The notes below the pieces were generated by a model that saw nothing but the letters and a program-made list of their open reading frames with translations, made no database searches and was not told the DNA's origin. This document shows positions 1-64,000 of a stretch of 64,000 bases of DNA, piece after piece. Every line of letters starts with the position of its first letter. Within the stretch, counting starts at the first letter, position 1. Position numbers and translations under genes: made by a program. Source of the DNA: Bacteroidales bacterium (GTDB lineage: Bacteria > Bacteroidota > Bacteroidia > Bacteroidales > Muribaculaceae); NCBI GenBank assembly GCA_910575545.1, contig CAJTFH010000008.1, positions 1 to 64,000 on the forward strand, written 5' to 3'.

Positions 1-208
1 TGACTTTGCGTTCAATCTTTCCTTCACAGCCCTCAATGTCTGCAAAGAGGTCATAAGGAAGGATTATCCGGATCTTTCGGTAGCGCAGTTCAAACGGCTT
101 ATGTTTGAATCTTATCTCGCCTCAACGATTATTTCGACTTGCGGAAAATCTCCGCATCTCAAAATAATTCAGAAAATAAATCATCGGTTGGCTCAGTTAG
201 CGGCTTAG
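1..208 (+). CDS. IS4-family transposase, C-terminal end (partial)
   Basis: This is the last 68 residues of a DDE transposase, read from base 2 to the stop at 206-208. It is the same protein as the transposase at 28874-30100, with only a few base differences, all or nearly all silent. The catalytic residues lie upstream, outside the window, so activity cannot be judged here. The gene would cut and rejoin the element ends as a cytoplasmic DNA-binding enzyme. Confidence 0.9.
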   Translation, partial: DFAFNLSFTALNVCKEVIRKDYPDLSVAQFKRLMFESYLASTIISTCGKSPHLKIIQKINHRLAQLAA

Positions 209-245
209 CCAAGGATGAAAAACCTCAAATTTTACCGAATCATTG
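1..245 (+). mobile_element. IS4-family insertion sequence, 3' part only (copy A)
   Basis: The first 245 bases match the right end of the complete element at 28769-30137 almost base for base, including the transposase 3' end and the terminal repeat. The right terminal repeat is at 227-245 and ends in accgaatcattg. The left part lies outside the window. Both copies point the same way, so they are direct repeats flanking about 28.5 kb. Confidence 0.9.
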
Positions 246-246
246 T

Positions 247-531
247 ATTATAGGTATCACATTAGATTTCTCTGAAATAGATATTTGGTGGTTATTGTCA
301 AGAAGAGCAAGATTACTTAAAAGTGGTCTTGCAAAGAATCAAATCTACTATTATCCAACCTTTCCTCTTTCAGAAATTCATTTACATCTACCCAAGCTAA
401 GATTATTAGAACGTATGGGAGTCAATGTTGTATATCATAGACAAACGATTGATATCGAGACGGGATATGCAGATTATCCTAAAATATACAATGAGCAAAT
501 AGACAACATACAAAAAATAATTAATGATTAA
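247..531 (+). pseudogene. 5'-truncated orphan gene cut by the IS end
   Basis: The reading frame is open from inside the IS into the flanking DNA and stops at 531. The approximately 95 residues encoded after the IS border (beginning IIGITLDFSEIDIWW) have ordinary protein composition, with an aromatic pair, a basic stretch RRARLL and a charged C-terminus. The upstream residues in this frame are only the transposase read out of frame. I do not recognise the family. The most likely reading is a native gene that lost its 5' part when the IS4 element inserted. A fortuitous start inside the IS (for instance 139) might still express the tail. Confidence 0.45.
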
Positions 532-572
532 TTCTCAATTTCCTATAATGCTATTATATCGATATTATTTCG

Positions 573-580
573 TACCTTTG
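573..580 (+). promoter_or_regulatory. Bacteroidetes-type -7 element
   Basis: The sequence taCCTTTG fits the TAnnTTTG consensus of Bacteroidetes primary sigma promoters. No clear TTTG appears 19-21 bases upstream. If used, it would start a transcript just ahead of the small ORF at 591 and the HTH gene at 745. Confidence 0.4.
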
Positions 581-590
581 TAATAACCCA

Positions 591-683
591 ATGGAAACAA
601 TGGGGAAGAACATTGAAATAATGCCGTGTACAATTCGTGAACAACGGAAAGCGAGGCATTACAATTTTCTGAATACTACTTAG
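591..683 (+). CDS. Possible 30-residue small protein
   Basis: ATG at 591 opens a 31-codon frame ending in TAG at 681-683, rich in Arg and Lys in its second half (REQRKARHYNF). It sits 11 bases after a good -7 element, which would leave almost no leader, and 61 bases ahead of the HTH gene. No family is recognised. It could equally be non-coding leader sequence; support is weak. Confidence 0.25.
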   Translation: METMGKNIEIMPCTIREQRKARHYNFLNTT

Positions 684-724
684 TTACAACGATATTCCGC
701 AGCTCCAGGCGGATTACCAATAAA

Positions 725-746
725 ATAAGTTTATAAAAAAACTTAT
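725..746. promoter_or_regulatory. Palindrome overlapping the start of the HTH gene
   Basis: ATAAGTTT at 725-732 is matched by AAACTTAT at 739-746 around a 6-base AT spacer, and the right arm overlaps the ATG of the HTH gene at 745. This is the position and symmetry expected for an autoregulatory operator of a small DNA-binding protein. A fortuitous AT-rich inverted repeat cannot be excluded. Confidence 0.35.
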
Positions 747-948
747 GATAAACGAACCACCTAAAGTAACGGAAGCTGGGCTGTATAGTGTGAAAGAGGC
801 CGCAAAGCTTCTAGGAGTTAGTTGTAGCAAATTATACAATGCAGTAAAACGCGGAGCAAGATGTGGTGGAATTGACGGCAGAGTGCGACGCGATAACGGA
901 CGGTTACAATTTACGGGCAAAGAAATTCTCCGATACTGGCGAGGATAG
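745..948 (+). CDS. Small helix-turn-helix DNA-binding protein (excisionase/MerR-like)
   Basis: The 67-residue protein has a classic HTH near residues 13-35 (LYSVKEAAKLLGVSCSKLYNAV in two short segments), followed by a basic wing-like region with RVRRDNGR. This resembles the HTH_17/excisionase class found in mobile elements and small regulators; a DNA-binding role is inferred. The start at 745 follows an A-rich leader and overlaps a palindrome at 725-746, suggesting autoregulation. The gene points away from the defence cluster at 1148-9807, which ends 199 bases further on, and 949-1147 contains nothing I can name. An integrase partner is not visible in the window. Confidence 0.55.
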   Translation: MINEPPKVTEAGLYSVKEAAKLLGVSCSKLYNAVKRGARCGGIDGRVRRDNGRLQFTGKEILRYWRG

Positions 949-1147
949 TGTTTTGTGTGTTGATTTTAACTCAGTGCTATCAACCAATTCACTGCAGTTT
1001 GGCTTATCTCTTTCCTCAAAATTGTCTGCAAATTCAAAATTTGTGTCAACATTTTGTCAACGAAGCTGCACCGTCAGCACCGTGGCATCGTGGTGTATGG
1101 CGTCAGGAGTTATGATTTTTTACCGCCGAGACGCTTTCTTTCAGCTT

Positions 1148-1774
1148 CTAAGGCTTCAAGGAAATGGATTTCGACACACGGTCATAGATAACCTCTGCAG
1201 CTGTATGTCCGTGGGCGGCAAAGTGCATCTTGTTCTGCACTGTCTTGAAGAACTGCTGGGTTGTTTCCGTCCGAGGGTCATAGTCGATACTTAGGGCGTA
1301 TATTTCAAGAATCTTACGGTAGAACACCTTTTCCGAACTGCGAATGTCGCGGATTCTCGCAAGCAGCTCATCAAAGTAATTCCCATGTCCTGCATTTTTA
1401 AGTAGATCATCGTTCAGGGCAAACCCCTTGATCATGTATTCTTTCAACACTTGGGTAGCCCACTGCCGGAACTGCACACCCCGATGCGAATTGACACGAT
1501 ATCCGACACTGATAATCATGTCGAGGTTATAGTAAGAAACGGTGTAAGTTTTTCCGTCGGCAGCAGTTGTTGCATTTTCTGCAACAACTGAATTTCGCTG
1601 TAACTCACCACTTTCAAGTATATTCTTTATATGTCTTGAAATGGTCGACTTATTGCGTTGAAACAGTTCCGCCATCTGGTCGGCCGTAAGCCACACCGAT
1701 TCATTGGCAAGCCGAACCTCAATCTTCGTCTCGCCTCCCTGCGTCTGAAATAGTATTATCTGTCCGTTATCCAT
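1148..1774 (-). CDS. RhuM family protein, C-terminally shortened
   Basis: The N-terminal half is typical RhuM: the segment WLTADQMAELFQRNKSTISRHI resembles a winged HTH (residues about 28-50), followed by YYNLDMIISVGYRVNS and RGVQFRQWATQVLKEYM. Known RhuM proteins, as I recall, run about 330-350 residues; this one stops at 208, just after the conserved HTAAEVIYDR. A different frame downstream (1175 to 1110) reads VEIHFLEALEAERKRLGG and ends in a basic tail, which looks like a genuine C-terminus. A frameshift or an internal deletion is therefore plausible. It is the last gene of the minus-strand cluster, starting 2 bases after the stop of the gene at 1777-2049. RhuM function is unknown, but it often accompanies restriction-modification genes. 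Confidence 0.75.
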   Translation of the reverse strand: MDNGQIILFQTQGGETKIEVRLANESVWLTADQMAELFQRNKSTISRHIKNILESGELQRNSVVAENATTAADGKTYTVSYYNLDMIISVGYRVNSHRGVQFRQWATQVLKEYMIKGFALNDDLLKNAGHGNYFDELLARIRDIRSSEKVFYRKILEIYALSIDYDPRTETTQQFFKTVQNKMHFAAHGHTAAEVIYDRVSKSISLKP

Positions 1775-1776
1775 AT

Positions 1777-2049
1777 TTAAAAATCATCGTCCATCATGTC
1801 GTAGCCGTCCTGCTCGTCATGAAAATCGTCATACGATTGTGAATAGCCATAATCATAGTTGTCATAACGAGAGTAACTATTTTCATGGCGGCGACTAAAG
1901 CCTGTGTGCGTATCATTGTTACCAATAATATCCTTGTGGCCAAAGTTGCTGGGCGTATCCGATAGATTACGTTTTGATTCATTATGCTTGTGAAAGCCAA
2001 ACAGCCAACGAAACAAGAAAAACTCTCCTATGTAATTCCAAAATGTCAT
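1777..2049 (-). CDS. Small protein with hydrophobic N-terminus and acidic tail
   Basis: The 90-residue protein begins with an aromatic, hydrophobic stretch (FWNYIGEFFLFRWLFGF), perhaps a membrane or lipid anchor. A polar middle part follows, and the tail is rich in Asp and Tyr (DDFHDEQDGYDMMDDDF). I do not recognise a named family. It lies between the nuclease gene (15 bases upstream) and rhuM (2 bases downstream) on the same strand, so it is very probably cotranscribed with them. The acidic tail could mimic DNA or bind a partner, but that is speculation. Confidence 0.6.
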   Translation of the reverse strand: MTFWNYIGEFFLFRWLFGFHKHNESKRNLSDTPSNFGHKDIIGNNDTHTGFSRRHENSYSRYDNYDYGYSQSYDDFHDEQDGYDMMDDDF

Positions 2050-2064
2050 ATTTGTAGAAGATGA

Positions 2065-2994
2065 TTAATTTATCATATCTCTATATTTAAGATATACATT
2101 CCCAGTCTGAGCGGCTTCTCTTCTTTTGCGAGAAAGTAAGTCTGATAACGTAATACGTTCATCAAGCACCGCAATTAAATCTTCTCCGTCCATTAGTAAA
2201 ACCCGTTTATCAGGGGAAATTCTAAACTGGACAATACCTTCTTCAGAAAAGCCTGAAATCGAAATGAAAAGGCCTAATGTATTCTCAAATTTACGACCTA
2301 TTTTGCTCGAAAATGAGTCCAAATCAGATAGTGGGGTCTGTTTGTTTCTCCATTTAGCCTCAAGTAGATATTCTTCATAATTAAAAGAGAAGGCACCGTC
2401 AATCTGCTCCCCAGTAACCTTAAATGAACCTTTGGGGTCTAAATCTGACAATTCAAATAGACGATATAATATTTTTTCTAATGCGAAACCGCTTCCTTGA
2501 CGGTCTGATGAAATAGACCAAGAGTAAAAGTCGTTTTTTAATTCCGATAAAATCTGTTTTGTTCGGTTAAGCTGGTTTTGACGAGCTTGAGCCTTCTCCC
2601 TACGTTGTTTAGCTTCTTCAAGTTCTTTTTGAATATTTTGATGACCACAAACATGGGTTCTTAATGCTTTCACAGCTTCCTTAGCTGCTTTAGCCTTGTC
2701 TTTGCCTCCATCCAAAATGTCCAAATGTGAAAAATCAGAAAAATCAGAAACAGAGAAAATTAATTGCATTAAAATATCGTGAGTCCTATCTCCATTTTTA
2801 ACGAGCATGTCTATCACGCGAGCAGCTATGTTTTTCTTTAAATCAGTCCAATCAATTACTGCTAAAATGCCGGTTTCATCACCAATTATTTGGTATAGAA
2901 ATCTTTTAAGATCTCTTTTATACCAATATATCACAGTTAGAGCTTTTTCCAAAGCGACAATTGCTTGTGGCGATATTTTTTTGTTCTCTGACAT
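2065..2994 (-). CDS. PD-(D/E)XK (Mrr-like) restriction nuclease
   Basis: The first 110 residues are helical, a Lys/Glu/Gln-rich coiled coil follows at about 120-152, and the C-terminal half carries a nuclease core. In that core, GFALEKILYRLF gives the helix Glu near 173, QIDG the Asp near 199, and LLEAKW the Glu212-x-Lys214 pair. This D-(12)-ExK spacing and the GEQIDGAF context match Mrr-type restriction endonucleases. Its start lies 4 bases after the helicase-methylase gene, so the two are probably translated together, and it may be the cleavage partner of the methylase or a separate DNA-end nuclease. The specificity is not predictable. Confidence 0.8.
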   Translation of the reverse strand: MSENKKISPQAIVALEKALTVIYWYKRDLKRFLYQIIGDETGILAVIDWTDLKKNIAARVIDMLVKNGDRTHDILMQLIFSVSDFSDFSHLDILDGGKDKAKAAKEAVKALRTHVCGHQNIQKELEEAKQRREKAQARQNQLNRTKQILSELKNDFYSWSISSDRQGSGFALEKILYRLFELSDLDPKGSFKVTGEQIDGAFSFNYEEYLLEAKWRNKQTPLSDLDSFSSKIGRKFENTLGLFISISGFSEEGIVQFRISPDKRVLLMDGEDLIAVLDERITLSDLLSRKRREAAQTGNVYLKYRDMIN

Positions 2995-2998
2995 AGTA

Positions 2999-5900
2999 TC
3001 ACATAGGTTTAATCATGGATTCGATGAAAGCGATTTCATCCTTGGAAAGATTGTATTTGGCGTAGAGCTGAATGTCGATTTCTTCGATGCTCTTGCTCCA
3101 GTCGATGTCGCTGTTAGCCGTGAAGTCCTGCATCGGGACATTCGCCCAAGTATCCTTAGGGTTGTGTTGCGTTGCCTTGAGGGTACCTAATAAACACCTG
3201 GCAAATTTTGACTTGACGTATTTCAAACACGCGGACGCCTCCTCAGCTGAGGCAAACTTGCCGATGCTGAGGAAGGTGTCCGTGTGTCCGATTACCGGCA
3301 CGCCGATTACCGGCGTGCTGAGCACCTCGCCGATGGCACCTGTGCCATTGGCCTCAGGCACAAATACGTTGTAGTAATTCAAGAAATCGCAAGGTTGTAG
3401 ATATTTGGCGTTTATCCATCGTGTTTCACGATAGCCCTTGATCCTACCCATTATCTGAACGCCTTTATCCGAGAGCTTATCTTCTGAATCAACAAAGATT
3501 TCAGTGAGATTCTCAAAGGCATTAGATGTAATTTTAGCAGCAGTTCCCTTTCCTTGAACCTCATATATACGTGGCACTTCGGTTAAAGCTAAATCTGAGA
3601 AACGATATATGCCTTGTGATGAAACAGTTTCAGAAAAAGCCCCTCGAACAAAGTCTTTATGAATCCCTACTTTGTCCATTATAGAAACAAGTTGAGGAAA
3701 TTCCGAGAAGAATCCAATTGCCCCAAACTCTTTGTTTGCATTTCTAAGACCAATAGCAACTCCGCCTTTAATATCTACTGTCGGGAATACTTCATTGGAT
3801 TTCTGGAAGTAGTCTACGACCTTAAAATGAGGGTCTGCCAACATTCTATCCATCCATTCGGCTGGTGTCTGACCGGCCTTGAAAAGATAACGTCCGGGGG
3901 TAATCAGAGATACTATAGGTGAAAGTTTAAACGCGGCATCATAGAACAGGTGATAAATTGGAGCTTTACGAGTGCTTTCTCCTTCCTCCTGATACGGCGG
4001 GTTTCCGACAACAGCTTTTATTTTCACGTTCTTTCCAACTAAGTCGCCCACTTTTTTGATGAAAAGTTCGGGCTGGTTCTTGATTTTGTTTATTAGGTCT
4101 TCTGGAGCCCACATATTGGTATTCCCTTTGCGGAAGCCGAGGAGTGTCCGCTCTGTGATGCGCTTTGCCATTGGGGTTTTGCAGATAACAAAGATGTTTT
4201 CTGCAACAGCAGCGTCCCAAATGGCTTGATGTTCTTCGAGGGATTCCGGCGAGAACATCTGATTACGCAGCCGCGAGCGGTAGATGTTATAAGCGAGGTA
4301 CAGCGGATAAAGACCCGACTTTGAATTTATTTCAAGGAGGTGGCTATCCGGTGTAAATACCTCTGCGGTAACATCTCCACGGTCGACAAAGCGCGGTTCT
4401 TCGATGGTCTCTGAGAAGTCCTCGTTGAAGAACGTGTAGCCGCCGAGACAGTCGCTCATGTGCATATTCACCACGCGCCACGGAGTCAAGACCGTTTCTT
4501 TATCAGGATTGCGGAACGTGGCGAAGATGGCAGCAATGCGTTCGATGCGTTCCTCGATAGAGAGACGGTCGGCAGCGCGAGCCATAGCGCGTATGCGTTT
4601 GGCGGCGGCGGTGAAGATGTCGGGGTCGTAATACTTCTTGAAGGCGTTGAAGCGTTGTTTTGTAACGCCTTTCGGCATAAATTCTTCCCACGATTGCGGG
4701 TCGACAAGTTGAGTGAAGTTGTCGATTGTCAGTTCTTCGTCCTCGTTTTCAACCTTGGCTCCGTAAATCATTAGCGGCATACGGATGGAGATACCACGAA
4801 GAATTGAGATAGCGTCCTCTTTGACTTTCTTCTTTTTCTTCAATTCTTCGAGACGAGCCTTTTCTTCGGGAGTAAGCTCGCGTTTCTTTTTCTTTTCGAG
4901 CTTTTCCTTTTCCTCGTATTCCTCGTTGGTGAGGCCCTGGTCGTTTACGGTAATGTCGTTAGACTTACCCATCGCCTTAGTCTGACCGATAATGCCTTTC
5001 AGCTCGTTGAACTCTTTGATGTCAACATCGGTCAGGCGCATCAGCTTGTCATTGTAGAGGTAGCCGTCCTCAAAACCGTTCTGCACCACGCGCTCAACGT
5101 AAACACGTTTGAGCTGTTGAAGCATATGCTCGGTATCGAGCTGCTTCATTTGGCTACCCTCAATCGAGATGATCGGGCAGAAATTCAGGAACTCGCCGAG
5201 CTGCTGGCGCTCGCCTGAAGATTGCTTTCCTGCCTTGGTGGAAATTTTCGCGGTTTCGGCCAGCACTTTGAGAGTGCGGTCGGGAGCGAAGTCAAACACA
5301 TAGCAATCTTCCTTGACGCGGCCATTGAAAGTGGCAGGTGTCTGCACACGGAAAATGGTCTGCATATAAGCAGAGGCGGCAGTGTTGAAGCTGCCCGACA
5401 GCATGAACACGCCCATCCACGGCTTGACGCTCACGCCGGTAGTCAGTCGACCGCAAGAGAGCGTAATGGTGCGCGTCTTGTCGGGGTCAGGGCCGATAGC
5501 GTCGGTAACCTTTTTGAGAGCTTCCTCGTTGGCTTCTTCCTCGTCGCCGTCACCGGCCACGTTGACGATTTCAAAAAGCCCGAAAACGGGGTGATTGCGC
5601 AGCATGGCGGCGAGAGCCTTTGCCGACTTAACGCCCGGCACCATCCAAAGGGTGTGACGGAAGATGTCGCGATAGCGTTTGTTGGCAAAAGGATACATAC
5701 TTTCCTCGTCAGTCTTCGTGAGAAGGTCGAGGAAATTCTGAACGTGGCTGCGGTGAACAAATTCGCCGCTGTCGTTCACGCGGAAAAACTCGCGGAAGTT
5801 GAACGCTATATCCTCGTCGACATACTCGTTTATGAGTCTGCCGAGGTCGTAAGTATAGATGTTCAGCCGTGGCAGACCCGCGTAGGGATTATGGTCGCCC

Positions 5901-6946
5901 GGGTGCTCTTCGTCCCACCGGACCTTGGCACGTTGCTCCATGACATAATCCCAAGTGTAGATTTCTTCCTCCTTGAAATCGTCGAGCAGATTGAACGGAG
6001 TGCCGGAGAGACGAAGCACTTTCGTTTTCTCCTTGGTAAGCTCTTTCATCACAGCCTTGCCAAGTTCGGTCTGCGTACCCTCGTGGGCTTCATCTACAAT
6101 GATGAGATCCCACGGGGTCGAGAAAATATCGTTGTTCTTGTCGAAGTTGCCGCCGACAAGCTCAGAGCCTCGGAGGTCTTGTATCGAGGCGAAGTAGATA
6201 TAGCGACATTCCTCACGACGGGCGCGGCGTTCGAGAGAGACGAAAGTATCGCCGTTGGTCTTTGAACCATAGGCGTATTCGTCGTTATCGTAGAATATCT
6301 TTCCGAAGTCCTCGAACCAGCCCGCATCGACCACCGGGCGGTGAGTGAGGATAAGGACGCGGCGGAAGTCGCCACTTTCCTTAACGACTTGCAGAGCCGA
6401 GAGCGTTTTGCCAAAACGCATTTTGGCATTCCATAGCATCTGATTGCCTTTCTTGAACTGTTTGAGAGTTTTATCGATGGCTTCGCGCTGCTCCGGACGG
6501 AACTGTATGGGCGACTGCCCGACAGTGATTTCAGAGCCTTTCAAGGCTTTGCGGCCCTCCTTTACAGCGGCGATAGCTCGTTTGGCAGTTTCGAGGTCGC
6601 AGCAGAACCACTCGTTTGCACCGTTCACCTTATCAAATACTTTGCGTTTGATACCGCTGCGGAGAAGCACATCGTGAACCTCCTTGTCGTTGACGGCGGC
6701 AATTTTGCCGTCGCGCACGAAAATTGCGATTTCCGTGTGCAAGAGTTCATAAGTGATTCCGGCAGTCTTGGTGTACTGGTCAATACGAGCCTTGGCCGCT
6801 TTATTGAGCGCACTGCTGTTGGGCGGCAGCGTAATGTTGCCGTCCTCAAAAGTGGCTTCGCCAATTTTGAGGCAGTCGCTGTGTGCCGCATCGGGTATGC
6901 GGAACACATAGATTAGTTTGGCTTTAAGATTAGAGAAATATTCCAT
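2999..6946 (-). CDS. GIY-YIG-like nuclease / SF2 helicase / Eco57I-type N6-adenine methylase fusion
   Basis: This 1315-residue protein reads as three modules. Residues about 8-125 resemble the T5orf172 branch of GIY-YIG nucleases: IYVF, then LKIG, an Arg-containing helix, KEVHDVLL and NEWF. Residues 150-560 are a superfamily 2 helicase with MRFGKT (176-181), VDEAH (284-288), LSGTP (313-317) and QTIFRVQTP (529-537). A Lys/Glu-rich linker spans about 675-710. Residues 860-1315 are an N6-adenine methylase: EVFTP (862-866), a motif I-like LEINSKSGL (871-879) and NPPY (982-985), followed by a probable recognition region. It would act on foreign DNA as a single-chain restriction-modification translocase. 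Its start is 6 bases after the methylase-like gene, and the nuclease follows by 4 bases. The GIY-YIG assignment is the least certain part. Confidence 0.85.
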   Translation of the reverse strand: MEYFSNLKAKLIYVFRIPDAAHSDCLKIGEATFEDGNITLPPNSSALNKAAKARIDQYTKTAGITYELLHTEIAIFVRDGKIAAVNDKEVHDVLLRSGIKRKVFDKVNGANEWFCCDLETAKRAIAAVKEGRKALKGSEITVGQSPIQFRPEQREAIDKTLKQFKKGNQMLWNAKMRFGKTLSALQVVKESGDFRRVLILTHRPVVDAGWFEDFGKIFYDNDEYAYGSKTNGDTFVSLERRARREECRYIYFASIQDLRGSELVGGNFDKNNDIFSTPWDLIIVDEAHEGTQTELGKAVMKELTKEKTKVLRLSGTPFNLLDDFKEEEIYTWDYVMEQRAKVRWDEEHPGDHNPYAGLPRLNIYTYDLGRLINEYVDEDIAFNFREFFRVNDSGEFVHRSHVQNFLDLLTKTDEESMYPFANKRYRDIFRHTLWMVPGVKSAKALAAMLRNHPVFGLFEIVNVAGDGDEEEANEEALKKVTDAIGPDPDKTRTITLSCGRLTTGVSVKPWMGVFMLSGSFNTAASAYMQTIFRVQTPATFNGRVKEDCYVFDFAPDRTLKVLAETAKISTKAGKQSSGERQQLGEFLNFCPIISIEGSQMKQLDTEHMLQQLKRVYVERVVQNGFEDGYLYNDKLMRLTDVDIKEFNELKGIIGQTKAMGKSNDITVNDQGLTNEEYEEKEKLEKKKKRELTPEEKARLEELKKKKKVKEDAISILRGISIRMPLMIYGAKVENEDEELTIDNFTQLVDPQSWEEFMPKGVTKQRFNAFKKYYDPDIFTAAAKRIRAMARAADRLSIEERIERIAAIFATFRNPDKETVLTPWRVVNMHMSDCLGGYTFFNEDFSETIEEPRFVDRGDVTAEVFTPDSHLLEINSKSGLYPLYLAYNIYRSRLRNQMFSPESLEEHQAIWDAAVAENIFVICKTPMAKRITERTLLGFRKGNTNMWAPEDLINKIKNQPELFIKKVGDLVGKNVKIKAVVGNPPYQEEGESTRKAPIYHLFYDAAFKLSPIVSLITPGRYLFKAGQTPAEWMDRMLADPHFKVVDYFQKSNEVFPTVDIKGGVAIGLRNANKEFGAIGFFSEFPQLVSIMDKVGIHKDFVRGAFSETVSSQGIYRFSDLALTEVPRIYEVQGKGTAAKITSNAFENLTEIFVDSEDKLSDKGVQIMGRIKGYRETRWINAKYLQPCDFLNYYNVFVPEANGTGAIGEVLSTPVIGVPVIGHTDTFLSIGKFASAEEASACLKYVKSKFARCLLGTLKATQHNPKDTWANVPMQDFTANSDIDWSKSIEEIDIQLYAKYNLSKDEIAFIESMIKPM

Positions 6947-6952
6947 GGCCGA

Positions 6953-7954
6953 TTATTTGATAAGGTCGATGAATCGGATTTTTTGTTTGGATTTTGATGC
7001 GCTCCAGTCTTTGATTAGAGCGTAAGTGCCGTTATGGGCGCGGATGTCGCCGGTCTTGCAACCTTGACATTGGGTAATGGTTTCCGTCTCACCGAAAAGG
7101 TCAACAACAACGGTGCGACGTTCGCCGCACGAGTTAGGAATAACCCCTTTGAGGCCGTCCATCTGCCAAATGTTCCAAGAGATAATGTAAGCGATATATT
7201 GCAAAGATTTCAGTTGCGGTTCTTTGCCGAACTTGGCACGGAAATAGTCGAGGAAAGTATAAAGAAGCGCTTCGCGAGCGAGCACGAGATTGTCGCCCTG
7301 CCACTCGAAGCCGTAAGTGCTCATAAAAGCGGATTGTGCCGCTTTGAGCCATTCGCCGGTTGTCGAAGTGTTTTCACTGACAACTCGGAGTTTGCGGTCA
7401 AGCATACCGATACGACGTTCAACTGGGATAGGCTCGCCTGTCACGGTGTCGTACCGGCTGACGAGATAAGGAGCCTCGCCGCAGGTGATTTCAAGGCGGT
7501 TCTCATTCACATAGTCGCGCCAGTTTTTGCCCTCAGGGAAAACGACGGGTTCGGCATTGACAATCCACGAGTGGGAACCGTCGGGATTGTCGACCTCGGT
7601 ATTGAAAACGCCCTCGCGACCAAACCAGGCATTATCGACGAGGTTGTTCTGCTTGTTGCATATCCACGAAGGAGTGAACACCTCTGCCATCTCGCGGCTG
7701 CGCTGTTGCTGCTGCTCGCGAGACTTGACGGCTCGCGGCACGATTACGTTGCCGTTTGAGCCGGTGATAGCCTCAATGGTTATTTGGTCGCCGTACTGAA
7801 AACCGTCGCCTCGGTCGGCATAGTTATCCGTCGCCCAGAAAATATTGACTTGCTGCTCATCAGTGCTCAACGTGTGGTCCTTGAGCAGAGCATTAAGCAA
7901 TTCGGGCGAAAGCTCGAATATTTCAGTTTCTTTTATGTCGACTTGAAAATCCAA
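6953..7954 (-). CDS. N6-DNA-methylase-like subunit lacking the NPPY motif
   Basis: The 333-residue protein contains REMAEVFTPSWICNK near residues 87-101, the motif X-like start of Eco57I-type adenine methylases, also present in the neighbouring fusion protein. No NPPY or DPPY is visible, so it is unlikely to methylate alone. A CQGC pair near the C-terminus might bind metal. It resembles proteins annotated as restriction endonuclease subunit M. It lies immediately upstream of the fusion gene (6 bases) and 22 bases downstream of the membrane-protein gene. A role as specificity or accessory subunit of the methylase is inferred from context. Confidence 0.7.
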   Translation of the reverse strand: MDFQVDIKETEIFELSPELLNALLKDHTLSTDEQQVNIFWATDNYADRGDGFQYGDQITIEAITGSNGNVIVPRAVKSREQQQQRSREMAEVFTPSWICNKQNNLVDNAWFGREGVFNTEVDNPDGSHSWIVNAEPVVFPEGKNWRDYVNENRLEITCGEAPYLVSRYDTVTGEPIPVERRIGMLDRKLRVVSENTSTTGEWLKAAQSAFMSTYGFEWQGDNLVLAREALLYTFLDYFRAKFGKEPQLKSLQYIAYIISWNIWQMDGLKGVIPNSCGERRTVVVDLFGETETITQCQGCKTGDIRAHNGTYALIKDWSASKSKQKIRFIDLIK

Positions 7955-7976
7955 TTCTTAATAGTGCTTATTTAAA

Positions 7977-8639
7977 TTAAAACTTTTTATCAGTAATGGC
8001 GCTACTCACTTTTGTAATTGAGTCTACGATTTCTCGGCCAATATTGGCTTTCTCAAAAGACATATAAGCATGATTGCTTGGATATAGCTGAAAAATGCCA
8101 AAATCTTTATCTTCAGATTTTAACGATACTCTAATAAAACCCTTTGGCAAGCTCTCAATATCTTTATAAGCAGTTATCAGAATGTCAAAATATATACTTT
8201 CAAGTGGAGGTATAACAAAAGATTGATTCGATAAGAATTCTTTAAGAATACCAAATCGGTATATGTCCTCATTCTCTAAACAATTCTCAATGTTGATAGA
8301 AACATCTTTGGCCACAACATTTGCAGAGTTAAGAATGCGTAATTTAAACCAACTATTAGAGGGGATTAGCTGGCAAGAAAGATAAGGTGAATGTTCTTCG
8401 CCCCATTGTCTCTTGAGCTCTTCTAATTGTAGTTTATTCTGTTCAAGTGTTTTTGCAGTGAAGAATATCATTACAAAAGAAGCAAGAGCACCAATTAGGG
8501 AACCAAAGAATGAAAGCCATACGGTATTGTCTCCTACAATAGGGGTAAATGCAGGAATTAAAAGAACTGCGTTTAAGATTATTGGAATGGCTATGAATGC
8601 AATAATAATCCACCACCAATATTTCTTTAGAATATCCAT
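7977..8639 (-). CDS. Two-helix membrane protein of the defence cluster
   Basis: I place the start at the internal ATG at 8639, giving MDILKKYWWW, because the longer frame from 8732 overlaps the upstream DUF3791 gene. The 220-residue product has two membrane segments (about 8-30 and 42-62), a short charged coiled coil (TLEQNKLQLEELKRQW) and about 140 residues of soluble beta-rich domain. The family is not recognised. It begins 4 bases after the DUF3791 stop and ends 22 bases before the methylase-like gene. Membrane proteins in defence operons often act as effectors, but nothing in the sequence proves that here. Confidence 0.65.
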   Translation of the reverse strand: MDILKKYWWWIIIAFIAIPIILNAVLLIPAFTPIVGDNTVWLSFFGSLIGALASFVMIFFTAKTLEQNKLQLEELKRQWGEEHSPYLSCQLIPSNSWFKLRILNSANVVAKDVSINIENCLENEDIYRFGILKEFLSNQSFVIPPLESIYFDILITAYKDIESLPKGFIRVSLKSEDKDFGIFQLYPSNHAYMSFEKANIGREIVDSITKVSSAITDKKF

Positions 8640-8643
8640 ATTT

Positions 8644-8865
8644 TTATGCGACTTTGCCGGTTTCGATTTCGGATTTGAGGAATTGGAAGATATAGACGGC
8701 TCCCTGATAGTAGAGACCACATTCGGGGTCATTTAGCTTGGCGAAAGTGGTTGATGAATATAGTTCGTCGAGGGCACGGTGTATGTCCCAGCCATATTCT
8801 GCCATAAGCATCTCGGCAAGTTCTGCTGCAAGGCATTCTATCTGAAACTGTATGTCTTGTGTCAT
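8644..8865 (-). CDS. DUF3791 protein (second copy)
   Basis: The 73-residue helical protein (start MTQDIQFQIECLAAEL) matches the DUF3791 pattern: two long helices, a central YGWDIHRALDEL and a C-terminal aromatic GLYYQGAVYIFQFL. Its ATG overlaps the DUF3990 stop as ATGA, a mark of translational coupling. With the other DUF3791 gene at 9347 it brackets the ART-like gene. A role as antitoxin or adaptor to DUF3990 is plausible because, as I recall, the two families often occur together; it is not shown here. Confidence 0.7.
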   Translation of the reverse strand: MTQDIQFQIECLAAELAEMLMAEYGWDIHRALDELYSSTTFAKLNDPECGLYYQGAVYIFQFLKSEIETGKVA

Positions 8866-9350
8866 AATTCGATGCGTTTTAAGAGTTGTATGGCTTTGGG
8901 CGTGCCGAAAAAGTATTGTACAGCATGGTCGCCCTTGAATCTCAGTTCTTCGACCAATGCCGATGCCGACAGATAGCCCATTATGAAACGGCGAATCTGA
9001 ACGCCAACAGTATCGTCGGCAATAGGCCCGATAACAATGTCGTAGGGATGAGCAGGAATGTCGGAGTTGTTCTTGCGGTTCATCACCACAAATTCCGCCC
9101 ATTCTTCTGAATAGTCAGGGAAAACCTTTATGTTTAGCCTGATCCTTTTCACTTCGTCCTCATCGAACTCAAAGCACGATAAAGTGGCGGCTCCTTCGCT
9201 GAGAAATCGAGTTGTCCGGACTGCCATTTCCATAGCTTGGTCGGGATTGGCATTGAGATAGAAGCCTTGCCCGAAGTCCTTGCCGCGCTTGCTGCGTGAG
9301 AGGTCAATATGCTCAATGGCTACGTTTGAACCGTGATAGAGGCGTATCAT
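8862..9350 (-). CDS. DUF3990 ADP-ribosyltransferase-like protein
   Basis: The start is set at ATG 9350, which overlaps the upstream TGA (ATGA), giving 162 residues; the longer frame from 9374 is unlikely. The protein opens with IRLYHGSN, then KDFGQGFYLN, WAEFVVMNR and PYDIVIGPIADD, the signature blocks of DUF3990, which belongs to the ADP-ribosyltransferase (ART) fold clan. His in YHG and Tyr in GFY would be NAD-contact residues. It is probably a toxin-like enzyme that modifies a host or phage target. The flanking DUF3791 genes are translationally coupled on both sides, and the XRE gene lies upstream. The target is unknown. Confidence 0.75.
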   Translation of the reverse strand: MIRLYHGSNVAIEHIDLSRSKRGKDFGQGFYLNANPDQAMEMAVRTTRFLSEGAATLSCFEFDEDEVKRIRLNIKVFPDYSEEWAEFVVMNRKNNSDIPAHPYDIVIGPIADDTVGVQIRRFIMGYLSASALVEELRFKGDHAVQYFFGTPKAIQLLKRIEL

Positions 9351-9571
9351 ATCTTGCCTCCTTCCCGTTGGCAAATGACCTGAAGGTCTGAAACAGCGTC
9401 ATCAATGGAAAGGGTATGTTCGGCGGCATAGCAATCAAGAAGGAAATCTATGCCCGTGAAACGGCGCAGATATGCGTAGGCCTGCATGTTGGAGAGCTGA
9501 TACAGTTGTGCGAAAGCTCCGACACAAGCCACTACATATTCAATTCTATCAAATATTTCTTTCTTGTCCAT
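9347..9571 (-). CDS. DUF3791 protein (first copy)
   Basis: The 74-residue helical protein begins MDKKEIFDRIEYVVACV and contains YAYLRRFTGIDFLLDCY and SIDDAVSDLQVICQ, matching DUF3791. It is more diverged from the copy at 8644 than a recent duplication would be. Its TGA overlaps the ATG of the DUF3990 gene, and it starts 2 bases after the XRE gene. The arrangement suggests regulator, partner, enzyme, partner in one transcript. Confidence 0.7.
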   Translation of the reverse strand: MDKKEIFDRIEYVVACVGAFAQLYQLSNMQAYAYLRRFTGIDFLLDCYAAEHTLSIDDAVSDLQVICQREGGKI

Positions 9572-9573
9572 AG

Positions 9574-9807
9574 CTATGCTTTATTGCTTACAATTAAATC
9601 TTTAACATCAATATCAAGTAATTCAGAAATCCTTACAAGAGTATCAAGAGAGGGCTGCATTTTATTGGAACACCATCGGGAAACCGTAGCTTCATTTTTA
9701 CCGACCTGTTCGGCGAGCCATTTGCCGGTTTTACCGTTCTCAACCAATGCAATCTTTATCCTGTTTATCTTCTGTGATTCCATTTTCTGCTTGCTTAATA
9801 AATACAA
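9574..9807 (-). CDS. XRE-family transcriptional regulator
   Basis: The 77-residue protein carries a Cro/CI-type HTH: KIALVENGKTGKWLAEQVG, then NEATVSRWCSN as the recognition helix, then PSLDTLVRISELLDIDVKDLI. ATG 9807 is the longest start; ATG 9783 (MESQKINR) is an equally good alternative. It is the promoter-proximal gene of the ten-gene minus-strand cluster and lies 17-40 bases downstream of a clear promoter at 9825-9854. It probably represses its own operon, holding the ART-like protein and restriction genes under control. Confidence 0.85.
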   Translation of the reverse strand: MYLLSKQKMESQKINRIKIALVENGKTGKWLAEQVGKNEATVSRWCSNKMQPSLDTLVRISELLDIDVKDLIVSNKA

Positions 9808-9824
9808 TTCTTTGATGTTATACG

Positions 9825-9854
9825 CAAAATTACGAATAAGTTCTGAGATTACAA
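9825..9854 (-). promoter_or_regulatory. Promoter of the defence operon
   Basis: On the minus strand TAATTTTG (9832-9825) fits the -7 consensus TAnnTTTG, with TTG at 9854-9852 spaced 19 bases upstream. It lies directly ahead of the XRE gene. No other convincing promoter is seen between genes down to 1148, consistent with one long transcript. Confidence 0.65.
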
Positions 9855-9974
9855 TCGAAATCAGTATAAAACTCAGTACGGACGTATCTTAAATACTTAC
9901 AATGGCATAATTTTTAAAGCATAGATTGCTTGTTTTTTGTTTGCGGGAGATACGTTAATATTCTAAAAAATAAT

Positions 9975-10319
9975 TCATCGTCGACTGTTAAAGCCCCGTT
10001 TTTGCTGAGACGGTTTCATCATACGGTGAGCCTGCATCATGCAGCGGTAGGCGAAGCAGCGGTCGTCTTCATCCGGATTGCGTCCCCATGGGAAGTCTGA
10101 TGAGGTGCCACCGCCTCCGCATGACCGGGCGAATTTGGTTGCACCATCGAGGTAGCCGAGGAATAGATACATTGCACACTTCAGAATCTCGTTGTGCTGC
10201 TCGGCGATGGCAGTCAGGAATTCTCCGTCTAAATCAGCCTTTTGCATCGGGAGCATCGTTGCAAGTAGATCACGCACATCTACCACAAGTCTGCCGAATA
10301 CGGCATCGGTCAGCCTCAT
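9975..10319 (-). CDS. Conserved hypothetical protein of mobile-element type
   Basis: The 114-residue protein starts MRLTDAVFGRLVVDVRDLLA, has a helical middle (LKCAMYLFLGYLDG) and ends with a Gly/Ser loop, PWGRNPDEDDRCFAYRCMMQA and a basic tail. I believe similar proteins occur in Bacteroidales mobilizable elements, but I cannot name the family. The frame is open for about 20 more codons upstream (EKISANGSAKIIWQKKNQEQAR) without an ATG, so the gene may be 5'-truncated. It lies upstream of, and on the same strand as, the defence cluster, separated by 167 bases with that cluster's promoter. Confidence 0.45.
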   Translation of the reverse strand: MRLTDAVFGRLVVDVRDLLATMLPMQKADLDGEFLTAIAEQHNEILKCAMYLFLGYLDGATKFARSCGGGGTSSDFPWGRNPDEDDRCFAYRCMMQAHRMMKPSQQKRGFNSRR

Positions 10320-10419
10320 ACGCGCCTGCTCCTGATTCTTTTTCTGCCATATGATTTTTGCTGAGCCATTGGCGGAAATCTTTTCGATTGGTGATTAAAA
10401 GGATGTTTTTAGGTGTCAT
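10270..10419 (-). pseudogene. Possible YdeI/OmpD-type N-terminal remnant
   Basis: From ATG 10419 the first 27 codons read MTPKNILLITNRKDFRQWL then SKNHMAEKE, which resembles the start of YdeI/OmpD-associated proteins (fxNRxxFRxWLxxNH). After that the similarity stops and the frame runs out after 22 further codons. A likely explanation is that a ydeI-like gene was cut by arrival of the element carrying the gene at 9975-10319. The short length leaves room for chance similarity. Confidence 0.3.
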
Positions 10420-10575
10420 ATCAGATTTGCTGCCTGTAAAGTTACGGAATTTATTCTGACCGGCTGTTTCTGATGTGATGATTTTCAGGCTGGTGTGTAG
10501 GGGTGCGGCTGCCGGAGGCGGGAAAATGGTTGTTAAAAATGTAATTCTGGTACATATCAAGCAGACAACAGTTTA

Positions 10576-10583
10576 TAATTTTG
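10576..10583 (+). promoter_or_regulatory. -7 element upstream of the flavodoxin/cupin chimera
   Basis: TAATTTTG matches TAnnTTTG and lies 54 bases ahead of the ATG at 10637. No good -33 TTTG is apparent at the usual spacing. Confidence 0.4.
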
Positions 10584-10636
10584 CATCAGACAAATGACGG
10601 TGTTATAATAATGCGTTTTTTCAAAGTTGATTTAGC

Positions 10637-11371
10637 ATGAGAAAGACTGTTGGTCTGGTTGGTCTGTTTTGTATGGTTATCTCTATGCAGGCAAAGACAT
10701 TGGTGGCATATTACAGTTACACGAGCAATATACAGCGGATTGTTGAGGCGCTCGTTTCGCAGATTGAGGCGGATGTGGTGCGCATAGAGCCGGCTGAAAA
10801 GGGGGTGGATTATGCGGCTGACAACTATGCGGTTGGCAGTGCGCAGATTGCCGCGCTGCTGACACAGGCGGCTTTCTATGCCGGATGGCCTAATGCCTGG
10901 GCGGGGTTCCGGATTGCCAAGGAGGTGTGGGCCGACGCTGCCGATGCCGCTACGGAAAAGGAGCGTTTCCAGCAGCAGATGATATTCCCGGTCGGTGAGC
11001 CGAACTCAGCTTATGCCAGATATTTCACCGGCAATAGTTATCTTGCCCGTATTTCAGATTCGCAAATCCCGTTTTCAAATGTGACATTCGAGCCGGGATG
11101 CCGTAACAACTGGCATATACACCGCTCTTCAACAGGTGGTGGCCAGATGCTGGTTGGAGTTGCCGGCCGTGGATGGTATCAGGAGGAGGGGAAGCCGGCT
11201 GTTGAAATCCTGCCGGGAACTGTGGTGCATATCCCGGCCAACGTCAAACACTGGCACGGGGCTGCAGCAGACAGCTGGTTTGCCCATCTGGCCTTTGAGA
11301 TTCCAGGCGAAAATGCCTCGAATGAATGGCTTGAACCGGTCAGTGATGAGGAATATGGCCGTGTCAGATAG
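10637..11371 (+). CDS. Secreted flavodoxin / carboxymuconolactone decarboxylase / cupin chimera
   Basis: The 244-residue product has a signal peptide (about 1-20, ending SMQAK) and the start of a flavodoxin (LVAYYSYTSNIQRIVE with the phosphate loop, then EPAEKGVDYAADNYAVGSAQI). Next comes LTQAAFYAGWPNAWAGFRIAKEVW at about 75-98, which is the end of a carboxymuconolactone decarboxylase (CMD) domain. A complete cupin follows with metal ligands in NNWHIHRS and VKHWHGA. Neither the flavodoxin (about 50 of 150 residues) nor the CMD domain is complete. CMD-cupin proteins are a known architecture, so I infer a deletion that joined a flavodoxin gene in frame to a CMD-cupin gene. Only the cupin is likely to be functional. 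Confidence 0.75.
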   Translation: MRKTVGLVGLFCMVISMQAKTLVAYYSYTSNIQRIVEALVSQIEADVVRIEPAEKGVDYAADNYAVGSAQIAALLTQAAFYAGWPNAWAGFRIAKEVWADAADAATEKERFQQQMIFPVGEPNSAYARYFTGNSYLARISDSQIPFSNVTFEPGCRNNWHIHRSSTGGGQMLVGVAGRGWYQEEGKPAVEILPGTVVHIPANVKHWHGAAADSWFAHLAFEIPGENASNEWLEPVSDEEYGRVR

Positions 11372-11389
11372 TATTGGTCTAAAAATGTA

Positions 11390-11422
11390 ACGGTGCTGTG
11401 TCGAATGCCGACACAGCACCGT
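11390..11422. terminator. Bidirectional terminator between convergent genes
   Basis: A perfect 14-base stem (11390-11403 with 11409-11422) closes a 5-base loop between the stop of the cupin chimera and the stop of catalase. It lacks a long T-run but is preceded by an A-run (aaaaatgta) on the plus strand, which serves the minus-strand gene. Confidence 0.65.
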
Positions 11423-11426
11423 CTGG

Positions 11427-12926
11427 TCATTTGTTATGGCGTTTATCCCATGCCGGATGGGCGGGATCTTCAGCCACAAGAGCCTCCTGGAGGTTGATGC
11501 CTAAAGCCTCGGCCAGCTTTGAACCGTATGTGGGGTCGGCATTGTGGCAGGCTCTCACATGCCGTTGTTTGATAAACAGTGGCACACCTTCCATCGCCCT
11601 TGCCGTATTTTCACAGGTGGCGGTCTGTTCCTCCGGCGGCATCAGGCGCCATAGCTTCCCAGGCTGGGTGTAGTAATCGTCGTCATATTGCCGCTCATCG
11701 TAATCATATGCGTCGCCTTCGAGAGGCAGGGGCGGTTCTTTGAGCTGCGGAGAGTCTTTCCATTCGCCGAAGCTGTTGGGCTCATAACCCGGAGCTGCGC
11801 CGTAATTGCTGTCGGTGCGCATCTGCCCGTCGCGGTGGTAGGCATGGAACGGGCATTTTGGCTTGTTGACGGGAATGAGATTGTTGTTGACCCCGAGCCT
11901 GTAGCGTTGTGCGTCGCCGTATGAGAACAACCGTCCCTGAAGCATTTTGTCGGGAGAAAATCCTATTCCTTCCACGATGTTCATAGGGTTGAATGCCGCC
12001 TGTTCAATCTCGGCAAAGAAATTCTCCGGATTGCGGTTCAGCTCCATGATTCCGACGTCGCGCAAGGGAAAATCTTTGTGATACCACACCTTTGTGAGGT
12101 CAAACGGGTTAATGCGGTATCTGCGGGCTTCCTCTTCTGTCATAATCTGCACCTGCATCAGCCAGCGTGGGTAGTCGCCTCGCTCAATGGCTTCAAAAAG
12201 GTCGCGCCTGTTTGAGTCGCGGTCTTTTGCAATCACTTTCTCCGCCTCTTGGTCGGTGAGGTTTTTGATTCCTTGCAAAGTTCTTAGGTGGAATTTCACC
12301 CACACCCGTTGGTTGTCTTTGTTATAGAAGCTGTATGTGTGGCTTCCGAACCCGTGCATATTGCGGAAGGACGCAGGTATTCCTCTTGGCGACATTGTGA
12401 TGGTCACCTGATGGAGCGCTTCGGGCAGCAGTGTCCAGAAATCCCAGTTGCTCGTGGGGCTGCGCAGACCGGTTTTCGGATCGGTTTTTATGGCATGGTT
12501 AAGGTCGGGGAACTTGAGAGGGTCGCGCAAGAAAAACACCGGGGTGTTGTTTCCAACGAGGTCCCAGTTCCCTTCGTCGGTATAGAACTTCATGGCGAAC
12601 CCGCGGATATCGCGCTCGGCATCTGCGGCGCCACGTTCTCCTGCCACGGTCGAAAATCTCACCAGGCATTCGGTTTTCTTTCCGATTTCGGAAAAGATTG
12701 ATGCCCGGGTGAATTCGGTTATATCGTTTGTTACTGTGAAAGTGCCGAATGCCCCTGAGCCTTTTGCATGCATACGTCTTTCCGGAATGACCTCCCGGTC
12801 GAAATGGGCGAGCTTTTCTGTGTACCAGGGGTCTTGAAGCAACACCGGCCCACGCGGCCCGGCTGTTTGGATGTTCTGATTATCGGCAATTGGCCTGCCG
12901 TTTTCTGCAGTAAGTCTTTTGTCCAT
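11427..12926 (-). CDS. katA: Monofunctional haem catalase
   Basis: The enzyme converts hydrogen peroxide to water and oxygen in the cytoplasm. The sequence has the distal His in [13 protein letters not shown], the Asn-containing [11 protein letters not shown] region and the proximal haem Tyr in [14 protein letters not shown]. At about 499 residues it is a small-subunit clade 3 type catalase. I prefer ATG 12926 ([11 protein letters not shown]), the usual catalase start; an in-frame ATG at 12953 adds nine hydrophobic residues without similarity. It faces the cupin chimera and is separated from it by a strong hairpin. The 5' region contains an imperfect CCCCT/AGGGG hairpin but no recognisable regulator site. 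Confidence 0.95.
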
Positions 12927-13078
12927 ATAAAACAAATAAAATGATTTTGTCATTAAAAACCATGACCCGGTGTGATTTGTTCACTCCCCTCTGTCATACA
13001 GGGGTTTATATGGATGCGTTGACAAATTTTTGGTTAAAAACCGTTTGTATTACGGATTTAAGGTGTCATAAATAAAAA

Positions 13079-13208
13079 GAGGGTGTGTCATAATGGCTCA
13101 TCTGGGTCGTCGCCCGAGGGCTTCGGGTTCGGTCATTGACCTTAGTCAACTCCCTTCACCCTCACCCTCAGGCTCCTACCATCTGAACCATTCTGACAGC
13201 ACCCTCTC
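13079..13208. repeat. Long imperfect inverted repeat (possible REP/MITE-like element)
   Basis: The left arm (gagggtgtgtcataatgg then ctcatctg) is matched by the reverse complement of the right arm (gagggtgctgtcagaatgg then ttcagatg). The two arms border about 70 bases that include tandem ccctcaccctca units. It lies between catalase and tRNA-Leu with no ORF. It could be a folded mobile repeat or an RNA structure; I cannot count copies elsewhere. Confidence 0.45.
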
Positions 13209-13219
13209 CATCCGGATGC

Positions 13220-13258
13220 AAAAAAGGCGTTGGTCGAATTTCGACACAGCGCCTTTTA
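13220..13258. terminator. Hairpin next to tRNA-Leu
   Basis: AAAAAGGCG at the left pairs with CGCCTTTT at the right, with an internal GTCGAA/TTCGAC pairing. On the minus strand, just after the tRNA 3' end, it gives a stem followed by Ts, typical of a rho-independent terminator. Confidence 0.6.
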
Positions 13259-13265
13259 TGTAAAG

Positions 13266-13349
13266 TAGTCGAAGTGGGACTCGAACCCACACAGCCGCAA
13301 TGGCCAAAGGATTTTAAGTCCTTCGTGTCTACCATTCCACCATTCGACC
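13266..13349 (-). tRNA. tRNA-Leu (anticodon UAA)
   Basis: The minus strand folds as a class II tRNA. The acceptor GGTCGAA pairs with TTCGACT (terminal G-U), and the anticodon stem AAGGA encloses CTTAAAA (anticodon TAA). There is a long variable arm and a T-arm GTGGG-TTCGAGT-CCCAC. The length is 84 bases with no encoded CCA. It lies 113 bases downstream of tyrS on the same strand. Confidence 0.95.
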
Positions 13350-13462
13350 AACCTTGTATGCAGCGGCAAAGTTAGCAATTATTTGCGGTTTGCGCAACTA
13401 TTAGCCGAATTAGACTTGTCTGCCTAAGAAGGAGGGTTGACCAAACCGGCCGGCCGGTGTGC

Positions 13463-14758
13463 TTATCGGGCAATAAGCAGGTAGTAGTTCTTTTTGCCTC
13501 TCTGCACCAGGATATATTTGCCGTTGAGGAGCATTTCTTGTGTGGCGGGTGCGTATGGGTCTGTGTTTTTTTCTTTGTTGACCGACAGACCTCCCTGCTG
13601 GGTGAGTTTGCGCATTTCTCCTTTGGAGGGGAAAACAGGCGCGTTGTCGGTCAACAGGTCTATTAGTTTGGTCTCGCCATTGATCAGCGAGGCTGGAATT
13701 TCAAATGTCGGCACACCCTCGAAAACGGCCAGCAGGGTTGCCTCGTCTATTTTATGGAGGGTCTCGGCGGCATGGTTGCTGAAAAGGATCTGAGAGGCTT
13801 CAATGGCAGCTTCAAGTTCTTTTTCGCCGTGCACCATACGGGTGATTTCCTCTGCCAGGCGTTTCTGCAGTGGGCGTCCCCCGGGATTTTCTGTCTGCTG
13901 GGCCACAAGAGCCTCAATTTCCTCTTTAGTGAGGATGGTGAAGATTTTGATATACTTTTCGGCGTCGGCGTCGGAAACGTTGAGCCAGAACTGGTAGAAT
14001 TTGTAGGGTGATGTGCGGGCCGGGTCGAGCCAGACGTTGCCGCTTTCGGTTTTGCCGAATTTTCCGCCGTCGGCTTTTGTTATCAGCGGGCATGTGAGGG
14101 CGAAAGCGTCGGTTGCACCTTCCATGCGCCTGATGAGTTCGGTGCCGGTGGTGATGTTGCCCCATTGGTCTGAGCCACCTAACTGCAGCCGGCAGTTATT
14201 GGCGCGGTAGAGGTGGAGGAAGTCGTAGCCCTGAAGGAGCTGGTATGAAAATTCGGTGAACGACATCCCTTCTCCGGTTTCGCCGTTAAGACGTTTTTTT
14301 ACAGAGTCTTTTGCCATCATGTAGTTGACTGTCAGATTTTTGCCGACGTCGCGTATGAAGTCGAGGAATCCGTAGTCTTTCATCCAGTCGTAGTTGTTGA
14401 CCAGCAAGGCGGCATTTGGGGCGTCGCTGTCGAAGTCGAGGAAGCGGGCGAGCTGTCTCTTGATTGCCTCCTGGTTGTGGCGTAGGGTCTCCACGTCGAG
14501 GAGCTTGCGTTCCTGGCTTTTCATCGACGGGTCGCCAATCATGCCGGTCGCCCCTCCTATAAGTGCGATAGGTTTATGGCCGGAGCGTTGGAAGTGTTTC
14601 AGCATCATCACCCCTACAAGGTGGCCTATGTGGAGTGAGTCAGCCGTTGGGTCGATGCCGAGATATGCGGCGGTCATCCCTTTTTTCAGCTGCTCATCGG
14701 TGCCGGGCATCATCTGGTGGATCATGCCGCGCCATGTGAGTTCTTCTATGAAATCCAT
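13463..14758 (-). CDS. tyrS: Tyrosyl-tRNA synthetase
   Basis: This class I synthetase charges tRNA-Tyr. The HIGH motif occurs in [11 protein letters not shown], the tyrosine pocket in [12 protein letters not shown] and [12 protein letters not shown], and the KMSKS-like loop as [10 protein letters not shown]-terminal S4-type RNA-binding region includes [14 protein letters not shown] choose ATG 14758 ([12 protein letters not shown]), the usual family start, over the upstream 14791. The length of about 431 residues is normal. It follows the aminotransferase gene by 55 bases on the same strand and may be cotranscribed with it. Confidence 0.96.
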
Positions 14759-14813
14759 ATTCTGATTCAAGTTGTTTTTTGTTGACATCATATGTTGGAG
14801 CCTTGGCGGGGCT

Positions 14814-16013
14814 TCAACTGAGGCGGGAGAGGGCTTGGGCTATGCGTTTGAATGCTTCGACGAGTGAGTCGTCGGAAGCTGCATAGCTCAGGCGTATATA
14901 TCCGGGCAGGCAGAATGCGGATCCGGAAACGGTGGCCACATGGGCCTGTTCGAGCAGGTACATGCACAGGTCATTGTCGTCGGCGATTACTTTGTCGCCG
15001 AAGCGCTTGCCCAGGTATGCCGACACTTCGGGGAAGAGGTAGAAGGCGCCGTCGGGGCGGTTGACTTTCAGCCCGGGGATTTCACGGGCGAGACCCACCA
15101 CCAGGTCGCGGCGGCGCTCGAAGGCCAGACGCATATCTTCCACACACTGCTGCGAACCCTCATATGCAGCGAGGGCTGCGCGCTGGGCTATGGTTGAGAT
15201 TCCAGAGGTTGTCTGCCCCTGGAGTTTGGTGACGGCTTTGGCCACCTCTACAGGGCCTGCCATGAAGCCTACGCGCCATCCTGTCATGGCATATGCTTTC
15301 GACACGCCGTTGACCAGAATCACCCTGTCGGCAATTTCGGGGAACGAACCCATTGAGGTTACTCCGCCGATGTAGTTTATATGTTCGTAGATTTCATCGG
15401 AGAGCACCATCACATGCGGGTGTTTTGCCAGCACATCCACCAGCCCTTGCAGTTCCCGGCGCGAGTAGACGCTCCCTGACGGGTTGGAAGGTGAGCAGAG
15501 CATCACCAGGCGTGTGTGCGGTGTGATTGCGTCGTCGAGCTGTTGGGGTGTGATTTTGAAATCCTGTTCGATTCCTGCCGGCACGAGCACGTTGACCCCT
15601 CCGGCGAGTTTCACCATTTCGACATAGCTGACCCATGCCGGAACCGGTATCACCACTTCGTCGCCCGGATTGATTACGGCCATTAGCACATTGCTCAGCG
15701 ACTGCTTGGCGCCACCAGAAATCACCACCTGAGCCGCTTCGTAGCTGAGGCCGTTCTCACGGCTGAGCTTTGCGGCCACGGCCTGGCGGAGATCCATGTA
15801 GCCCGGCACGGGGGGGTAGTGGGTATAGTTGTCGTCTATGGCCTTTTTGGCCGCCTCCTTGATATGGAGGGGGGTGTTGAAGTCGGGTTCACCCACCGAG
15901 AGGTTAATCACATCAACGCCGGAAGCCCGGAGTTCGCTGCTTTTCTGCGACATGGCCAGTGTCTGGGAGGCTGCCATGCGCTTGATGCGGTCGGAAATTT
16001 GTATTACGTCCAT
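14814..16013 (-). CDS. Aspartate-type pyridoxal-phosphate aminotransferase (class I)
   Basis: The protein has [26 protein letters not shown], the Asn/Asp/Tyr cofactor contacts ([16 protein letters not shown]), the Schiff-base lysine in [12 protein letters not shown], and the substrate-binding Arg near the C-terminus in [11 protein letters not shown]. This is the class I subgroup Ib pattern of aspartate aminotransferase. The start at 16013 ([13 protein letters not shown]) is preferred; the longer frame to 16109 passes through the promoter. It transfers amino groups between aspartate and 2-oxoglutarate, although related enzymes use other amino acids. Confidence 0.92.
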
Positions 16014-16033
16014 ATCTCGAAATAATGATATGG

Positions 16034-16066
16034 CAAAGATACGAATAAGTAGGGTGCAAAAGCAAA
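16034..16066 (-). promoter_or_regulatory. Promoter of the aminotransferase gene
   Basis: On the minus strand TATCTTTG (16041-16034) matches the -7 consensus, and TTTG at 16066-16063 lies 21 bases upstream. It is 20 bases ahead of the ATG at 16013, which also supports that start. Confidence 0.7.
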
Positions 16067-16133
16067 TAAAATGTGATTTTACCGGCATGGATTCTGTGGG
16101 AGGATTCAAATCCGTTCCCTGCCATGGTTTGGG

Positions 16134-19100
16134 TCATAGCAGGTTCTGCAGGTATTGTTTGGGTGGGATTCCCATTTTGCGTTTGAATGTCTCGCGGAAG
16201 GTCTTGGGGTCGCGGAAACCGCATAGCTCCCCTACGCGCATCACAGAGGTGTTGCCTTGGCGGAAAAGCAGCACGGCTTTGCAGATGCGGTATTCGTTGA
16301 TGAAATCCACCAGTGACAGGCCGGTCATTGTCTTCACTTTCTTATACAGTGCCGAATGGCTCATGGCCAGCGATTTGGATAAGGTGTAGAGTGTGAAGTC
16401 GGGATTCTGTAGATTGTCGTCGATGATGCTTCGGCACCGAATCAGGAATTTCTGTTCTTCGAGGCTGAATGTTTTGTGGTCAAGTTCATCTGTGGAAATG
16501 GCATCAGGCGTGGGGTCACTGGCGGCATCGGCTGTGATGGCATGGTGTGTGATGGCTGCGATTCCGGCCCCAGGGGTGCTGACGAGCTTTCTGAGCTGCA
16601 GCGAGAGCACTTTGAGAGAAATAGGTTTGGTGAAATATGCATCTGCGCCTCTGTCAAGAGCTCTCAGCATGTCATCTTCGGTGTTGAGGGCTGTCAGCAC
16701 CGCGATTTTGGCGGATTTCAATGCTGAGTCGGCGCGTATTGCCGAAATAAGTGCATGTCCGTCGAGGTCCGGTAGCATCAAGTCGGTCAGTATTATGTCT
16801 GGTATTTCCTGACGGGCGATTTCAAGGGCAGCCTGTCCGGAAGAGGCATGGAAAACTTTGAAGTCGGCGGCGAAAGCGTGTATTAGCAGTTCTGATATTT
16901 CGCGCTCGTCTTCAACGATAAGCAGTGAATGTGTGGCCATGGGGTTATTGGGGGCGCTGAGGGGCGCTGAGGGCACATGCGGTGTGTCGAGGCGCGATGA
17001 TGCTGCTGTCTGGCCGAATTCCGTTGTTGCCGTAGCCGGCTGTTCGGATTCGGGGGCGTTGCGTGCCGGATCTCCTGGGGTGCGTTTGGGTAGCAGCACC
17101 GAGAATGTTGAGCCGTTGCCTTCCCGGCTGTCGAGGGTTATTCGTCCGTTGTGGAGTTCCACGAGTTCTTTGACGTATGCAAGTCCGATGCCGTCGCCGT
17201 CGCCCTCTTTGCGTCCGCGATCGGTGCGGAAATATTGCTCGAATACCTTTGTCTGCATTTTGTCGGAAATGCCGATGCCGTTGTCGGCGACTGAAATGAT
17301 AACGTTCTCGGGGTCTTCTGTGAGCGACATGACCACGCGTCCGCCCGCACGGGTGTATTTGAACGAGTTCGAGACGAGGTTTGTTACTACCAGCTCGAGT
17401 TTGTCGGGGTCGAAGGCTGTGTAGACAGGCATCGGGCCGTGGCGGTATGCGAATGCTATGTCTTTGTGCAGGCATAGATTCTCATAATCGGGCACAAGCG
17501 ACTGCAGGAAGGCGGTTATGTCGGCATAGCGGAGCATCAGGGAAGTCTGGCCGAGGTCGACCTTTCGCAGGTCGATTATGTTGTTGACAAGCCGGTTGAG
17601 TTTCTTTGCATTGCGGTATATACCGGCGATATAGCTTTGGCGCACTGTTACGACATCTTTCCCTTTTGCAAGAAGCTCTTCCATCTGGGCGGTGATTATG
17701 AATACGGGGGTTCGCAGCTCGTGGGTGATTTTGGTGAAGAAGTCGAGTTTGGCGTTGGTCAGCCTGTTTTCATAGTCACGCTCCATCATTGCCGTTTTCA
17801 TTTTCTGGCGGTTGAGGAGATGTTCTTTCCAAAGAAGCAACACTGCGGCGGCTGCCGAAATCAGTATGACCAGGGCGATTATCCGGGCCCACCAGGTGCC
17901 CCACCATGGAGGGGTTATCCGCAACGACATTTCTATGGGTGAACTCCATGTGCCGTCGGGTAGGATATAACGCAGCTGGAACCGGTAATTTCCGGGAGGC
18001 ACCGATGTGTATTCAGCCGTCAGCGACTCGGTTGGTGCGCTCCATTCCTCTTCAAGCCCTAACAGCCTGTAGGAGAATTGTGTCATGCCCGGATATACAA
18101 GGTCGGGCTTGGCATAGCTGATGGTGAAGAAGTTCCTGTCGAAAGGGAGGGTCACCTCAGGGTAATCTGTGCTGTATAGAGATATTTCTTCGCGGTTTTT
18201 CCCGAGTGTGGCCAGCTCGGTGAAACGCATCCGGGCGTTGGTGTCGGCGGGCGTCAGCAAAACCGACGGGGCAAATGAAACCAGCCCTTCGGTAGAGCCG
18301 AAATAGATTGTGTTGCCGCATAGGGCTGCGCTTTTGTTGGTGTATGTGGCCGGCAGCCTCGGGTCTTTCATGCGGAAGAAAGCCCCGTTTTCGGGGTTAT
18401 AGCGGAACAGGCCGTTGTCAGTGCCCATCCACAGAAAGCCATGGTTGTCTTCGATGATGGCGTTGACGTGGGTGTTTGTGATTCCGTCTTGTGGCCCGTA
18501 GGCCCGGATTCCTCCGGGTGTGCGTGGGTTGATTGAAAACAACCCTTTCTGTGGCATTGAGAACCACAGTGTGCCCTTTGAGTCGGCATGGAGGAAATCA
18601 ACGATGTGGCCCGGTAGGTTAAGCCCCGGCTGTGGGGTGTCTGATTCTGCGGATTTCTGCAATATCGTGCGCGAACCCCGGTCGAAGTTGAGCAGCCCTG
18701 ACTGGCGGCTGGCAACCCACATGTTTTTGCCGCTGGGGCAGATCGATGTGACGGAGATGTCTTTCCCTCCGGCCACGGCGGTGAATGATTCTGTGGCCGT
18801 GTTGAATATGTTGAGATTCCATCCCCCAACCCATATGTCGTTGTTGTCTCCCGGAGTGATGGCCCACACCTTATTGTCGGGCTCGAGCGAATCGGGCAGC
18901 GGGAATGTTCGGAATTCTCCTGTTGATGGGTTGTAGGATACGAGCCCTTTGGTGTAGACGGCCATCCATATCAGATGGCCGTCGGTGCATAGGGCTACCA
19001 CGTTGTTGCCCGGCATACCGGAGTTGCGTGTGGTGAAGCTGAGCGATGTGCCGTTTTCGTGATCGTAGATTGCAAAACCGCCTCCGTCGAGGCCGAGATA

Positions 19101-20243
19101 GATAGTGTTGCCCACGGGAAGCACTGCCGTCACTATGTCGTAGGGGATTTTGCCGTTTTGGGTGTTGGCGAATGCGAACTGGTTGAGACGTGGGGAGAAA
19201 AGAGCCATTCCCCTGCGGTATGTGCCGATCCACAGGTTTTCCGACGAGTCGGTGTGGAGCGAATAGAGGGCGTCGCCCGGCAGCGAAGAGTTCGACATCG
19301 TGAAGTTTTCAACCGTGCCGTCGGGACGTTCCACCCACAGGCCGTCGCCGTCGGTGGCAAAACATACGGAACCGTGTTGCATCGAGGTCTGCATAAGGTT
19401 GTCGGGGACGAACAGAGTCGGGTCTTCAACGAGCCTTCCTGAGGCGTCGGCCATGCGGAAAGCGCGACCGGGATGGCCTATCCCCCTCCCCGCATATGTG
19501 CGCCCTGTCAGAGTGTCGCAGAAGATGTTCATATTGGCGTCGAATTTGGTGCTGAAAGGCGTATGTGCCAGCTCCTTCTCGCCATTTTCCGAGAGTATGT
19601 AGATTCCCCGGTCGGAATAAGCCATTATCCTGCCCGATGTGAAAGGGGTGATATCGGCATATTTGCGCCCTTGCTCATTGTTGATTCTTAAGAACGGGGG
19701 CTTAGAGCCGGAGGGTTCAAAGCCGTTGCGCCTGATTCGCAGAAGGTCGCCGTGGATTGTCAAGGCGAATGTGTAGCGGTTGTTAGAGATTATGCGGCTT
19801 ATCCGGGTGGTGATCCTGGAGATTGAGTCGGGCTTTTCTTGTGAATATGCCATGCCATGCTCGAATGCTCCGGTGGCGAAGTTCAGGAAGTCTATGCCGT
19901 TGTCGGTGGCCACCCATATGCCGTCAGGTTCCGTTTCGAGAGCGCGGGTCACTGTGTTGCTCAGCTGGTGGGGGGCTGTTGTGCCGGGGGTGAAATTTTT
20001 AGTGCGCACCCCGTCGAAGCGGGTGAGGCCGCTCCATGATGCAATCCATAGAAAACCGTGGCAGTCTTCGGCAATGTCGCTGATGGTGTTGCCCGATAGG
20101 CCGTTTCGTGTGTCGATTACTTTGAAATACGAACTGTTGTCGGGCATCGGGAGTGACTGTACGCTCCAGCTTAGCGCCGTGCATGATATAGAAACAAGGA
20201 TTGCAAATGTGCGGGAGAGGCGGCCGAAGAATGGTATTTTCAT
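16134..20243 (-). CDS. Hybrid two-component system regulator of PUL 1 (HTCS)
   Basis: This 1369-residue protein fuses sensor, kinase and transcription factor. It has an N-terminal signal/anchor and a periplasmic two-propeller sensor with repeated WxGT-type blades (for example FLWIASWSGLTRFDG, LWMGTDNGLFRYN). A Y_Y_Y domain, a membrane helix near 785-808 and a histidine kinase follow (His841 in ITHELRTPV; NLVSNSFKYT; DNGIGI). A receiver domain (Asp1154 in IILTDLMLPD) and a C-terminal AraC HTH ending QYLQNLL complete it. It is divergent from the susC of PUL 1 across 300 bases and is expected to sense the released oligosaccharide and activate that operon. All catalytic signatures look intact. 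Confidence 0.95.
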   Translation of the reverse strand: MKIPFFGRLSRTFAILVSISCTALSWSVQSLPMPDNSSYFKVIDTRNGLSGNTISDIAEDCHGFLWIASWSGLTRFDGVRTKNFTPGTTAPHQLSNTVTRALETEPDGIWVATDNGIDFLNFATGAFEHGMAYSQEKPDSISRITTRISRIISNNRYTFALTIHGDLLRIRRNGFEPSGSKPPFLRINNEQGRKYADITPFTSGRIMAYSDRGIYILSENGEKELAHTPFSTKFDANMNIFCDTLTGRTYAGRGIGHPGRAFRMADASGRLVEDPTLFVPDNLMQTSMQHGSVCFATDGDGLWVERPDGTVENFTMSNSSLPGDALYSLHTDSSENLWIGTYRRGMALFSPRLNQFAFANTQNGKIPYDIVTAVLPVGNTIYLGLDGGGFAIYDHENGTSLSFTTRNSGMPGNNVVALCTDGHLIWMAVYTKGLVSYNPSTGEFRTFPLPDSLEPDNKVWAITPGDNNDIWVGGWNLNIFNTATESFTAVAGGKDISVTSICPSGKNMWVASRQSGLLNFDRGSRTILQKSAESDTPQPGLNLPGHIVDFLHADSKGTLWFSMPQKGLFSINPRTPGGIRAYGPQDGITNTHVNAIIEDNHGFLWMGTDNGLFRYNPENGAFFRMKDPRLPATYTNKSAALCGNTIYFGSTEGLVSFAPSVLLTPADTNARMRFTELATLGKNREEISLYSTDYPEVTLPFDRNFFTISYAKPDLVYPGMTQFSYRLLGLEEEWSAPTESLTAEYTSVPPGNYRFQLRYILPDGTWSSPIEMSLRITPPWWGTWWARIIALVILISAAAAVLLLWKEHLLNRQKMKTAMMERDYENRLTNAKLDFFTKITHELRTPVFIITAQMEELLAKGKDVVTVRQSYIAGIYRNAKKLNRLVNNIIDLRKVDLGQTSLMLRYADITAFLQSLVPDYENLCLHKDIAFAYRHGPMPVYTAFDPDKLELVVTNLVSNSFKYTRAGGRVVMSLTEDPENVIISVADNGIGISDKMQTKVFEQYFRTDRGRKEGDGDGIGLAYVKELVELHNGRITLDSREGNGSTFSVLLPKRTPGDPARNAPESEQPATATTEFGQTAASSRLDTPHVPSAPLSAPNNPMATHSLLIVEDEREISELLIHAFAADFKVFHASSGQAALEIARQEIPDIILTDLMLPDLDGHALISAIRADSALKSAKIAVLTALNTEDDMLRALDRGADAYFTKPISLKVLSLQLRKLVSTPGAGIAAITHHAITADAASDPTPDAISTDELDHKTFSLEEQKFLIRCRSIIDDNLQNPDFTLYTLSKSLAMSHSALYKKVKTMTGLSLVDFINEYRICKAVLLFRQGNTSVMRVGELCGFRDPKTFRETFKRKMGIPPKQYLQNLL

Positions 20244-20485
20244 ATCAAAAAAGAGCTGCCGCTATGCCCGGAGAGCCGATAGGGTGTGTCACAGGGCGCG
20301 TGCGGTAGTGATTTTGACAAAGTTCGAAAGATGGCCGCAGGGGCAGCGGACGAAATTCTGATAAAAACGGGCTTTTTTCGTATTTATGGCCGTAACGGTT
20401 GTTTGCTTCGGTGTGTAGGGTGCTATTTACGGGAAACGCCCTTTTTTATCCGAGAAAATTCCGCTCGCAGGGGCGGTCGTCGATT

Positions 20486-20493
20486 TACCTTTG
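20486..20493 (+). promoter_or_regulatory. -7 element of the PUL 1 susC operon
   Basis: TACCTTTG matches the TAnnTTTG consensus 50 bases before the susC ATG. No -33 TTTG is evident, as expected for an activator-dependent (HTCS-driven) promoter. Confidence 0.5.
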
Positions 20494-20542
20494 CGGGTAA
20501 ATTTAAACCAACGATTTATTTCTAACCTTATTTCTAATTTTA

Positions 20543-23500
20543 ATGGACAGGAAAATTTTACCGGATTTCCTACGCTTGGCGACAGGCGCGTCAGTCTTGG
20601 CTTTTGCCATGCTCCTTGGTGTTCCTTCGCAGGCATCGGCGCAAGACACGGCGGCAACTGCAACCGCCCCGGCCGGGCCGGTTGTTACCGGCACGGTTGT
20701 CGATTCAGAAGGTGAGCCGATTATCGGTGCCACGGTTCGCACCCCCGATCCCAAAATGGTTACGTCGACCGACATCGATGGCCAGTTCACTCTCCGTATC
20801 AGCAAACCGACCCGTCTGACCATTTCCTATATAGGGATGGGCACACTGGAGGTGACAGCCAAACCGGGCGAAAACATCAACGTAACCATGAACGAGAATG
20901 CATCCGCCCTCGACGAGGTGGTTGTTGTCGGTTTCGCCGTCCAGAAAAAAATCAATCTCACCGGCGCCGTCGGCACCGCCTCCGGCAAAGATATCGCCGA
21001 GCGCCCCGTGCAGAACGTTGCCACTGCCCTTCAGGGTGTGATTCCCGGCCTTAACATCTCCAATGCCACCAACGGTGGTGAGCTTAATGCCTCGAAACAG
21101 GTAAACGTGCGTGGTATGACCACTATCGGGACAGGGTCAAACGGCAGCCCGCTCATCCTTATCGACGGTCTGGAAGGTGACCTCAATTCCATAAACCCGC
21201 AGGATGTTGAGAACATCTCGGTGCTTAAAGATGCCGCGGCGTCGTCAATCTACGGTTCACGCGCTCCTTTCGGCGTTATTCTTATCACAACCAAACAGGG
21301 CGCGGAGGGGCGCACCCAGGTTCATTATGGTAATTCATTCCGCTGGAACAAACCTTTGAACATGCCCAAAGGGATGGACTCATGGAATTTCGTGAATTAT
21401 GTGAACGACTGGGCTACGGCCAAAGGCGGAACACCGCAATTCGACGATGACTATGTGAATAAAGTGTGGGACTATTACACAACAGTTCGGTAATTTTTGA
21501 GCAGGCATAGCTGTATCGCACTGATACACAATAGTTTGCATTGATATTGAATTGTTGCTGCATCTTATTGATATTCAATTGAATATGCAAATTTTACCGA
21601 ACTATTGTTACAGCGGAGCCAGTGATTATTATGCCGACCAGACCGTGGTCACTGATGCCTCAGGCTCAAGCCATCTCATGTGGGGTGGCGGCTGGGAAGT
21701 GATGGGCTGGTATGCCAACACTGACTGGATAAACGAATATTATAAAGATACGGCATTCTCCCAAGAGCATAACGTGGCCATTAATGGCGGCACGGAGAAA
21801 CTTAACTATTATGTTTCAGGTGCATTCCTGGACCAGGGCGGTTTCATGCGCTATGGTCAGGATGACTATAAGCGTTATAACCTTATGGGTAAGTTCAATG
21901 CCCAGGTGAAGCCGTGGTTGAAGCTCGGATTCACGTCGAAGTGGATTCGCTCAGACTATGACCGCCCCACAGCCCTAAACGGAGGGTTCTATGACAACGT
22001 GCTGCGCCGCGGCTGGCCCACTGTGCCTGTCAGAGACCCGAATGGTTATTACGTTTCGCGTGTGAATTATATCGAGCAGCTTGAAAACGGCGGCCGTTAC
22101 AAAGAGCAGAACGATATCTTTGCCAATCAGGTGACCGTTACCATAAACCCGCTGAAAGGCTGGAATATCATTGGTGAATTCAATTCGCGGATTAACAGCG
22201 ACTGGCGTCATACTGAGAATTTCACCACCTATGGGCATGACGCGGATGATTCTGAAAAAACCCATATCGCCATGGACTCTCCCCGCCTTGAAGACCAGCG
22301 TGTGTCTGAACGGTCATACAGATCTGTGTATCTCAATGCCAATGTCTACACAAACTATACCTTCAATTTTGCGAAGTATAACAACATGACATTGCTTGCC
22401 GGTATGCAGGTGGAAAACTATAAAGACCGGATGCTTGAAGGCAACCGAGCCAATCTGTATACCACTGATATCCCTGTGTTGGACCAGACCTCCGACAAGG
22501 AAGACTATGGCCTTGCGGGAAACTATGGGCATTGGGCGACACTCGGGTTCTTCGGTCGTATCAACTATGATTTCGACAGCCGGTATCTTGTTGAGGTGAA
22601 CATGCGTTACGACGGTTCTTCGCGTTTCCGTCGCGGCAAGAGATGGGTGCTTTCGCCGTCGGCGTCATTCGGTTGGAATATCGCGCGTGAATCGTTCTGG
22701 AATGATCTGAGCCGGATAGTGCCGATTCTCAAACTCCGTTATTCGTTGGGTCAGCTTGCCAACCAGAACACTCCGAACTGGTATCCGACCTACCGGACTA
22801 TGGTGGTCGGCAATAACAATTCAGACTGGATTGTCAATGGTGAAAAGTCAAACACAGCCGGTTTCCCCGCTGTTATCAATCCCAACATGACATGGGAGAA
22901 AATTGTGACCTCAAACATTGGTCTTGACTGGGGGTTGTTTAATAACCGTCTGACAGGTTCATTCGATTATTATTGGAGAACAACGCGCGACATGATGATT
23001 TACGGCGCTATTGCCTATCCGGCAGTTATCGGTTATGACGTGCCTCCGGAAAACGCCGGCAAATTGCGCACGCAGGGATGGGAGCTGCAAATCACCTGGC
23101 GTGACCGGATTGGAAAGGATTTCAGTTATTCCGTAGGTGTCAATCTGTCTGACGACCGAACCAAAATCCTGTCATATCCCAACCGTGAGAAATATCTCGA
23201 CAGGTATATTGTGGGTGAGTGGGTAGGCGACATATATGGCCTTGAAACCGTTGGAATCGCCCAGACACAGGAGGAAATGAACGCCCACCTGGCCCATACC
23301 AATCAAAGCGAAATTGCAAATGACGACTTCTGGGGTGCTGGCGACATCATGTATAAAGATGTCAATGGCGATGGCAAGATTTCAAAGGGGACCAGTCTGA
23401 ACGACCTCGGAGATCTCAGGGTAATCGGTAACAATATGCCCCGTTACAGAATCGGAATCAACCTTGCCGCCACATGGAAATGGATTGACTTCAGCGCTTT

Positions 23501-23975
23501 CTTCCAGGGCGTGTGCAAACGTGACTATTGGGTCAATCCGAATTCAGGCGGCGGATCTGCCGGAAAGGGTGGCGTGTTCTGGGGGCTGTGCCACAACCTC
23601 TCTGAATCGGTATTCCTTGACGGACACCTGGATTACTGGCGCGATGAAAGCAGCCCGTTGGGTGCGAACAAAGACGCATATTTCCCACGTCCGTTAGATG
23701 ACTACCGCAACAAGCAGACTCAGACCCGCTATCTCCAGGATGCCTCATATCTGCGTCTGAAAAACCTCCAGGTCGGTTTCACATTGCCGCAGCAGTGGCT
23801 CGATGCAATAAGGTTCCGCAATATCCGTCTGTATTTCTCGGCAGAGAACCTGTTCACCATCACCAAGATGTCTAAGCTGATTGACCCCGAGACCATCGAT
23901 GTCAACAAGATGGCCGCCGGAGCGACATATCCTTTGTCAAGGACGTTCTCATTCGGTGTGACAGCAGATTTCTAA
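20543..23975 (+). pseudogene. susC: SusC-family TonB-dependent transporter, disrupted by a MITE
   Basis: The first part (20543-21493) encodes a signal peptide ending QASAQD, a carboxypeptidase-D-like domain (GTVVDSEGEPIIGAT) and the plug with VVVVGFAVQKK and VLKDAAASSIYGSRAPFG. It stops inside an insertion. The second part (from 21613) encodes the barrel and ends normally at 23975. Removing bases 21480-21612, that is the insertion plus one copy of the TTACA duplication, joins tac-agc-gga and restores one frame of about 1100 residues. The outer-membrane porin is therefore probably absent in this strain, or restored by excision. The barrel ORF starting inside the insertion has no signal peptide. 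Confidence 0.93.
21480..21607. mobile_element. 128-bp MITE-like insertion in susC
   Basis: The insertion begins CAACAGTTCGGTAATTTT, and its right end, read on the other strand, begins CAATAGTTCGGTAAAATTT, so the ends are near-identical inverted repeats. It is flanked by the 5-bp direct repeat TTACA (21475-21479 and 21608-21612). It holds no gene. The interior contains two related attgatatt-aattg units (21540-21554 and 21567-21581). The ends resemble the IS4 ends in this window (CAATGATTCGGTAAAAATT) but differ at several positions, so the parent element is probably a relative rather than that IS. Confidence 0.9.
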
Positions 23976-24012
23976 AATATAAATCTAATATCTATCGCAT
24001 TTTTCAAACGAG

Positions 24013-26133
24013 ATGAAAATGAAAAATTACAATAAATATGCCGCTATGCTTATGGCAGGGGCAGCATCGCTTGCCATGGGGTCGTGCGATGATTATCTCG
24101 ATATCACCCCCCCGTCAAATATAAGCCCCGAGGTATATTTCCTGGATGCCGACCAGCTGGCCAACTATACTATAAATTATTACACGTCGGGAAACACCTG
24201 GAGTGCCGACGACCGTGGTGGGGCGTTTCCATTCGAGGCGAAAGATTATAATGCCGATTCATATTATCACGACGACAACGGCACTGACAATGAAAGCGGT
24301 GATGGCGCGAAAAGTCCATTCAGCAATAGCATGGGGATGAGCGTGGGCGCCAGCGGGGGTCTGTGGTATTTCAACCGCATCAACGATCTGAACTATTTCA
24401 TCCGCACAGTTAAGCCGAAAGTTGAGAACGGAGAGGTTTCCGGTGATCCGGAAAGGATCAAGCATTATCTCGGAGAGGGATATGTGTTGCGCGCAAACGA
24501 GTATTTCTTCCGTATGCGCAAATTGGGCGACCTTCCAATAATCACCCATAATCTGCCTATGGATCGCGACAAACTGGCGGAAACATCGAAACGTTGTCCG
24601 CGCAATCTTGTTGCACGCTTTATATTGTCGGATCTCGACACTGCGCTGACATTGCTTTCCAATGGCGCGAAAACCGGCGGCACAAACCGCATTACCCGTG
24701 ATGCCGCACTGCTTCTGAAAGCCCGCGTGGCTCTGTATGAGGCAACATTCGAGAAGTATTTCGCCGGGACACCGTTTGTGCCTGATGCTGCCGCCGGATG
24801 GCCTGGAGCTACGAAAGCCTATAACGAAGGTTTCAGCTATGACAACCAGGCAGAGGTGAGCTTTTTCCTTGACCAGGCTATGGCTGCCGCCAAGGAGGTG
24901 GCCGATGCCCATCCTCTGGCATCGAACAACAAACGCATGATTGGCGGAAGCGAGTTCTCGACCACTCCCGCAAATGACTACTATAATATGTTTGCCGGAA
25001 CAGATGCTTCTTCCTACAGCGAGGTGCTGATGTGGCATGCCTATAACACCGACCTCAGTGTCTCCCACCAATTCAACAAATATGTGAAAAGCTCCAGCGG
25101 CTATACCCAGGAATTCGCTAATGCATTCCTGATGGAAAGCGGACTTCCGATTTATGCCGCCAATGATTATATGGGTGATGATTATATTGCCGACACCAAG
25201 GAGAACCGCGACTGGCGCTGGCGTCTGTTCATGAAAGCCCCCGGAGAATACATATACGAAAACAGCGATATCCGTTATGGCGCCGAAGGTAAGAAAGTCA
25301 ACGGTGAACCGTCCTATGTTCCGGCGGTATATTCCACAAGCCATACTTTTGCGTCAAGAACAGGTTATGGAAAAGGAAAGATGTTCTCTACCAATCTGGC
25401 TTTCGGAGGTGACAAAAGCGATATGACAAATACCGTGATATTCCGCTCGGCTGAGGCATATCTGATTTACATGGAAGCTGCATGGGAGAAATATGGAGAT
25501 GCCCTTGACGGGACCGCCTGGTCTTATTGGAAAGAACTTCGCAAAAGAGCCGGTGTAGGCGAGCCCCAGGTAACGATAGATGCCACTGACCTTGATAAAG
25601 AATGGGCACTTACCAAAGATCTCGGGTTATATTCGGCCGGGACGCGCATCACTTCGAAGGTGCTGTTTAACATCCGCCGCGAGCGTCGATGTGAATTCAT
25701 CAGCGAAGGACACCGCATGGATGACCTCATCCGCTGGCGTGCCCTCGACCAGCTTTGCTCAAGCGAGCCGGGATACATAGGAGAGGCCTATTATCTGCAT
25801 GGCTGCAAGATGCATGGCCCGATGGCAGATAACCTTAAATCCAAGACTCTGTTGAAATATGATCAGGCCGATGACAGCAAAAACAATGTTTCGTCGCCAA
25901 ACGACGCGACCGGATTGCTTGATAATGAACCTAAATATCTGTCGCTCTATAGAATCCATAGCACAAGCCAATGGTATCAGTATGGGATGTGCTGGCATCT
26001 TGCCCATTATCTTTCCCCGATAGCACAAAACCATTTCCTGGAGAGCTCTCCAACAGGTTCTGACATTGAAAATTCACCGATTTATCAGAATCCCTACTGG
26101 GGCACAGATCCTCAATCATATGCCGAGCGTTAA
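24013..26133 (+). CDS. susD: SusD/RagB-family glycan-binding lipoprotein of PUL 1
   Basis: The signal peptide ends in SLAMGSC (lipobox Cys24), so the mature protein is a surface lipoprotein. The start of the mature part (DDYLDITPPSNISPEVYF) and the C-terminal block (FNIRRERRCEFISEGHRMDDLIRWR) are SusD hallmarks; helical TPR-like segments such as YVLRANEYFFRMRKLGD lie between. At 706 residues it is on the long side for the family. It lies 37 bases after susC and would form the lid of the importer, so loss of SusC should leave it without a partner. A second in-frame ATG at 24019 is an alternative start. Confidence 0.95.
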   Translation: MKMKNYNKYAAMLMAGAASLAMGSCDDYLDITPPSNISPEVYFLDADQLANYTINYYTSGNTWSADDRGGAFPFEAKDYNADSYYHDDNGTDNESGDGAKSPFSNSMGMSVGASGGLWYFNRINDLNYFIRTVKPKVENGEVSGDPERIKHYLGEGYVLRANEYFFRMRKLGDLPIITHNLPMDRDKLAETSKRCPRNLVARFILSDLDTALTLLSNGAKTGGTNRITRDAALLLKARVALYEATFEKYFAGTPFVPDAAAGWPGATKAYNEGFSYDNQAEVSFFLDQAMAAAKEVADAHPLASNNKRMIGGSEFSTTPANDYYNMFAGTDASSYSEVLMWHAYNTDLSVSHQFNKYVKSSSGYTQEFANAFLMESGLPIYAANDYMGDDYIADTKENRDWRWRLFMKAPGEYIYENSDIRYGAEGKKVNGEPSYVPAVYSTSHTFASRTGYGKGKMFSTNLAFGGDKSDMTNTVIFRSAEAYLIYMEAAWEKYGDALDGTAWSYWKELRKRAGVGEPQVTIDATDLDKEWALTKDLGLYSAGTRITSKVLFNIRRERRCEFISEGHRMDDLIRWRALDQLCSSEPGYIGEAYYLHGCKMHGPMADNLKSKTLLKYDQADDSKNNVSSPNDATGLLDNEPKYLSLYRIHSTSQWYQYGMCWHLAHYLSPIAQNHFLESSPTGSDIENSPIYQNPYWGTDPQSYAER

Positions 26134-26158
26134 CCGGGTTTGACTTAGACAATCTCTT

Positions 26159-26244
26159 AGATTAGACTTGCCGGAGGCTGCGCCTGGGGTGTAGTTCATT
26201 CATAAACCGTTGCAGGTGGCTTCCGGCAGGTACTAATCTGATTT
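26159..26244 (+). terminator. Large hairpin between susD and the binding-protein gene
   Basis: AGATTAGACTTGCCGGAGGC (26159-26178) pairs with the segment 26219-26239, followed by gattttt. This is a strong stem with a 40-base internal part and a T-run. Inside a PUL operon it could be an attenuator or a processing site that lowers expression of downstream genes. Confidence 0.5.
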
Positions 26245-26326
26245 TTGGGGGGCCGTGGGGTGGTTGGGCGATATATTGAATACAGTAACTATTTCAAAAA
26301 TAATTAACCTTAAAATTTAAAACAAA

Positions 26327-27214
26327 ATGAAGAAAATTCTACTTGGTGCAGCCTTTGCCTCAATGGCTATGGGCGCAGTGGCAGCCGGCGTTGAGATGCC
26401 TGCGAACCTGATTAAAAACGGATTCTTTGAAGAGCAGCTCGATGAAATCGTGCGCGGATATGAAGGGGACGGCGACTGCATCCTCGACACAAAGGACGAC
26501 GTTCCTACAATCGGTGTTCCCCAATGGTCGATGAAATGGAATCCCTGGTGTGTGCGCATCGATATCCGTGAAAACGAAGCTGATTTCGAGAAAGTGTTCG
26601 AGGGTAACAACAACCTGCTCCATATCTTCCGTTTCAATGATAACGGCTGGGAGGACGGCGGTGTGACCCAAGTTGTCAAGGGTCTTGAAATCGGCAAAAA
26701 ATACACACTCGGCGCTATCATGGCATATAACCAGGGCACATTGGCCGGCTCCTGGGACTCTGCTGAACATGGCTATATTGTTACTCCTTGCGATGCGGAA
26801 GGCAATGATATTGCTGGCGATCCTATTTTGAGAGACGATTATTTCCCTGTTACAGACGCATGGGAAGATCTCGCTGCCGAGTTCACAGCCACAACCTCTG
26901 CGGTAAAGGTGAAATTCTACATTGTCAACCACACATACGAAGGCAACCACAGCGAAGACCAATGGATGGATGTTGACGATGTTGTGTTGATGCCTACCGA
27001 CGATTACAACTTCTTCAAGGAAAACCGCGAGGACATTCAGGCGTGGCAGAATGAGCAGGGTGCAGGTGTCGACAATGTGGCTGCCGATCTGAACGCATCT
27101 GAAATCAGCGCTGTCTACAACCTGCAGGGCGTTGAAGTAGCCAAGACCACCGAGGGGCTCAAGGGTCTCTATATCGTGCGCACCGGCAAAGGCGCAAAGA
27201 AGGTGATTCTCTAA
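26327..27214 (+). CDS. CBM4/9-like surface glycan-binding protein with a sorting tail
   Basis: The protein has a signal peptide (about 1-20) and a jelly-roll domain of CBM4/9 type: NLIKNGFFEE at the start, LEIGKKYTLGAIMAYNQ in the middle and DQWMDVDDVVLM at the end. After a linker, the last 30 residues read ISAVYNLQGVEVAK and GLYIVRTGKGAKKVIL, the kind of C-terminal sorting/anchoring tail repeated on other proteins here. No catalytic residues are seen. The position between SusD and GH16 fits an SGBP-like role, holding the beta-glucan at the cell surface. CBM family membership is from pattern only. Confidence 0.75.
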   Translation: MKKILLGAAFASMAMGAVAAGVEMPANLIKNGFFEEQLDEIVRGYEGDGDCILDTKDDVPTIGVPQWSMKWNPWCVRIDIRENEADFEKVFEGNNNLLHIFRFNDNGWEDGGVTQVVKGLEIGKKYTLGAIMAYNQGTLAGSWDSAEHGYIVTPCDAEGNDIAGDPILRDDYFPVTDAWEDLAAEFTATTSAVKVKFYIVNHTYEGNHSEDQWMDVDDVVLMPTDDYNFFKENREDIQAWQNEQGAGVDNVAADLNASEISAVYNLQGVEVAKTTEGLKGLYIVRTGKGAKKVIL

Positions 27215-27241
27215 CCGGCCTCTTTCAATAAAATATGGCGC

Positions 27242-27262
27242 GGGGAGAGGGCGACCCTCCCC
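27242..27262 (+). terminator. Short GC-rich hairpin before the GH16 gene
   Basis: GGGGAGaGGG pairs with CCCTCCCC around a 4-base loop. No T-run follows, so it is more likely an mRNA-stability or processing element than a terminator. Confidence 0.3.
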
Positions 27263-27365
27263 ACGCTTCCTGAGGGATGCGACAGGCGGCCGGATTCGTT
27301 ATTGACGTAAAGGTTACGAGGCATCCCGGTTAAAACGAATTATAAACTTATCTGACACAAAAAGA

Positions 27366-28445
27366 ATGACAAGCTCAATCAAGCGCGTCAGCCTTCTCGC
27401 TGCATCGGCTGCTGTTTTGGCAGTGGCCGGTGCGGAGACGGCAGAAGAGATCGCAAAAAAGTATGCCGACCGGGGATTTTATCTTGCTTTCCAGGAAGAA
27501 TTTTCTGAAGGATTCGTACGTGAGGACGGCAAAGTTGTGCCCAATCCTGATGTGTGGTGTTATGAAGAGGGTATGGTAAGAAACCATGAAGACCAGTGCT
27601 ACACCAAAGACAACGCCATTGTTGAAGACGGATGCCTGGTGATAGAAGCACGCAACGAGCAGACCAAGAATCCAAGGTATAATAAATACGGCTCAAACTG
27701 GTATAATAAGAAACGTTATGCCGACTATTCGTCGGCTTCGATACAGACCATCCATAACGGTAACGAAGGCTATTGCTGGGGGCCGGGCATCTATGAGGTG
27801 AGGGCGAAGATTCCGGTGGGTGAAGGGTATTGGTCTGCGATATGGACATTGGGCACGAAGTATGAATGGCCCTACAACGGCGAGATTGATATAATGGAAT
27901 ATTACCGCGACGCCATCCATGCCAATGTTGCCTGGGGCGGATGGAACCGCTGGCAGGCGGTATGGAACAGCCGTGCCCCCCGTATGAGCGAGTTCGAGGA
28001 TGATTTCGCCGATAAGTTCCACGTCTGGAAAATGGTGTGGGATGAGGATTATATCCGCCTGTATCTCGATGACCGTTGCCTTAACGAAACAAATCTGGAC
28101 CGCACTGTCAATCCGCGCACCGACTGGAACCAGTATGACAACGTGAACCCCTACCGGGGCGACCACAAGCAGTATATTCTGCTCAACCTGGCTTTGGGTG
28201 GCGACAACGGGGGCGACCCGGCGAAAGCCGCTTATCCGGCGCGGTATTATGTTGACTATGTGCGCGTCTACCAGCCCGACAATGCGGGTGTGGAGGATGT
28301 TGCTGCAACATCCCCGCAGGAGCATGTGGAGGGTTATTACAATCTCCAGGGGATGTATATGGGCAACGATGCCGACACTTTGGCTAACGGGCTCTATGTT
28401 GTGAAGACCAACCTGGGCGCCAGAAAAATGGCGTTCAACCGATAA
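27366..28445 (+). CDS. GH16 beta-glucanase (laminarinase-like)
   Basis: The secreted protein (signal about 1-23) contains the GH16 core. The catalytic motif is NGEIDIMEYY, with Glu173 nucleophile, Asp175 and Glu178 acid/base, preceded by YWSAIWTLG and followed by WDEDYIRLYLDD and ARYYVDYVRVYQ. The EIDIME spacing is that of the bacterial laminarinase/beta-1,3-glucanase branch. The C-terminal tail (EGYYNLQGMYMG, GLYVVKTNLGARKM) is like the sorting tails of neighbouring secreted proteins. It is the only glycoside hydrolase of PUL 1, pointing to a beta-1,3 or mixed beta-glucan as substrate. Exact specificity is not determinable by eye. Confidence 0.92.
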   Translation: MTSSIKRVSLLAASAAVLAVAGAETAEEIAKKYADRGFYLAFQEEFSEGFVREDGKVVPNPDVWCYEEGMVRNHEDQCYTKDNAIVEDGCLVIEARNEQTKNPRYNKYGSNWYNKKRYADYSSASIQTIHNGNEGYCWGPGIYEVRAKIPVGEGYWSAIWTLGTKYEWPYNGEIDIMEYYRDAIHANVAWGGWNRWQAVWNSRAPRMSEFEDDFADKFHVWKMVWDEDYIRLYLDDRCLNETNLDRTVNPRTDWNQYDNVNPYRGDHKQYILLNLALGGDNGGDPAKAAYPARYYVDYVRVYQPDNAGVEDVAATSPQEHVEGYYNLQGMYMGNDADTLANGLYVVKTNLGARKMAFNR

Positions 28446-28624
28446 GATAACTATATATTTCAACCAAATCTGAATAGGAATTAGTGATTTGAATTTAATG
28501 AGATTAATGAGAGGTTTTCTAAGGTTAACACTCAAAGGTATTTGTTTTTAGGTATGTGGTTAAATCACGCCTGACCGCATGGTTCTGCGCGACGGCAAGT
28601 TTATGGAAGCGTAAACTGAAAACA

Positions 28625-28679
28625 GACCGGAAACAGGCAAGCGGCTGGGAAGCTGCCCAGAGGTTTCCGGTTCTTTTTG
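28625..28679 (+). terminator. Rho-independent terminator at the end of PUL 1
   Basis: ACCGGAAAC (28626-28634) pairs with GTTTCCGGT (28663-28671), with an inner GGCTGGGAAGCTGCCC loop region, followed by tcttttt. The rest of 28446-28768 holds no gene that I can see. Confidence 0.8.
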
Positions 28680-28768
28680 TTGGATAGTATTCAGACTGAT
28701 AATACCAATAGGGGAATCCGGGATATTATCCGTAAATTTTGGGACAAAACCTTAAATTTGATATGATA

Positions 28769-30137
28769 CAATGATTCGGTAAAAATTACCGAAGTAGGTG
28801 AAACTTAAGTTAATATATCGAATTGTCAAATACAAATGAATCGCCAAAGCGTTCATTATAAAAATCTTAGCGTATGAACGTATTGGCGATTCTCAAAGAC
28901 TTCACCTTTCGGTGTAAGTCGGTATTTGAAAATACTACAACCAAGATGAGCAAAAGGTTCCTCAACTGGCTGATTTTAACAATACGCACTGTGGCGTTGA
29001 TTCCGGGCAAAGTCAATTTTACCCGGCTGTCGCGCTATGGCGGTCGTACAGCCAAGACCTTTGCTTCCAATTTCAAGACATCCGTAGACTGGATGAAAGT
29101 CAACATAGGTATGGCGCAGGATTGTTTTGGGCCGGCCGATGACATGGCAGTGGCAATCGATCCGTCGTTCATTTCAAAGTCAGGCAGACTGACATATGGC
29201 ATAGGCCGTTTCTGGTCTGGGGTGGCACAACGTGTAAAACGCGGTCTGGAGATAATGGCAATTGGGGCAATAAGTCTGAGTAAACATACATGCGTGATGC
29301 TCGGTGCTGTCCAGTCTCCGAACTTCAGGACTCTTGAATCTGAGAAACAAATGTCAATGCTTGACTGGTATGTGGCACTTGTCAGGTCAAAGGCGACAGA
29401 GCTGCTCTCACTGACGGATATTCTGGTTGCCGATGCCTTTTTCTCCAAATATGAGTTTGTAAATGAAGTGATTGGCATGGGATTTCGATTTGTCGGGAGA
29501 TTACGTGCCAACTCATATCTGAGGTATCCGGCCATACCGGATTCCTCCGCCACGCGAAGACGCGGCAGAAAGAAAAAGTATGGAGAGAAAGTGGATTTCT
29601 CCAACCTTGACATGTCCGTGTTCACTTCATTCATATATGAGGATTCCAAAGGAAACAAAAACCGATGTCACACGGCGGTCGTACATTCGAGGGCATTGAA
29701 ACGCGACATCCGTATCGTGGTATGTCCGGTTGAAAACGCAGAGCCTCTACTTTACTTCTCTACCGACACCGACATGAGGCCTGAAAAGATCATCGGTTTC
29801 TACCGCACCCGCTTTCAGATTGAGTTCGGTATACGCGATGCCAAGCAGTTTACCGGACTTCAGTCACAGCAGACCCGGGACAGGGAGCGGCTTGACTTTG
29901 CGTTCAATCTTTCCTTCACTGCGCTCAATGTCTGCAAGGAGGTCATAAGGAAGGATTATCCGGATCTTTCGGTAGCGCAGTTCAAACGGCTTATGTTTGA
30001 ATCTTATCTCGCCTCAACAATTATTTCGACTTGCGGAAAATCTCCGCATCTCAAAATAATTCAGAAAATAAATCATCGGTTGGCTCAGTTAGCGGCTTAG
30101 CCAAGGATGAACAACCTCAATTTTTACCGAATCATTG
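28769..30137 (+). mobile_element. Complete IS4-family insertion sequence (copy B), 1369 bp
   Basis: Perfect 19-base terminal inverted repeats (CAATGATTCGGTAAAAATT at 28769-28787 and its complement at 30119-30137) bracket a single intact transposase. No direct repeat is visible in the flanks (left ...tgata, right agttt...), so the insertion may be old or rearranged. It separates PUL 1 from PUL 2 and lies 12 bases past the 3' end of the GH92 operon. Confidence 0.93.
28874..30100 (+). CDS. IS4-family DDE transposase
   Basis: The 408-residue protein has Asp96 in VAIDPSF, Asp187 in ILVADAFFS and the YREK signature in YRTRFQIEFGIRDAK (Tyr310, Arg313, Glu317, Lys324), the hallmark spacing of IS4 transposases. 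The frame is intact from ATG 28874, so the copy is probably active. The 86 bases between the terminal repeat and the ATG carry no other gene. Confidence 0.95.
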   Translation: MNVLAILKDFTFRCKSVFENTTTKMSKRFLNWLILTIRTVALIPGKVNFTRLSRYGGRTAKTFASNFKTSVDWMKVNIGMAQDCFGPADDMAVAIDPSFISKSGRLTYGIGRFWSGVAQRVKRGLEIMAIGAISLSKHTCVMLGAVQSPNFRTLESEKQMSMLDWYVALVRSKATELLSLTDILVADAFFSKYEFVNEVIGMGFRFVGRLRANSYLRYPAIPDSSATRRRGRKKKYGEKVDFSNLDMSVFTSFIYEDSKGNKNRCHTAVVHSRALKRDIRIVVCPVENAEPLLYFSTDTDMRPEKIIGFYRTRFQIEFGIRDAKQFTGLQSQQTRDRERLDFAFNLSFTALNVCKEVIRKDYPDLSVAQFKRLMFESYLASTIISTCGKSPHLKIIQKINHRLAQLAA

Positions 30138-30149
30138 AGTTTAGTTAAC

Positions 30150-32471
30150 TTAATGTATTTGATTGATGTATTCTGTCGTGGCCGATGGCGTGCTTATGCT
30201 TGGCGGAATAGCCTGAGCGGATGTGCCGCGGCGGAGATTGGGCTTGTTGCTCATCACAAAGCGCAGGTCGGCGCCGTTGGCTATTTCGTCGTAGGTGATA
30301 TAGTTGCGGTCGTGGCGTTTGCCGTTGACGTATAGTTCTTTGACATATACGTTCTCAGGGCTCCAGTTGTCGGCTGTCATCTTGAGGTCGCTGCCGTTGC
30401 TCAGATGCATTGTTACAGCGGGCAGAGCCGGTGAGCCGATGTTGTAGATGTTGCTCGAGGGCGCAGTGGGGAAGAATCCCATGCAGTTGAAGATATACCA
30501 AGCCGACATCTGGCCGCAGTCGTCGTTGCCGCTGAGTGCATCGGGCGTGTTGCCATAGAAGCGGTCGACGATTTCGCGCACGCGCTTCTGGCATTTCCAA
30601 GGCTGGCCGATGTAGTTGTAGAGATATGCTACCTGATGACAGGGCTCGTTGCCGTGCCAGTATGCGCCTATACGGCCCTGAATATCGTGCGCTCCGGGAA
30701 TATCTTCGGGCAGGTCGAACATAAAGAGTGAGTCGAGCCGCTGGGCATAGCGCTTAAGACCGATCTCGTTGATGTGGCCCTGAACATCGTGGGGCACATA
30801 CCAGGTGTATTGCACGGTAAAGCCTTCGGTAATGTCGCCCCAGCCGTTGACTGAGCCGGGTCCTTCGTAGGCTATGGGCGAGAAGGGAGTGCGCCACTGG
30901 CCGTTGCTGTCGCGTCCGCGCATGTATCCTGTACCTTTGTCGATAATGGTCTGGTAGCCGAGCGAGCGGTTGAGGAAGCGGCGGTATTCGTCGTCCTTAC
31001 CGAGTTTTTTGGCTGCCATGGCTATGCAGTAGTCATCGAAAGCATACTCGAGTGTTTTCGACACAGATTCCTTTTCCTTGTCGAAGGGTACATAGCCGTT
31101 GGCGATGTAGTCGGGCACACAATCATAGTTGGGGTTGCAGGCCGTTTCAACCATGGCTTTGAAGGCATGCTCGCGGTCGAAACCGGGTACATCCTTCACA
31201 ATCATATCAGCCAGAACCGATACGGCGTGGTAACCTATCATGCACCAGTTTTCGCCGCCGTAGAACGACCATATCGGCAGCATGTGCTCTACGCTCTGGT
31301 CGTAGTGGGCGAGCATGGAGTTGGCGATGTCGGCCTGTACGTCGCGCTGCACAAGATTGAACAGGGGGTGCAGGGCGCGGTAGGTATCCCAGAGCGAGAG
31401 GGTGGTGAGGTTTACGAAGCCATCGGCTTTGTGGATGTTTTTATCCAGACCGCGGTAGCTGCCGTCGGCATCCTGGAAGATAAATGGATGGAGAAAGGCG
31501 TGGTAGACCGAGGTGTAGAAGGTCTCTTTCTGCTTCTGATCGCCCTGGATCTCGAATTTGGCGAGCTGCCGGTTCCAGGCATCGCGGCCTTCGCTGCGCA
31601 CCTGCTCGAACGAATTGTTTTCGATCTCCTTGAGGTTGGCCAGTGCACCGGCGGCGCTGACACCGGAGACGGCAGTCTTGACGGTGATCTGCTGGCCTGC
31701 CTTGGCATCGAATTCGAGGGCGAGCTTGATGTTGCGGCCGTATGCCTCGCGGTCGCTGCGGAATCGCGAGGTGTTGTATATCACGGGCTTGTCGTCCATG
31801 TAGATGACGGCATCCTTGATCGGGCACGAGAAGGTGGCGGCAAAGTACACGTGTCGCTCAGGTACCCATCCGCGCACGAGTTTGTAGCCTACGATGGTGC
31901 TGTCGTTGACGATGCGTATGTTGGCCCATTCGCAGGTGCTCCGCAGGGTATGGTTGAGGTCTACGAGCAGCCATGATTTTCCGGGGGTATCGTAAGTAAA
32001 GCGCAGCATACCTGAGCGCTGTGCCGCCGTGGCCTCGCAGTTGACGTTGGGGTCGGTCAGGCGTAGACGGTAGTAGTTGGCCGTGGCTTCCTCGTCGTCG
32101 TGGCTGTAGCGCGAGCGATAGCCTTCGTCGGGCTTCTCATGAGTGGAAGGAGTGAGCTGGAGCTCGCCGTGGCCGGGTACGAACAGGAAGTCGCCGAGGT
32201 CAGGAATACCCGTGCCGCTGAGGTGCGTAAGGCTGAAGCCGAGCATCGTGGGATGGTCGTATTTATAGCCTGCGGCTGTGTCGTAATCGTCGGTGTCGGT
32301 ATCGGGGCTTATCTGTATACCGCCGAAAGGCACCTGTGCTCCGGGATATACGTTGCCGTAGCCGAGGGTGCCGATGAGCGGGTTGACATATTGCGAAAGG
32401 TCGACGTTGTCTGCCGCAGCACTCAGTGCCACGGCCGACATCAGATAAAGAATACTGCGCTTTGTTGCCAT
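30150..32471 (-). CDS. GH92 alpha-mannosidase (GH92-A)
   Basis: A signal peptide (about 1-20) precedes the mature start YVNPLIGTLGYGNVYPGAQVPFG. Family marks are FSLTHLSGTGIPDLGDF, HGNEPCHQ with the probable catalytic acid Glu609, and GNDDCGQMSAWYIF with the Asp650/651 base pair. GH92 enzymes are calcium-dependent exo-alpha-mannosidases that remove mannose with inversion. The 773-residue length is normal. It is the last gene of the minus-strand operon, 5 bases after the protease gene, and has an extra roughly 20-residue Ser/Thr/Pro-containing tail after the usual PNLRRGTS end. Linkage preference cannot be told by eye. Confidence 0.95.
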   Translation of the reverse strand: MATKRSILYLMSAVALSAAADNVDLSQYVNPLIGTLGYGNVYPGAQVPFGGIQISPDTDTDDYDTAAGYKYDHPTMLGFSLTHLSGTGIPDLGDFLFVPGHGELQLTPSTHEKPDEGYRSRYSHDDEEATANYYRLRLTDPNVNCEATAAQRSGMLRFTYDTPGKSWLLVDLNHTLRSTCEWANIRIVNDSTIVGYKLVRGWVPERHVYFAATFSCPIKDAVIYMDDKPVIYNTSRFRSDREAYGRNIKLALEFDAKAGQQITVKTAVSGVSAAGALANLKEIENNSFEQVRSEGRDAWNRQLAKFEIQGDQKQKETFYTSVYHAFLHPFIFQDADGSYRGLDKNIHKADGFVNLTTLSLWDTYRALHPLFNLVQRDVQADIANSMLAHYDQSVEHMLPIWSFYGGENWCMIGYHAVSVLADMIVKDVPGFDREHAFKAMVETACNPNYDCVPDYIANGYVPFDKEKESVSKTLEYAFDDYCIAMAAKKLGKDDEYRRFLNRSLGYQTIIDKGTGYMRGRDSNGQWRTPFSPIAYEGPGSVNGWGDITEGFTVQYTWYVPHDVQGHINEIGLKRYAQRLDSLFMFDLPEDIPGAHDIQGRIGAYWHGNEPCHQVAYLYNYIGQPWKCQKRVREIVDRFYGNTPDALSGNDDCGQMSAWYIFNCMGFFPTAPSSNIYNIGSPALPAVTMHLSNGSDLKMTADNWSPENVYVKELYVNGKRHDRNYITYDEIANGADLRFVMSNKPNLRRGTSAQAIPPSISTPSATTEYINQIH

Positions 32472-32476
32472 AATGC

Positions 32477-33328
32477 TTACTTATTGGCTACATCCGCACG
32501 CTCATTTTCGTCGCCGATAGCGTTGATGTATTCTTTCCAGAGGTTCTCGACAGAGTTTTTTTCATCGCGGCCGAGAATATGGTACATAGCTTCGTCCCAC
32601 GACCAGGGCACTACGTCGAGGGCTGTGCGGTTGAATTTGCGAATGAAATCTTTATCTTTATTAAGGCTAAGCCAATAGAGGAAATAGCCTGTCTGACGGT
32701 AGCCGCTCATCCAGCTGCCGCCGCGGGGACGGTCGGTCGACGAGAAGTCCTGATTGAAGCAGCCGCAAGCCACGCGTACAGCGTCGGCGCAACCTTCGAT
32801 AAACGACCAGCAGGGGCTTTTGCCGTCGTACACGCCGGCACCCTGAGGGCAGAGCTGGAATGCATGGGTGAGCTCGTGATAGATCACACCGCGGGTTTCA
32901 TAGTCGACCTTGAGGGTATCGTTGTCGGCAAAGCTTTTTTCAACCCATCCGGTGCTGTAGTCGATGCGCACGCGGTTGCCGTCGCCGCTTTTGTAGGATA
33001 TGCCGTCGAAATCGCGCACCACATAGTCGATGTCGGTGATATTGGGTATGCTGTCCTTGGGCGAGAAGTAGAGAGTCTGAAGCACGCGGCGTGCGTTGTC
33101 GGTAATGTAAGTGTCGGGGTCTTTGACGATCGATTTGTATATCTTGGCGCCTTCGGTCTCCGGCGACTCAATCACGAAGTTGATTTTGCCGGGATGGTAT
33201 TTACGCCATTTCTTTTCGATTTTTATAGGCTTGTGGTCTTTCGCGGGCCTTGTGGTGGGATGAGCGGCGTTGATGGCAGGTGCCGCTATAAATAATGCTG
33301 CAGCGAGTGCAATGAGATTGGTTTTCAT
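32477..33328 (-). CDS. Basic-secretory-protein-type zinc metalloprotease
   Basis: The 283-residue protein has a signal peptide (about 1-21) and a zinc site GVIYHELTHAFQ (His151, Glu152, His155). This is followed by SPCWSFIEGCADAVRVACG, the conserved EGxAD block of the plant/bacterial basic secretory protein family. It sits inside an operon of three GH92 mannosidases, with 13 bases upstream and 5 downstream spacing. A protease in that place suggests the target is a mannosylated protein. Peptidase activity is inferred from the HExxH and EGxAD pattern. Confidence 0.85.
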   Translation of the reverse strand: MKTNLIALAAALFIAAPAINAAHPTTRPAKDHKPIKIEKKWRKYHPGKINFVIESPETEGAKIYKSIVKDPDTYITDNARRVLQTLYFSPKDSIPNITDIDYVVRDFDGISYKSGDGNRVRIDYSTGWVEKSFADNDTLKVDYETRGVIYHELTHAFQLCPQGAGVYDGKSPCWSFIEGCADAVRVACGCFNQDFSSTDRPRGGSWMSGYRQTGYFLYWLSLNKDKDFIRKFNRTALDVVPWSWDEAMYHILGRDEKNSVENLWKEYINAIGDENERADVANK

Positions 33329-33341
33329 ATCGTGTGGGATT

Positions 33342-35678
33342 TTAGATTTCGTCGCTCAGTGAGTATGGTTTCGTTTCGGGGGCTATGCCGCGGCTGCGGT
33401 TGGGTTTGGCTGCCATTTCGAATTCGATCGTACCTCCGGCCATGAGGTCGCTGTGGGTGAAGTACGTTTTATCGTACGGCTTGCCGTTGAGTTTCACCGA
33501 TTTGATGTATCGGTTCTTGTCGCTGACGCCCGGAGCCTTGATTTCGAGGGTTTTACCCTCGGGAAGCTGTACGCTGGCGTATGGCATGTAGGGGGCGCCG
33601 ATAACGTATTGGTCGGTACCGGGGCATACGGGATAGAAGCCGAGTGCCGAGAATACGTACCAGGCCGACATCTGGCCGCAGTCGTCGTTGCCGCAGAGGC
33701 CGTCGATGTTATTGCGGTACATGCGGTTGAGCACTTCGCGTACCCACAGCTGCGTTTTCCAGGGCTCTGACGACCAGGCGTACATATAAGGTATGTTCTG
33801 GCAGGGTTCATTGCCGTGGTTGTACGAGCCGATGAGTCCTTCGGCGGTTACATCTTCGGTCTCGGCGTAGTCGGCGGGGTCAAGATCGGTGTTGAACAGG
33901 CGGTCGAGGTTGGCGATAAACTTCTTGTCGCCGCCCATACTGCCGATGAGCCCTTTGACATCGTGGGGCACGAAGAAAGCATAGTTCATTGCGTTGCCTT
34001 CGAGGTAGCCTTCGCCCGAGCAGTTAGTGATGCTGTAGGGTTCTTTCCAGGAGCCGTCGCTGTAGCGCGGGCGCGAGAACGATATAGCCGGGTCGAATAC
34101 ATTGTGGTAGCTCAGGGCGCGCTTGAGGTATTCGTCGGCTTTGGCCTGGTTGCCCATGCGCTTGGCCTGGTTGTAGAGGCACCAGTCGTCGTAGGCATAT
34201 TCGAGGGTTACGGATACGGCGCTACCGTTGTGATCGAAGGGTACGTATCCGAGATTGAGATAGTCGTTCATGGCCAGGTAACGCGGGTTGTTGGCCGTTT
34301 CATCCATGGCCTTGAAAGCTGCAGCGGCATCGATGGCATCACCTTTTGTCAGATAGTCGCCCACGACCGATACACCGTGGTAGCCTATCATGCACCAGTT
34401 CTCATTGCCCATGTGCGACCATACGGGGAGCATGTTGTGGACGCTCTGCTGCTGGTGAGCGAGGAAGGAGTTGACGATATCGGCACTACGCTGCGGGAAG
34501 AGAAGGTTCATCAGCGGATGCTCGGCGCGGAAGGTATCCCAGGTGGAGAATACAGTGTAGTTGGTAAAGCCATCGGCCTGGTGGATATTGTGGTCAAGGC
34601 CGCGATATTTGCCATCGACATCCATGTATACCGATGGATTGATCATGGTGTGGTAGAGTGATGTGTAGAACATTGCCAACTGGTCGTCGGTGCCCTCGAT
34701 ATCGATAATCGACAGTTCGCGCTCCCAGTCGTCGGCGGCATTGGCTGCAATCTGGTCGAAGTTGCGGCCATCGGTTTCGGCACGCAGGTTTTTGAGGGCG
34801 CCTTCGGTGCTGACACCCGAGAGAGCTACTTTCAGTTCTATCTGCCGGCTCTCGGGTATATTGAAGTCGAAGTATGCCACGATTTTGCGGCCGGCGATTT
34901 CGGGGAAGTTATGCTCCAGGTCGAATTTGCGCCAGAAGCCGGTGTAGCGCGGTGTCTCGAGGTCTTTGTAGCCGTAGTTGGCTATGGGCTCGGAGAACTC
35001 GATGGCGAAGTAGGTATAGTTTGTCATGGCCCAGCCGTTGGTGATGCGGTAGCCGGTTACAAGGGTCGGACTCTCGACGCGGATGAAGGTCCACAGACTC
35101 TTACCATCGTAATTATAGATGCCGTGATCCATATCGAGAATAATATGGGTCAGATCGGTGCCGGTTGCGTAGGTATAACGGTGGATGCCGGTGCGCAGAG
35201 TGGCTGTGAATTCGGCGTCGATGCCGTAATCGTCGAGGTGTACGGCATAGTAGCCGGGGCGGGTCACCTCGCTGTCGTGGCTGAATGTCGAGCGGTAGCC
35301 TTCGAGGTGCTTGTCGGCAGTCGAGGGCGTGAGGTGCAGCTGGCCGGTTGTGGGCATGATCATTACGTCGCCGAGATCGGAGTGACCGGTACCGCTCAGG
35401 TGAGTGTGGCTGAAGCCTACTATCGTGCTGTCGGCATGCTGGTAGCCGGCGCAGTAGGCGTAGGTATCGGTCTGATATCGGCCGTTGATGTTATGGGGTA
35501 CGTTCTCCGTATCGGGGCTCAGTTGAACGGCTCCGAAAGGTGCGCAGGCCCCAGGAAAGGTATGACCCATGCCGTTGGTGCCTATGATGGGGTTGACGTA
35601 GTCGATGTGTCTGCCGGCAGAAGCCGCAAAGCTCAAGGCTGTTGCGACTCCTGCTGTGAGTATGGTTCTGAGTGTCAT
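33342..35678 (-). CDS. GH92 alpha-mannosidase (GH92-B)
   Basis: The signal peptide (about 1-21) is followed by YVNPIIGTNGMGHTFPGACAPFG. Family blocks are FSHTHLSGTGHSDLGD, HGNEPCQNIPYMY (acid Glu) and GNDDCGQMSAWYVF (base Asp pair), and the C-terminus is AKPNRSRGIAPE. Length 778 is normal. It differs from GH92-A and GH92-C in the substrate-side loops, for example GYQHADS and NCSGEGYLEGNA, so the three enzymes probably cover different alpha-mannosyl linkages. It overlaps neither neighbour: 2 bases separate it from GH92-C and 13 from the protease. Confidence 0.95.
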   Translation of the reverse strand: MTLRTILTAGVATALSFAASAGRHIDYVNPIIGTNGMGHTFPGACAPFGAVQLSPDTENVPHNINGRYQTDTYAYCAGYQHADSTIVGFSHTHLSGTGHSDLGDVMIMPTTGQLHLTPSTADKHLEGYRSTFSHDSEVTRPGYYAVHLDDYGIDAEFTATLRTGIHRYTYATGTDLTHIILDMDHGIYNYDGKSLWTFIRVESPTLVTGYRITNGWAMTNYTYFAIEFSEPIANYGYKDLETPRYTGFWRKFDLEHNFPEIAGRKIVAYFDFNIPESRQIELKVALSGVSTEGALKNLRAETDGRNFDQIAANAADDWERELSIIDIEGTDDQLAMFYTSLYHTMINPSVYMDVDGKYRGLDHNIHQADGFTNYTVFSTWDTFRAEHPLMNLLFPQRSADIVNSFLAHQQQSVHNMLPVWSHMGNENWCMIGYHGVSVVGDYLTKGDAIDAAAAFKAMDETANNPRYLAMNDYLNLGYVPFDHNGSAVSVTLEYAYDDWCLYNQAKRMGNQAKADEYLKRALSYHNVFDPAISFSRPRYSDGSWKEPYSITNCSGEGYLEGNAMNYAFFVPHDVKGLIGSMGGDKKFIANLDRLFNTDLDPADYAETEDVTAEGLIGSYNHGNEPCQNIPYMYAWSSEPWKTQLWVREVLNRMYRNNIDGLCGNDDCGQMSAWYVFSALGFYPVCPGTDQYVIGAPYMPYASVQLPEGKTLEIKAPGVSDKNRYIKSVKLNGKPYDKTYFTHSDLMAGGTIEFEMAAKPNRSRGIAPETKPYSLSDEI

Positions 35679-35680
35679 CG

Positions 35681-37966
35681 TTAATTTTCGTTGCTGAGCG
35701 AGTAGGGTGCGTCTTCGGGCATGATACCGCGGTTGGTATTGGGGGTATCCGACATGTTGTACTTGATTTTCGCGCCATTGGTAAGTGTGGCGTAGTCAAG
35801 ATAGTTGTGGTTGTATTTCTTGCCGTTGACGCTCATTTCTTTGACGTAGCAGTTCTGTGTAGAGGGCTTGTCGGCTTTGATTTCTACTTCTTTGCCATTC
35901 TTGAGGTTGATGTTAACCTTGTTGAAGATCGGTGCTCCGAGGGCATACTGGCTCGATGCGGGGCATACGGGGTAGAAGCCGAGGGCTGAGAATACATACC
36001 AGGCCGAGGTCTGACCGTTGTCTTCATCGCCGCAATAGCCGTCGGGGGTAGCGCTGTAGAGCTTGTCGATGGTCTTGCGCGACCAGTACTGTGCCTTCCA
36101 GGGCTCGCCTGCATAATTGTAGAGGAATATCATGTGCTGGATGGGCTGGTTGCCGTGGGCGTAGTTGCCCATGTCGGCAATCTGCATCTCGCGGATTTCG
36201 TGAATGGTGCCACCGTAGTAGCTGTCGTCGAATACGGGCGGAAGCTCGAATACTTTGTCGAGCTGCGCGGTGAAGTTTTTGTTGCCGCCCATCAGATTGA
36301 TAAGGCCCTGGACGTCGTGGAACACCGACCACGAGTAGTGCAAGCTGTTGCCTTCGGTGAAGGCGTCGCCCCACTTGAACGGGTTGAACGGAGTCTGGAA
36401 CTTGCCGTCCTTGTTTTTGCCGCGCATGAGCTTGTTTTCCGGATCGTAAACATTGCGGTAGTTGAGCGCGCGGTTTTTATAGAGATCTATTTCTTCTGCA
36501 GGACGTCCGAGCTTCTTCGCCACCTGATAGATACACCAGTCGTCGTAGGCATATTCGAGGGTGCGGGCTACGTTTTCGTTGATGTTGACATCGTAGGGCA
36601 CATAGCCGAGTTCGTTGTAGTATTCGTGGCCGTAGCGACCCGACGAGCCTACATGCGGATGTACGTTGTTTGCTCCGTGTACCATAGCTGCGAAGTATTC
36701 TTCTTCGTTGCCGGGAGTGCCGATACCTTTGAGTAGAGCGTCGGCAACTACTGATGCCGAGTTATTGCCTACCATACAGCCGCGGTGACCGGGACTGGAC
36801 CATTCGGGGAAGAAGCCGCTTTCGCGCGAGAAGCTGAGCCACCCGTCCTGTATTTTGGCTGCTTCGTCGGGCCAGAGGAGATTGACCAGCGGGAAGAGTG
36901 CACGGAAGGTATCCCAGAAACCGGTGCCGGTATAGAAATAGCCGTCTTCGATTTTACCGTTGTTGGGGCTGTAGTGGACGGTGCGCCCGTCGGCAGTCAC
37001 TTCGTGCATCTTGTGCGGGAAAAGTACGGTACGGTAGAGGCATGAATAGAATGTGCGGAGCTCGTCGAGGTTGCCGTCTTCTACATCGATGACACCGAGA
37101 ACTTCGTTCCAGCGGTCTTTGGCTTCATCGCGGGTCTGGTCGAACGACTTGCCGTCGAGTTCTTTGAAGTTCTGGTAAGCCTGGTCGAGACTTATGAAGG
37201 ATGTGGCTACTTTAGCGCCGACCTTTTCTTTATGGGCGGTCTTGAAACCTACGACAGCACCTGTGTGGTTGCCGTCGAGTTCGGTCTTGCCGTTCTGGAT
37301 TTCATTGTTCTCCCATACGTTGCTGCTGTCGAAGGGCTTGTCGAATTTGATTACGAAGTAGTTGCGGAAGTTTCGGGTAACGCCGCCGCTGTTGCGGGTG
37401 GAATATCCGACTACGGTCTGTTCTTCCGGAATTACCTTAATCCAGGAGCCGCGGTCGTAGGCGTCGACAATTACATAGCTCTTGTCGCTGTCGGGGAAGG
37501 TAAACTGAAAGTAGGCGCAGCGGTCGGTCGGAGTGAATTCGGTTGTCACGTCGTAGTCGGCCAGATATACGCTGTAGTAGTAAGGGCGTGCGTCTTCGGC
37601 TTTATGCGAGAACCACGAGGCGCGTCGGTCTTCGTCGATAACAATATCGCCGGTAATGGGCATAAGAGAGAATTGTCCGAAGTCGTTGATCCAGGGGCTG
37701 GGACGGTGAGTCTGCTTGAAACCGCGTATTTTTTCGGCGTTGTAGACATACGACCATCCGTCGCCCATCTTTCCGGTCTGCGGTATCCACTGGTTCATGC
37801 CCCAGGGAAGAGCTACGGAAGGCACGGTGTTGCCGTTTGAAAGTGAAATTTTGGAGTCGGTGCCCATGAGCGGGTTGACGTAGTCGACGGGTGATGATAC
37901 CGCCGCGGCGTTGGCGGCCATCATGATGGCGGTGCATGCCGTAAGGATTACTTTAGCTTCTTTCAT
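35681..37966 (-). CDS. GH92 alpha-mannosidase (GH92-C), first gene of the operon
   Basis: The signal peptide (about 1-22) leads to YVNPLMGTDSKISLSNGNTVPS, which lacks the usual GxGHxxPG start and resembles the more distant GH92 branch. This is also reflected in GFKQTHRPSPWINDFGQF in place of the HTHLSGTG block. The catalytic regions remain: HGNQPIQHM and GDEDNGQTSAWYVF. In HGNQP, Gln replaces the Glu seen in the other GH92 proteins of the window. A Gln at the acid site has been reported for mannose-6-phosphate-type GH92 enzymes, so activity on phosphomannan is a reasonable hypothesis. The ATG at 37966 follows an untranslated region without further genes. Confidence 0.93.
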   Translation of the reverse strand: MKEAKVILTACTAIMMAANAAAVSSPVDYVNPLMGTDSKISLSNGNTVPSVALPWGMNQWIPQTGKMGDGWSYVYNAEKIRGFKQTHRPSPWINDFGQFSLMPITGDIVIDEDRRASWFSHKAEDARPYYYSVYLADYDVTTEFTPTDRCAYFQFTFPDSDKSYVIVDAYDRGSWIKVIPEEQTVVGYSTRNSGGVTRNFRNYFVIKFDKPFDSSNVWENNEIQNGKTELDGNHTGAVVGFKTAHKEKVGAKVATSFISLDQAYQNFKELDGKSFDQTRDEAKDRWNEVLGVIDVEDGNLDELRTFYSCLYRTVLFPHKMHEVTADGRTVHYSPNNGKIEDGYFYTGTGFWDTFRALFPLVNLLWPDEAAKIQDGWLSFSRESGFFPEWSSPGHRGCMVGNNSASVVADALLKGIGTPGNEEEYFAAMVHGANNVHPHVGSSGRYGHEYYNELGYVPYDVNINENVARTLEYAYDDWCIYQVAKKLGRPAEEIDLYKNRALNYRNVYDPENKLMRGKNKDGKFQTPFNPFKWGDAFTEGNSLHYSWSVFHDVQGLINLMGGNKNFTAQLDKVFELPPVFDDSYYGGTIHEIREMQIADMGNYAHGNQPIQHMIFLYNYAGEPWKAQYWSRKTIDKLYSATPDGYCGDEDNGQTSAWYVFSALGFYPVCPASSQYALGAPIFNKVNINLKNGKEVEIKADKPSTQNCYVKEMSVNGKKYNHNYLDYATLTNGAKIKYNMSDTPNTNRGIMPEDAPYSLSNEN

Positions 37967-38300
37967 GCTGAGCTGATAATGTCGGTATGGTTATAATTAT
38001 TCTACTGCGAATTTAGATTCTATTTGTCACTGAGCGGTACTGTATGGCGCAAATGTGGTTATGAATATTGCAATATGGAGCGCTGACAGTGCTTTTGTCA
38101 TTTTTTATGAATGATTGGTCGGGATTCTGCAATACGTCGGTATAAGCCTCAATGAAGATTCAAGAACGAAGTGCAAAATTTCGCTCTGAATAGCCCGACA
38201 AATTTTGACGTTCGAGACTTGATGGCGGATTGGGGGATGGGGCTTCATAAAGCCACAGCCCCTCCCCCAATCCGATATTAAGTCGCGCCAAGGATTAGTT
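37967..38300. other. Intergenic region: GH92 operon promoter zone and border of the IS30 remnant
   Basis: No gene is seen. 37967-38138 should carry the promoter of the GH92 operon; on the minus strand TAAATTCG near 38020 is a weak -7 candidate. A 16-bp repeat ggtataagcctcaatg begins at 38139. The following 140 bases include gaacgaagtgcaaaattt, which resembles a diverged IS30 end, and a gcggattgggg/ccccaatccg stem (about 38225-38275). Confidence 0.5.
38139..38154. repeat. 16-bp direct repeat, left copy
   Basis: ggtataagcctcaatg is repeated exactly at 39156-39171, with the IS30 remnant between. The right copy overlaps the last codons of the HTCS gene. Confidence 0.8.
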
Positions 38301-39149
38301 TCAACTGACAATACAAAAAAAGGAGACCTAAGTCTCCCTGAGATTAACTAATTTTGTATTGCAGTATGTATCATCAATTAACCTCGCAGCAAAGGTCGCA
38401 AATTTTCGCCTTACTGCAAAGAAAGACCCCGAGAAAAGATATCGCCTCTATTGTGGGGTGCAGTCAATCAACACTCAGCCGGGAAATAAGCCGCAACTCG
38501 ACAGAGAAAGGCAACTATCTGTGGGACAAGGCTCATGACAAGGCGATGGAACGCAGAAAACGAATCACGGCCAAACGCACGAACCACAAAAGTCAGGAAC
38601 ATCCCCGGGAGGGTAAGTATCCATGAACGCCCCGCGGAAGCCGATGGAAAACGGTTCGGATACTGGGAGATGGACACCATCGTGGGCAAAGACGGCAAGG
38701 GTGCCATCGTCACTCTTACGGAAAGATGCACGAATATGGTGCTAATGGAAAGACTGCCTCTAGGCAAACATCCCGAACCTCTGGCCAAAGTTGTAATCAG
38801 ACTCCTGTTCCCTTACAGACACACTGTTCGGTCAATCACCACGGACAACGGATCCGAATTCTGCTGTCACCGGATGATTTCAACGGCTTTGGCTCCAAAG
38901 GGTTCCGGGAACCCCAATCTTGTGTTTTTCGCGGACTCATACTCTTCATGGCAGAAAGGTGCCATTGAGAATGCGAACAAGCTCATTAGGCAATATATTC
39001 CAAAAGGGACAGATTTTTCGGTTCTGTCGGATCCCTTCATCCGCAAAATCCAGCACAAAATAAACCGAAGACCTCGCAAAAAACTAAATTTCGATTCTCC
39101 TAAAAATGTTTTCTTTCGTCAAATAGCTAATTTTGCACTTGCCAGTTGA
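38301..39149 (+). mobile_element. IS30-family element remnant
   Basis: The left end TCAACTGACAATACAAAA (38301-38318) and the right end, which on the opposite strand reads TCAACTGGCAAGTGCAAAA (39149-39131), are imperfect inverted repeats. They border a broken IS30-type transposase. The whole 38155-39155 block is flanked by a 16-bp direct repeat, longer than the 2-3 bp typical of IS30 targets, so its history is probably more complex than one insertion. Confidence 0.75.
38354..39149 (+). pseudogene. IS30-family transposase, internally deleted and frameshifted
   Basis: The first frame (38354-38626; real start perhaps 38369, MYHQLTSQQRSQIF) has the IS30 HTH: RKDIASIVGCSQSTLSREI. The second frame, open from 38535, continues as IPGRVSIHERPAEADGKRFG, then YWEMDTIVG (first Asp), ITTDNGSEF (second Asp) and KGAIENANKLIRQYIPKG (Glu). 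The middle region between the HTH and IPGRVSI, normally about 80-100 residues, is missing, and the two halves are out of frame. The element cannot move by itself. Confidence 0.85.
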
Positions 39150-39155
39150 GAGTAG

Positions 39156-39171
39156 GGTATAAGCCTCAATG
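39156..39171. repeat. 16-bp direct repeat, right copy
   Basis: Exact copy of 38139-38154. It spans the stop and last codon of the HTCS gene, so the left copy may derive from the original 3' flank of that gene. Confidence 0.8.
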
Positions 39172-42100
39172 CTTCGAACTTCGGTATTCTTTCGGTGTCA
39201 TACCGTAAATTTTCTTGAAGTCGGAGTAGAACACCGTCTTGTTGTTCATTCCTATCCGGTATATGATTTCCTGGATGGTGAGGTCGGTGGTGAGGATGAG
39301 ATTGGCGGCGTATGAATAGCGGCATTTTTTGACGAATTCGCCGGGAGTATAGGGCGTATATTTTTTGAAGCGGCGGTAGAGTGTGCGTATGTCGGTACCT
39401 GTGGCTTCGGCCAGCCCCGCCGGCGAGAGTTTGTTTTCATTATCGATGTTTTCGCTGATGTGGCGGCGGATGGTGTCGAAGAATTGTTTTCCCTCGTTGG
39501 GAATTTTCAAGCCGGCTTCTACAGTTACGGCGCTTTCCGACGATAGATAGTAGTCTTTGTTGGCTTTCTTGCGTTGAATCAGACGGCCAACGATGGTCAG
39601 AAGCATGTCGGCGTTGAAATTCTTGGTAAGATAAGCATCGGCTCCGGCATTGTAGCCTTCGATTTTGTCCTGCTCGGAGATCTTGGCCGAGAGCACGATT
39701 ACAGGCAGTACGCGGGTGTATTTATTTGCACGGATGTATTTTATGAAGTCAAGACCGCTTTCTCCGGGCATCATTATGTCGGTAATGATAAGCGCGGGTA
39801 TCTGGCGTTCGATAAATTCACGAGCCTCGCCGGAGTTTGACGCAAAGCTCACTACATAGTCTTTCGACAGGATTTCTGACAGAATCCAGCAGATATCAGG
39901 GTTGTCGTCGACTACCAGGATTTGCGGTTTGTCGGTGAGTTGATTTTCACCGGCTGATTGTTTTGCCATGAAGCCAATTTCCTTTTCGTCGTCGGTATTG
40001 ACTGTCATTTGTGGAAGGGTGACGGTGAAGCAGGTGAATTGGCCTTCGACACTTTCTACTTTTATGTCGCCGCCCAGTTTGACTGTCATCTCATGGCAGA
40101 TAAACAATCCCATCCCATGGCGCGAAGCCATTTCGCGGTATCCGTTGGTGTCGACGTTGTTGAAGACGGCGAATTTGTTGAACAGCAGTTTGCGATCCTC
40201 TTCCGATATACCTTGGCCGGTGTTGTATACGGAGATTTCAAGACTGTCGTTTGATGTTAAATTTGTGCTCAGACGTATCTCTCCGCCTATAGGCGTGTAT
40301 TTAAAGGCGTTGGACATCAGATTGTTGAGGATTTTATTAAGGCACGAAATGTTGGTGTTCCATACCAGTTCGGGCTGTTCCATTCTGATGGTGAAGATGA
40401 TATCGTTCCGGCGGGCAATTTCTTCGTATCCGTGTACGCAGCTCTGTATTATATTTTCGATAGTAAAAGGCTGAACTTTAAGGTTTATCAGCCCATCGCC
40501 GTCCATATATCTGACGTCGAGTATTTCTTGCACCAGTTCGTTGAGGTGCAGGGTGTTTTTGCTGAGTATGTCGACGTAAGGCTTCATTTTCGCGTCTTTG
40601 TTCTCGGCTGCGAGTTTTTTTAGCGAGTCGCTTACGTTCATGATCATTGTCAGAGGCGTGCAGAATTCGTGGGTTATGTTGGAGAAGAACTCTTTACGGT
40701 CGGCGAAGAGCTGTTCCTGTTCCTTTGCATAGAGTTGGAGTTTGAGCTCTCGCCGCTTGTTGGTGTAAATCTGGCGGGAGCGGTGTACTATGCCAAGTAT
40801 CAGAAGTATAAAAGCCAGAATATAAAGGCTGTAGCTTTGCCATGTGGCATACCATGCGGGCCTAATGTCAAGGGGGAGCATGAATGCTTTTGTAGGAGTG
40901 CGTTCGCCGTCTGTTTCGCAGCGCACATGCAATTTGTACTTCCCTGATTGAAGATTGGTAAATGTCACCGACGGATTGGTTCCGAGGTTGACCCATTCGT
41001 CGCTGAGACCCTCGAGCTTATACCAGTAGTTGATGAAGTCGCCCGAGATGTAGTCGATGGCGGCGAACGAAATGTTTATTACGTCGTCGCCATCGCTGAA
41101 CACGAGTCCGTTTGTAAGATAGTCGTCCTGTGGAGTGCGTTCGATACCGTTGACTCTCAGGCCGGAGAATACAATGTCGATAGGCGAGCCGTCGCTGTTG
41201 ACGGTATTATTGCTCCGGGCGTTTATACATACTATGCCGTTGAGAGCACCGAAAATAATGTCGCCGTTCTTTGGTGAGCGATAACCCGAGTTGTCGCAGA
41301 ACTCGTTGATATCGCCTGCGATACCGCTGGTATTATGGAGACTCGACGTGCTGTAGTTGTATCGCGACAGTCCTTTGTTGGTACTGAGCCATACATCGCC
41401 GTTGTCGGCGGGAATGATTGAGTGTACCATGTCGTTGGGCATACCGTCCTTGACAGTAAGGAATTTAGTAAGCACGGCTTTTTCCGGATTACGGCAGTCG
41501 ACTATGCCGCCTCCGATGCTCGATCCGAAGTAGAGAGTGCCGTCGCCCGAATAGGCCAGGCTTATGATATCGCCAAGTCCGGGCAGTGAATTGTTGATGC
41601 TCGATAATGGCTCGCAACTGCAGGTTTCAATATCGAAGCGTATGATGCCTATACCGCCGCGGCAGCCTATGTACAGGCTGTGGTGGCCGTCGAATGCCAG
41701 GGTGTATATTTCATCGCAGATGTTCTTGCCTCTTCGGAATGTGTAGTTTTTGGTACTGAGCACCTTGTCGTTGCCATTTGTTACGAGTTTTATAAGTCCG
41801 CGCGTAGTGGATGCTAACCACAGCAATGAGTCCCCCGCCTCATAGAAGTCGTGGATTTGGACTATATCCGGATGTATAAGGTTGTGTATTTCGCACGATT
41901 GTCCGTCCATATACGATATTCCCGGGCCCGCGCCGGCTATCCATATTCGCCCGGGCTTTATATTGCTTTCTTTGATGGCGAACACCTGATTTGTGGTAAG
42001 GTCGCCAGGGGCGCCGGGATGCTTGCCCAGACATCTTATTCGCTCAGCAGGGATATCTCCCTCTGATGACAAGGTTGGATAGTCGTCGAGTATGTACAGT

Positions 42101-43257
42101 CCATCCCCCTTGGTGCCGATCCACAGATTGTTGCGTGAATCGGTGAAGAATGTGCGGATGGGTTTGGTGAGGTCGGGCAACTGGCTTGAATGTATCGATT
42201 TGTAACGCGAGTTGATATCACACAGTTTATATAGGCCGCGCCCGTCAGTGGCTATCCAGACTAATGGCTGACGATTGTCGTGAAGCAGACTGAATACACC
42301 TGCGGTATATATCATCTCTGCTTCGTATGCATTGTCATCATGCAGACGTAAAAGACCACTGTCGAAAAAACCTATTATTATGTCATTGCCATACTGTTCA
42401 ATTCCTGCTATTCTTCCCGATTTGGCTATTTCGGCCTTGAGATTTCGTATTAGTCTTACATTGTTGGAAATCTCGTCGTGATAGATGAGGTCGCCCTTAT
42501 CAGTTACTATATAGAATCCGCGCGTTGATGCGAATACATCTACGATCTTATCTTCGCATATCTTAGATTTCTGCCAGGTGAATTTTGCCTGCTGAGGTTT
42601 GTAGCCATTTGAAAAATCAAAGTGAACTTTGTAGGCATGATTACCCGACGGAAAGAGCCATAGCGTATTGTTGCCTCCCATGAATCCCCGGCAATATGAT
42701 AGTTTTTCGACCCATGCCGGCTGATTGTGTGAATGGAATATCTTAGCTTCGGGGTCGTAGTACATAAACTTGTTTTCGGGTGAAAGCGCGAAAGCATGGC
42801 CTAAGGTATCGCATACCAGGGTATGTCGTACGCCTTTGATCGCTTCATAGTGTTCAATAGCGCAGAGCTTGTCAGTAGAGAACTTATCAAGACCCATGGT
42901 CGTCAATACCCACAGATTGCCCTTCTGGGCCTTATGAAGTTTGGTTATAACGTTTCCGGTAAGGGAAGATCTGTTACCTATCTCGTGACGGAACACGCGT
43001 ATATTCTTGCCGTCATATCGATTCAGACCGTCGTATGTTCCAAGCCAGAGGAAACCTTTGTCGTCTTGTTCCATAGTCATCACGGAATTATTCGACAACG
43101 ACTCTATATTCGAGGCACGGTGGATGTCGGGAGCAGCCGCTGATATATTTTGCGACAGCGTCAATAATAATGTCAGGCTGGATAGCAGCGTCCGTGCGGT
43201 CGCGAATAATGAGGCGGCTTTGGTTTGGATTAACTTGAAATTGATAGTATTTTTCAT
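39166..43257 (-). CDS. Hybrid two-component system regulator of the mannan PUL (HTCS)
   Basis: The fusion regulator is about 1363 residues from ATG 43257 (MKNTINFK); ATG 43278 adds seven. It has a signal peptide, a periplasmic propeller sensor with blades such as FLWLGTYDGLNRYDG, a Y_Y_Y domain (YWYKLEGLSDEW) and a membrane helix (YILAFILLILGIV). The kinase, receiver (Asp1167 in LIITDIMMPG) and C-terminal AraC HTH (IQEIIYRIGMNNKTVFYSDF) follow; numbering is from 43278. The kinase box is HEFCTP (His870) rather than HELRTP, and the ATP G1 box is NTGQGI rather than DxGxG, both non-canonical. It is divergent from the GH38-SusCD operon, which it should activate on sensing a mannosaccharide. Confidence 0.93.
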   Translation of the reverse strand: MKNTINFKLIQTKAASLFATARTLLSSLTLLLTLSQNISAAAPDIHRASNIESLSNNSVMTMEQDDKGFLWLGTYDGLNRYDGKNIRVFRHEIGNRSSLTGNVITKLHKAQKGNLWVLTTMGLDKFSTDKLCAIEHYEAIKGVRHTLVCDTLGHAFALSPENKFMYYDPEAKIFHSHNQPAWVEKLSYCRGFMGGNNTLWLFPSGNHAYKVHFDFSNGYKPQQAKFTWQKSKICEDKIVDVFASTRGFYIVTDKGDLIYHDEISNNVRLIRNLKAEIAKSGRIAGIEQYGNDIIIGFFDSGLLRLHDDNAYEAEMIYTAGVFSLLHDNRQPLVWIATDGRGLYKLCDINSRYKSIHSSQLPDLTKPIRTFFTDSRNNLWIGTKGDGLYILDDYPTLSSEGDIPAERIRCLGKHPGAPGDLTTNQVFAIKESNIKPGRIWIAGAGPGISYMDGQSCEIHNLIHPDIVQIHDFYEAGDSLLWLASTTRGLIKLVTNGNDKVLSTKNYTFRRGKNICDEIYTLAFDGHHSLYIGCRGGIGIIRFDIETCSCEPLSSINNSLPGLGDIISLAYSGDGTLYFGSSIGGGIVDCRNPEKAVLTKFLTVKDGMPNDMVHSIIPADNGDVWLSTNKGLSRYNYSTSSLHNTSGIAGDINEFCDNSGYRSPKNGDIIFGALNGIVCINARSNNTVNSDGSPIDIVFSGLRVNGIERTPQDDYLTNGLVFSDGDDVINISFAAIDYISGDFINYWYKLEGLSDEWVNLGTNPSVTFTNLQSGKYKLHVRCETDGERTPTKAFMLPLDIRPAWYATWQSYSLYILAFILLILGIVHRSRQIYTNKRRELKLQLYAKEQEQLFADRKEFFSNITHEFCTPLTMIMNVSDSLKKLAAENKDAKMKPYVDILSKNTLHLNELVQEILDVRYMDGDGLINLKVQPFTIENIIQSCVHGYEEIARRNDIIFTIRMEQPELVWNTNISCLNKILNNLMSNAFKYTPIGGEIRLSTNLTSNDSLEISVYNTGQGISEEDRKLLFNKFAVFNNVDTNGYREMASRHGMGLFICHEMTVKLGGDIKVESVEGQFTCFTVTLPQMTVNTDDEKEIGFMAKQSAGENQLTDKPQILVVDDNPDICWILSEILSKDYVVSFASNSGEAREFIERQIPALIITDIMMPGESGLDFIKYIRANKYTRVLPVIVLSAKISEQDKIEGYNAGADAYLTKNFNADMLLTIVGRLIQRKKANKDYYLSSESAVTVEAGLKIPNEGKQFFDTIRRHISENIDNENKLSPAGLAEATGTDIRTLYRRFKKYTPYTPGEFVKKCRYSYAANLILTTDLTIQEIIYRIGMNNKTVFYSDFKKIYGMTPKEYRSSKH

Positions 43258-43280
43258 GGCAATGTCGTATCTTGACAATG

Positions 43281-43321
43281 CAAAATTAGTGAAATTTTTC
43301 TATTTTGTCAATATACAGTAA
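43281..43321 (-). promoter_or_regulatory. Promoter of the mannan HTCS gene
   Basis: On the minus strand TAATTTTG (43288-43281) is a consensus -7 element and TTG at 43321-43319 lies 20 bases further upstream. It is 23 bases ahead of ATG 43257, which favours that start over 43278. Confidence 0.65.
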
Positions 43322-43409
43322 TAAGTATACAATACATCCTCGCAAAAAAAAACACTACAAGTTTTATTCATATTTTGTGACAAATTAGCACTGACGAGTG
43401 GTGATGAAC

Positions 43410-43453
43410 CATTTTGGCACAAACCAATAACCTTATGACGTCATTTTGCCACA
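43410..43453 (+). promoter_or_regulatory. Paired CATTTTGsCACA repeats upstream of the GH38 gene
   Basis: CATTTTGGCACA (43410-43421) and CATTTTGCCACA (43442-43453) are the same 12-mer with one change, 32 bases apart start to start. That is close to three helical turns. They lie about 70-115 bases ahead of the GH38 ATG, in the divergent HTCS/GH38 region, where the AraC-type HTCS would bind as a dimer. The weak -7 TAATTTTA follows near 43472. Confidence 0.5.
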
Positions 43454-43523
43454 CTATATCTACTATAAACTGTAATTTTACACCATCATAAGTTAACCAA
43501 TAAAAGACCTCTCGCCCGAAACC

Positions 43524-46500
43524 ATGAAAAAATTCGCAATCGGTATTACCTGTCTCCTTCTGCCTGCAGTCTCAGCGATAGCGCAGGCCGACAGTAAGAC
43601 CCTGCTCTTTATCCCGAACTCACATCTGGACACTCAATGGAACTGGGATGTGGTGACCACTATCGACGAATATGTAAAAAACACACTCTGCGATAATATC
43701 GCATTGCTGGACAAATACCCCAGCTTCCGTTTCAATTTCGAAGGCGCCATCCGCTACAAGTGGATGAAAGAGTATTATCCGGTTCAATATGCCCGTTTGC
43801 AAAGTTTTATCGACTCCGGTCGCTGGAATATCTCGGGCTGCGCGGTGGATGCCAACGACGTGATGGTGTCGTCGGCTGAATCCATAATACGCAACTGGCT
43901 GTATGGCTCGGTGTACTACAAGAAAGAATTCGGCGTTCGCGGCGGTCACGACGTGATGCTTCCCGATTGCTTCGGATTCCCCTATACGCTGCCGTCGCTG
44001 GCTGCTCACTGCGGCATGACGGGCTTTCACACCGCAAAGTTGGGATGGGGTTCGGCGGTATACGACATTCTGCCACCTTTCGGTATATGGCAGGGCGTCG
44101 ACGGCTCGCAAATCTATGCCGTATACAAACCTCATGCCTACGACTCTCACGAAGAGTACAACAAGGATATGGCCAATGATGCCGCCATTTCAAGAATAAT
44201 ATCCGACAACTACGAAAATTACGGGGTCGCAGCCGAGGTACGGTATGTGGGGCCGCGCAGCGATCATGGCGGCGCACTGCACGACCAGTCGGGCAGCAGC
44301 GGTGAGAATACCCCCTACTGGCTCAACTATAGTGTGGCTTCAAAGGGCCCTGTAAGCGTTAAACTCGCCACACCCGACGAGGTTTTCGAGCATCTTGCAC
44401 TCTATAAGAACGATAAATACCACATTTATGACGGCGAACTGCCCATGCGTGTGCATGGTGTGGGAGCCTATACCTCACAAGCTGTGCTCAAGCGCTGGAA
44501 TCGCCGCAACGAATTGCTGGCCGATGCCGCCGAAAAAGCATCGGTGGCGGCCGAATGGCTTGGCGTCTCAGCCTATCCTTCTGAGAATCTGCGCACTGCA
44601 TGGATGAATAATCTATGGCAAGCACACCACGATGGCATAACGGGCACGTCGATACCCAAGGCATACGTCTATTCTCAGAACGAATATGCACTGGTAAACA
44701 AGACGTTCGGCGACATATTTATCAATGCTGCCGGAGCATTTACCGCGTCGCTCGACACACGCGCCGAGGGTAAGCCGATAGTACTCTATAATCCGCTGTC
44801 ATTTGAACGCCATGATGTGGCTGAGGTGCAGATGGTATGTGCATCGCGCCCTACTGATGTGCGCGTATTGGGTCCTGACGGCAAGGAAGTTCTCGCTCAG
44901 GTAGCAGGATATGATGCGGCTACCTCGATGGCTACAATAGCCTTTGAGGCCACCGTGTCCTCGCTGGGTTATGCAGTATACGACGTGCGCATAGGCGAGA
45001 AATGTACGCTCACCTCTGATCTTAAGCTTGATAAGGAATCGATGCAGATTACAAACGGCTCTTATCGCTATGGACTGAATGCCAACGGCGACTGCAACAT
45101 ATACGATCTGACAGCCAATCGACTGCTTATGGGTTATGTGTCGATGGTGATGCTCGACGACACATCCGACAGTTGGCCGGCCTGGGAAATCACATACGAG
45201 ACGGTTGCCGGCCCGGTTAAAGCCACAGTCGACGAGAATGTCGAAATAAGTGTAGCCGAAGACGGGCCGCTGCGCAAGTCGATTCGTGTATCGCGTCAAA
45301 AAAACGGCAGCCGCTTTGTACATTATATAATAGTGAACGCATTGAACGACCGTGTTGATATGGTCAACGAGGTCGACTGGAACACCCGTAGTACCCTGCT
45401 TAAACTAAACGTGCCATTGCGCTCGAGTGCAGATGCCGCGACCTACGATCTCTCACTCGGCACCATTACCCGCGGACTTAGCACATCACAGCATTATGAG
45501 ATGCAAGGGCACCAATGGGCCGACGTGGCTTGCGGCGCCGATGCCGGAGTTTCGGTACTCAACGACTCGAAATATGGCTGGGATATGCCCAAGGCAGGTA
45601 ACCTGCGTCTGTCGCTCATACATACTCCAAAAGCCTCGAATTATGCCTACCAGCAGTTTCAGGATATAGGCGATCATCGCTTTACGGTTGCTTTCTTCCC
45701 CCATAAAGGCAGCTGGGGCGTCCCCACACAGCAGCAGGCAGCAATGCTCAATCAGCCGCTGATGGCTTTTGAAGCCCCCGGGCACAATGGTGCTATGGGT
45801 AAGGAATTCTCATTCGCCACTGTTGATACTCCCGATGTCGCCATCAAGGCTTTGAAGAAAGCTGAGATGACCGACGAATATATAATCCGCGCGTATGAAC
45901 TTACCGGCGAAGACCGCGCTGATGTCAAGATCGAATTCCCTGCTGATATCCTGAGCGCCCGCGAAGTGAACGGACTTGAAGAAGATCTGCCTGAGGCTCC
46001 TGCAGTAAATATAAGCGGTAAGACGATGACTTTCAACGTCGGCCATTATAGCCTCAGGACTTTTGCCGTGCGTCTGGCATCCCCATCTGCGAATGTGGAA
46101 ACAGCAGCCCCGGAGTCGGCGTATGTCAATCTTGATTACGATACCGACATCATGAGTGGCGACAACGCCATCTCAGATGCTACAAGAGGTATAGTCAAAG
46201 CCTTCCCCGCCGAACTTATGGCCGATTACATCACCGCCGGCGATATCTCCTTCGCTATCGGCAGTCGGGCCACCGGCGCCAATAACGCATTGAGTTGCCA
46301 CGGACAGACACTCGCACTCAATCGCCGCAACGGCCACAGCAAGCTCTATCTGCTTGCTCTGTCGACCGAGGCCGAAGGCAGCCAGGCCATTTTCACCATC
46401 GGTGACCAGACAGCTACCTTCGAGGTGCCTTACTACGGCGGCTACGTAGGCCAGGCCAAGTCGGCCTTCAATTTCGGATCGGAATATCGCCGCGATGAAG

Positions 46501-47480
46501 TAGCCTTCACCGCCACCCATAGCCACAACGTAGCCGCGCGCAAAAACGACACATTTGGTTTCCTATATATATATAAGTATGCATTGGCATTGCCGGAAGG
46601 TGTGGACGAAATTGTCCTGCCCGACAGTAAGGGACTCTATCTGATCGCCGCCACGCTCAGCGACAACAACCACGACGATGCGCGTGTGGCATCGGAAGTC
46701 CATACCTTCCCCGCCGCCAATGAACTAGCCACCGCCACCCAGAGTTTTGACGACGGACGACTCACACCCGACGTCATAACGGCCAGTGGCTATGTGAACA
46801 ATTCGGAGAGCCCCGCCAAGGCCAACGACGGCGACTCGTTCAGCAAGTGGTGCTGCACTTCGGCCAATGGCTGGCTCGAATACAGCTTCGACAAGGACGT
46901 AGTTGTAAATCGTTGGGCGCTTCTCAATGCCGCCGTTGAAAGCCTCGATATGGTTACGAGAGACTTTACCGTGCAGTATTACGATGGCTCGACATGGAAG
47001 ACACTCAGCAATGTCGCCGGCAATACCGACAACTATGTCAGCCGGTCGGTCAATCCCGTCACTGCAAGCCGCTTCCGTCTTCAGGTAAGTGTTGGCGGGC
47101 AGGGCGGAGACCGAACAGCACGAATCTATGAGTTTGCTCTCTACGGCCACTATGTCGATGGCTCCGGCATAGAAAACGTTACGGCCGTAAGCGCCGACTG
47201 CGCTATCGAATTGCTCGGCAACATGCCCAATCCTTGCAACGGCGAAGCCGACGTGCAATATACAGTGCCCGAAGGAATGTCGGACCTCGTACTGAATGTC
47301 TACGACCTCACCGGCAAGCTTCTTCAACGCACCAGTCTGCCTGTCAATGACGGCAATGCCGGAACATACCGCAGCCGTGTGGCTTTCGCCATCAGCGAAG
47401 GCATGTACCTCTATATCCTCGTTGGCACATGCAACGACATACAGATACAATCAAATTCGAAGAAATTATTAGTCAAATAA
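43524..47480 (+). CDS. GH38 alpha-mannosidase with CBM32-like domain and sorting tail
   Basis: The 1318-residue secreted protein has a signal peptide ending AIAQA. The GH38 metal site is in PNSHLDTQWNWD (His34, Asp36) and the nucleophile Asp148 in VMLPDCFGFPYTLP. DGITGTSIPKAYVYSQNEYAL marks the helical region, and beta-sandwich domains follow. A discoidin/CBM32-like module (about 1090-1215: TASGYVNNSESPAKANDGDS ... RFRLQV) and a C-terminal type IX-like tail (NMPNPCNGEADVQYTVPEG, LNVYDLTGKLL, SKKLLVK) complete it. GH38 removes alpha-linked mannose using a metal in the active site. It heads the SusCD operon, 38 bases before the GLUG gene. At 1318 residues it is longer than most bacterial GH38 because of the added modules. 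Confidence 0.93.
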   Translation: MKKFAIGITCLLLPAVSAIAQADSKTLLFIPNSHLDTQWNWDVVTTIDEYVKNTLCDNIALLDKYPSFRFNFEGAIRYKWMKEYYPVQYARLQSFIDSGRWNISGCAVDANDVMVSSAESIIRNWLYGSVYYKKEFGVRGGHDVMLPDCFGFPYTLPSLAAHCGMTGFHTAKLGWGSAVYDILPPFGIWQGVDGSQIYAVYKPHAYDSHEEYNKDMANDAAISRIISDNYENYGVAAEVRYVGPRSDHGGALHDQSGSSGENTPYWLNYSVASKGPVSVKLATPDEVFEHLALYKNDKYHIYDGELPMRVHGVGAYTSQAVLKRWNRRNELLADAAEKASVAAEWLGVSAYPSENLRTAWMNNLWQAHHDGITGTSIPKAYVYSQNEYALVNKTFGDIFINAAGAFTASLDTRAEGKPIVLYNPLSFERHDVAEVQMVCASRPTDVRVLGPDGKEVLAQVAGYDAATSMATIAFEATVSSLGYAVYDVRIGEKCTLTSDLKLDKESMQITNGSYRYGLNANGDCNIYDLTANRLLMGYVSMVMLDDTSDSWPAWEITYETVAGPVKATVDENVEISVAEDGPLRKSIRVSRQKNGSRFVHYIIVNALNDRVDMVNEVDWNTRSTLLKLNVPLRSSADAATYDLSLGTITRGLSTSQHYEMQGHQWADVACGADAGVSVLNDSKYGWDMPKAGNLRLSLIHTPKASNYAYQQFQDIGDHRFTVAFFPHKGSWGVPTQQQAAMLNQPLMAFEAPGHNGAMGKEFSFATVDTPDVAIKALKKAEMTDEYIIRAYELTGEDRADVKIEFPADILSAREVNGLEEDLPEAPAVNISGKTMTFNVGHYSLRTFAVRLASPSANVETAAPESAYVNLDYDTDIMSGDNAISDATRGIVKAFPAELMADYITAGDISFAIGSRATGANNALSCHGQTLALNRRNGHSKLYLLALSTEAEGSQAIFTIGDQTATFEVPYYGGYVGQAKSAFNFGSEYRRDEVAFTATHSHNVAARKNDTFGFLYIYKYALALPEGVDEIVLPDSKGLYLIAATLSDNNHDDARVASEVHTFPAANELATATQSFDDGRLTPDVITASGYVNNSESPAKANDGDSFSKWCCTSANGWLEYSFDKDVVVNRWALLNAAVESLDMVTRDFTVQYYDGSTWKTLSNVAGNTDNYVSRSVNPVTASRFRLQVSVGGQGGDRTARIYEFALYGHYVDGSGIENVTAVSADCAIELLGNMPNPCNGEADVQYTVPEGMSDLVLNVYDLTGKLLQRTSLPVNDGNAGTYRSRVAFAISEGMYLYILVGTCNDIQIQSNSKKLLVK

Positions 47481-47518
47481 TTCAGTAAACCAAAGTTATT
47501 AACAAATTTTATTCAAGC

Positions 47519-50500
47519 ATGAAGAATTACTTACGTTTGAAAGGTCTTGCCATTCTGACAGTATCCTTTGCATCGTCGATGAGTGCCTTTGCGGCCACTC
47601 CGATCAGCGACGCTGCAGGGCTTGCCGCCATCGGCAACGATCTTCAGGGTGATTATGAGCTTACCGCCGACATCACCCTCACAGGTACATGGAGTCCTAT
47701 CGGTAACAACGATGCTCCCTTCACCGGTACTTTCGATGGTAAGGGTCACACTATCAAAGGCCTTACTTACACCGAAAACGGCAACTGGGTCGGCCTCTTC
47801 GGAGCTGTCACCGGTGCTGTTAAAAACGTATGCATCGTAGAAGCCAACATCTTCGGTAATGAGCATGTAGGTATCCTCGCCGGCCGCGTTTGCGACGGCG
47901 GTACTGTCGAGAACGTGTTCACTTCGGGTTATCTCTGCGGCCGCGACCATGCCGGTGGTATCGTCGGTGACGCCGGCGAAGGCTCGGCTACCGTCAAAAA
48001 CTGTCTCTCCACAGCATACGTATATGCCCGCGACTATCAGGCAGGCGGTATCGCAGGCTGGACCAAAGGCACCGTAACTATAAGCAACAACGTATTCCTT
48101 GGTGAAGCAGTCTGCGGCGGCTGGGCCGGTGTAGGCGGTATCGTAGGCTTCGTTGAAGACGGCACCACTACCGTAACCAACAATGTCTGCGCTGCCAAAT
48201 GGCTCCAGGGTACTGCTTACAATCCCGACAACGACAACCAACGCGAAACCCGCGGTATCGTAGGTAGCACATACAACGATAACTCTATCCTTGTATCGAC
48301 CGACAACCTCGTTTCGTCTGCTACTGTAATATATAACCAGAGTGCCGAAGTGGTTGATCAGAGCAACATGTCGGCCGACTTCAACGGTATCATCACCCCC
48401 GAAGCCAACCTTAAGCTGGCTGCCACTTATACCGCCCTCAACTTCGGCTCTGCATGGAGTCTGGCCGACGGCCGCTTCCCCGTGCTTGCAGGCATGACCC
48501 TGCCCATCGCCGGCGACTATATCTATGTGAGCGAAGTATCGACCGACGTATATGTCGACAATACCCTCGATCTCCATCCCATCAGCACCTTCGGCCGCAC
48601 CGTAAGCATCACCACCAGCGACGCTTCGGTTGCCTCGATCGAAGGCACCGTAGTCAGCTTCCTCAAAGCAGGCAACGTCACCATCACAATGAGTACCGCC
48701 GGTGACAGCTTCAGCGCAGGCTATACACGCTCTATCGAATTCACAGTCACCGGCTTCGACGGCACCATCGCAACCGCTGCCGACATGGAGAAACTCTCGC
48801 TGAACCCCTCGGCAAACTTCACTCTCGCCGCCGATATCGATATGACAGGTGTTGAATACACTCCTGTACCGTACTTCTCAGGAAATATTGACGGTCAGGG
48901 CCACTACATCCGCAACCTCACCTTTAAGAACAGCGACCGCGACAAAGCCGCTCTCATCAGCGAATTCGCAGGTGAGTACATCAAGAACTTAGGCTTCGAA
49001 AACCTCACCATCGTGGGCAACGCCGACGTTGCCGCTGTTGCAGGTAAGACCACATCTAACGGCGTGATCAGCAATATTGTCGTTTCGAACTCTTATATCG
49101 AAGGCCGCGACCATGTAGCCTCGTTCGTAGGTAACCTCGACGGCAACGCCACTATCGTAAACTGTATCTCGAACGCCTCAGTAGCTACCCGCAGCTATCA
49201 GGTTGGCGGTATCGCCGGTGTACAGAACTACGGTACTATCGACAAATGTATCTTCGCCGGTACTGTAAGCAGCAAGGGCGGTGCCACCAACGTGTGCGGT
49301 ATCTCCTCGCTTCTTGATAGCGATGGCAATCCCTCTGTAATCAGCAACTGCCTTGCAGCTGCCGCTTCTTACTCGAACTGCAACGACGCCAGCAACATCA
49401 TCATTGCTCTTTCCGGCCGTCAGATGACCCTCGACAACAACTACGTTGCCGAATACTCGCTCCGCGACGGTGTACTCGTAAGCGGTAGCTATGCTGACAC
49501 CCCCAACGGTGCAATCGCCACCACTGCCCAGATACGCAGCCAGGCATGGTACGCAGAAACCCTTGGCTTTGACTTCACCAACGACTGGAAATTCCTCGCC
49601 GGAGCCGATGGCAAGATGCTGCCCGTTCTCAAATGGATGGACGCTCCTCTGACCACTACATTCTTCAACCTTCCCACCACCGACGGTGTGAACCTCGTAT
49701 ACATCGAAGGTACTGAATTCTACAACTACACCACTATCTTAGGCTCTTGGGGCCAGAACGTGACTGTGTCGCAGATCAGTGGCGAAGACTATGCATGTGT
49801 AATTCCTGAAGAGGGCCGCATCTATGTAGGTAACGAAGACGGCGAGCTCGTCGCAGGTGCCGGTACCGCTACCTTCAAAGTAAGCGTTGATGCTGCTATC
49901 AGCAGCCTCTTCACCCTCGAAGGCCGCGACACATTCGATGTCAACGTATCTATCAATGGTGCTGAAACCGAAATCTCCACTGCTGATCAGTTCGTCAACA
50001 TCCGCAAGAACCCCAGCGGTAAATTCGTATTAACCGCCGACATCGACCTCGCCGGTGTTGAATTCAACGGCTTCTGCAACGACGGTAGCTCTTCGTTCAC
50101 CGGTACAATCGACGGTCAGGGCCACAGCGTCAAAAACTTCCACCTCGTATTCGACGAAGACGCATCGGCCAACAAGGGTCTCTTCGGCAAGACTTCAGGT
50201 GCTACCTTCAAGAACATCGGCTTCACCAACTTCTCTATCGACGGCTCAACCGCTAACCACGTTGGTCTCATCGGCCAGGGTTCGGCTTATTTCGAAAATA
50301 TAGCTATCGTAGGTTTTGTTAAGGGCGACGACCACGTAGGTCTGGTAGCCGGCGACGCCGATGGCATCGAGATGCTCAACTGCTACGCTTACGGTATCGT
50401 TGAAGGTCGCTCGCAGATAGGCGGCTACTTCGGCTGCACCCTCGAAGGCGGCTGCACCCTTACCAACTGTCTGTCGAATGTTGAGGCAAGCGCCTCATTA

Positions 50501-51160
50501 CGTGGCTGGGTCGGCGGTTTCATCGGCCTCATCGACAAAGATAACAGCATTGTAACCATCGAGAACTGTGTTTCGATCGGTAACTGCTCGGCTCAGGGTA
50601 GCGGTTCGCCCCTTGTAACAGCTCCCTTCATTGCAGGCAACGGAGCCGACGAAAATCCGAAAGCTGTGGTCAACTTCGCAGGTAACATCTACAACTCGAC
50701 CGCAATTATGGACGCCGGTTCGGATTGGCCCTCGAAGAACGAAACTGCTGAAGGCGGTATCGTTGAGGCTGCCGCTCCCATGAACCCCAACGCACTTGCC
50801 ACCGAAAGCACCTACACCGCTATCGATTGGGACTTTGAAAACGTATGGGTAATGAACACCACCGAAGACTACAAATATCCCGTCCTCAAGGGTGTACCCG
50901 TAGCTGACTTCACTGTCAGCGGTGAAAGCGAAATCGAAATCGCTGAAAGTGCTGTACGCATTGCCGCTACCAACGGTCAGATCAACGTTTACAGCCTTGG
51001 TGAAACTTCGTCGATCGCCGTTTACACTACAACCGGCATGAAGGTTGCCGCTGCCAACGTCAACGCCGCTGAAGCTGCTGTCAACGTACCCGCAGGACTG
51101 TATATCGTTGCCGTTGTTTCCGACGGCGCAACAACCACTGCCAAGGTGATTGTTAAATAA
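47519..51160 (+). CDS. GLUG-repeat surface protein with three beta-helix modules
   Basis: After a signal peptide (ending SAFAA) the 1213-residue protein repeats a module three times. Each starts with a short block such as FTGTFDGKGHTIKGL, FSGNIDGQGHYIRNL or FTGTIDGQGHSVKNF and is followed by GLUG units, for example GGTVENVFTSGY and VGGIAGVQNYG. Ig-like stretches (VASIEGTVVSFLKAGNVTITM) separate the modules. The last 70 residues are a sorting tail (INVYSLGETSSIAVYTTTGM, VPAGLYIVAV). GLUG proteins form beta-helices or solenoids used in adhesion or glycan binding. Here, between GH38 and SusCD, a surface mannan-binding role is likely. Codons are strongly biased to C-ending forms, suggesting high expression. 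No catalytic motif was found. Confidence 0.8.
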   Translation: MKNYLRLKGLAILTVSFASSMSAFAATPISDAAGLAAIGNDLQGDYELTADITLTGTWSPIGNNDAPFTGTFDGKGHTIKGLTYTENGNWVGLFGAVTGAVKNVCIVEANIFGNEHVGILAGRVCDGGTVENVFTSGYLCGRDHAGGIVGDAGEGSATVKNCLSTAYVYARDYQAGGIAGWTKGTVTISNNVFLGEAVCGGWAGVGGIVGFVEDGTTTVTNNVCAAKWLQGTAYNPDNDNQRETRGIVGSTYNDNSILVSTDNLVSSATVIYNQSAEVVDQSNMSADFNGIITPEANLKLAATYTALNFGSAWSLADGRFPVLAGMTLPIAGDYIYVSEVSTDVYVDNTLDLHPISTFGRTVSITTSDASVASIEGTVVSFLKAGNVTITMSTAGDSFSAGYTRSIEFTVTGFDGTIATAADMEKLSLNPSANFTLAADIDMTGVEYTPVPYFSGNIDGQGHYIRNLTFKNSDRDKAALISEFAGEYIKNLGFENLTIVGNADVAAVAGKTTSNGVISNIVVSNSYIEGRDHVASFVGNLDGNATIVNCISNASVATRSYQVGGIAGVQNYGTIDKCIFAGTVSSKGGATNVCGISSLLDSDGNPSVISNCLAAAASYSNCNDASNIIIALSGRQMTLDNNYVAEYSLRDGVLVSGSYADTPNGAIATTAQIRSQAWYAETLGFDFTNDWKFLAGADGKMLPVLKWMDAPLTTTFFNLPTTDGVNLVYIEGTEFYNYTTILGSWGQNVTVSQISGEDYACVIPEEGRIYVGNEDGELVAGAGTATFKVSVDAAISSLFTLEGRDTFDVNVSINGAETEISTADQFVNIRKNPSGKFVLTADIDLAGVEFNGFCNDGSSSFTGTIDGQGHSVKNFHLVFDEDASANKGLFGKTSGATFKNIGFTNFSIDGSTANHVGLIGQGSAYFENIAIVGFVKGDDHVGLVAGDADGIEMLNCYAYGIVEGRSQIGGYFGCTLEGGCTLTNCLSNVEASASLRGWVGGFIGLIDKDNSIVTIENCVSIGNCSAQGSGSPLVTAPFIAGNGADENPKAVVNFAGNIYNSTAIMDAGSDWPSKNETAEGGIVEAAAPMNPNALATESTYTAIDWDFENVWVMNTTEDYKYPVLKGVPVADFTVSGESEIEIAESAVRIAATNGQINVYSLGETSSIAVYTTTGMKVAAANVNAAEAAVNVPAGLYIVAVVSDGATTTAKVIVK

Positions 51161-51181
51161 CACTTGTCACACGAATCAATA

Positions 51182-51220
51182 GTGAGCCGGCGTCAGTTCG
51201 GCGTCGGCTCACATCTTTTA
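51182..51220 (+). terminator. Hairpin with T-rich tail before susC of PUL 2
   Basis: GTGAGCCGGCG pairs with CGTCGGCTCAC (51182-51212), followed by atctttta. It could stop part of the transcription from GH38/GLUG and set a lower level for SusCD, or mark the end of a processed mRNA. No second promoter is obvious in 51220-51269. Confidence 0.55.
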
Positions 51221-51269
51221 CTTCTCCCGATGTAAAGGGATCAAATCAAACAATCACAATCTTATTATC

Positions 51270-54200
51270 ATGGTAAAAATCAGTGCATCAGGCATCAGAT
51301 ATATCGCCTTGCTTATGGTGATGCTCCTTTCACTGCCTTGTTATGCCGAAATACTACAAGTCACCGGTCGTGTCCAGGATCAGGATGGCGAACCGCTTAT
51401 CGGCGCAACCGTGCTTCAGAAGGACAACCTCCAAAATGCCGTTGTAACCGATGTCAACGGCACCTATAACATTTCTGTAAAACGTGGCGCTACACTTACC
51501 GCGAGCTACATAGGTTTCGAGAGCGCTGAGAAAAAAGCTAACGCTACAACTATCGACTTTATCCTCACTGAAACCGTCAACAGGCTTGACGAAGTTGTTG
51601 TTACAGGCTACACAACCCAGAAAAAGATTTCTGTGCTGGGAGCACAGAGCACACTGAAAATGGAGCACGTCAAGGCTCCTGTGGCCAATATGACCAACGT
51701 ACTTGCCGGTCGCGTTGCCGGTGTGGTTGCCTTACAGCGTACCGGTCTTCCCGGCCAGGACGATGCCGACATCTGGATCCGTGGCCTTTCTACGCTCACA
51801 AACCGCAACGAAGGCCCGCTGGTACTCGTCGACGGTATCGAGCGAAGCTTCTCACAGCTTGACCCCGAAGACATCGAATCGATCACCGTGCTCAAGGACG
51901 CAGCTTCTACAGCCGTTTACGGTGTGCGCGGCGGTAATGGCGTAATCATCATCACCACCAAACCTGGTGTCGCCGGCACTCCCAAGTTCTCGTTCGACGT
52001 TTATCAAGGCATCACACAGCTGACCAAGGTGCCCTCGCTTGTCGACGGCGTCGACTACATGAACTATGTCAACGAGGCGTACATGAACTCAAAAGGTTCG
52101 ATCTATTACACACCCCAGTACATTACCAACACAAAGATAGCCAACGGCTATCCTCTCAATGCTGAAGAAGCGGCTTACGCTGCCACCGTGGCCGGCGACC
52201 GCACCATCAACCCTTATCTCTATCCCAGTGTAAACTGGATGGACCAGATGTACCATAAGTACGGCTACAACGGACGTTACAACGTCAACATCCGCGGTGG
52301 TGCCCCCAATGCCACATATTATGTGTCGCTGTCGTACTATAACGAAAAAGGCCTGACCAAGACGGATCCTGCTCAGGACTACTCATCAGAAATCAAATAT
52401 AATCGATATAACTTCCTTTCAAACGTCAACCTGAAGGCCACCAAGACCACAAAGGTCGACGTCGGCGTAAGCGGCTGGATTACAAATGGCAACTATCCCG
52501 CGCAAAGCATCACCGACATTTTCAGCAAGGCCATGCAGACCAATCCGGTCATCTACCCCGTGCAGTATCCCAACGGTGAAAACCCCGGTATCTCGGGCGA
52601 CAACCGCGAACTCGATTCACCCTGGGTGACCCTTACCCGCCGCGGCTATCAGACACAGACCAACACTCAGGTCAACACCAACCTGAAGCTCACCCAGGAT
52701 CTCGGCTTCTGGGAATGGTCGAAGGGTCTTGAAGTGCGTGCCTTAGTATCGTTCGACGTTAGAGCCAACCAGCGCATCAACTACAATGTCGATAACAGTA
52801 CCTGGGGCCCCACCGCCACTCAGAATACTCAGACCGGTACTTGGGCCGACGACGAATTCCTCTATGATGCCGACGGCAACATCATCCTGACTGAAAAATA
52901 CAAAGGCAACAAAAACATGTCGGTGGAATCCGACAAGTGGGTGTACCGCACATTCTACTTCGAAGGTGCCCTGACCTACAACCGCCGGTTCGCCCAGAAG
53001 CACAAGGTAAGCGCCATGGCCCTCTTTACCCTGCGCAATTATCTCGATGCCAACGACGGCGATCTTTTCAAGACACTGCCCTACAAACAGCAGAGTGTGG
53101 CATTACGTGCAACCTACGACTACAACAGCTGCTACTTTGCAGAATTCAACGGCGGCTACACCGGCTCCGAAAACTTCCTGCCTGGCAAGCGCTTCGGCTT
53201 CTTCCCCGCCGTGGCTGTAGGTTGGGTACCCTCGAACGAAAGCTGGTGGGCACCGCTCGACCCCGTTGTATCCTTCTTCAAGTTGCGTTACTCTTACGGT
53301 ATCGTGGGTAATGACTCGTCGGACGGCCGCTTCACTTATTTTGCCAAGCTCAATGACGATGGCGGCAGCTATACCAACTACTGGACCGGTAACGGCGCAA
53401 GTGGCAGCTGGCACTATAGCTCGTACGGCTACACTCCCATGTGGTCGCGTGTACACAAACAGGACTTAGGTTTGGAAATGAATTTTTTCAATACCGATCT
53501 CAGTATCGTTGTCGACCTCTTCAAGGAACGCCGCGACCACATCTTCGTAGAGCGTACCGACCTTCCATTCCTCGCAGGCCTCGAGGCAAACCCATACGCC
53601 AATATCGGTATTGTGGAGAACAAAGGTTTCGAAGTATCTGCCGAATACACTCACCGCTTCGGTGACGACTGGCTGATTTCTCTTCGCGGCAACATGACAT
53701 ACAATAAAGACGTCGTGGTCGAGAACGCCCAGGCCGCTCCCGCTTATCCCTGGCTCGACCGTCGCGGTCACAATGTGCTCGCAACCTGGGGCTATGTCGC
53801 CGACGGACTCTACACCAGCAAAGAGCAGATCGAAGAGCGCGGTATAACACAGTTCGGCGAAACATATCCCGGCCAGCTCACCAAACCCGGCGATATCATG
53901 TATCGTGACCTTAACGGAGACGGCCATATCGACGACTATGACCAGACATGCATCTCGCGTGGCGACATTCCCGCAGTCTACTACGGTTTCGGAGGCGACT
54001 TCCGCTTCAAGAACGTAGGCCTCGGCATCCTCTTCCAAGGTACGGCTAAAGCCGACCGTCTGCTCTCCGGCAACGGTATCATGCCTTTCCAGAGTTCGAG
54101 CGGCGGCGGTACTCTGTATGCCAATATCGTTGACCGCTGGGATCCCGAGAACCCCGAGAATACCGACGTATTCTATCCCCGCCTGGCATGGGGTGGCACC

Positions 54201-54467
54201 GACCCGTCGAACGAAAACAACTACAAAGCCAGCACCTGGTGGCTCAAGGACATGAGCTTCCTGCGTCTGAAACAAATGACCCTATCCTATTACTTCCCCA
54301 AGTCATGGCAGAGGGCAGGTTTCAAAGGCGGACGCTTCTATCTTATGGGCGAGAATATATTTACATTCAGCAAATTCAAACTCTGGGATCCCGAGCTCAA
54401 CACGTCCAACGGTATCTCGTATCCTAACGTTCGCACCTTCTCTATCGGTGTTAACTTCAATATCTAA
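51270..54467 (+). CDS. susC: SusC-family TonB-dependent transporter of the mannan PUL
   Basis: The intact 1065-residue protein has a signal peptide (about 1-24), a carboxypeptidase-D-like domain (TGRVQDQDGEPLIGATV) and the SusC signature RLDEVVVTGYTTQKK. The plug ends with VLKDAASTAVYGVRGGNGVIIITTK, and the barrel ends in an aromatic-rich strand and FSIGVNFNI. It would import mannooligosaccharides through the outer membrane with TonB energy, under the SusD lid encoded 12 bases downstream. In contrast with the PUL 1 homologue it is uninterrupted, so this locus should be functional. Confidence 0.96.
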   Translation: MVKISASGIRYIALLMVMLLSLPCYAEILQVTGRVQDQDGEPLIGATVLQKDNLQNAVVTDVNGTYNISVKRGATLTASYIGFESAEKKANATTIDFILTETVNRLDEVVVTGYTTQKKISVLGAQSTLKMEHVKAPVANMTNVLAGRVAGVVALQRTGLPGQDDADIWIRGLSTLTNRNEGPLVLVDGIERSFSQLDPEDIESITVLKDAASTAVYGVRGGNGVIIITTKPGVAGTPKFSFDVYQGITQLTKVPSLVDGVDYMNYVNEAYMNSKGSIYYTPQYITNTKIANGYPLNAEEAAYAATVAGDRTINPYLYPSVNWMDQMYHKYGYNGRYNVNIRGGAPNATYYVSLSYYNEKGLTKTDPAQDYSSEIKYNRYNFLSNVNLKATKTTKVDVGVSGWITNGNYPAQSITDIFSKAMQTNPVIYPVQYPNGENPGISGDNRELDSPWVTLTRRGYQTQTNTQVNTNLKLTQDLGFWEWSKGLEVRALVSFDVRANQRINYNVDNSTWGPTATQNTQTGTWADDEFLYDADGNIILTEKYKGNKNMSVESDKWVYRTFYFEGALTYNRRFAQKHKVSAMALFTLRNYLDANDGDLFKTLPYKQQSVALRATYDYNSCYFAEFNGGYTGSENFLPGKRFGFFPAVAVGWVPSNESWWAPLDPVVSFFKLRYSYGIVGNDSSDGRFTYFAKLNDDGGSYTNYWTGNGASGSWHYSSYGYTPMWSRVHKQDLGLEMNFFNTDLSIVVDLFKERRDHIFVERTDLPFLAGLEANPYANIGIVENKGFEVSAEYTHRFGDDWLISLRGNMTYNKDVVVENAQAAPAYPWLDRRGHNVLATWGYVADGLYTSKEQIEERGITQFGETYPGQLTKPGDIMYRDLNGDGHIDDYDQTCISRGDIPAVYYGFGGDFRFKNVGLGILFQGTAKADRLLSGNGIMPFQSSSGGGTLYANIVDRWDPENPENTDVFYPRLAWGGTDPSNENNYKASTWWLKDMSFLRLKQMTLSYYFPKSWQRAGFKGGRFYLMGENIFTFSKFKLWDPELNTSNGISYPNVRTFSIGVNFNI

Positions 54468-54479
54468 TCAGACTTGAAT

Positions 54480-56516
54480 ATGAAAAATAATAAAATAATC
54501 GGAATAGCGCTTCTTGCCGCCGGCATGGTGTCGCTGCCTTCTTGCGACAGCTACTTCGACGATGTGCCCAATAATGCCACCACTATCGACGACATCTTCC
54601 AGAACCGCGGCCTCACACTCGGTTGGCTCACCAACATCTATTCCTTCTATCCCGACTGCACTAACCGCTACGCCGAGAACACAGCCATGTATTGGAACGG
54701 TGGCTCCATCGAAGGTTACCTGCCCTGGGACTGGGTTGAGACTCACGACATCATTCAGGGCTCCCTTACCCCGTCGACAAGTTTCGTTACCCGTCTGTGG
54801 AAGCAGTACTATATCGGCATCACCAACTGCAACATCTACATGAGCAAGGTCGACGAATGTGCCCCCATGCTCGAAAGCGAAAAAATCATCACCAAGGCCG
54901 AGGCCCGCGCATTCCGCGCCTTCTTCTATCTCAACCTTATGAAGCTCTTCGGTCCCGTGCCCCTGATGGGCGACCATGTAAGCTCCAACGATGACGAAAT
55001 CGCCATGTATCAGAAGCCTCGCAATACTGTCGACGAATGTTTCGACTACATCATATCCGAGTTCAAGGCCGTTCTCGACCAGAATGTGCTGATGTCGAGC
55101 TTCGATGGAAGCGGCGCCTACGACGACAAGAACAAGGGCAGTCTTACACAAGAGGCTGTGGAAATGCTCCTTTGCGACGCATACCTCTTCCGTGCATCTT
55201 ACCTCTATAACGGCGATACATACTTCGCCGACGTTGTCAATCAGGACGGCACCAAACTCTTCCCCGCCGAGAGCGATGAAGCCAAATGGCGCGACGTCAA
55301 GACCCAGGCCCTGAAAATCATCAACAGCGGCAAATATTCGCTCGTCTACCGCGACGTTTACGACCATCTGGTCACAGACCTGTCGCAGGCCTGCCCGTTC
55401 AAGTCGGTTTTCTATGCCAGCATGGGTAGCGCAACCAACGAAGAACTCATCTATGGCCGTACCAACTCAAGCCTCGAGACATACGCGATGGTTCCCCGTT
55501 TCTCGGGCCTGCCTTCGAGCTACGACAAAGGCGCCGGTGCCCTCACCATCCCTCTGGAATTCGTCGACCTTTATTTCACCAACAAAGGTCTTCGCATCGA
55601 AGATGACCCCGACTATTTCAAATACGACACCAACGAACCTCCTACAGCCGTTCGAGGCACCAACGCCATCATCCAGACCACAGCTTACAGAGACCCGCTC
55701 TCGTCGTACGAATACTTCGTACCGGTATCGTCGGGTGGCTCGGTAACATATCCAGGCCCCACTTCGATAATGAAGCAGTTCTACAATCGTGAAGCACGCT
55801 TCTACCTCGCGGTTACCTTCCAGAACCGTCCGTGGAATTTCCAGGGAGGCGCCGCTGTACAGATGCAGTTCAACGGCAACTCAGGCGCCGACGGTCGTAC
55901 GCACGACTATCCTGTCTTCGGCACCATTGTCCGCAAGAACTATTATTCCAAGCAGTCAGGCTGGGATATGACTTGTGAATACCGTCTGGCAGAAGTTTAT
56001 CTCGACTATGCCGAAGCCTGCGCCGAACTTGGCGAATTCAACGAAGCCCTCAAGTATGTCAACGAAATCCGTAGCCGTGCCGGTGTGGGTCAGTATGGAT
56101 TCTCGACAGGCGACAATGGCAAGGATATCCGCGGCCTCAAAAAAGTGATACTTCCCGCATACGACAAGGAAACCATCCTCAAGGCAATCTATCGCGAGCG
56201 TATACTCGAACTTGCATACGAAAACAAGCACTACTTCGACGTACGCCGCTGGAGCGTGGCCGACGGCAAATGGCGCAACGGCGCCGAGATGATCGACGGC
56301 TGGATATATCCTTCTTACCATAAAGGCGGTGAAGGCGGCACAATGACCGGTTTCAACATCAACAACGTAGGCCAGACCGACGAAAACAAGAACGTCAACT
56401 TCTACAAGCGTATCAAACAGCAGGAACGCGTATTCATAAAGCGTATGAGTCTCCTTCCAATTCCGCAGGGTGAAATCAACCGCAACAAGATGTGCGTGCA
56501 GAATCCCGGCTGGTAA
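54480..56516 (+). CDS. susD: SusD/RagB-family mannan-binding lipoprotein
   Basis: The start is ATG 54480 (MKNNKIIGIALLAAG); an upstream in-frame TTG at 54474 is ignored. The lipobox VSLPSC makes it a surface lipoprotein. SusD blocks include DDVPNNATTIDDIFQN near the N-terminus, TKAEARAFRAFFYLNLMKLFG and YRLAEVYLDYAEACAE in the TPR-like helices, and IYRERILELAYENKHYFDVRRW near the C-terminus. About 678 residues. It pairs with SusC just upstream to capture mannooligosaccharides. Confidence 0.96.
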   Translation: MKNNKIIGIALLAAGMVSLPSCDSYFDDVPNNATTIDDIFQNRGLTLGWLTNIYSFYPDCTNRYAENTAMYWNGGSIEGYLPWDWVETHDIIQGSLTPSTSFVTRLWKQYYIGITNCNIYMSKVDECAPMLESEKIITKAEARAFRAFFYLNLMKLFGPVPLMGDHVSSNDDEIAMYQKPRNTVDECFDYIISEFKAVLDQNVLMSSFDGSGAYDDKNKGSLTQEAVEMLLCDAYLFRASYLYNGDTYFADVVNQDGTKLFPAESDEAKWRDVKTQALKIINSGKYSLVYRDVYDHLVTDLSQACPFKSVFYASMGSATNEELIYGRTNSSLETYAMVPRFSGLPSSYDKGAGALTIPLEFVDLYFTNKGLRIEDDPDYFKYDTNEPPTAVRGTNAIIQTTAYRDPLSSYEYFVPVSSGGSVTYPGPTSIMKQFYNREARFYLAVTFQNRPWNFQGGAAVQMQFNGNSGADGRTHDYPVFGTIVRKNYYSKQSGWDMTCEYRLAEVYLDYAEACAELGEFNEALKYVNEIRSRAGVGQYGFSTGDNGKDIRGLKKVILPAYDKETILKAIYRERILELAYENKHYFDVRRWSVADGKWRNGAEMIDGWIYPSYHKGGEGGTMTGFNINNVGQTDENKNVNFYKRIKQQERVFIKRMSLLPIPQGEINRNKMCVQNPGW

Positions 56517-56579
56517 TTTGCTGCTATAGCATTTGTTTTTCCGAATTATTTCATTATTTTTACAATAATAAACCCCTAA

Positions 56580-56611
56580 AGAGGGAGTACTGATTTCCCG
56601 GTGCTCCCTCT
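56580..56611 (+). promoter_or_regulatory. Hairpin ahead of the GH76 gene
   Basis: AGAGGGAGtAC (56580-56590) pairs with GTgCTCCCTCT (56601-56611) around a 10-base loop, with no T-run after it. It includes the only upstream in-frame GTG, making that GTG an unlikely start and suggesting control of mRNA processing or translation between susD and GH76. Confidence 0.45.
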
Positions 56612-56624
56612 ATTAAAATCAAAA

Positions 56625-58799
56625 TTGACCTTGAGAAAGATTCTTTACGCCCTATTTTTTCTGACCTTATTCTTAGAGTCGTCGGCTCTTGAAAGCGGCA
56701 AGACTTGCAGTATATCACTCGGCGATAAGGCCATATTTGTGCAAAATGCCAATATTCAAAACTCCAAGCCGGTAGTTTTGTGGAGTGATACGCGAGTGCC
56801 CGCACAACGTTGGTCTCTTGAACCGGGCGACGACGGTACCTATGCATTTGCCAATCTGTATACCAACTATTATCTGGGCGTTACCCGGCAGAGTGCCGGT
56901 GCGGAAATTTGTCAACGCGTCTACAGTATGTACCTGAGCCGATGGAAACTCGAGCAGTGCGATGGCGGCAATCGACTGCTGCTTGCCGGTAACGAGGATA
57001 TGTGTCTGGCCGCCTCGTCAAACGATGAAGGCGCCGCCCTGACACTCGTCGACAAGAATGTGGCCGACCCTGCGCTGAGCGTGTTCACTATTACCGAAGA
57101 CGACATCACCATACCGACTGCTTTCGATGCCGGTGTGCGCGACGCCATGTTGGACGGTTTTCTTCGGCAATACTATCACGATGCCCCAGTGGGCCATGTG
57201 CTCGGTGGCGGCGGATGGTGGGGCGATGCAGAGATGTTCGAGACCATTCTCGACGCTTTCGCCACTACCGGCGATCTACGCTATAAAGAGCTGTTCAACG
57301 AGCTGTATCTCAATTTCATCAGCCGTAATGGCTCTGACTGGAGCGACAACGAATACAACGACGACATCACATGGATGACTCTTGCATGTCTCCGTGCATA
57401 TAAATATTTCGGCACTTCCGCTTATCTCAACATTGCCAGAGATAACTTCACACGCGTGTATAATCGTGCACATCAGCCTTTCGGTACCCTTATTTGGAAG
57501 CAAAGTCAGGATAATAAACTTGGCACCAACTCTTGCATCAACTGTCCCGCTACCATTGCCGCCTGCTATCTTGGGCAGCTTACCGGCGACAAATCGTGGT
57601 ACACCAAGGCTTTGACCATCTATGCAGGTCAGCGCAAACTCCTGTTTAACGCCAACACCGGTGAAGTTTGGGACAGCCGCGCATGGAACAGCGACGGCTC
57701 CATGGCGTCGGACTTCAACTCTTGGGTATCGACCTACAACCAGGGTACCATGCTCGGAGCAGCAGTGGCCCTCTATGATTATACCAAGGATGATATGTTT
57801 ATCAGCGATGCCAGAAAAATATACGAGCGTTCGCGCGACCACCTGACCAACAGCGACAAAATTATTAGTGTATGCCAGACCATCAATGGCGACTTGTGCG
57901 GTTTCAAAGGTATCCTGATGCGTTATGTACGCGCCTATGCTGAGTCGCAGCACCTCGAAGAACCGATGCTCTGGCTTGAAAAAAATGCCTGGCATGCATA
58001 TCAGAACGGTAATTCCAACGGCGTGATCTGGTCGGCATGGCTCACCAAAACGGCCGAAGACCTGAAGCGCATCGAGGGCAACGACCTCAAGGACGTAAAC
58101 AACGATGCTTTCGGCTCGTCGACAGCTGTGTCGGTTGCTTTCAACGCGCATGTAAACCGCATGTTCAGTAAGAATGCGGCCGAAGGTCTCGAAGCAATGT
58201 ACTTCGACGACATCCAGTTTACCCAACTCGATGATCAGCATGCCGACGGCGACACACCCAACACCACGCCCACGTTTTTAACCAATGGCTACATCTGTTT
58301 CCGCAACGTTGATTTCGGTAGCGAAGGCCTCAACCGGGCCATCGCGCGTACGAGTGCGGCCGGCGGACGCTCCTATATCAAGCTTTATGTCGACTCCATA
58401 TCCGATTCGGGCCTTTTGGGCCGAAGCACGGGATTTCTGGGCAAGCCCTGGCAGGAAGTAAGCATTGACACCGACCGCTCGCTCACCGGTGTCCATGATG
58501 TCTTTGTTCAATTTGTCGGCCCCGGCGTGCAGTTCCATAATATCCGATTCACCGGCGATGAAAGCGGCGTATTGAATATCTCCGCCCCAGGTGCCGCATC
58601 TATGCGTCTCAATGGGTGTGAACTCGTCATTGAGTCGACCGAAGATGCCATACTGAGCATATTTAATGTTGCGGGAGCGCTTGAAACATACACCAATGTA
58701 GTGGCAGGAACGACGTCGGTAACAGTGCAGACGGGCATCCATATCTGCCGCCTGAGCGGTAGCAATAGTGTTACCACTATCAAAGCAATCGTAAACTAA
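56625..58799 (+). CDS. GH76 endo-alpha-1,6-mannanase with ricin-like and CBM6-like modules
   Basis: There is no ATG near the start. I favour TTG 56625 (giving MTLRKILYALFF), a good signal peptide after an A-rich leader. The alternative GTG 56601 lies in a hairpin. Residues about 25-150 resemble a ricin-type beta-trefoil (AQRWSLEPGD, SRWKLEQCDG). The GH76 domain follows, with GGGGWWGDAEMFETILDAF and the catalytic Asp pair in YNDDITWMTLA (near 246-247). A CBM6-like domain (GYICFRNVDFGSEGLNRAIAR ... VFVQFVG) and a short sorting-like tail end the protein. GH76 cuts the alpha-1,6-mannan backbone, giving oligomers for SusCD. It follows susD by about 110 bases. Confidence 0.9.
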   Translation: MTLRKILYALFFLTLFLESSALESGKTCSISLGDKAIFVQNANIQNSKPVVLWSDTRVPAQRWSLEPGDDGTYAFANLYTNYYLGVTRQSAGAEICQRVYSMYLSRWKLEQCDGGNRLLLAGNEDMCLAASSNDEGAALTLVDKNVADPALSVFTITEDDITIPTAFDAGVRDAMLDGFLRQYYHDAPVGHVLGGGGWWGDAEMFETILDAFATTGDLRYKELFNELYLNFISRNGSDWSDNEYNDDITWMTLACLRAYKYFGTSAYLNIARDNFTRVYNRAHQPFGTLIWKQSQDNKLGTNSCINCPATIAACYLGQLTGDKSWYTKALTIYAGQRKLLFNANTGEVWDSRAWNSDGSMASDFNSWVSTYNQGTMLGAAVALYDYTKDDMFISDARKIYERSRDHLTNSDKIISVCQTINGDLCGFKGILMRYVRAYAESQHLEEPMLWLEKNAWHAYQNGNSNGVIWSAWLTKTAEDLKRIEGNDLKDVNNDAFGSSTAVSVAFNAHVNRMFSKNAAEGLEAMYFDDIQFTQLDDQHADGDTPNTTPTFLTNGYICFRNVDFGSEGLNRAIARTSAAGGRSYIKLYVDSISDSGLLGRSTGFLGKPWQEVSIDTDRSLTGVHDVFVQFVGPGVQFHNIRFTGDESGVLNISAPGAASMRLNGCELVIESTEDAILSIFNVAGALETYTNVVAGTTSVTVQTGIHICRLSGSNSVTTIKAIVN

Positions 58800-58822
58800 T
58801 CACCTAAATAATTAGAAATCAG

Positions 58823-61663
58823 ATGAAGATATATCCCACCCTACTTATGCTTGCAGCCGGTTGCTCAATGGCGTATGCCGACGCCATTACAGAGCAGCAG
58901 GCCCTTGCAAATGCATGCATGTTCATCGAGCAGAGCGGCCCGCAGACCTCCATGCGCCGAGTTGCCGGCAAAAAGCCTGTGCTTACCAAGGCTTTGGAAG
59001 GCCGCGGCTTCTATGCTTTCAATATCAACGGCGATGCCGGCTATATCGTCACATCCGGCAGCGACCGCACGCAAGCGGTTCTGGGCTATTCCGACCACGG
59101 ATCGCTCAATCCCGACAATATGCCCGAGCCATTGAAATATTGGCTCGAAAGCCTCGACAAAGCCGTCGAAAGCATTGAGGCCGGCATACCTCAGAAAAAA
59201 GTCCTCACGGCCAACAATGTCGCACGCGTGGCCGACAAGACTGCCATCGCACCGTTGGTGACGTGCAAATGGAATCAGGGCGATCCCTTCAATATCATGA
59301 CACCCTCGTATGTCGACCAGAACACCGGAGCCACCTACGCACATAGCGCCACTGGCTGCGTTGCTACCGCAACGACCCAGATAATGTACTACTGGAAATG
59401 GCCCCAGGACGCCTGCGCAGCAATTCCCTCATACACATACAACTGGTCGGGAAACGTCAGGACTACCGAAGCCCTGCCTCCGGTAGTGTTCGACTGGGAT
59501 AACATGACCGATACATACGACAGCCGGTCGAGCCAAAAATCAAAAGAAGCCGTAGCACAGCTGATGCTATACGCCGGCCACGGCATGCAGTCGGGTTATG
59601 CCGGGGCTACAGGTGCCACATCCTATAATGCACTCAATGCCCTCAAAAACTACTTTGGTTACAACAGGGATGCATATATAGCCGATCAGCTCAACTACAC
59701 CTACCAGGAGTGGGAAGATCTGTTCTACAACGAACTCTCTGCCGGCCGTCCGCTGCTGATGGGTGCCGACAACTATGAACGTACAGGCGGTCATGAGTTT
59801 GTGGCCGACGGATATGACGGCAACGGCCTCTTCCACATCAACTGGGGATGGGGCGGCTGGGACGACGGATACTTCGTCCTCACCGTTATGGCTCCCGATA
59901 ATCAAGGCATAGGTGGCTCTACAGATGCCAATGGCTATTCCATGGGACAGAACGTGTGTATCAACCTGTGGCCGGCTAATGTCGCACCGAGTCAGGAAAC
60001 CGTCCGTGCCTCGATCTCCAATATCAGTGCCGGTCAAAGCAAGATACGCAAGAACTCCGACGGTGTATTCTCGCTAAGTTTCACCTACGATCTGCGTACC
60101 CTCCTGATGAATCAGTATACCGTCGAGCATGCATTCCGCCTGACAGCCGACGACAATACCATCGTTGACGACGCCATTTCCGCTGCTAAATATGTAATGT
60201 ATCCGTCGTACCGCTATAATTTCAATGCTTCGATAAAGCTGCAGAACCTTGCCGACGGCACTTACAAGCTGTCGGGCATTTCCCGACTGGCCGACAGCCA
60301 GGAATGGCTGGCCGACGACCATTCCGACAGAAACTATATACAGCTTGTCGTCAGCGGTGATGAAATGACCGTTGAAGTCAAACCCGGCATGGGCAGCAAA
60401 CTTGTGGTCAATTCGCTCAATCTCGAGGGTGCCACCGAAGTCGGACAATGGCAAAAAGTAGTCTACAACATTACCAACAACGGCAATGATTTCTACGGCG
60501 AGACTTATCTCTTTGTTGATGGTAAACTTTCTTCAGGCAACACCATAAGTATCCCCGCCGGCGCTACCGCCGATATTTACTACAAATTTCAGCCTGCCAA
60601 CAACCTGGGCGTACACAATTTCCTGCTGTCGTCTTCGACCAACGTCAGTGCGTCGAGCACAATAAGCGATATCGACCGCATGTTTAATCTCGACTGTATG
60701 TGGAAGGCCGACGGCACCATGATGGCGCTTCCCAAGATTGGGACTTCAAGTTACGAGGTTCCTGCAGATATTGCGGCACTGTATCTATACGGTTCGTCGC
60801 CCCGCTCCATCGCCGTTAGCAGCGCCAACCCCAACCTCGTGCTATATTACGACGAGAATGTTAAGATCTCAAACCGAATGGAAACGATCATGCGCAAGTA
60901 TATAACCAATATCGTTATAGGCGGCAAGGCCGTGGAAGCCGGATTCAAAGATGGCTATAATGTATACATACCCATGGCGTTCACGGCCCAGACGGCAAGC
61001 TACACAAGAGAGAATATGCCCACATGGAGTACACTTGCGCTGCCCTTCGATGTCGACCGGATCGATATCGAAGGTGTTCAGGTCGATTGGTTTACTTCCA
61101 AGGACGACCTCGACAAGAAAATCTTTGTGAAACGTTTTGCAGGCAACCGTGCCGCTCAACTGCGTTTCTCACATACCTCCGAAATAAAGGCAAATACACC
61201 TTATTTCGTCGGTCTTGCGGGCAATCTCAACGGTTCCTCGTTCGACCACACAGGCAAGAACGTCACATTCTCAGGCTCCAATGTACTTGTAGAGATATCC
61301 GGAGAACACACCGACAACTTTGTGCCCAAGAACGTAAAGATGTTGCCGTGCTATTCTACCGGCTCCAAGGACAAGATGTTCGGCATCGACGAAAATTTAG
61401 AAAACTTTGTGCCGGTCGATAAACTCGAGCCATTCCATGCCTACGTCAACACCACCAGTAGCGCTACAAGCTATTCAATCTACTATGACGAAGGTGAAGG
61501 CCAAAGCGGCGTCGAAGACGTTGCCGTTGACATCGAAGGCATTTCGCCCCAAGCTCCTGTATATAATCTCCAGGGAGTGCCTACGGGTACTTACGCGGAT
61601 TTTGACAGTCTCCGACCGGGCCTCTACATTGTGGCCGGCCGCAAAATCTTCAAGAATCAATAA
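58823..61663 (+). CDS. C10-family (streptopain-like) cysteine protease with sorting tail
   Basis: The signal peptide ends AYADA. A propeptide region (ITEQQALANACMFIEQ ... GFYAFNINGDAGYIVTSG) is typical of C10 peptidases. The catalytic Cys179 is in HSATGCVATATTQIMYYW and the His324 in RTGGHEFVADGYDGNGLFHINWGWGG. The roughly 550 residues after the protease domain form beta-sandwich modules and end in VYNLQGVPTG, GLYIVAGRKIFKN, a sorting-like tail. C10 proteases cleave host or dietary proteins outside the cell. In a mannan operon it fits degradation of mannoproteins together with the HExxH protease at 32477. It starts 23 bases after GH76. Confidence 0.9.
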   Translation: MKIYPTLLMLAAGCSMAYADAITEQQALANACMFIEQSGPQTSMRRVAGKKPVLTKALEGRGFYAFNINGDAGYIVTSGSDRTQAVLGYSDHGSLNPDNMPEPLKYWLESLDKAVESIEAGIPQKKVLTANNVARVADKTAIAPLVTCKWNQGDPFNIMTPSYVDQNTGATYAHSATGCVATATTQIMYYWKWPQDACAAIPSYTYNWSGNVRTTEALPPVVFDWDNMTDTYDSRSSQKSKEAVAQLMLYAGHGMQSGYAGATGATSYNALNALKNYFGYNRDAYIADQLNYTYQEWEDLFYNELSAGRPLLMGADNYERTGGHEFVADGYDGNGLFHINWGWGGWDDGYFVLTVMAPDNQGIGGSTDANGYSMGQNVCINLWPANVAPSQETVRASISNISAGQSKIRKNSDGVFSLSFTYDLRTLLMNQYTVEHAFRLTADDNTIVDDAISAAKYVMYPSYRYNFNASIKLQNLADGTYKLSGISRLADSQEWLADDHSDRNYIQLVVSGDEMTVEVKPGMGSKLVVNSLNLEGATEVGQWQKVVYNITNNGNDFYGETYLFVDGKLSSGNTISIPAGATADIYYKFQPANNLGVHNFLLSSSTNVSASSTISDIDRMFNLDCMWKADGTMMALPKIGTSSYEVPADIAALYLYGSSPRSIAVSSANPNLVLYYDENVKISNRMETIMRKYITNIVIGGKAVEAGFKDGYNVYIPMAFTAQTASYTRENMPTWSTLALPFDVDRIDIEGVQVDWFTSKDDLDKKIFVKRFAGNRAAQLRFSHTSEIKANTPYFVGLAGNLNGSSFDHTGKNVTFSGSNVLVEISGEHTDNFVPKNVKMLPCYSTGSKDKMFGIDENLENFVPVDKLEPFHAYVNTTSSATSYSIYYDEGEGQSGVEDVAVDIEGISPQAPVYNLQGVPTGTYADFDSLRPGLYIVAGRKIFKNQ

Positions 61664-61718
61664 TTGCGGTCCGACACAACTTTTTGATTATACTGAAAAT
61701 AAGGGCCGACGCCGATTC

Positions 61719-61868
61719 ATGGACGGCAAGCCCTATATTCCGACTTATTTTAAATTAGATGACCTCAAATCAGGCAAACATATCATCATCAAGAAAAGCG
61801 CTAAGCCAAACCCTGAGTGGGGTAAGGACGAAAAAGATTATCCATACCCATTCTCTCGAAATAAATAA
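61719..61868 (+). pseudogene. GH92 alpha-mannosidase 3' remnant
   Basis: This 49-codon stretch (MDGKPYIPTYFKLDDL ... KPNPEWGKDEKDYPYPFS) lines up with the C-terminal ends of the GH92 proteins here (for example LNGKPYDKTYFTHSDL ... KPNRSRGIAPETKPYSLS). The upstream 55 bases are open in the same frame but carry no GH92 sequence that I can see. Most of a GH92 gene has been deleted between the C10 protease and the ROK kinase. It might still be translated as a small peptide, but its origin is degenerate. Confidence 0.7.
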
Positions 61869-61889
61869 CCATCACATAATATAATAACC

Positions 61890-62999
61890 ATGTATAGAAC
61901 TGATAAACGAATTGTCATTACACTTGATGCCGGCGGTACTAACCTGGTATTCGGTGCAATGCGTGGATGTGAATATATCACCACGCCAATAACCTATCCG
62001 TCAAACGCCCATGACCTTGATTTGTGTCTCGCAACTATCGTCAAAGGTTTTAAAGAAGTCATCGAGTCGCTTGATGAAAAACCTGTGGCAATAAGTTTCG
62101 CATTCCCCGGTCCGGCCGATTATCCCAATGGCATTATTGGCGGTTATCTGCCCAATTTCCCATCGTTCCGCAACGGAGTTGCCTTAGGTCCGTATCTTGA
62201 ACGTGAGTTTGGTATCCCTGTATATATTAATAATGATGGAGACCTCTTTGCCTATGGCGAGGCATTGTGCGGCGCGCTGCCGGCCATCAATAAGAAACTT
62301 AAGGCAAGTGGTAGCGCCAAGCAATATAATAACCTCATCGGTTATACATTCGGTACAGGTTTTGGTGTCGGCATTGTTGTAGATGGCAAACTGAACCGCG
62401 GTGATAACTCCTGTGTAGAGACATTCTGTCTGCCTCATAAGACCAAGCATGGCATAATGGCAGAGGAGGGAGTGTCGGTTCGCGCTATAAAGCGTGTATA
62501 TCGCGAACTTAGCGGTGACGAACGCACTGACCTTACACCTAAGGACATTTGTGAGATTGCTGATGGCAAACAGTCTGGTGACTCAGAAGCAGCCAAGAAG
62601 GCTTTCGCAGAAATGGGTGAGACCGCCGGTTTCTCTATGGCCTTGGCAGCCTCTCTTATTGACGGCATTATAGTAATCGGCGGTGGCATAACAGCAGCGC
62701 GCCATCTAATGATTGACGCAATTCTCAAAGAATTAAGAGGTACAGTATGCACGCTTGACGGCACAATGGTCAAGTGTGTGCAGCCGGAAGTGTTCTACCT
62801 TGACAATCCAGAAGAATTTGAAAAATTCTCAGCTGGCGCACGTCAGACCATAATGATTCCAGGTACGGATATCCAGGTGATATATGATCCCATGAAACGA
62901 CTTGGCGTAGTGTTCTCTGAAATTGGAGCCAGCAAGGCAATATCAGCTGGTGCTTACGCTTTTGCATTATCACAACTTGACTCAAAGGACGTTGAATAA
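61890..62999 (+). CDS. ROK-family sugar kinase
   Basis: The 369-residue cytoplasmic protein has the ATP-binding start ITLDAGGTNLVFGAM, the sugar-binding SFAFPGPADYPNGI and NNDGDLFAYGEAL, and the adenosine site IDGIIVIGGGI. The ROK zinc motif (CxCGxxGCxE) is absent, as in some glucokinase/fructokinase branches. Encoded between a GH92 remnant and a GH92 gene, it probably phosphorylates mannose freed by the mannosidases; fructose or glucose cannot be excluded. Its last codons overlap the TTG start of the next gene, so translation is coupled. Confidence 0.88.
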   Translation: MYRTDKRIVITLDAGGTNLVFGAMRGCEYITTPITYPSNAHDLDLCLATIVKGFKEVIESLDEKPVAISFAFPGPADYPNGIIGGYLPNFPSFRNGVALGPYLEREFGIPVYINNDGDLFAYGEALCGALPAINKKLKASGSAKQYNNLIGYTFGTGFGVGIVVDGKLNRGDNSCVETFCLPHKTKHGIMAEEGVSVRAIKRVYRELSGDERTDLTPKDICEIADGKQSGDSEAAKKAFAEMGETAGFSMALAASLIDGIIVIGGGITAARHLMIDAILKELRGTVCTLDGTMVKCVQPEVFYLDNPEEFEKFSAGARQTIMIPGTDIQVIYDPMKRLGVVFSEIGASKAISAGAYAFALSQLDSKDVE

Positions 63000-64000
63000 T
63001 ATAGGGAAGTTGCTTGTGGGTATAACATTGCCCCTTTTAGGAATATCGTGTTCAGATAGCCATAATAAAGACTCTGAAACGCACTTTACCGACTATGTGA
63101 ACCCATTTATCGGTACTGGCGATCACGGCCATGTGTTTTTGGGGGCAAATGTGCCTTTCGGCATGGTTCAATTAGGCCCCTCACAATTTGTTAAAGGATG
63201 GGACTGGTGTTCAGGCTACCACGCTTCAGATTCAACCCTTCTCGGCTTCAGCCATACCCATTTAAGTGGGACGGGTATAGGCGACTTAGGCGATATATTA
63301 GTGCTGCCTGTCATAAACAAAGAAGATACCAGCTCAGCATTTACCCACGATAAAGAAGTGTGTCGTCCCGGTTACTATAGTGTTGTACTTGACGATTCTG
63401 GAATTAATGCAGAACTGACAGCCACCACACGCACCGGATTTCACCGCTATACCTTCCCGGCTGACGCTGACACAGCCTATGTCAAATTAAATTTGACCTA
63501 TGGTATAGGCTGGGACAAGCCTACCGAAACCCAGATTGTGGTTGAAAACGATAGCACTGTTTCCGGCTACCGCTACTCAAAAGGATGGGCGAGAAACCAG
63601 AAAATCTATTTCACAGCTCAGTTCTCACAGCCGTTCGTCGCTCATTATGGCGACAATAGGGACATGACTTTTGCCTTTGACGCGAATTCATCACCTCTGT
63701 TTATGAAGGTTGGCGTTTCGCCTGTAAGTGTAGAAAATTCAAAGCTTAATCTCACGACCGAGAACAGTGGCTGGGACTTCGATGCAGTTGCCAAATCGGC
63801 TGATGAATCGTGGAACAAACAGCTCGCCAAGATTGATGTCAAAAGTAACAGCGATACCGACAAACGTAAATTCTATACGGCTTTATATCACACTATGTTT
63901 GCCCCGGCGGTATTCAGCGACGTAAATGGTGATTATCGTGGTGCTGATGGTCAGAATTATAATACCGATGGTAAATTCGCAGATTACACCATATTCTCTC
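62992..64000 (+). CDS. GH92 alpha-mannosidase lipoprotein (partial, runs off the window)
   Basis: The frame opens with TTG 62992, overlapping the ROK gene by 8 bases. It gives MNNIGKLLVGITLPLLGISC, a lipoprotein signal with lipidated Cys20. The mature part follows GH92 closely: YVNPFIGTGDHGHVFLGANVPFG, FSHTHLSGTGIGDLGD, GWDWCSGYH and RPGYYSV. No stop occurs before the end at 64000, so about 336 residues are seen and the catalytic Glu/Asp regions lie beyond. There is no earlier ATG in frame. The enzyme is probably on the cell surface or periplasmic face, which differs from GH92-A to -C with ordinary signal peptides. Confidence 0.88.
   Translation, partial: MNNIGKLLVGITLPLLGISCSDSHNKDSETHFTDYVNPFIGTGDHGHVFLGANVPFGMVQLGPSQFVKGWDWCSGYHASDSTLLGFSHTHLSGTGIGDLGDILVLPVINKEDTSSAFTHDKEVCRPGYYSVVLDDSGINAELTATTRTGFHRYTFPADADTAYVKLNLTYGIGWDKPTETQIVVENDSTVSGYRYSKGWARNQKIYFTAQFSQPFVAHYGDNRDMTFAFDANSSPLFMKVGVSPVSVENSKLNLTTENSGWDFDAVAKSADESWNKQLAKIDVKSNSDTDKRKFYTALYHTMFAPAVFSDVNGDYRGADGQNYNTDGKFADYTIFS

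What the first reader, a model, noticed from the sequence alone, without database searches (positions are those of the whole stretch)
1148..9854. Ten-gene single-promoter operon joining an ART-like module, a membrane protein and a restriction-modification fusion
All ten genes are on the minus strand. Spacings run 2, -4, -4, 4, 22, 6, 4, 15 and 2 bases, with one good promoter at 9825-9854. The order is XRE, DUF3791, DUF3990, DUF3791, two-helix membrane protein, methylase-like, GIY-YIG/helicase/methylase, PD-(D/E)XK nuclease, small acidic-tailed protein, RhuM. I know of no named system with this whole set. It may be a multi-tier defence locus: restriction first, NAD-using toxin or membrane effector as back-up.
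Basis: partly seen in the sequence, partly recalled or inferred. Interest (0 to 1): 0.85.

Follow-up and report, generated by a model that had tools for sequence, protein, structure and literature searches.

The report
Swappable defence cassette behind toxin-antitoxin frame
A gut bacterium carries ten tightly packed genes in which a restriction system sits between two conserved ends (a toxin-antitoxin start and a small acidic-tail protein plus RhuM at the finish), and a related bacterium carries the same two ends around a quite different restriction system, so the locus looks like a socket into which defences are plugged.

Summary
The ten-gene minus-strand operon is real, with the spacings claimed and one conserved Bacteroidales-type promoter. 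It is composite. The left frame (promoter, XRE, DUF3791, DUF3990, DUF3791; 8636-9860) and right frame (acidic-tail protein, RhuM; 1181-2049) are each 93% identical in DNA to relative L133, but between them L133 has an unrelated restriction system (MmeI-type IIG, helicase, GIY-YIG). The left frame, whole or decayed, precedes several kinds of defence genes: 10 of 26 loci examined, against 0 of 17 other DUF3990 trios. Restricted to frames with an intact trio it is 4 of 15, a marginal excess. The window's core (M plus RES) lies without the trio in 22 of 23 relatives with enough upstream sequence. So this is not one obligate system but a frame with exchangeable cassettes. Most novel: the 90-aa acidic-tail protein, an unnamed family of the window's bacterial family (probably Muribaculaceae) that ends several unrelated defence operons (15 of 29 confident members within 100 bp of one).

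The parts
9825..9855 (-). Bacteroidales-type promoter (-7 element TAATTTTG beginning at 9832, -33-like ATTG at 9855-9852), start of the left frame
   Evidence: only such site on the minus strand of 1100-9900; TAnnTTTG at the same place in L133, L210, L225, L226
9574..9783 (-). XRE/HTH_3 regulator, left frame
   Evidence: HTH_3 1.4e-9; 98.6% identical over residues 9-77 in L133; near full length in 7 of 26 frames, window included
9347..9571 (-). DUF3791 (first), probable antitoxin-side protein
   Evidence: PF12668 2.8e-21; PDC-M13A; dN/dS 0.03 against L133
8862..9350 (-). DUF3990, ADP-ribosyltransferase-fold probable toxin
8644..8865 (-). DUF3791-like (second), end of the left frame; DNA homology to L133 stops at 8636
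   Evidence: PDC-M13C 1.3e-14; no Pfam hit; 100% identical protein in L133; break
7977..8639 (-). membrane protein of 220 aa (two helices by eye), part of the cassette; family in 7 of 247 genomes, beside type I genes in L148 and beside Vsr/Dcm-like genes (by eye) in L149 and L150
   Evidence: no Pfam family over its cut-off
6953..7954 (-). M: PADLOC MTase_II protein, partner of RES; relatives annotated 'restriction endonuclease subunit M'
   Evidence: PDLC03390 4.6e-119; beside RES in 27 of 29 relatives, two of them weak; plasmid relatives
2999..6946 (-). RES: N-terminal GIY-YIG (T5orf172)-like domain, ResIII helicase, Eco57I methylase with NPPY, hypervariable region at about residues 1100-1200 (probable target recognition domain)
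2065..2994 (-). PD-(D/E)XK (Mrr_cat-like) nuclease of 309 aa in the variable slot after RES
   Evidence: homologue L136, Mrr_cat 2.8e-6; 65% identity; D199, E212, K214 kept; 3 of 247 genomes
1777..2049 (-). acidic-tail small protein (90 aa): N-terminal WNYIGEFFLFRWLFG, variable linker, C-terminal DDFHDEQDGYDMMDDDF; right frame starts at its ATG
   Evidence: no family in Pfam, PADLOC, NCBIfam or PHROGs
1148..1774 (-). RhuM, C-terminally truncated (208 aa against 331 aa in L133); right frame
   Evidence: PF13310 3.9e-69 matching profile 1-145 of 252; PDC-S05; L133 homology ends at 1181

Best explanation
The operon is a conserved expression frame with an exchangeable defence cassette. Left frame: one promoter, an XRE regulator and a DUF3791-DUF3990-DUF3791 toxin-antitoxin trio whose middle protein has an ART fold of the RES/ParT kind. 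Right frame: a small acidic-tail protein and RhuM. Whole restriction systems are swapped between the two by recombination in the frames, so that an incoming cassette falls under the XRE-side promoter and behind a trio that can stabilise the island. In this genome the cassette is a split Eco57I-type system: M plus RES modify and cut according to a variable target domain, with an Mrr-like nuclease as extra. Shown: both frames shared with L133 around unrelated cores, conserved promoter element, purifying selection on frame genes, ART fold of the model, loss of DUF3990 in some cassette-bearing frames. Inferred: co-transcription, exchange by homologous recombination, toxin activity, and the role of the trio as stabiliser or abortive-infection guard.
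For: Frames 93.0% (8636-9860) and 93.4% (1181-2049) identical to L133 with unrelated genes between. In G171 the same kind of split core sits behind a toxin-less left frame, and in G055 an MmeI-type core lies between a toxin-less left frame and an acidic-tail gene. Other genes behind left frames, whole or decayed: type I hsdRMS (L210), BcgI-like IIG plus S (L233), PDC-S57 with PDC-S11 (L217), a PDC-S57-like protein (L232, by eye), NsnA/GmrSD-like (L234). 10 of 26 frames against 0 of 17 other trios, one-sided Fisher P 0.003. M-RES relatives as close as 89%/88% (L063) have neither frame. -7 element conserved in the 4 frames printed. dN/dS 0.00-0.27 for five frame genes. DUF3990 model. Hypervariable target region.
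Against: No transcript data. 16 of 26 left frames carry no recognised cassette. Several cassette-bearing frames are decayed: XRE is near full length in 4 of the 10 and DUF3990 is intact in 4 of the 10; with intact trios only, the excess is 4 of 15 against 0 of 17 (P 0.04), and 3 of 14 (P 0.08) without the window itself. Both frames together, with long RhuM, were seen only in the window and L133; elsewhere RhuM is a fragment (L141, L147, L148, L233). Many ORFs were named by eye, and the comparison loci were picked by hand's list. No recombinase or attachment site was identified. A promoter match this good occurs by chance in 31% of simulations. My confidence was lowered from 0.68 to 0.6.
Confidence: 0.6

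Rival explanations
1. Two-tier functional system: restriction first, and when a phage overcomes it the antitoxins fail and the ART toxin consumes NAD+ or modifies a host target (or the membrane protein acts), aborting infection.
For: The trio subtype recurs in front of unrelated restriction or defence genes. Precedent for restriction genes linked to toxins and RhuM as multi-pronged defence (PMC3710099, passages read). DUF3990 model nearest Xre-RES and ParT toxins. Tight spacing and one Bacteroidales-type promoter.
Against: DUF3990 is intact in 4 of 10 cassette-bearing frames but in 11 of 16 without cassette: precisely deleted in G171 and G055, frameshifted in G219, not found in L232, L233 and L234. 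Most frames and most cores examined occur without the other. No assay.
Confidence: 0.18
2. Coincidental neighbours in a defence island: a TA trio, a restriction system and RhuM landed side by side, and the packed spacing reflects general genome compaction.
For: The trio and the core each occur independently. The excess is marginal when only intact trios count. No shared motif was seen by eye in the 25 bases upstream of acidic-tail starts.
Against: Against L133, homology breaks just after the DUF3791b stop and resumes at the acidic-tail ATG, with both ends kept around unrelated cores. The same kind of last gene follows several unrelated defence operons.
Confidence: 0.15
3. Exchange platform moved by a dedicated mobile element whose recombinase uses the frame ends as sites.
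For: L133 and L210 share the upstream 248/250-aa protein (MSKLYDDVKKQG..., by eye). Genes outside the frames differ between loci. DUF3990 trios also occur on viral contigs.
Against: No integrase tied to the frames. The conserved acidic-tail start varies at synonymous positions, as a protein does rather than a DNA site. No plasmid match for the left frame and no viral match for the acidic-tail family.
Confidence: 0.1

Closest known systems
PADLOC candidate PDC-M13 (DUF3791-DUF3990-DUF3791 trio)
   Same: All three trio proteins match PDC-M13A/B/C models.
   Different: The window's trio has its own XRE and a restriction cassette behind it; the other trios looked at stood without restriction genes downstream (17 of 17 assessable).
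Xre-RES and ParST toxin-antitoxin systems (ART-fold toxins)
   Different: No credible sequence match to solved structures. DUF3791 proteins flank the toxin; invariant residues include Y5, S8, G29-F30-Y31 and Q145, with H6 in 13 of 14.
Type II/IIG restriction systems annotated 'restriction endonuclease subunit M' plus Eco57I methylase
   Same: M and RES match PADLOC MTase_II and REase_MTase_IIG. The pair also occurs on an Enterococcus faecium plasmid, with an HTH gene before and a DUF262 gene after it, and M relatives are on 17 plasmid records.
   Different: Here GIY-YIG-like domain, helicase and methylase are one 1315-aa protein; on the Bifidobacterium longum plasmid methylase and helicase are separate genes.
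Restriction loci with RhuM, HEPN or Doc companions ('multi-pronged defence')
   Same: RhuM next to restriction genes with a toxin as second tier, as described in PMC3710099 (passages read).
   Different: There RhuM was found with PrrC-like HEPN proteins; here with an ART trio at the other end of an exchanged core.

Membership tests
PDC-M13 | three proteins matching PDC-M13A, B and C in one operon | tested here: met
   PDLC04435 1.3e-26, PDLC04438 9.6e-42, PDLC04444 1.3e-14; order and overlaps
PDC-M13 | anti-phage activity | not testable with these tools
   needs phage challenge
ADP-ribosyltransferase fold (RES/ParT-like toxins) | ART fold | tested here: met
ADP-ribosyltransferase fold (RES/ParT-like toxins) | NAD+ use and toxicity | not testable with these tools
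   needs expression and NAD+ assay
Type II/IIG restriction-modification | adenine methylase motif NPPY and methylase family match | tested here: met
   RES: PF07669 1.7e-21 and NPPYQ in the sequence
Type II/IIG restriction-modification | nuclease domain | tested here: inconclusive
   GIY-YIG part of RES below cut-off itself (0.015), above in homologues L080 and L090; Mrr_cat in the homologue of the next gene
Type II/IIG restriction-modification | variable target recognition region | tested here: met
   mean identity 17-26% at residues 1101-1200 against 67-90% over residues 1-950, 12 homologues
One conserved ten-gene system | XRE-to-RhuM order conserved in relatives | tested here: not met
   no second fetched locus with the whole order; frames kept in L133, core exchanged
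RhuM family | full Virulence_RhuM domain | tested here: not met
   window copy matches profile positions 1-145 of 252; 331-aa relative in L133

The most novel reading that the evidence does not exclude
The acidic-tail protein is a shared, translationally linked last component of otherwise unrelated defence operons (split IIG, MmeI-type IIG, type III, Gabija-like, Shango, FRG-linked loci) in Muribaculaceae: an N-terminal aromatic-hydrophobic helix holds it to the membrane or a protein, and its conserved acidic C-terminus ending in F acts as a common brake or adaptor for DNA-acting enzymes. Together with the XRE-ART frame it would make a general socket into which defence cassettes are plugged.
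Probability: 0.35. Interest if true: 0.82.

Novelty: new variant of a known kind. Interest (0 to 1): 0.6.

Why it matters
If right, defence systems in these gut bacteria are exchanged as cassettes between fixed, regulated ends, which explains how a new restriction system can arrive already under control, and gives a handle for finding unknown defence genes: read what lies between the frame ends. The acidic-tail family would be a new kind of general defence accessory protein, directly testable with one gene in several operons.

Tried and rejected
Ten-gene unit as one conserved system: rejected, no second fetched locus has that order. SSB-tip mimicry by the DDDF tail: the only SSB found in the genome (sequence, translated by eye) has no acidic tip, so there is no support. 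The acidic-tail start as a DNA attachment site: its codons vary at synonymous positions (mean dS 1.13 against dN 0.16 in the 38 of 66 pairs that could be computed; sequences). Structure of the 309-aa nuclease from one sequence: pLDDT 43, not used. DUF3990 and M profiles and RES against solved structures: nothing credible. Acidic-tail family and nuclease in viral contigs: none. Left frame in plasmids: none. XRE dN/dS failed in the script, so five frame genes are reported.

Counting choices. RES regions: 29 fetched (20, 9); 3 hold nothing upstream of M (L073, L085, L087) and 3 hold under 800 bp (L064, L068, L076), so absence of the trio is judged on 23; one, L070, has the DUF3791 genes. Acidic-tail family: 43 match rows; the 29 at E <= 3.4e-7 were classified and the 14 weaker rows dropped (one is a second piece of the G080 gene; G016, G057, G092, G093 and a second G007 row were not fetched for it). 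Of the 29, 15 begin within 100 bp of a co-directional gene of a defence operon and 20 lie within 350 bp of defence genes; in the other nine none was recognised. By eye or weak among the 15: G024 (DUF3791-like pair), G194 (type III gene not scanned, its acidic-tail copy has an in-frame stop), G222 (next gene itself has no PADLOC hit), G035's second locus (FRG gene only). One search's test used 16; recounted as 15. Null rates of 5-15% there are assumptions, not measured. Left frames: searched 160 of 247 genomes and matched 47; 26 loci were classified by hand, contig-end and short partial matches dropped; L148 (G031, type I system) is left out because only 70 bp of the frame remain. L235 (Fic-like gene next) and L231 (DUF1016-like gene inside) count as without cassette; in L234 a 113-aa ORF lies between frame and GmrSD-like gene; in L210 the gap is 323 bp; L232 and L233 keep only remnants of the frame. 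Comparison: 20 DUF3990 loci taken by hand's list; L210 and L211 belong to the frame subtype and were set aside; L207 ends 20 bp after the trio and is not assessable, so 17; L201 has large unclassified ORFs upstream. The first test used 18 and gave P 0.002; one search repeats it with 17 and with intact trios only. Much ORF naming is by eye.
Full report
Observation. Pfam and PADLOC name XRE, DUF3791, DUF3990, a second DUF3791-like protein, M (MTase_II), RES (ResIII plus Eco57I) and RhuM; NCBIfam and PHROGs add little. The membrane protein has only weak unknown-function PHROG matches and the 90-aa acidic-tail protein none in any of the four libraries. The only Bacteroidales-type promoter (TAnnTTTG with a -33-like box; consensus recalled) on the minus strand of 1100-9900 is at 9832; in L133, L210, L225 and L226 the same element stands at the same place. 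Sigma-70-like matches inside the operon are not excluded as promoters.

Relatives of the restriction core. RES is found in 38 of 247 genomes of the family. Twenty-nine RES regions were fetched. M lies beside RES in 27 of 29 (partial in L073, weak in L090 and L091); the other two contigs begin inside RES. Among the 23 with at least 1000 bp upstream, only L070 (genome G171) has the DUF3791 genes next to M, and there DUF3990 is missing. RES is 67-90% identical in 50-residue steps along residues 1-950 but 17-26% at 1101-1200 (12 homologues), as expected of a target recognition domain. The gene after RES varies: Mrr-like nuclease (window), FRG protein (L086), an ATPase and a Dam-like protein (L070, by eye), unnamed (L078). 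On an Enterococcus plasmid the same pair has an HTH gene before and a DUF262 gene after it.

The frame. In genome G182 (same contig as the named Muribaculaceae bacterium Isolate-036; hence the family name is an inference) window 8636-9860 is 93.0% and window 1181-2049 is 93.4% identical in DNA, while between them lie four other genes: an MmeI-type IIG enzyme, a 251-aa protein without family, a DEAD helicase and a T5orf172 protein. Homology breaks just after the DUF3791b stop and begins again at the acidic-tail ATG. In G055 the same kind of MmeI set lies between a DUF3990-less left frame with only the end of XRE and an acidic-tail gene. Five frame genes are under purifying selection between window and G182 (dN/dS 0.00-0.27).

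How general. The left frame DNA was searched in 160 genomes. Of 26 loci classified by hand, 10 have a restriction or defence cassette behind DUF3791b: split Eco57I-type (window, G171), MmeI-type (G182, G055), type I hsdRMS (G037), BcgI-like IIG plus S (G077), PDC-S57 with PDC-S11 (G009), a PDC-S57-like protein (G239), NsnA/GmrSD-like (G154) and a type I remnant (G219). Sixteen have none recognised. XRE is near full length in 7 of 26 (4 of them with cassette: window, G182, G037, G219); the others are the trio or its remnants without it, or with an XRE fragment. DUF3990 is intact in 15 of 26: 4 of 10 with cassette (window, G182, G037, G009) and 11 of 16 without. Of 17 assessable other DUF3990 trios none had a restriction gene recognised within 350 bp downstream. 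One-sided Fisher P: 0.003 for 10 of 26, 0.04 for the 4 of 15 with intact toxin, 0.08 for 3 of 14 when the window is also left out. G031 has a type I system with only a scrap of the left frame and a RhuM scrap at the other end. DUF3990 occurs in 121 of 247 genomes.

The acidic-tail protein. An alignment of 15 members shows a conserved N-terminal MxFWNYIGEFFLFRWLFG, a free linker and a C-terminus mostly ending DDDF or DDF (net charge -8 to -10 in the last 20 residues, pI 4.05-4.93). A profile finds it in 37 of 247 family genomes, and in 3 of 295 order-wide genomes, all three of the window's own family; a named scan gave 15 loci, 14 from Bacteroidales records and one MAG labelled Clostridia. Of 29 confident members, 15 start within 100 bp of a co-directional gene of a defence operon and 20 lie within 350 bp of defence genes (recount and test, with assumed base rates). 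Neighbours include MmeI-type IIG (L133; L141, L147 and L152 by similarity), type III restriction (L140, L173, L178, L181), Shango SngABC (L139), GajA of Gabija with a UvrD-like helicase (L137), FRG proteins (L086, L146), a YhcG nuclease (L182), a DUF3791-like pair (L142) and a downstream DUF3990 trio (L177). In nine no defence neighbour was recognised, so the protein is not confined to defence loci. Synonymous sites of the N-terminal stretch vary, as for a selected protein.

Mechanism. Shown: shared ends, exchanged cores, conserved promoter element, ART fold of the model, toxin loss. Inferred: one transcript under XRE control; exchange by homologous recombination in the frames; the trio stabilises the island or acts as a guard; RES and M restrict and modify by a variable target domain; the acidic-tail protein is an adaptor or brake.

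Literature. RhuM with restriction genes and multi-pronged defence: PMC3710099 (passages read). PDC-M13 and PDC-S05 as abundant candidates in rumen genomes: PMC13356809 (passages read). DUF3990 in the ART clan: PMC7955679 (passage read). Searches for DUF3990/DUF3791, RhuM with restriction, PADLOC/PDC-M13, Muribaculaceae anti-phage defence systems (no paper), cassette exchange, small proteins of defence operons, Bacteroides hotspots and ART with restriction listed, as far as titles and abstract starts show, no paper on this frame or on the acidic-tail family; only listings of at most 12 papers a search were seen, and no paper was read beyond the passages named.

Noticed in passing
L137 1015-9539: A cytosine methylase, a DUF2357/PDDEXK_7 protein, GajA and a UvrD-like helicase lie in one run that ends in an acidic-tail gene.
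   Followed up: partly
L133, L141, L147, L152: MmeI-type IIG enzyme, DEAD helicase (92-97% identical) and T5orf172 protein form a set whose second gene is exchanged: a 246-251-aa family in three loci, an unrelated 277-aa protein in L152.
   Followed up: partly
L237, L239, L240, L243, L246: DUF3990 with DUF3791-like neighbours (L237 with an XRE-like gene) occurs on viral contigs of IMG/VR.
   Followed up: no
window 6953-7954: M carries an invariant EITCGEAPYLVS stretch and ISWN[IL][WF]QMDG but no NPPY, so it may be a non-catalytic methylase partner of RES.
   Followed up: no
G000:C4:167421-167876 (L083): A second, distant DUF3990 (34% identical) with DUF3791-like neighbours lies elsewhere in the same genome; no restriction gene was recognised beside it.
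   Followed up: partly
L231 1541-2519: A 254-aa protein resembling DUF1016 by eye stands where DUF3990 would be, between XRE and DUF3791b.
   Followed up: no
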